DNA from: Candidatus Parcubacteria bacterium
GTDB lineage: Bacteria > Patescibacteriota > Minisyncoccia > Phycocordibacterales > Phycocordibacteraceae
DNA length: 15,500 nt
Direction: 5' to 3'
Assembly: GCA_027459545.1 (NCBI GenBank)
Contig: DAIDID010000007.1
Coordinates: 1-15,500 of the forward strand
Shown: positions 1-15,500 of the stretch, piece by piece
Position numbering within the stretch: the stretch's first letter is position 1
Layout of the letters: each line of letters begins with the position of its first letter
The notes under the pieces: model-generated
Databases searched by the model: none
The model's input: only the letters and a program-made list of their open reading frames with translations
Told to the model about the DNA's origin: nothing
Translations under genes and position numbers: made by a program

Positions 1-418
1 AATAGGAGATAAAACTGCAGAAGAAATAAAAATCACTATTGGTTCTGCAGTACCAATAACCGAAGAGCTCAGTATGCCTGTAAAAGGTCGTGATCTCGTA
101 TCTGGTCTTCCACGTACTATTGATTTGAAATCAAATGAAATAGTTGAAGCAATGCATCGTGAGCTCCGGGAAATGATGGGCGCAATACGTAAGGTACTTC
201 AAGATACTCCACCAGAACTCGCTTCAGATATTATTGATAATGGCATTATTCTTACGGGCGGTACTTCACAACTTCGCAACCTTCCTGAACTTGTGCTTCG
301 AAGAACTGGTGTAAATTCAAATCTCGCACAAGATGCATACTTCTGTGTGGCACGCGGTACAGGAGTTGCTCTTCGCCATATTGATACATACAGTAAAAGC
401 ATTATTTCAAAAAGATAG
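1..418 (+). CDS. mreB: MreB actin-like protein, 3' part (first copy)
   Basis: This is the C-terminal end of a bacterial actin MreB, the membrane-associated filament protein that positions wall synthesis. The frame is open from base 2 to the TAG at 416-418 (about 138 residues); the start is outside the window. The translation aligns by eye over its whole length with the C terminus of the complete MreB at 4145-5200: shared TAEE(I/V)KI, GRDL(V/A)(S/T)GLPR, TPPEL and a late RGTG. The adenosine-binding loop reads LTGGTSQLRNLPEL rather than the usual GGGALLRGLPEL, and the tail (ALRHIDTYSKSI) is unlike the second copy, so this is a diverged paralog and not a recent duplicate. Whether the ATP site is intact cannot be judged because the phosphate-1 and -2 motifs are missing. 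Confidence 0.93.
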   Translation, partial: IGDKTAEEIKITIGSAVPITEELSMPVKGRDLVSGLPRTIDLKSNEIVEAMHRELREMMGAIRKVLQDTPPELASDIIDNGIILTGGTSQLRNLPELVLRRTGVNSNLAQDAYFCVARGTGVALRHIDTYSKSIISKR

Positions 419-431
419 GAGCATTCTGCTG

Positions 432-437
432 TAGAAT
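432..437 (+). promoter_or_regulatory. Possible -10 box of the delta'-like gene
   Basis: TAGAAT ends 6 bases before the ATG at 444, so transcription could begin at or near the A of the start codon. No good -35 is visible. A TAGGAG string at 416-421 lies 22 bases before the ATG, too far to act as a ribosome binding site. Weak alone; it is listed because the same spacing recurs at other genes here. Confidence 0.3.
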
Positions 438-443
438 AAAGAA

Positions 444-1118
444 ATGGCGCACCATGCGTATTTTGTAACAGGAGATATTGAAGAGGGGATTGCGAAGGCC
501 CTCGTTTTTGCAGAAACCAAGCTTGGTTTGCATGCACTAGCAAATCCCGACATTGTGACTATTCGTCACGGGTTACTTTCTGTAGAAGATGCACGAAAAT
601 TACGATCTCTTGCAAATCTCTCTCCTACACAAAATACTCAAAAAGTTTTAATAATTTCAGCAGCGCGACTTTTTCATGAAGCACAAAATGCGCTTTTAAA
701 GCTCTTTGAAGAGCCTCCCGAAGGGACGTTCCTGATACTCATACTTCCAGCTGAAGGCATACTTCTTCCAACACTGCGTTCGCGGTTAGTTGAGCTGCCT
801 GCGCAGGACATTACCTTACCAAAGGTCAAATCTTCAGCATCAGTATCTCATGCACAGCGAGTAAAAAGCATCGCAAAAATTCTGGATCGCGCGAAGTCTG
901 ATACCGATGAAGAAAAACAAACAGCAAGACTTAGTGCAATCGTGTTCGTCGAAGATCTTACCAAGGATACGTATTTAGCGTGGTGCGAAGAAAAAGATCC
1001 GAAAAAGCGAGAAGCACTGCAACTTCTCCTTGAGGAACTACATGCCTTTTTACCAATTTTACATGAACGCTCAGCTCCCCTTAAACTCATCTTCGAGCAT
1101 TTGTTACTTGTGATGTAG
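444..1118 (+). CDS. holB: DNA polymerase III delta'-like clamp-loader subunit
   Basis: A 224-residue protein resembling the AAA+ region of the delta' and gamma/tau clamp-loader subunits, which help load the beta sliding clamp at the replication fork. The diagnostic stretch is at about residues 73-115: ISAARLFHEAQNALLKLFEEPPEGTFLIL followed by LLPTLRSR, matching the family's sensor-1 region and its SRC/SRS-type arginine motif (here RSR). No Walker A motif (GxxxxGKT) is present. Delta' proteins often lack a working ATP site, so this favours delta' over DnaX. At 224 residues it is much shorter than E. coli HolB (334), and the N terminus and C-terminal collar domain look reduced. It starts 25 bp after the first mreB and 20 bp before frr. 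A TAGAAT hexamer (432-437) ends 6 bases before the ATG, with no clear -35. Confidence 0.8.
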   Translation: MAHHAYFVTGDIEEGIAKALVFAETKLGLHALANPDIVTIRHGLLSVEDARKLRSLANLSPTQNTQKVLIISAARLFHEAQNALLKLFEEPPEGTFLILILPAEGILLPTLRSRLVELPAQDITLPKVKSSASVSHAQRVKSIAKILDRAKSDTDEEKQTARLSAIVFVEDLTKDTYLAWCEEKDPKKREALQLLLEELHAFLPILHERSAPLKLIFEHLLLVM

Positions 1119-1122
1119 GGTG

Positions 1123-1131
1123 TGGTACACT
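1123..1131 (+). promoter_or_regulatory. Extended -10 promoter of frr
   Basis: TGGTACACT forms an extended -10 element (TGn followed by TACACT at 1126-1131), 7 bases before the frr ATG. A TTGTTA at 1101-1106 could serve as a -35 with a long 19-base spacer. The start point would fall on or next to the start codon, and no Shine-Dalgarno sequence fits in between. Confidence 0.5.
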
Positions 1132-1138
1132 TTTCATC

Positions 1139-1690
1139 ATGGCGTATGATTTTTCAGTATTAGATGCACACATAAAAGAAACTGAAGACTGGCTAATGCG
1201 AGAATTTGGCAGTATTCGTACCGGGCGTGCTACTCCCGTTATTCTTGATTCTATAAAAGTAGAAGCATACGGCGCTCGCACTCCCATAAGCCAAGTAGCA
1301 TCAATATCTATCGAGGACTCACGCACGCTTCGTATTAGTCCTTGGGACAAAAGCCTACTAAAGCCAATTGAAAAGGCAATTCAAGAAGCAAATCTCGGCA
1401 TATCCGTAATGACCGATGATCAAGGACTCCGAGTTATTTTTCCAGAACTCACCGCTGAACGGCGTACGATGCTTATAAAAGTTGCAAATGAAAAAGTAGA
1501 GCAAGCGAAAGTTACGCTGCGTGGACATCGAACAGACGCCATAAAAAAACTCGAAGCAGATGAAAAAGAGGGTGGCATGGGACAAGATGATGTGGCCCGA
1601 TACAAAGAAGACATCCAAAAGAAAATCGATGCAGGAAACAGTCTTCTAGAAGTTCATGCTAAAAAAAAGCATGAAGAAATATCGTTATAA
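1139..1690 (+). CDS. frr: Ribosome recycling factor
   Basis: RRF acts with EF-G and IF3 to split the 70S post-termination complex so that ribosomes can be reused. The 183-residue length matches the family (about 185). Recognisable blocks are FGSIRTGRATP (residues 24-34), the beta-rich middle around ISPWDKSLLKPIEKAIQ, FPELTAERR (100-108), and the long C-terminal helices ending DIQKKIDA. The start is set by an ATG that gives the normal N terminus with an extended -10 just upstream. The gene sits directly before rseP, as in many bacteria, but uppS, cdsA and dxr, which often lie between them, are absent. An A8 run near the 3' end (1661-1668) sits in the loop of a small inverted repeat. Confidence 0.97.
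   Translation: MAYDFSVLDAHIKETEDWLMREFGSIRTGRATPVILDSIKVEAYGARTPISQVASISIEDSRTLRISPWDKSLLKPIEKAIQEANLGISVMTDDQGLRVIFPELTAERRTMLIKVANEKVEQAKVTLRGHRTDAIKKLEADEKEGGMGQDDVARYKEDIQKKIDAGNSLLEVHAKKKHEEISL
1653..1675 (+). repeat. Small inverted repeat with poly-A loop in frr
   Basis: TTCATGCT (1653-1660) and AGCATGAA (1668-1675) are perfect complements separated by seven A residues. It lies in the last codons of frr (EVHAKKKHEEISL). With a shorter stem and AT-rich arms it is weaker than the other hairpins in this window and may be chance. Confidence 0.4.
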
Positions 1691-1704
1691 GTTCATTTTC
1701 GCGT

Positions 1705-2859
1705 ATGCCTATTTTTATTGAAGTCATTACATTTCTTGTTGTCATACTTGTCCTTATACTTGTGCATGAAGTAGGACATTTTATCGTTGCAAAGCTTTCT
1801 GGAATGCGAGTTGATGAGTTTGGAATTGGACTTCCGCCACACGTACTGACGTTCGGAAAAATAGGTGATACATCTTATACCCTTAACTGGTTACCCTTTG
1901 GGGGATTTGTAAGAATTTTCGGAGAAAATGGATCTGAGCAAGAAGCTGTAGTTACTGAAAATGCAGAAGTAAAAGAAAAAGAAAATCGATCATTTACAGC
2001 AAAGCCGCGCATGCTGCAGGCGCTTGTTCTCGTTGCGGGCATCGTAATGAACTTACTTTTTGCATACATTCTTATAAATGTTTCTGAAGTTATGGGAACT
2101 CAGCAACTTTTAGAGTATGGTCATGAGGGTGCTGCTAAAAATATAGCCTTAGAATTTACCTCTGTTACTCCTGGCTCACCCGCAGCTCTTGCAGGGCTAA
2201 AAGCAGGAGACAAAGTCACAAATGCAACTATCATCTATGGCGCATTCGGTGTTGGATACTCACAAACTAACCCGCTCGGACTCAGTACGCTTATTAGTAC
2301 GGACACTAAAAATGCTCCGATTCAGTTTTCAATAGTTCGAGGTACAGTAGCTCAAAAAATTACAGTAATTCCGAAAGAAAATGTCATAGCAGGTTCGCCT
2401 ACGCGCCCGGCAATTGGCGTTTCAATTTCTGAAGTGGGTACAGTAAAGATTCCTGTGCTTCAAGCGCCTGTGTATAGTGCAAAAGTATTCTGGAATATGC
2501 TTTCCCAAACCGCCATGGGCTTGATCACTTTCTTTAAAGGAATAGTGACGTTTAAAGCAAATCTCTCTCAAGTTTCAGGTCCAATAGGTATTGCAGGTAT
2601 AGTGGGTCAAGCATCAGCAAATGGCCTTGCAGAACTTCTTTCTCTTTCTGCGCTTATATCGATAAACCTAGCGCTTATAAACATCATCCCTCTTCCAGCA
2701 CTTGATGGAGGCAGATTGCTATTTGTCATTATTGAAGCAATTACAAGAAAGCAAATTTCTCCTAAAATAGCTGAACGAGTAAATGTGGCGGGATTTGTAC
2801 TGCTTATTCTGCTTATGGTTGTCGTTTCGGCGCATGATATCTTTAATTTGTTTCATTAG
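1705..2859 (+). CDS. rseP: Site-2 protease, RseP-type zinc metalloprotease
   Basis: An intramembrane zinc protease of family M50. In bacteria these cleave transmembrane anti-sigma factors or signal-peptide remnants within the membrane. Of the 384 residues, the first helix carries the zinc-binding HEVGH (21-25), followed by the GIGLPPHV loop (41-48), a second hydrophobic segment with GIVMN (112-116), one PDZ domain at about 145-225 (TPGSPAALAGLKAGDKV), VSGPIGIAGI (290-299), and the C-terminal helix pair with the third zinc ligand in NIIPLPALDGG (326-336; D334). All catalytic elements are present. The family may have one or two PDZ domains; only one is seen here. The ATG lies 14 bp after the frr stop with no Shine-Dalgarno sequence, so it is probably co-transcribed with frr. 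Its substrate is unknown. Confidence 0.95.
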   Translation: MPIFIEVITFLVVILVLILVHEVGHFIVAKLSGMRVDEFGIGLPPHVLTFGKIGDTSYTLNWLPFGGFVRIFGENGSEQEAVVTENAEVKEKENRSFTAKPRMLQALVLVAGIVMNLLFAYILINVSEVMGTQQLLEYGHEGAAKNIALEFTSVTPGSPAALAGLKAGDKVTNATIIYGAFGVGYSQTNPLGLSTLISTDTKNAPIQFSIVRGTVAQKITVIPKENVIAGSPTRPAIGVSISEVGTVKIPVLQAPVYSAKVFWNMLSQTAMGLITFFKGIVTFKANLSQVSGPIGIAGIVGQASANGLAELLSLSALISINLALINIIPLPALDGGRLLFVIIEAITRKQISPKIAERVNVAGFVLLILLMVVVSAHDIFNLFH

Positions 2860-2876
2860 AATATACAGCTTATACT
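2848..2876 (+). promoter_or_regulatory. proS promoter
   Basis: TTGTTT (2848-2853), a 17-base spacer and TATACT (2871-2876) give a good sigma-70-type promoter. The -10 ends 6 bases before the proS ATG at 2883, placing +1 on the A of the start codon. The 11-mer CAGCTTATACT (2866-2876) recurs exactly at the ftsI promoter (12671-12681). The -35 lies inside the end of rseP. Confidence 0.65.
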
Positions 2877-2882
2877 AAGCAG

Positions 2883-4142
2883 ATGCGGCAAAGTAAGCTT
2901 TTTACAAAGACGCGGCGCGAAGCGCCGCGCGACGAACTCGCGAAAAATGCGCAGTTACTTATACGAGCTGGGTATGTTCATAAAGAAATGGCAGGGGTGT
3001 ACTCGTATCTTCCACTTGGACGACGTGTTATTGAAAATATTGAATCAATTGTAAAAAAGGAAATGGATGCTCTGGGGGGGCAGGAAATTAGAATGGCAAC
3101 ACTTCATCCATCTGAGCCATGGAAACAAACAGGCGGGTGGGATGCTGTTGATGTGCTTTTCAAAATCGACAGTCGCACCGAGAAAGAATACGCACTTGGT
3201 CAAAGCGAAGAAGAAATTGTTACGCCAATTGCTGCTGAGTACGTACCATCATATAAAGATCTTCCCATTGCTCTATATCAAATAGGTCAGAAATATCGTG
3301 ATGAGCTTCGAGCGAAATCCGGAATTATGCGTGGAAGAGAATTCGGTATGAAAGATATGTATAGTTTTCATACCACACAGGAAGACTTTGAAAAATTTTA
3401 TGAAATTGTGAAGCAGGCGTATTTGCGAATATATGCACAATGCGGACTTACTGCAAAAGTGACTGAAGCTTCTGGCGGAAGCTTCAGTCAAAAAATCTCC
3501 TATGAATTTATGGTGCTTACCGATGCAGGAGAAGATACAATTCTCTACTGCGAGGACTGTGACTATTGTATAAATAGTGAAGTCGCTGAGACCCTTACCG
3601 AAGGAGTTGCTTGCCCGAACTGTACTAAAAGAGGAGTAGATTCAAAGCTAAAAAGGGGAATTGCTTCAGAAGTTGGTAATGTGTTTGACTTAGGTGATAG
3701 GTACCCTCGTTCGCTCGGTTTTACCTATAAAAATGAGCAGGGAGCTGAGCAATATCCAGTAATGGGCTGCTACGGACTAGGCACAACACGCTTAATGGGT
3801 GTAATAGTTGAGGCGCTTGCAGACGACAAGGGGATAGTGTGGCCTTCTGCAGTAGCACCATTTGCAGTGCATCTTGTTAACGCACTGCCAAATGATCCAG
3901 AAGCAGTTTCCTATGCAGAAAACCTCTACAAACTACTTTCTGCAAAAAATATTCAAACACTGTATGATGACCGAGACGTTCGTGCTGGAGAAAAATTTGC
4001 TGACAGTGATTTGCTTGGCATACCGCAAAGAGTGGTGATTGGAAAAGAAACATTTTCGGAGAATACTCTTGAGCTCGTTTCAAGAGCAACTGGTGAAATT
4101 ACACGACTCACACAAGAAGCACTACTTCAATTTTTACAGTAA
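2883..4142 (+). CDS. proS: Prolyl-tRNA synthetase, short form lacking the editing insertion
   Basis: A class II synthetase that charges tRNA-Pro. Of 419 residues, the catalytic core shows motif 2 at YRDELRAKSGIMRGREF (138-154), the family signature GGSFSQKISYEF (198-209), motif 3 at GCYGLGTTRLMG (295-306), and a C-terminal anticodon-binding domain (about 325-419, YDDRDVRAGEKFADSDLLGIP). Bacterial ProRS such as E. coli is about 570 residues because an insertion domain of about 180 residues hydrolyses Ala-tRNA-Pro. Here that domain is replaced by some 25 residues. At this junction are five cysteines (C223, C226, C229, C244, C247) spaced like a zinc knuckle. The start codon directly follows its promoter. 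The gene holds two perfect hairpins and a G7 run (3074-3080). Editing is probably absent or done by another protein. Confidence 0.96.
   Translation: MRQSKLFTKTRREAPRDELAKNAQLLIRAGYVHKEMAGVYSYLPLGRRVIENIESIVKKEMDALGGQEIRMATLHPSEPWKQTGGWDAVDVLFKIDSRTEKEYALGQSEEEIVTPIAAEYVPSYKDLPIALYQIGQKYRDELRAKSGIMRGREFGMKDMYSFHTTQEDFEKFYEIVKQAYLRIYAQCGLTAKVTEASGGSFSQKISYEFMVLTDAGEDTILYCEDCDYCINSEVAETLTEGVACPNCTKRGVDSKLKRGIASEVGNVFDLGDRYPRSLGFTYKNEQGAEQYPVMGCYGLGTTRLMGVIVEALADDKGIVWPSAVAPFAVHLVNALPNDPEAVSYAENLYKLLSAKNIQTLYDDRDVRAGEKFADSDLLGIPQRVVIGKETFSENTLELVSRATGEITRLTQEALLQFLQ
2911..2929 (+). repeat. GC-rich perfect hairpin at the 5' end of proS
   Basis: CGCGGCGC (2911-2918), loop GAA, GCGCCGCG (2922-2929): an 8-bp all-GC stem within the first 50 bases of proS. 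It encodes part of the conserved TRREAPRD segment, so the structure arises from codon choice (CGG, CGC, GCG, CCG) in an otherwise AT-leaning gene. Confidence 0.6.
3460..3490 (+). repeat. 13-bp perfect hairpin inside proS
   Basis: TGACTGAAGCTTC (3460-3472), loop TGGCG, GAAGCTTCAGTCA (3478-3490). It encodes the conserved VTEASGGSFSQ signature of ProRS, so it lies within essential coding sequence rather than in an added segment. Confidence 0.7.
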
Positions 4143-4144
4143 TT

Positions 4145-5200
4145 ATGGCACTCAAAATTTCAAGAAGTTCATTTTTTTCAAGTGACATCGGTATTGATCT
4201 CGGTACGGGTAATACGCTTGTATATGTGCGAGGACGCGGCATTGTTATGAACGAGCCCTCAGTCGTAGCAGTAAATGATAAAACTGGGCAAGTGGTTGCT
4301 GTTGGAGCAGATGCGAAAGTAATGTTAGGCAAAACACCTCCGCACATACGTGCAGTGCGACCTCTTTCCCATGGTGTTATTTCTGACTTTGAAGTTACAC
4401 AAGAGCTACTTTCGTATTTTATTCAGAAAGCTCAAGGTGAGCGCTCAAGACTGCTTGGTCCACGTGTAGTAATAGGTGTTCCAACTGGCGTAACAAACGT
4501 AGAAAGTCGAGCAGTACGCGACGCTGCAATTACCTCTGGTGCACGCGAAGTATTTATTCTTGAAGAACCTACCGCTGGCGCAATTGGAGCGAAATTACCA
4601 ATAACTGAGGCAGTAGGCACAATGGTGCTAGATATTGGCGCAGGTACTACAGACATTGCAGTTCTTTCGCTTGGAGGAACTGTCTCCTCAAAAAGTTCAC
4701 AAGTAGCGGGTGATCGCTTTAATGAAAACATCATTGATTTTGTACGGAGTGAATTTCAACTTGCCATAGGTGAACCAACAGCTGAAGAGGTAAAGATAGA
4801 TATTGGTGCAGTGATTCCACTTGAAACTTCGCTTGAGAAAGCAATTCGAGGGAGAGATCTTGCAACAGGTTTGCCGCGCGAAATTATGCTGACTGATGAA
4901 CATGTTCGTGAAGCACTAGCGCCTTCTCTGGATACTCTTATGGAGGCAATGAAAGAAGTGATAGAGCAAACACCACCAGAACTTCTTTCAGATGTGCTTG
5001 AATACGGAGTCACTGTATTTGGAGGAGGGGCATTGCTTCGAGGTCTTCCAGAATTACTAGCAAAAATGCTCGGAGTTCCAGTGCATGTTACGCCAGATCC
5101 TCTTACGGCAGTTGTGCGAGGTACGGGAATCGTTACCGAAGATCCACGAAAGTGGAGTGACACCTTCATGCATGAAGAAGCAATACTTTCACAGGCGTAG
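4145..5200 (+). CDS. mreB: MreB, rod-shape actin homolog (second, complete copy)
   Basis: A full-length MreB of 351 residues, the normal size. It forms ATP-dependent filaments under the membrane that guide the elongation machinery. The phosphate-1 motif is DIGIDLGTGNTLVYV near the N terminus, phosphate-2 is LDIGAGTTDIAVLS, and the adenosine loop is FGGGALLRGLPELL; all look canonical. A partly basic, hydrophobic N terminus (ALKISRSSFFSSD) could help membrane binding. The ATG lies 2 bp after the proS stop, so it is probably expressed from the proS promoter. Its 3' end overlaps mreC by 29 bp. The order mreB, mreC, mreD-like, PBP2 is the classical rod-shape operon, which marks this copy, not the one at the left edge, as the main elongasome filament. 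Confidence 0.97.
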   Translation: MALKISRSSFFSSDIGIDLGTGNTLVYVRGRGIVMNEPSVVAVNDKTGQVVAVGADAKVMLGKTPPHIRAVRPLSHGVISDFEVTQELLSYFIQKAQGERSRLLGPRVVIGVPTGVTNVESRAVRDAAITSGAREVFILEEPTAGAIGAKLPITEAVGTMVLDIGAGTTDIAVLSLGGTVSSKSSQVAGDRFNENIIDFVRSEFQLAIGEPTAEEVKIDIGAVIPLETSLEKAIRGRDLATGLPREIMLTDEHVREALAPSLDTLMEAMKEVIEQTPPELLSDVLEYGVTVFGGGALLRGLPELLAKMLGVPVHVTPDPLTAVVRGTGIVTEDPRKWSDTFMHEEAILSQA

Positions 5201-5975
5201 TCAGGGATTTCGAAGTGGGGGTTTCCCCGTATGGCTTACAGGCGGTACTGTGTGCTTTGCTGTGCTGCTCGTGCTGTTTCGATCACTCTTTCCAGGTATA
5301 TTTTTTTCAGTAGCGACTCCATTTTGGGAAACTGGTTCGGCAGTTAGTAGCAGAGTCGGGAGTTTTTTTATTGAAATTGGTAACAATGCAAAGCTAGTAC
5401 AAGAAAATAAAACGCTTTTACAAGAAATTTCTACACTTCAAAATGAAAATGCAGTGCTTACGGCGCGCTCGCAGGATCTCACTTCGCTTTTAGGAGGTCA
5501 GCAACAGACTAGTTCAAATATTCTCGCTGGAGTGCTCGCTGGACCACCTCTTTCTCCCTATGACACGCTTATAGTAAATGCTGGCAGTGCCCGAGGTGTT
5601 TTGGTGGGTGCTAATGTTTTTGCTGCAGGAGGCATTCCAATAGGCACTGTGAAGGAAGTTACTCATACTTCAGCAGTCATTCAGCTTCTTTCAACTCCTG
5701 GCGTTACGACTAATGCCTGGGCAGGAGCTGCACGCGTGCCAATTACCATGCTCGGAATGGGAGCTGGCGCATACACTGCGACGCTGCCTACGGCAGCGTC
5801 GGTATCTCTTGGTGACACCATATACGCGCCAGGTCCAGGAGCTGTGCCTTTTGGAACAATTATTAAAATAGATTCAGACTCCTCTTCGCCGACTGTTATC
5901 TTGCATGTGCAGTCTCTAGTAAATCTTTTTTCTACCACTTGGGTTGAGATTTCGCCTACTGTAGGAACACTTTAA
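5172..5975 (+). CDS. mreC: MreC, rod-shape determining protein
   Basis: MreC links cytoplasmic MreB to the periplasmic synthesis enzymes. The ATG at 5172 is chosen because it gives a typical short basic cytoplasmic tail (MKKQYFHRRSQGFR) before one membrane helix at about residues 19-37. This makes 267 residues and a 29-bp overlap with mreB; the open frame extends further 5' to 5085, but that region is mreB coding sequence. After the helix come a predicted coiled coil at about 72-100 (VQENKTLLQEISTLQNENAVL) and the MreC beta domain with the family signature GPPLSPYDTLIVNAGSARGV and the second barrel up to the C terminus. A 10-bp perfect hairpin (5779-5801) lies within the gene. Confidence 0.93.
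   Translation: MKKQYFHRRSQGFRSGGFPVWLTGGTVCFAVLLVLFRSLFPGIFFSVATPFWETGSAVSSRVGSFFIEIGNNAKLVQENKTLLQEISTLQNENAVLTARSQDLTSLLGGQQQTSSNILAGVLAGPPLSPYDTLIVNAGSARGVLVGANVFAAGGIPIGTVKEVTHTSAVIQLLSTPGVTTNAWAGAARVPITMLGMGAGAYTATLPTAASVSLGDTIYAPGPGAVPFGTIIKIDSDSSSPTVILHVQSLVNLFSTTWVEISPTVGTL
5779..5801 (+). repeat. 10-bp perfect hairpin inside mreC
   Basis: CGACGCTGCC (5779-5788), loop TAC, GGCAGCGTCG (5792-5801). It encodes a Thr/Ala/Ser-rich stretch (ATLPTAASV) in the beta domain, a position where MreC sequences vary, so an inserted or expanded segment is possible here. Confidence 0.65.
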
Positions 5976-5979
5976 TTTT

Positions 5980-6258
5980 ATGTCAAGATCTATTTTTATT
6001 GTGGCACTACTCAGTTTGTTTGCACTTCTTTCGCCTTTTTTCTACTCTTGGCCATACTCTCTTTGCATAAGCATACTTGCTTCTTTATTTTTCCCTCCAG
6101 TAGCGATAGTAACTGGCGTGCTTATAGATACGCTTTATTTTGAAACTGCAACTTCACACCATTCTTTTATACTGCCTTACTTCACAATTCTTGGTTTTGT
6201 GATTGGGGCAGTTTCATTCTATGTGCAGCAATGTATAAAAACGCGTATTATGTCCTAA
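5980..6258 (+). CDS. Short MreD-like membrane protein
   Basis: A 92-residue, very hydrophobic protein with about three membrane segments (about 4-20, 26-48 and 62-82). It resembles no family strongly by eye. Its place between mreC and the PBP2 gene is that of mreD, whose product is a polytopic partner of MreC. MreD is usually about 160 residues with five or six helices, so this would be about half size. The ATG lies 4 bp after the mreC stop. Its TAA shares one base with the ATG of the next gene (TAATG at 6256-6260), which indicates translational coupling. Assignment rests on position and hydrophobicity; a reduced MreD or an unrelated small membrane protein are both possible. Confidence 0.6.
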   Translation: MSRSIFIVALLSLFALLSPFFYSWPYSLCISILASLFFPPVAIVTGVLIDTLYFETATSHHSFILPYFTILGFVIGAVSFYVQQCIKTRIMS

Positions 6259-7940
6259 TGCTGCAGTTTCGTCGAAAAAAACGCATATATGATCCTGAGA
6301 TTTCACCAGATGAGATTTTTCTTGATTCGTCAAATCTTCCAAATTTTAATACAAATAGCCTTGAAGGGCGTTTGGAAAAACCGCTTTCTTCACGAACATA
6401 TTTCGGCATTGGATTTGCGATCATGCTCATCTTTTTAGCGCTTATTTTGCAGGCAGGTCGCCTTGAAATAATCGAAGGAAGTACCTACGCTGCACGCAGT
6501 GAAGAAAATCTCCTTCGTCCTACTATTATTTTTGCAGAGAGAGGCGTCATAACTGATAGGAATGGGATTCCACTCGTAACAAATCAAGTCGGTGTAGGGG
6601 GTAGTAATATACGTGTTTACACTATACCAAGTATGTCAAATATTCTGGGGTATGTGTCATATCCTAAAAAAGACAGCTCGGGGCAGTATTATGATACAGA
6701 CATCACTGGTCTTGCTGGAGTTGAAAAAACATTTAATACACAACTAGCTGGACAAAATGGAACTCTTTTAATAGAAAAAGATGCACATAACAAAACAGTT
6801 TCTGAGGGCAGTACCATACCCGCCCAAAATGGCACTGACTTAACTTTATCAATAGATGTGAGAGCTCAAAACGCTATGTATTCGGCAGTACAGCAGCTTG
6901 CAGATAAAATTCCTTTTAAAGGTGGAGCAGGAATTATGATGAATGCACAAACAGGAGAAGTGCTTGCTCTCGTATCCTATCCTACATATGACTCAAATGT
7001 TCTTTCTAACGGCACTCCTTCAGATGTTATTTCAGGCTATGCTACAAATCCTCGTCTGCCGTATTTGGACAGGCCTGTACAGGGGCTCTATACTCCTGGT
7101 TCAGTCGTGAAGCCAATTGAAGCAAGTGGGGCCCTCACCGATAACATAATTGATCCAAATAAAACTATTAATGATATTGGCTATATAACCGTACCAAATC
7201 CCTACGATCCCTCTCATCCTACTAAATTTGTGGACTGGGAACCTATTGGGGTCGAAGATCTTCGAAAAGCAATAGCCTTTTCTTCAGACGTATATTTCTA
7301 TATGGTGGGCGGAGGGTTTGATGGGCAAAAGGGTCTGGGCATCACACGACTTGCGTATTGGTTTAAGACATTTGGATTTACCGAGGCAACTGGAATTCAA
7401 TTACCAGACGAAGCAGTTGGTTTCGTACCAACTCCAGCGTGGAAACTAAAAACATTTGGAGAGCAATGGACACTTGGAGATACATATCATACTGCAATAG
7501 GTCAGTATGCAACACAGATTACTCCAATAGAAGAAGCGCGTGCGATAGCAACTATCGCGAATGGCGGCACGCTCGTTACTCCTACGCTCCTCAAAGGACA
7601 ACCAGTCCGAGGGGAATCGCTTGATGTAAGTCCTGCCGCACTTGAAATTGTGCGTGAAGGTATGCGAGAGGGAGTTGCGGGTGGTGGTACTTCTACAGGA
7701 TTAAACGACATGTCGTTTGTGCAGCCAGCAGGTAAGACAGGGACAGCGCAAACAGGTACAGCGAATCAGTATTTCAACGCGTGGGCAGTGGGTTTTTGGC
7801 CTTATAATGATCCTAAATACGTATATGCAGTAATGATGGATCAGGGGCCAACTGGTGATGTGTATGGTGGTATTTATGCAATGCATCAATTCTTCGAAAA
7901 TTTACACGCAACTGCTCCGGAATACTTTTCAACAAATTAG
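6258..7940 (+). CDS. mrdA: PBP2-type peptidoglycan transpeptidase
   Basis: A class B penicillin-binding protein that cross-links lateral-wall peptidoglycan. With the ATG at 6258, chosen for the TAATG overlap with the upstream gene, it has 560 residues. An in-frame ATG at 6231 would add nine residues. A cytoplasmic tail of about 47 residues is followed by one membrane helix (about 48-66), a dimerisation domain starting AERGVITDRNGIPL, then the transpeptidase domain with active-site S282-V-V-K285, second motif S342-S-D344 and K493-T-G. The S-x-D form of the second motif is known from PBP2 and supports an elongation role, as does the mre neighbourhood. The pedestal region looks short next to E. 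coli PBP2 (633 residues). It is the last gene of the proS/mre run. Confidence 0.93.
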   Translation: MLQFRRKKRIYDPEISPDEIFLDSSNLPNFNTNSLEGRLEKPLSSRTYFGIGFAIMLIFLALILQAGRLEIIEGSTYAARSEENLLRPTIIFAERGVITDRNGIPLVTNQVGVGGSNIRVYTIPSMSNILGYVSYPKKDSSGQYYDTDITGLAGVEKTFNTQLAGQNGTLLIEKDAHNKTVSEGSTIPAQNGTDLTLSIDVRAQNAMYSAVQQLADKIPFKGGAGIMMNAQTGEVLALVSYPTYDSNVLSNGTPSDVISGYATNPRLPYLDRPVQGLYTPGSVVKPIEASGALTDNIIDPNKTINDIGYITVPNPYDPSHPTKFVDWEPIGVEDLRKAIAFSSDVYFYMVGGGFDGQKGLGITRLAYWFKTFGFTEATGIQLPDEAVGFVPTPAWKLKTFGEQWTLGDTYHTAIGQYATQITPIEEARAIATIANGGTLVTPTLLKGQPVRGESLDVSPAALEIVREGMREGVAGGGTSTGLNDMSFVQPAGKTGTAQTGTANQYFNAWAVGFWPYNDPKYVYAVMMDQGPTGDVYGGIYAMHQFFENLHATAPEYFSTN

Positions 7941-7943
7941 CAT

Positions 7944-8060
7944 CACAACTAAAACTAATTGTCCTAAAAGCACACGCTGAAACTGCGCATCTGTGCTGCT
8001 CGCGCTAGGCATATTCCTGCAAGGCTAGTAGTGCTTTTAGGACAATGTGTTTCGGTTGTG
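7944..8060. ncRNA. Long inverted repeat, possible structured RNA between mrdA and greA
   Basis: TTGTCCTAAAAGCAC (7959-7973) and GTGCTTTTAGGACAA (8031-8045) are a perfect 15-bp inverted pair enclosing 57 bases. Pairing continues outside it with small mismatches: AAAC (7952-7955) with GTTT (8049-8052), and CACAAC (7944-7949) with GTTGTG (8055-8060). The whole folds as one rod of roughly 26 bp. The enclosed part can make small stems, for example GCGC/GTGC (with a G-U pair) and CTAG/CTAG. No T-run follows on either strand, so it is not a standard intrinsic terminator. No target-site duplication is seen, so a mobile element is less likely. It could be a small RNA, an mRNA 3'-end stabiliser for the mrdA transcript, or a greA leader element. 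The strand is undecided. Confidence 0.5.
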
Positions 8061-8069
8061 GCAAGTTAG

Positions 8070-8097
8070 TTGACGTAGAAATGTAGTCACGTACAAT
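8070..8097 (+). promoter_or_regulatory. greA promoter
   Basis: TTGACG (8070-8075), a 16-base spacer and TACAAT (8092-8097) form a near-consensus sigma-70-type promoter with +1 expected around 8104. That gives a leader of about 24 bases before the greA ATG. A second box, TATACT (8118-8123), lies 4 bases before the ATG without a good -35. Confidence 0.6.
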
Positions 8098-8127
8098 ACG
8101 ATTAACGTTATAAGTAGTATACTCGCA

Positions 8128-8598
8128 ATGATTGAGCAAGAGACTGTGGTAAGCCAAGAGAAATTCGACGAGATGGTTACTGAGCTTGAAACACTTAAAA
8201 CTGTCCGTCGAACAGAGATAGCAAAAAATCTCGAATACGCTCGATCGCTTGGTGACCTTTCAGAAAATGCAGAGTATCAAGAAGCGCGAGAGCTTCAAGC
8301 TGCGACAGAAGAACGAATTCGAAAACTAGAAGAGCTTGTGAAGCGTGCAAAGATAGTTACTGACGGAAAGAAAAAAGATATTGTAAGTTTTGGCTCCGTA
8401 GTAGCAATCAAAAAAGACGGAAGCTCAGACTCGCACGAGTACACAATAGTAGGCTCAGAGGAAGCAGATATGCGAGCTCGTAAACTTTCACACGTATCTC
8501 CACTTGGAGCAGCGCTTATGGGAAAGAAAAAAGGAGAGGTATTTACCTTTGAAACTCCAAACGGCAAGCAGACATATACTATTGAGAAAGTTTCGTAA
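8128..8598 (+). CDS. greA: Transcript cleavage factor GreA
   Basis: GreA enters the RNA polymerase secondary channel and stimulates cleavage of backtracked transcripts. The 156-residue length is typical (E. coli 158). An N-terminal coiled coil spans about 5-75 with the acidic tip LGDLSENAEYQEA, whose D43 and E46 correspond to the residues that coordinate the catalytic metal. An FKBP-like C-terminal domain (about 82-156) contains VSFGSVVAIK and ends SPLGAALMGKKKGEVFTF, the standard GreA ending. It starts 187 bp after the PBP2 gene, has its own promoter, and is followed after 29 bp by lysS, the same order as in many bacteria. No Shine-Dalgarno sequence is visible. Confidence 0.97.
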   Translation: MIEQETVVSQEKFDEMVTELETLKTVRRTEIAKNLEYARSLGDLSENAEYQEARELQAATEERIRKLEELVKRAKIVTDGKKKDIVSFGSVVAIKKDGSSDSHEYTIVGSEEADMRARKLSHVSPLGAALMGKKKGEVFTFETPNGKQTYTIEKVS

Positions 8599-8612
8599 AA
8601 ACTTATTTAAAT

Positions 8613-8621
8613 TGTTATACT
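8613..8621 (+). promoter_or_regulatory. Extended -10 promoter of lysS
   Basis: TGTTATACT is a textbook extended -10 (TGn plus TATACT at 8616-8621). It ends 6 bases before the lysS ATG at 8628, so +1 would be the A of the start codon. No strong -35 is seen, which an extended -10 does not need. Confidence 0.6.
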
Positions 8622-8627
8622 TAAGAA

Positions 8628-10088
8628 ATGTCTTTAGAAGATATTAGAGGTGAGCGTATCCGCAAGCTCGAGCATTTACGAGAGCAAGGCATTAATCCCT
8701 ATCCAGCTACTTCCACGCGGACTCATACAATTAAGGAGTTTTTAGATGAACATCAATCACTGGAGGATTCAGACACTTTGGTCACTATTGCAGGTAGAAT
8801 TATTTCAATTAGAGAGCACGGAGCTTTGGTGTTCGTAGATCTTTTTGATGGTACGGAAAAAACACAGGCATATATAGATAAAGAATCACTCGGCAGTGAT
8901 TTGTTTGAGCTTTTTTTAACTGCAATTGATTCAAGCGATATTATCGAAGTATCCGGAAAGGCTTTTAAGACGAAAAAGGGAATGCCTTCGATTCGGGTTT
9001 CATCATGGACAATTCTTGCAAAATCACTTCGTCCAGTACCAGATGAATGGTTTGGCATAAAAGATGAGGATGAGCGCTATCGAAAACGATACCTAGACAT
9101 ACTTCTTTCAAAAGATGTTGCAGATCGTATTCGAAGACGGTCACTCTTTTGGAATACCATCCGTACATATTTACTCGAAAAAAATTTTGTAGAAGTTGAA
9201 ACTCCGGTACTCGAGACAACCACTGGTGGTGCAGAAGCGAGACCTTTTATTACTCATCACAATGCTCTTGATATTGAAGTATTTTTGCGTATTTCTGCTG
9301 GAGAATTATGGCAAAAAAGACTCATAGTCGCAGGCTTACCAAAAGTTTTTGAGATCGGAAGAATATTTAGAAATGAAGGAATGTCCTTTGAGCACCTTCA
9401 AGACTACAGCCAGCTAGAATTTTATGATGCTTTTAAGGACTATGAGGCAGGTATGGAAATGCTCATAGATCTGTACAGAACTATTGCAGACAAGGTTTAT
9501 GGATCAAGAGTTTTTACTATTAGAGATTTCACAGTAGATCTCGGAGCTGCTTGGGAACGATATGACTATTGTGAACTTATATCAAAAGAATTCGGTATTG
9601 ATCCTCTTACTGCGACATCCGACGAAGTAGCAAAAGTCCTTACAAGTAGAAAAATTTCGTATGATCCAAAAGGTTTTAATTTGGAACGAGGAATCGATCT
9701 TTTATGGAAACATATAAGAAAAACAATTAGCGGACCTGGTTTTCTAATAGGTGTTCCTGCATATCTAGAACCGCTTGCCAAGCGCTCCGTAAAAAATAAT
9801 AAACTTGTTGAACGTTTTCAAATTATCCTTGGAGGCTCAGAAATTGGAAAAGGCTTTAGTGAATTAAATGATCCTATTGATCAAGCAAATCGTTTCGCAT
9901 ACCAACAAAAGCTTCGTGATGGAGGAGATGATGAGGCTCAAATGAATGATGATTCATATGTAGAGGCACTTGAGTATGGTATGCCACCAGCATTTGGTTT
10001 TGGCGTTTCTGAGAGATTGTTTAGTTTTCTTGAGGGGGTATCAGTGCGTGAGTCTCAAATCTTCCCATTAATGAAGCCTAAAGAATAA
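8628..10088 (+). CDS. lysS: Lysyl-tRNA synthetase, class II
   Basis: Charges tRNA-Lys. The 486 residues are close to the usual size (about 500). An N-terminal OB-fold anticodon-binding domain (about 55-145) includes VTIAGRIISIREHGALVFVDLFDG. The class II core follows: motif 1 around the VEVETPVLETTTGGAEARPF segment, motif 2 at FEIGRIFRNEGMSFEHLQDYSQLE (about 240-263), and motif 3 near the C terminus at FGFGVSERLFSFLEG. Motif 3 is usually GxGIDRL; here the Asp is Glu and the Ile is Ser, while the ATP-binding Arg is kept. The ending FPLMKP corresponds to the family's FPxxRP. The ATG is fixed by the N-terminal homology and the promoter just before it. The stop overlaps the T-run of the - strand terminator. 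Confidence 0.96.
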   Translation: MSLEDIRGERIRKLEHLREQGINPYPATSTRTHTIKEFLDEHQSLEDSDTLVTIAGRIISIREHGALVFVDLFDGTEKTQAYIDKESLGSDLFELFLTAIDSSDIIEVSGKAFKTKKGMPSIRVSSWTILAKSLRPVPDEWFGIKDEDERYRKRYLDILLSKDVADRIRRRSLFWNTIRTYLLEKNFVEVETPVLETTTGGAEARPFITHHNALDIEVFLRISAGELWQKRLIVAGLPKVFEIGRIFRNEGMSFEHLQDYSQLEFYDAFKDYEAGMEMLIDLYRTIADKVYGSRVFTIRDFTVDLGAAWERYDYCELISKEFGIDPLTATSDEVAKVLTSRKISYDPKGFNLERGIDLLWKHIRKTISGPGFLIGVPAYLEPLAKRSVKNNKLVERFQIILGGSEIGKGFSELNDPIDQANRFAYQQKLRDGGDDEAQMNDDSYVEALEYGMPPAFGFGVSERLFSFLEGVSVRESQIFPLMKPKE

Positions 10089-10116
10089 AAAGAGGGCGGC
10101 CGTTTCGGCCGCCCTC
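10087..10116 (-). terminator. Intrinsic terminator of the - strand gene (possibly bidirectional)
   Basis: GAGGGCGGCCG (10092-10102), loop TTT, CGGCCGCCCTC (10106-10116): an 11-bp perfect GC-rich stem. On the - strand it is followed by TTTTTATTCTTT, giving a classic terminator 18 bp after the - strand gene's stop. On the + strand there is no T-run, so it would end lysS transcripts poorly, though the stem could protect their 3' end. Confidence 0.85.
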
Positions 10117-10134
10117 GATACAGTCGTCGTTATC

Positions 10135-10630
10135 TCAGAGATAAACCTTGATCTCGAAGTCTCCGAGCATGTCTACCATATCGCCACTTTCTATGCCTTT
10201 TAGTTTTGGGCGAGGGAAGAGGAGTGCTACATATTTGGTTAAGAAGTTTTTCTTTAAAAGCCAGAAGTTCCTCCCCACGGTACATTTCTCCCGTAGGAGG
10301 AGACCTAACAAATACGAGTTTCGAAACATTCATGAATTGCTCGGGCTTAAGTAAGCCTCGTTTTTCGATAAAGCGTATACGTTCTTCGGGGTCGTTTGGC
10401 GCAATAAGAAAAAAACGATTCTTAAAGTATATCCCGCCCTCAACAAAGGCGGTCGCTGAGTCCGCAACTTTCTCTGAAATGAATGAGCACTCGAGCTTGC
10501 ACACTGGGTACCCGAAGCTTTTCACAATATCCAGCACTTCACAGCAAAGGCGAGAATCACTGTGCGCCAGGTACTGGTGCGTGTTTAGGGTAATCACAAT
10601 TTTCCTTTCCTTGGATGTATTGAGCACCAT
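10135..10630 (-). CDS. Unrecognised protein with apparent frameshift near the 3' end
   Basis: I do not recognise this gene. Read from the ATG at 10630, one frame gives a plausible mixed alpha/beta protein up to about residue 127 (KIVITLNTH, EGGIYFKNRFFLIAPNDPEER, KLVFVRSPPTGE), then degenerates into Arg-rich text ending at 10130. The neighbouring frame gives a natural-looking acidic end (KLKGIESGDMVDMLGDFEIKVYL) to a TGA at 10135-10137. The two join at an A5 run (10247-10251 on the + strand, as T5); removing one A would fuse them into about 165 residues. A GTG at 10597, 6 bases after AAGG, is an alternative start. No signal peptide, membrane helix or metal site is seen. The strong terminator just downstream and the structured leader upstream support a real transcription unit. 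Confidence 0.6.
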
Positions 10631-10639
10631 TGCTCATAA

Positions 10640-10815
10640 AGATCAAAAGCGAGCCCCAGACTTTGGTCGGGAGCTCGCTTGAATTTTCTATCTTATTTGG
10701 TGATTGTATCAACCCAAACTGGAGAAAACTCAAGCGAACCTCCGACTGCGCTTTCGCGCAGTCGGAGTAATAATCACGAAATAAAAATCTCGAATTACTT
10801 GAGTCATTATCTTTA
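10640..10815 (-). promoter_or_regulatory. Candidate attenuator or riboswitch leader of the - strand gene
   Basis: In transcript order (right to left) the RNA can form three elements. P1 is a 12-bp stem (10767-10756 with 10751-10740) capped by GAAA. Stem A pairs CGCTTGAGTTTTCT (10736-10723) with AGAAAATTCAAGCG (10689-10676), 14 bp including one G-U. Stem B pairs AAGCGAGC (10680-10673) with GCTCGCTT (10654-10647), extended by CCC/GGG and GAC/GTC with two bulges and a CAAA loop, and is followed by a U4 run (counting the last two stem bases) and GATCTTT. A and B share 10676-10680, so they exclude each other. The A-stem G-U pair would be an A-C mismatch on the + strand, and the GNRA loop exists only on the - strand. 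No known riboswitch class or T-box motif is recognised. Confidence 0.55.
10740..10767 (-). repeat. 12-bp perfect hairpin with GAAA loop (P1 of the leader)
   Basis: CTCCGACTGCGC (10740-10751), loop TTTC, GCGCAGTCGGAG (10756-10767). Read on the - strand the loop is GAAA, a stable GNRA tetraloop. There is no T-run on either side, so it is not a terminator. It sits three bases from stem A of the leader. Confidence 0.75.
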
Positions 10816-10821
10816 GAGACT

Positions 10822-10827
10822 ATCATA
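10822..10827 (-). promoter_or_regulatory. Possible -10 box for the - strand leader
   Basis: On the - strand TATGAT (10827-10822) is a fair -10 with a weak TTAAAA (10851-10846) as -35 and an 18-base spacer. Initiation would be near 10815, giving a leader of about 185 bases before the ATG at 10630. Confidence 0.35.
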
Positions 10828-10861
10828 TAAAATTTTTAGATGCAATTTTAATAAGCAAAAC

Positions 10862-10870
10862 TGTGGATAA
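10862..10870. promoter_or_regulatory. Perfect DnaA-box match
   Basis: TGTGGATAA is the complement of TTATCCACA, the consensus high-affinity DnaA box. It lies between the divergent promoters of the - strand gene and mraZ, 27 bases before the mraZ -10. By my rough count a given 9-mer should occur about 0.1 times in this window, so chance is possible. No cluster of boxes or AT-rich unwinding region is seen, so this is not an origin. Confidence 0.4.
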
Positions 10871-10881
10871 ATAGCGCATTG

Positions 10882-10927
10882 TGGGAGATAGTGTCATATA
10901 ATTACTAAACAGTGGGATAAGGTGGGA
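10882..10927 (+). promoter_or_regulatory. MraZ operator boxes upstream of mraZ
   Basis: Two boxes in the form TGGGA-TAAGG-TGGGA (10913-10917 and 10923-10927) are 5 bases apart, exactly the spacing of the TGGGN repeats bound by E. coli MraZ. Another TGGGA (10882-10886) with a degenerate TGTCA five bases on (10892-10896) lies about three helical turns upstream. The boxes flank and follow the -10, as expected for autorepression. Confidence 0.7.
10897..10902 (+). promoter_or_regulatory. -10 box of the mraZ/dcw promoter
   Basis: TATAAT is a perfect -10 consensus, with +1 expected near 10909 and a leader of about 60 bases before the mraZ ATG. No -35 is recognisable. The MraZ boxes lie on both sides. 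A second arrangement, TTGACC at 10938-10943, lacks a good -10. Confidence 0.5.
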
Positions 10928-10967
10928 TTTTTTGAATTTGACCACTTTATATCCACTGCATACCAAA

Positions 10968-11402
10968 ATGTTCATCGGAGAATACCGACATACGTTTGAT
11001 GCGAAGAATCGCATTTCGCTTCCGGCAAAATTTCGGAAGGAGCTTGGTGCGTCAGTGATAGTTACTCGTGGTCTTGATCGTTGTCTGTATGTCTTTCCAA
11101 AGGCTGCATGGAAAAAAGAAGCGCTGCGAATATCAGTGCACTCAAATGGAAATGCAGCAGGACGAGGGTTGGCAAGGCTTCAAATCGCAGGAGCTTCAGA
11201 AGCAGAGGTAGATTCTGCAGGACGTATTTTAATTCCTGACTATCTTAAAGCATTTGCTGCACTTTCTGTGAAAAGCGTTATAGCAGGAGTATCTGATCGC
11301 ATTGAGGTATGGGATGAACAAGCATGGGACACGTACACCAAAAATATTGAGCGTGACGCAGAGCAATTTGCTGAAAAGCTTGGAGACGTTGGAACTCTAT
11401 AG
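10968..11402 (+). CDS. mraZ: MraZ, transcriptional regulator of the dcw cluster
   Basis: MraZ is a ring-forming DNA-binding protein of the AbrB/SpoVT superfamily that represses its own division and cell-wall operon. I start it at the ATG at 10968, which gives the family's typical N terminus MFIGEYRHTFDAKNRISLPAKFR. An in-frame TTG at 10932 would add 12 residues with no homology. The product has 144 residues (E. coli 152). Two AbrB-like halves are visible: DAKNRISLPAKFR (11-23) and DSAGRILIPDYLKAFA (81-96). It is the first gene of the cluster, as in most bacteria, and the putative operator lies directly upstream. It ends 13 bp before rsmH. Confidence 0.96.
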   Translation: MFIGEYRHTFDAKNRISLPAKFRKELGASVIVTRGLDRCLYVFPKAAWKKEALRISVHSNGNAAGRGLARLQIAGASEAEVDSAGRILIPDYLKAFAALSVKSVIAGVSDRIEVWDEQAWDTYTKNIERDAEQFAEKLGDVGTL

Positions 11403-11415
11403 TGCAGCTACAGCT

Positions 11416-12348
11416 ATGGAGAACCATACGAAGGAAACACCTCAAAAGGAATTACAGCATGGCGGCCACCAAAGTGTTCTTCTGAGAGAAGCAATTGAGG
11501 AATTAACAATACAGCCTACTGACAAAGTCGTAGATGCAACCATCGGCGGAGCAGGCCACTTTAAAATTTTGCTCCACACACTTAGTCACGAAGGACTACT
11601 CATTGGAATTGACGCTGACCAAGAAGCAATAGTACGCGCACAAACTGTGTATGACGAAGCGGAAGAATCACCAAAAGCATATTTCGTGAATGACAACTTC
11701 AGAAATCTTAAGCGTATTCTACAGGATCGAAAAATCGAAAGGGTAGACAAGATGCTTTTTGATTTAGGATGGAGCGGATATCAACTTTCTCGAGGTAAGG
11801 GATTCTCGTTTCAAACTGATGAGCCGTTGCTTATGACGTATGGGGATTCGGATGTTCAAACTGCCGCGAGTGTGCTTAATACCGCAACTGAAAAAGTTCT
11901 TGCACATATCTTCTATGAATTTGGTGAAGAACAGTTTTCAAGAAGAATTGCAAAAGCAGTTATTGAATCAAGAAAGCATGAGCGAATTCTTACTACCTTT
12001 CAGTTAGTTGAGATAATAAAAAAAGCAACGCCTTCTTGGTATCACCATCGAAAATTGCATCCAGCAACTAAAACATTCCAAGCACTCAGAATTTACGTAA
12101 ATGACGAGTTTGGAGCACTTCGAGAAGGAATACATGCGGCACTAGAGTGCATATATTCTAAAGGAAAAATTGCCATCATAACTTTTCACAGCACTGAAGA
12201 CCGCATTGTAAAGCACTTATTTCGAGAAGCTGAAGTAAAAGGTGTAGGGAAAGTCATCACTAAAAAGCCGATTCTTCCTTCAGCCAAAGAGCTTTCTGCA
12301 AATCCTCGTTCACGAAGCGCGAAGCTCAGAATATTTCAACGTTTGTAG
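11416..12348 (+). CDS. rsmH: 16S rRNA (cytosine(1402)-N(4))-methyltransferase RsmH
   Basis: Methylates N4 of C1402 in the ribosomal P site using SAM. The ATG at 11416 gives 310 residues, the usual size, and lies just after mraZ; the open frame reaches back to 11302 only through mraZ coding sequence. Motifs in order: HQSVLLREAIEEL, the SAM-binding DATIGGAGH and IGIDAD, FDLGWSGYQLSRGKGFSF, FEFGEEQF-like YEFGEEQFSRRIAKAV, the signature HPATKTFQALRIYVNDE, and TFHSTEDRIVKHLF. Variations from the common form are VSS to WSG in the catalytic loop, PLDMR to PLLMTYG, and SFHSLEDR to TFHSTEDR; I believe the PLLMTYG form is common in this lineage. Function is probably kept. Confidence 0.96.
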   Translation: MENHTKETPQKELQHGGHQSVLLREAIEELTIQPTDKVVDATIGGAGHFKILLHTLSHEGLLIGIDADQEAIVRAQTVYDEAEESPKAYFVNDNFRNLKRILQDRKIERVDKMLFDLGWSGYQLSRGKGFSFQTDEPLLMTYGDSDVQTAASVLNTATEKVLAHIFYEFGEEQFSRRIAKAVIESRKHERILTTFQLVEIIKKATPSWYHHRKLHPATKTFQALRIYVNDEFGALREGIHAALECIYSKGKIAIITFHSTEDRIVKHLFREAEVKGVGKVITKKPILPSAKELSANPRSRSAKLRIFQRL

Positions 12349-12374
12349 TCTTTATTCAAATAATACTTACTTGT

Positions 12375-12665
12375 ATGCCTGATCGAATTATTCCAGCTCT
12401 CGGATTCTCTTGCGGAGCGCTTGCAACAACGTATCTTGTACTTATGGTAATGACAATCTTTTTCGCTACGTGGCAGACAGAAGCGATGAATTCAGTCCGA
12501 CTAAGCGAAGGACAAATTGGAAACCTTGAGACTAGCTACTATGCAGCAATGGATCACGCGAGTGCACTAAGTCCTGCAACACTAGGTTTTGTTACTCCAA
12601 CTCGCATTGCCTTTGTTCCTTCAGCTTCGAACGCATCAGCAGGACTTTCATTTGCGGGCAACTGA
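12375..12665 (+). CDS. ftsL: FtsL-like small bitopic division protein
   Basis: A 96-residue protein with one membrane helix at about 9-32 and a short outer domain containing a stretch with helix potential (SVRLSEGQIGNLETSYYAAMDHASALSPATLGFVTPTRIAFVP). FtsL proteins are poorly conserved but share this size, single-span topology and position between rsmH and ftsI, where they join FtsB and FtsQ to activate septal synthesis. The assignment rests mainly on position and topology. The predicted coiled coil is shorter than in E. coli FtsL (121 residues). An AATACT box ends 7 bases before the ATG. The TGA stop at 12663-12665 shows that TGA ends translation in this organism. Confidence 0.68.
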   Translation: MPDRIIPALGFSCGALATTYLVLMVMTIFFATWQTEAMNSVRLSEGQIGNLETSYYAAMDHASALSPATLGFVTPTRIAFVPSASNASAGLSFAGN

Positions 12666-12670
12666 TTTTG

Positions 12671-12681
12671 CAGCTTATACT
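12671..12681 (+). promoter_or_regulatory. ftsI promoter -10 region
   Basis: CAGCTTATACT, identical over 11 bases to the proS promoter (2866-2876). TATACT (12676-12681) ends 5 bases before the ftsI ATG at 12687. A weak TTGCGG (12652-12657) is 18 bases upstream. The promoter sits in the 21-bp gap after the ftsL-like gene. Confidence 0.5.
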
Positions 12682-12686
12682 ATCGT

Positions 12687-14441
12687 ATGCGAAGATCATT
12701 CCGCTTTCGCTTACGAATTCTTGGGGGAGTAATTTTGTGCGTTGTTATATTTTTAATAGGAAGACTATTTTTTATACAAATTCTTCATGGCTCTACCTAT
12801 GCTGCAAAAGCAAATCGCCAATACGTAAGCTCCAGTCAGGAATTATATGATAGAGGAACGATTTATTTTACCCTTAAAGATGGCACACTAGTCTCTGCAG
12901 CAACTATTGCAACAGGCTACCTAATAGCCATCGATCCTGAAGAAATAAAAAGTCCTGAAGAGGTGTATACGGAATTATCGTCGCAAATACCACTTGATTC
13001 TGCTGCTTTTTTTACAGCTGCAGCGAAAGTTGAAGACCCGTATGAAGTTCTTGTGCATCATGTTTCGTATGCAACAGGGCAGGCAATTTCTGCGTTACAC
13101 ATTCCAGGAGTAATTGTAGAAATTGAGCGTTGGCGTTTGTACCCAGCAGGAACAGAAGCAGCACAGACGCTCGGATTTTTAGCGTACAACAGTGAAAATC
13201 AATACACAGGACAAGCAGGACTTGAAGAAAGCTACAATACCGTGCTTGAAAGAAATTCGTCGGGGTTTATTGGAAATTTCTTTGCTGAACTTTTTGCAAA
13301 TTTAAATACTACAGCAGTACATCCACAAAACTCAGAAGAAGGAAATGTGATTACCTCAATCGAGCCGCTTGTGGAGCAGCGGCTCGATCAGGACTTAAAA
13401 GCAGTTAATGACGAATATAAAAGCACAGAGACAGGTGGAATTATTTTAAATCCAAAGACAGGTGCAATTATTGCACTAGATACGTATCCAACTTTTAATC
13501 CAAATGACCTTGCAAATAGTAATCCTCAATACTTCGGAAATCCGCTCGTTCAGCACGAGTATGAATTCGGTTCAATTCAAAAATCTCTCACAATGTCCTC
13601 TGGACTTGATTCAGGCGCAATTACTCCAGATGAAACATACAATGACACTGGGTGTATTCATCCAAATGGCGCAAAGGTTTGTAACTTCGATCTTGTTGCA
13701 AGAGGTATTACTCCAATGATTCAAATTTTGGATCAGTCTCTTAATGTCGGCGCTGCATTTATTGCTACACAAATGGGACATGCAACACAACGAAAATACG
13801 ACACAGCGCTTGGACTTGGCGAAAAAACGGGTATTGATTTACCAGGAGAAATTACTGGAAAGCTTCAAAATCTTAATACAAATCAAGATGTAAACTATGA
13901 CACTGCATCGTTTGGTCAGGGAATAGCAGTTACTCCAATAGAAATGATTCGTGCCCTTGCAGCAAATGCAAATCAAGGTGCTATAGTAACACCCCATGTT
14001 GCCACAGCAATTCAGTATGCAGATGGTACCACTAAGCAAATAGCCTATCCTGCTCCCATTCAAGTATTTAAGCCAGCAACTGCTGCAATAGTAACGCATA
14101 TGCTCGTCACTGTATTTCCTTGTGATGCTCGAATCGCCATGGCAGCTGACCCGTCTCTTCTAATGCCAATAGTAAATGTCGCTGCAAAAACTGGAACTGC
14201 CCAAATAGTTAACCCGCAAGGAGGATACTATAGCAATATATTTTTTCACTCTTTTTGGGGTTATTTTCCTGCAAATGATCCTCAGTTTGCGATACTACTT
14301 TATACAAATCGCCCTCAAGGTGTAGAGTATGCTTCGGGGACGTTGACTGCTCCATTTATGGATCTAACCAACTTCCTTGTGAATTATTATCAGCTGCCTC
14401 CCACTAGCACTCCTACGCCAGTTCCTGCCTTTTGTGATTAA
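12687..14441 (+). CDS. ftsI: FtsI/PBP3-type peptidoglycan transpeptidase
   Basis: The septal class B penicillin-binding protein, 584 residues (E. coli FtsI 588). A short basic cytoplasmic tail (MRRSFRFRLR) is followed by one membrane helix (about 11-30), a pedestal domain starting with QELYDRGTIYF where RG is the usual conserved pair, and the transpeptidase domain with active-site S296-I-Q-K299, S351-L-N353 and K501-T-G. All three catalytic motifs are complete; IQK where most have TFK is unusual. The second motif has Asn, whereas the mrdA product has Asp, in line with the PBP3/PBP2 division of labour. Position in the dcw cluster supports a role in division. The C terminus is a short Thr/Pro-rich tail. 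A 10-bp hairpin (13359-13388) lies in the coding region. Confidence 0.93.
   Translation: MRRSFRFRLRILGGVILCVVIFLIGRLFFIQILHGSTYAAKANRQYVSSSQELYDRGTIYFTLKDGTLVSAATIATGYLIAIDPEEIKSPEEVYTELSSQIPLDSAAFFTAAAKVEDPYEVLVHHVSYATGQAISALHIPGVIVEIERWRLYPAGTEAAQTLGFLAYNSENQYTGQAGLEESYNTVLERNSSGFIGNFFAELFANLNTTAVHPQNSEEGNVITSIEPLVEQRLDQDLKAVNDEYKSTETGGIILNPKTGAIIALDTYPTFNPNDLANSNPQYFGNPLVQHEYEFGSIQKSLTMSSGLDSGAITPDETYNDTGCIHPNGAKVCNFDLVARGITPMIQILDQSLNVGAAFIATQMGHATQRKYDTALGLGEKTGIDLPGEITGKLQNLNTNQDVNYDTASFGQGIAVTPIEMIRALAANANQGAIVTPHVATAIQYADGTTKQIAYPAPIQVFKPATAAIVTHMLVTVFPCDARIAMAADPSLLMPIVNVAAKTGTAQIVNPQGGYYSNIFFHSFWGYFPANDPQFAILLYTNRPQGVEYASGTLTAPFMDLTNFLVNYYQLPPTSTPTPVPAFCD
13359..13388 (+). repeat. 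10-bp perfect hairpin inside ftsI
   Basis: ATCGAGCCGC (13359-13368), a 10-base loop, GCGGCTCGAT (13379-13388). It spans exactly the ten codons for IEPLVEQRLD, corresponding to the family's conserved 'IDxxLQ' helix before the transpeptidase core. Confidence 0.6.
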
Positions 14442-14447
14442 TTTCAT

Positions 14448-15500
14448 ATGAACATTCTTAAATCCATTTTAAAAACTACATGTGCTAAAGCATCATCAAT
14501 GCTTGCAAAAGAAATTATTAAAAAATACCATCCGATGGTTGTAATGGTAACGGGCAGTGTTGGAAAAACCTCTACAAAAGATGCGACAGCAGCAGCTCTT
14601 TCTGAAAAGTTCTACCTACGAAAAAGCGAAAAAAGTTTTAATAGTGAATTCGGAGTACCCCTTACCATTATTGGAGTACCAAATCCATGGCTAAATCCTC
14701 TCGCATGGCTTAAACTTTTTAGTAAAGCATATAGCCTACTTTTTTTTACAAGGGAATATCCAAAAGTGCTCGTACTTGAAGTAGGAGCTGATAGTCCAGG
14801 AGATATTGAACACATTTTAAAAATAGTAAAACCAAACGCAGTAATTGTAACGCTTCTTCCAAGTGTTCCTGTGCATGTGGAAGCGTATAAAAATCCAGAA
14901 GCAGTGCGAGACGAAGAATTTTTACCCGCGTTAGCGTTAGCTCCAAATGCGCCTCTTGTAGTGTGTGCAGATGACGAACATGCTTTAGAGCAAGCAAAAA
15001 AAATAGAAAAAAAAGTATACACCTTTGGAACGAGTGAAGGTGCTGACGTTCGTATTGAAGATATTGAAATATGGACAGAACTTCAGGAAGGACAAGAAGA
15101 AAGCATTGCGGGTATGAAGGCTGTGCTAGTAATAAAAGGTGAAAAATACCCACTTAAAGTGCGTGGTGCTATTGGAAGATCGCAGCTGTATGCGCCGGCG
15201 GCGGCGGTAGCCGCCGCCGAAACACTTGGTATGACTCCAGCAGAAGCACTTGAAGGACTTTCTGCATATGTTCCTCCACCAGGTCGAGGGCGGATTTTTA
15301 AAGGGAAAAAGGATACTTTAATTATAGATGACACCTATAATTCTTCTCCAGCAGCAGTCGAGGAAATTCTCCGCTCTTTTGCACTTTTGCCAAGCAATCG
15401 TAGAAAAGTTATCGTGCTCGGAGATATGCTAGAACTAGGCAGGTATTCATTGGCTGAACATGTGCATGTAGGGCACTTGGTGCGAAATGTTGCGGACGTT
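14448..15500 (+). CDS. murF: MurF, UDP-MurNAc-pentapeptide synthetase (5' part)
   Basis: A Mur ligase that adds D-Ala-D-Ala to UDP-MurNAc-tripeptide, the last cytoplasmic step of the peptidoglycan monomer. The frame is open from the ATG at 14448 to the window end (351 codons) and lacks its stop here. The ATP-binding P-loop is VTGSVGKTSTKDA (about 34-46). The central domain has LEVGADSPGDIEHIL, where Mur ligases carry the Mg-binding Glu, followed by the linker GRSQLYAPAAA. The C-terminal domain begins with DDTYNSSPAAVEEIL and VLGDMLELGRYSLAEH, both typical of MurF. The C-terminal 70-100 residues are missing. It starts 6 bp after ftsI, so it is in the same operon. Two A8 tracts (14996-15003 and 15007-15014) and a GC-rich hairpin lie within it. 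Confidence 0.92.
   Translation, partial: MNILKSILKTTCAKASSMLAKEIIKKYHPMVVMVTGSVGKTSTKDATAAALSEKFYLRKSEKSFNSEFGVPLTIIGVPNPWLNPLAWLKLFSKAYSLLFFTREYPKVLVLEVGADSPGDIEHILKIVKPNAVIVTLLPSVPVHVEAYKNPEAVRDEEFLPALALAPNAPLVVCADDEHALEQAKKIEKKVYTFGTSEGADVRIEDIEIWTELQEGQEESIAGMKAVLVIKGEKYPLKVRGAIGRSQLYAPAAAVAAAETLGMTPAEALEGLSAYVPPPGRGRIFKGKKDTLIIDDTYNSSPAAVEEILRSFALLPSNRRKVIVLGDMLELGRYSLAEHVHVGHLVRNVADV
15196..15219 (+). repeat. 10-bp GC-only hairpin inside murF
   Basis: CGGCGGCGGC (15196-15205), loop GGTA, GCCGCCGCCG (15210-15219). It encodes the Ala-rich segment APAAAVAAAET at the usual domain boundary and stands out as an all-GC island in an AT-rich gene. GCN-repeat expansion on both arms is a simple explanation. 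Confidence 0.65.

Follow-up and report, generated by a model that had tools for sequence, protein, structure and literature searches.

Introduction

Transcription attenuation by a translating ribosome is classically represented by the trpL, leuL, ilvL, and pheL leaders of enterobacteria, and T-box leaders (RF00230), which are of the terminator type, respond to the supply of amino acids. The element described here shares with the enterobacterial leaders a short leader open reading frame (ORF), mutually exclusive 1:2, 2:3, and 3:4 stems, and a terminator before the gene, and in its distant relatives also runs of Leu, Ile, or Phe codons ahead of cognate genes. In contrast to those leaders, its leader starts at the predicted start of the transcript and segment 2 lies inside the ORF; its own clade lacks a single-residue run and has an orphan gene as target. 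It differs from T-box leaders by the leader ORF in its 5' part, and the window gave no match to the T-box family.

Leaderless leader peptides and Leu-rich leaders are already known in Actinobacteria, as far as the excerpted texts of two reports go (PMC1262725, PMC8079986). For Streptomyces lividans, the excerpt describes leuL1/leuL2, trpL, and ilvL leader peptides that are transcribed leaderless, some with Rho-independent terminators after them and with LeuL before leuA, in all of which they resemble the elements studied here (PMC8079986). However, these leaders belong to another phylum, measure 12-29 aa with clear control residues and, within the same excerpt, have biosynthesis, tRNA-ligase, and import genes as targets, and not orphans or stand-alone domains (PMC8079986). 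The LEU element of Actinobacteria likewise has a Leu-rich leader ORF ahead of leuA, but its excerpted description invokes a pseudoknot or alternative hairpin in which the Leu codons pair with the Shine-Dalgarno (SD) box of leuA, whereas a terminator/antiterminator is found here (PMC1262725). How Patescibacteria sense host supply is a largely open question according to the excerpted text of PMC11665869, in which the string 'attenuat' is matched at zero places. The open-licence PMC literature yielded no paper joining attenuation or leader peptides with Patescibacteria or CPR (Parcubacteria gave unrelated titles), and none on stand-alone LeuA regulatory domains.

The window, i.e., the whole stretch of 15,500 nucleotides that was analyzed, represents contig C7 of a 480-kb, 71-contig assembly with a completeness of 79%, and carries lysS, an orphan gene, mraZ, rsmH, a transpeptidase gene, and a Mur ligase gene. 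Between mraZ (+ strand) and the orphan gene (- strand) lies the element that is the subject of this study.

Results

Folding of the - strand RNA from 10815 to 10630 yielded -76.8 kcal/mol (z -8.55), a stability equaled by none of 200 shuffled sequences. The + strand of the same region was also more stable than its shuffles (z -7.57; 0 of 200), and stability alone therefore offers no basis for the choice of strand. This choice was settled in favor of the - strand by comparison with relatives, on account of their promoter-like boxes, leader ORF, U-rich tail, SD-like gene start, and covariation, in line with the strand assigned by a first-pass annotation of the window.

Refolding recovered the two mutually exclusive long stems of that annotation; the bases they share exceed the claimed 10676-10680, and segment 3 (10665..10688, - strand) can pair almost entirely with either of its partners, segment 2 in the antiterminator or segment 4 in the terminator. 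Segment 1 (10756..10767, - strand) pairs with 10740-10751 in a GAAA-capped 12-bp hairpin, as annotated, which is located at 10767-10740 and is the window version of the 1:2 stem (-26.5 kcal/mol). Segment 2 (10724..10747, - strand), recognized by folding and covariation as the 5' arm of the antiterminator, forms the long proximal stem (10747-10724 with 10688-10665; duplex energy of 2:3 -34.0 kcal/mol). Segment 4 (10647..10661, - strand) is the 3' arm of the terminator (3:4, -23.2 kcal/mol), and the distal bulged stem, annotated as 14 bp followed by U4, indeed consists of 11+3 bp (10680-10667 with 10661-10647) with TTTTG directly after it on the - strand. The 1:2, 2:3, and 3:4 stems of the window are mutually exclusive. 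In a comparison of nine sequences, 2:3 (-21.4 to -34.0 kcal/mol) and 3:4 (-17.1 to -31.3 kcal/mol) folded in all nine, and a hairpin of segment 2 with sequence upstream of it was the best local fold in all nine (-8.7 to -26.5 kcal/mol), the 1:2 hairpin and the 2:3 duplex of the window being the most stable.

A simple terminator scan, which needs 5 T in 8, made no call on the 3:4 stem of the window, of which the U-run is short. No Rfam match at gathering score was obtained in the window, T-box and leu leaders included, which agrees with the annotated lack of a T-box or known aptamer signature; the terminator-only match that the annotation had named as counterevidence was likewise not seen. In E-value mode, 10600-10870 gave six sub-threshold matches, all far under the gathering scores and at chance level.

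A -35-like hexamer, TTGCAT (10840..10845, - strand), and a -10-like hexamer, TAGTCT (10817..10822, - strand), are spaced by 17 bases, and the latter is located 9 bases ahead of the leader start codon; the calls of a promoter scan of the window did not include this 10845-10817 pair. The leader ORF, absent from the first-pass annotation, comprises 25 codons and TGA (MTQVIRDFYFVIITPTARKRSRRFA; 10730..10807, - strand). It begins about where transcription is predicted to start, spans segment 1, and stops inside segment 2, over which it is off the frame used by its relatives. No single-residue or control-codon run is present in the window leader, and its target gene is an orphan. The frame change may stem from an error of assembly or be a genuine local variant in which segments 1 and 2 are still translated.

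The presumably controlled orphan gene (10130..10630, - strand) had been annotated at 10135-10630, of which the strand holds, but ATG 10630 is the less likely start. GGAAAGGAA lies immediately ahead of GTG 10597, ATG 10630 has no clear SD, and the first ~15 residues are modeled with low confidence; GTG 10597 may therefore be the true start and is the likelier of the two. A palindrome (TGAGCACCATTGCTCA, 10621-10636) lies over the upstream ATG and could be an operator or mask a start. A terminator-like hairpin past the gene (10092..10116, - strand) was called by the terminator scan. The orphan protein has one relative at 88% identity (P0002), and its profile relatives are labelled Patescibacteria group, Parcubacteria group, and Candidatus Pacebacteria bacterium, on which ground the host is taken to be Patescibacteria-like. 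It is predicted to adopt an alpha/beta domain, and structural comparison of this model gave no reliable match. On the other side of the element, GTGGGA repeats precede mraZ at 10880-10935 and are retained in same-genus relatives; these resemble MraZ-box operators.

The motif was found upstream of mraZ in several same-genus relatives, in both orientations. A covariance model from homologous loci, as proposed in the annotation, was derived from an alignment of nine loci (A1, model R1), and compensatory changes were found in both 2:3 and 3:4. In A1, 7 of 14 pairs of 3:4 and 8 of 24 pairs of 2:3 were changed on both sides, and none of 500 shuffles reached either count; in G038, a large part of segment 3 differs and segments 2 and 4 have changed along with it. 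Model R1 matched 28 of 92 same-genus genomes, leaving 64 without a match. The extended alignment (A3) holds 29 elements, 25 near mraZ and four elsewhere, with both-side changes in 15 of 24 pairs of 2:3 and 9 of 12 of 3:4. Slid controls had at most 61% and 55% of cells paired, against 87%. The observed values were reached by 26 of 500 shuffles for 2:3 pair types, 57 for 3:4 pairs changed, and 177 for 3:4 pair types, and the covariation scores by no shuffle, all with shuffles that ignore relatedness. A mutually exclusive antiterminator (2:3) and terminator (3:4) are conserved among these relatives. The mraZ gene is divergent from all 25 elements near it; 21 of them lie 175-294 bases away and the other four 833-961 bases.

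In 26 of the 29 elements, with one of two differing readings of the leader starts of G116, G128, and G043 used throughout this count, a leader ORF starts 45-68 bases ahead of segment 2, keeps to the family frame across it, and terminates beyond it; the frame across segment 2 is abandoned in the window, G113, and G019. A TANNNT hexamer lies 9-17 bases ahead of the start codon in all 29, although a second ATG in G019 suits the promoter better than the start used for this count, and TTGAC- stands upstream, at the place equivalent to the TTGCAT of the window, in 20. From this placement the transcript is predicted to begin at the leader codon. Differences are in excess at third codon positions, which hold 25 of 46 when summed over six chosen close leader pairs.

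Family I leaders (n=19, after removal of three near-duplicates and three out-of-frame leaders, and uncorrected for phylogeny) are enriched in Ile (2.3-fold), Thr (2.0-fold), Phe and Trp (1.9-fold), Gln (1.8-fold), Leu (1.7-fold), and Tyr (1.6-fold), the Trp enrichment being non-significant (p 0.065). They are strongly hydrophobic, with D and E at 2 of 336 residues, and have no common control codon. The four elements away from mraZ (G028, G040, G014, and G043), as well as G122, found later than the 29-element set, share a QNLLGLLLTT-GGG type of leader.

In most of the 29 cases, the element precedes a small gene whose start is SD-like, which supports the annotated role as a leader for the - strand orphan gene. 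A fast-evolving protein (some 108-173 aa) is encoded after 21 of the 25 family I elements. In alignment A4 (22 rows, including P0002), the rows are 10-25% identical to the window protein, with P0002 at 88%; a 19%-identity alignment and a profile match suggest, without proving it, that these rows form one protein family. Only ORFs of 66-70 aa follow the family I element in G116, G128, and G115, and in G001 it is followed by a 329-aa protein without known function and then a full LeuA. Two switch-plus-gene units in tandem, ~750 bases apart, were seen in G105 (L126 and L107). The lysS-mraZ gap of L019 (G040) holds an ORF that resembles a REP-type transposase and is flanked by CTTGGAAGTCGGACTTCCAAG-like palindromes.

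Outside the genus, searches were performed with model R2 in two overlapping genome samples. Matches were obtained in 33 of 397 genomes (21 of 179 genera) of the order and 17 of 383 genomes (13 of 293 genera) of the class, same-genus genomes included; a single type of locus had seeded the models, their E-values are rough, and stricter filters applied to searches over 40 genomes. A leader ORF was present in 34 of the 37 matched genomes outside the genus, and TTG- and TA---T boxes in 30 of these 34, a count that is biased because starts were chosen by promoter score. Single-residue runs, counted by eye against round figures for residue background and with uncorrected p values, occurred in 19 of the 34 leaders (Leu 12, Ile 3, Phe 4), leaving 15 without a clear run.

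The next gene was scanned in 29 of the 37 genomes (all except G170, G303, G298, G639, G554, G469, G217, and G080), and 11 had a family above the Pfam cut-off, with 18 without family. Eight of the 11 match the residue of the leader: LeuA after a Leu leader (G422, G063, G138, and G173), LeuA_dimer alone after a Leu leader (G331), citramalate synthase after an Ile leader (G448; TIGR00977, 541.5 bits, cut-off 450), the C-terminal part of citramalate synthase alone after an Ile leader (G139; TIGR00977 positions 349-517, 125 bits, under the whole-protein cut-off), and DAHP-synthase FXD alone after a Phe/Tyr leader (G691). The remaining three, which do not match an amino-acid leader, are HisI (G067), a HAD hydrolase (G697), and a peroxiredoxin (G590), the last of which has no leader ORF. 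Cognate control-codon runs are found in some relatives outside the genus and not in the window.

Several further observations were made in these genomes. In G814 (L157, about 1709, + strand), a second Leu-rich start (MRNIQQNLLLGLLLQLLLTEG) directly follows the first element, perhaps representing two Leu switches in succession. A T-box match at 55 bits, below the gathering score of 93, at L132:2452-2621 (+ strand) suggests that tRNA-sensing leaders may also exist in the order. Small proteins behind switches in three genera (L139, L145, and L171) share a GLNGAL motif, and a Pfam scan assigned them no family.

The stand-alone regulatory domains are those of LeuA (LeuA_dimer; L133:1107-1451, - strand), citramalate synthase (L140:1675-2247, + strand), and DAHP synthase (FXD; L175:250-510, + strand). 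An HMGL-like domain was detected in 7 of 24 genomes searched: G001, G138, G422, G173, and G063 contain a single such protein each, namely the LeuA encoded behind the switch; of the two in G448, one is encoded behind the switch, and the one in G040 lies elsewhere. No HMGL-like domain was found in G331 and G139, which carry a stand-alone domain. DAHP_synth_1 was found in none of seven genomes searched, G691 included; a control search was positive in 11 of 14 known genomes, and this model therefore misses some types. Since G331, G139, and G691 are 98, 91, and 98% complete, their genome sequences make it likely that the catalytic relative is absent from all three.

Discussion

In its general form, the window element is probably a ribosome-mediated transcription attenuator, a single idea that accounts for where the ORF lies, for the three stems, for the covariation, and for codon runs that match the gene downstream. 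In the mechanism proposed, - strand transcription would start at or beside the AUG of the short leader ORF, which, judged by promoter spacing, would be translated without a 5' leader. A ribosome reaching the leader stop would cover segment 2, upon which 3:4 would form and transcription would end; without translation, 1:2 and then 3:4 would form, and the gene would be off as well. Scarcity of charged tRNAs for the codons of segment 1 would stall the ribosome over this segment and leave segment 2 free, by which 2:3 would form, the terminator would be blocked, and the orphan gene would be read. The likeliest signal in the clade of the window is a shortage of at least one hydrophobic amino acid, with presumed stalling; the leaders of this clade have no single-residue run, are rich in Ile, Leu, Phe, Thr, and Tyr, and are almost devoid of acidic residues.

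The composition of family I leaders, with their hydrophobicity, near lack of acidic residues (2/336), and lack of a common control codon, together with the third-position changes favored in close pairs, would also suit a nascent-chain sensor. In this reading the peptide itself, a short membrane-like stretch followed by PVGVSLE-S, and not codon supply would be monitored, either in the exit tunnel or at the membrane, and would cause the ribosome to stall or be freed. This is unlikely, as segment 2 encodes the final PVGVSLE-S, which RNA pairing already explains, three elements including the window abandon that frame, and distant relatives have plain codon runs matching their genes. The frame change over segment 2 and the lack of a control-codon run, in a draft assembly (79% complete) in which an error is possible, could alternatively mean that the window leader ORF is dead and that a constitutive or weak terminator remains. 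Such decay is rather unlikely given that the 1:2 and 2:3 stems of the window are the most stable of nine, that its ORF still covers segments 1 and 2, and that the orphan protein has a conserved relative at 88% identity.

The first-pass annotation had left the choice between an attenuator and a riboswitch, of which the attenuator is sustained by compensatory changes in both exclusive helices. A metabolite riboswitch on a terminator platform would share the terminator/antiterminator plan, and the lack of an Rfam match would allow for an unknown aptamer; however, the leader ORF, which begins near the predicted transcript start, fills the region 5' of segment 2 in which an aptamer would be expected, and the 29 sequences display no conspicuous conserved unpaired core, which makes this reading very unlikely. 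Segments 2 and 3 resemble inverted copies of one motif, as a mobile inverted repeat (MITE or REP-like) inserted between promoter and gene would have, but compensatory change in both helices, the single copy in the 480-kb assembly without multiple copies found in varied contexts, and the one locus upstream of mraZ for 25 of 29 elements render this origin scarcely credible.

Starting from ribosome-mediated attenuation, a broader proposal can be put forward tentatively and with considerable doubt: a set of leaderless peptide-leader attenuators might be shared among Patescibacteria of this class and, on amino-acid shortage, activate stand-alone amino-acid-sensing domains (LeuA_dimer, the citramalate-synthase C-terminal domain, and DAHP-synthase FXD) and fast-evolving orphan proteins, and not whole pathways. 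Host-dependent cells would in this way respond to hunger with an allosteric part that has outlived its enzyme, the window gene being a genus-level branch that watches hydrophobic residues. If true, the retention of a starvation-type leader before a regulatory domain after loss of the enzyme would be surprising to specialists. The element provides a testable handle on which charged tRNA Patescibacteria watch and what they switch on.
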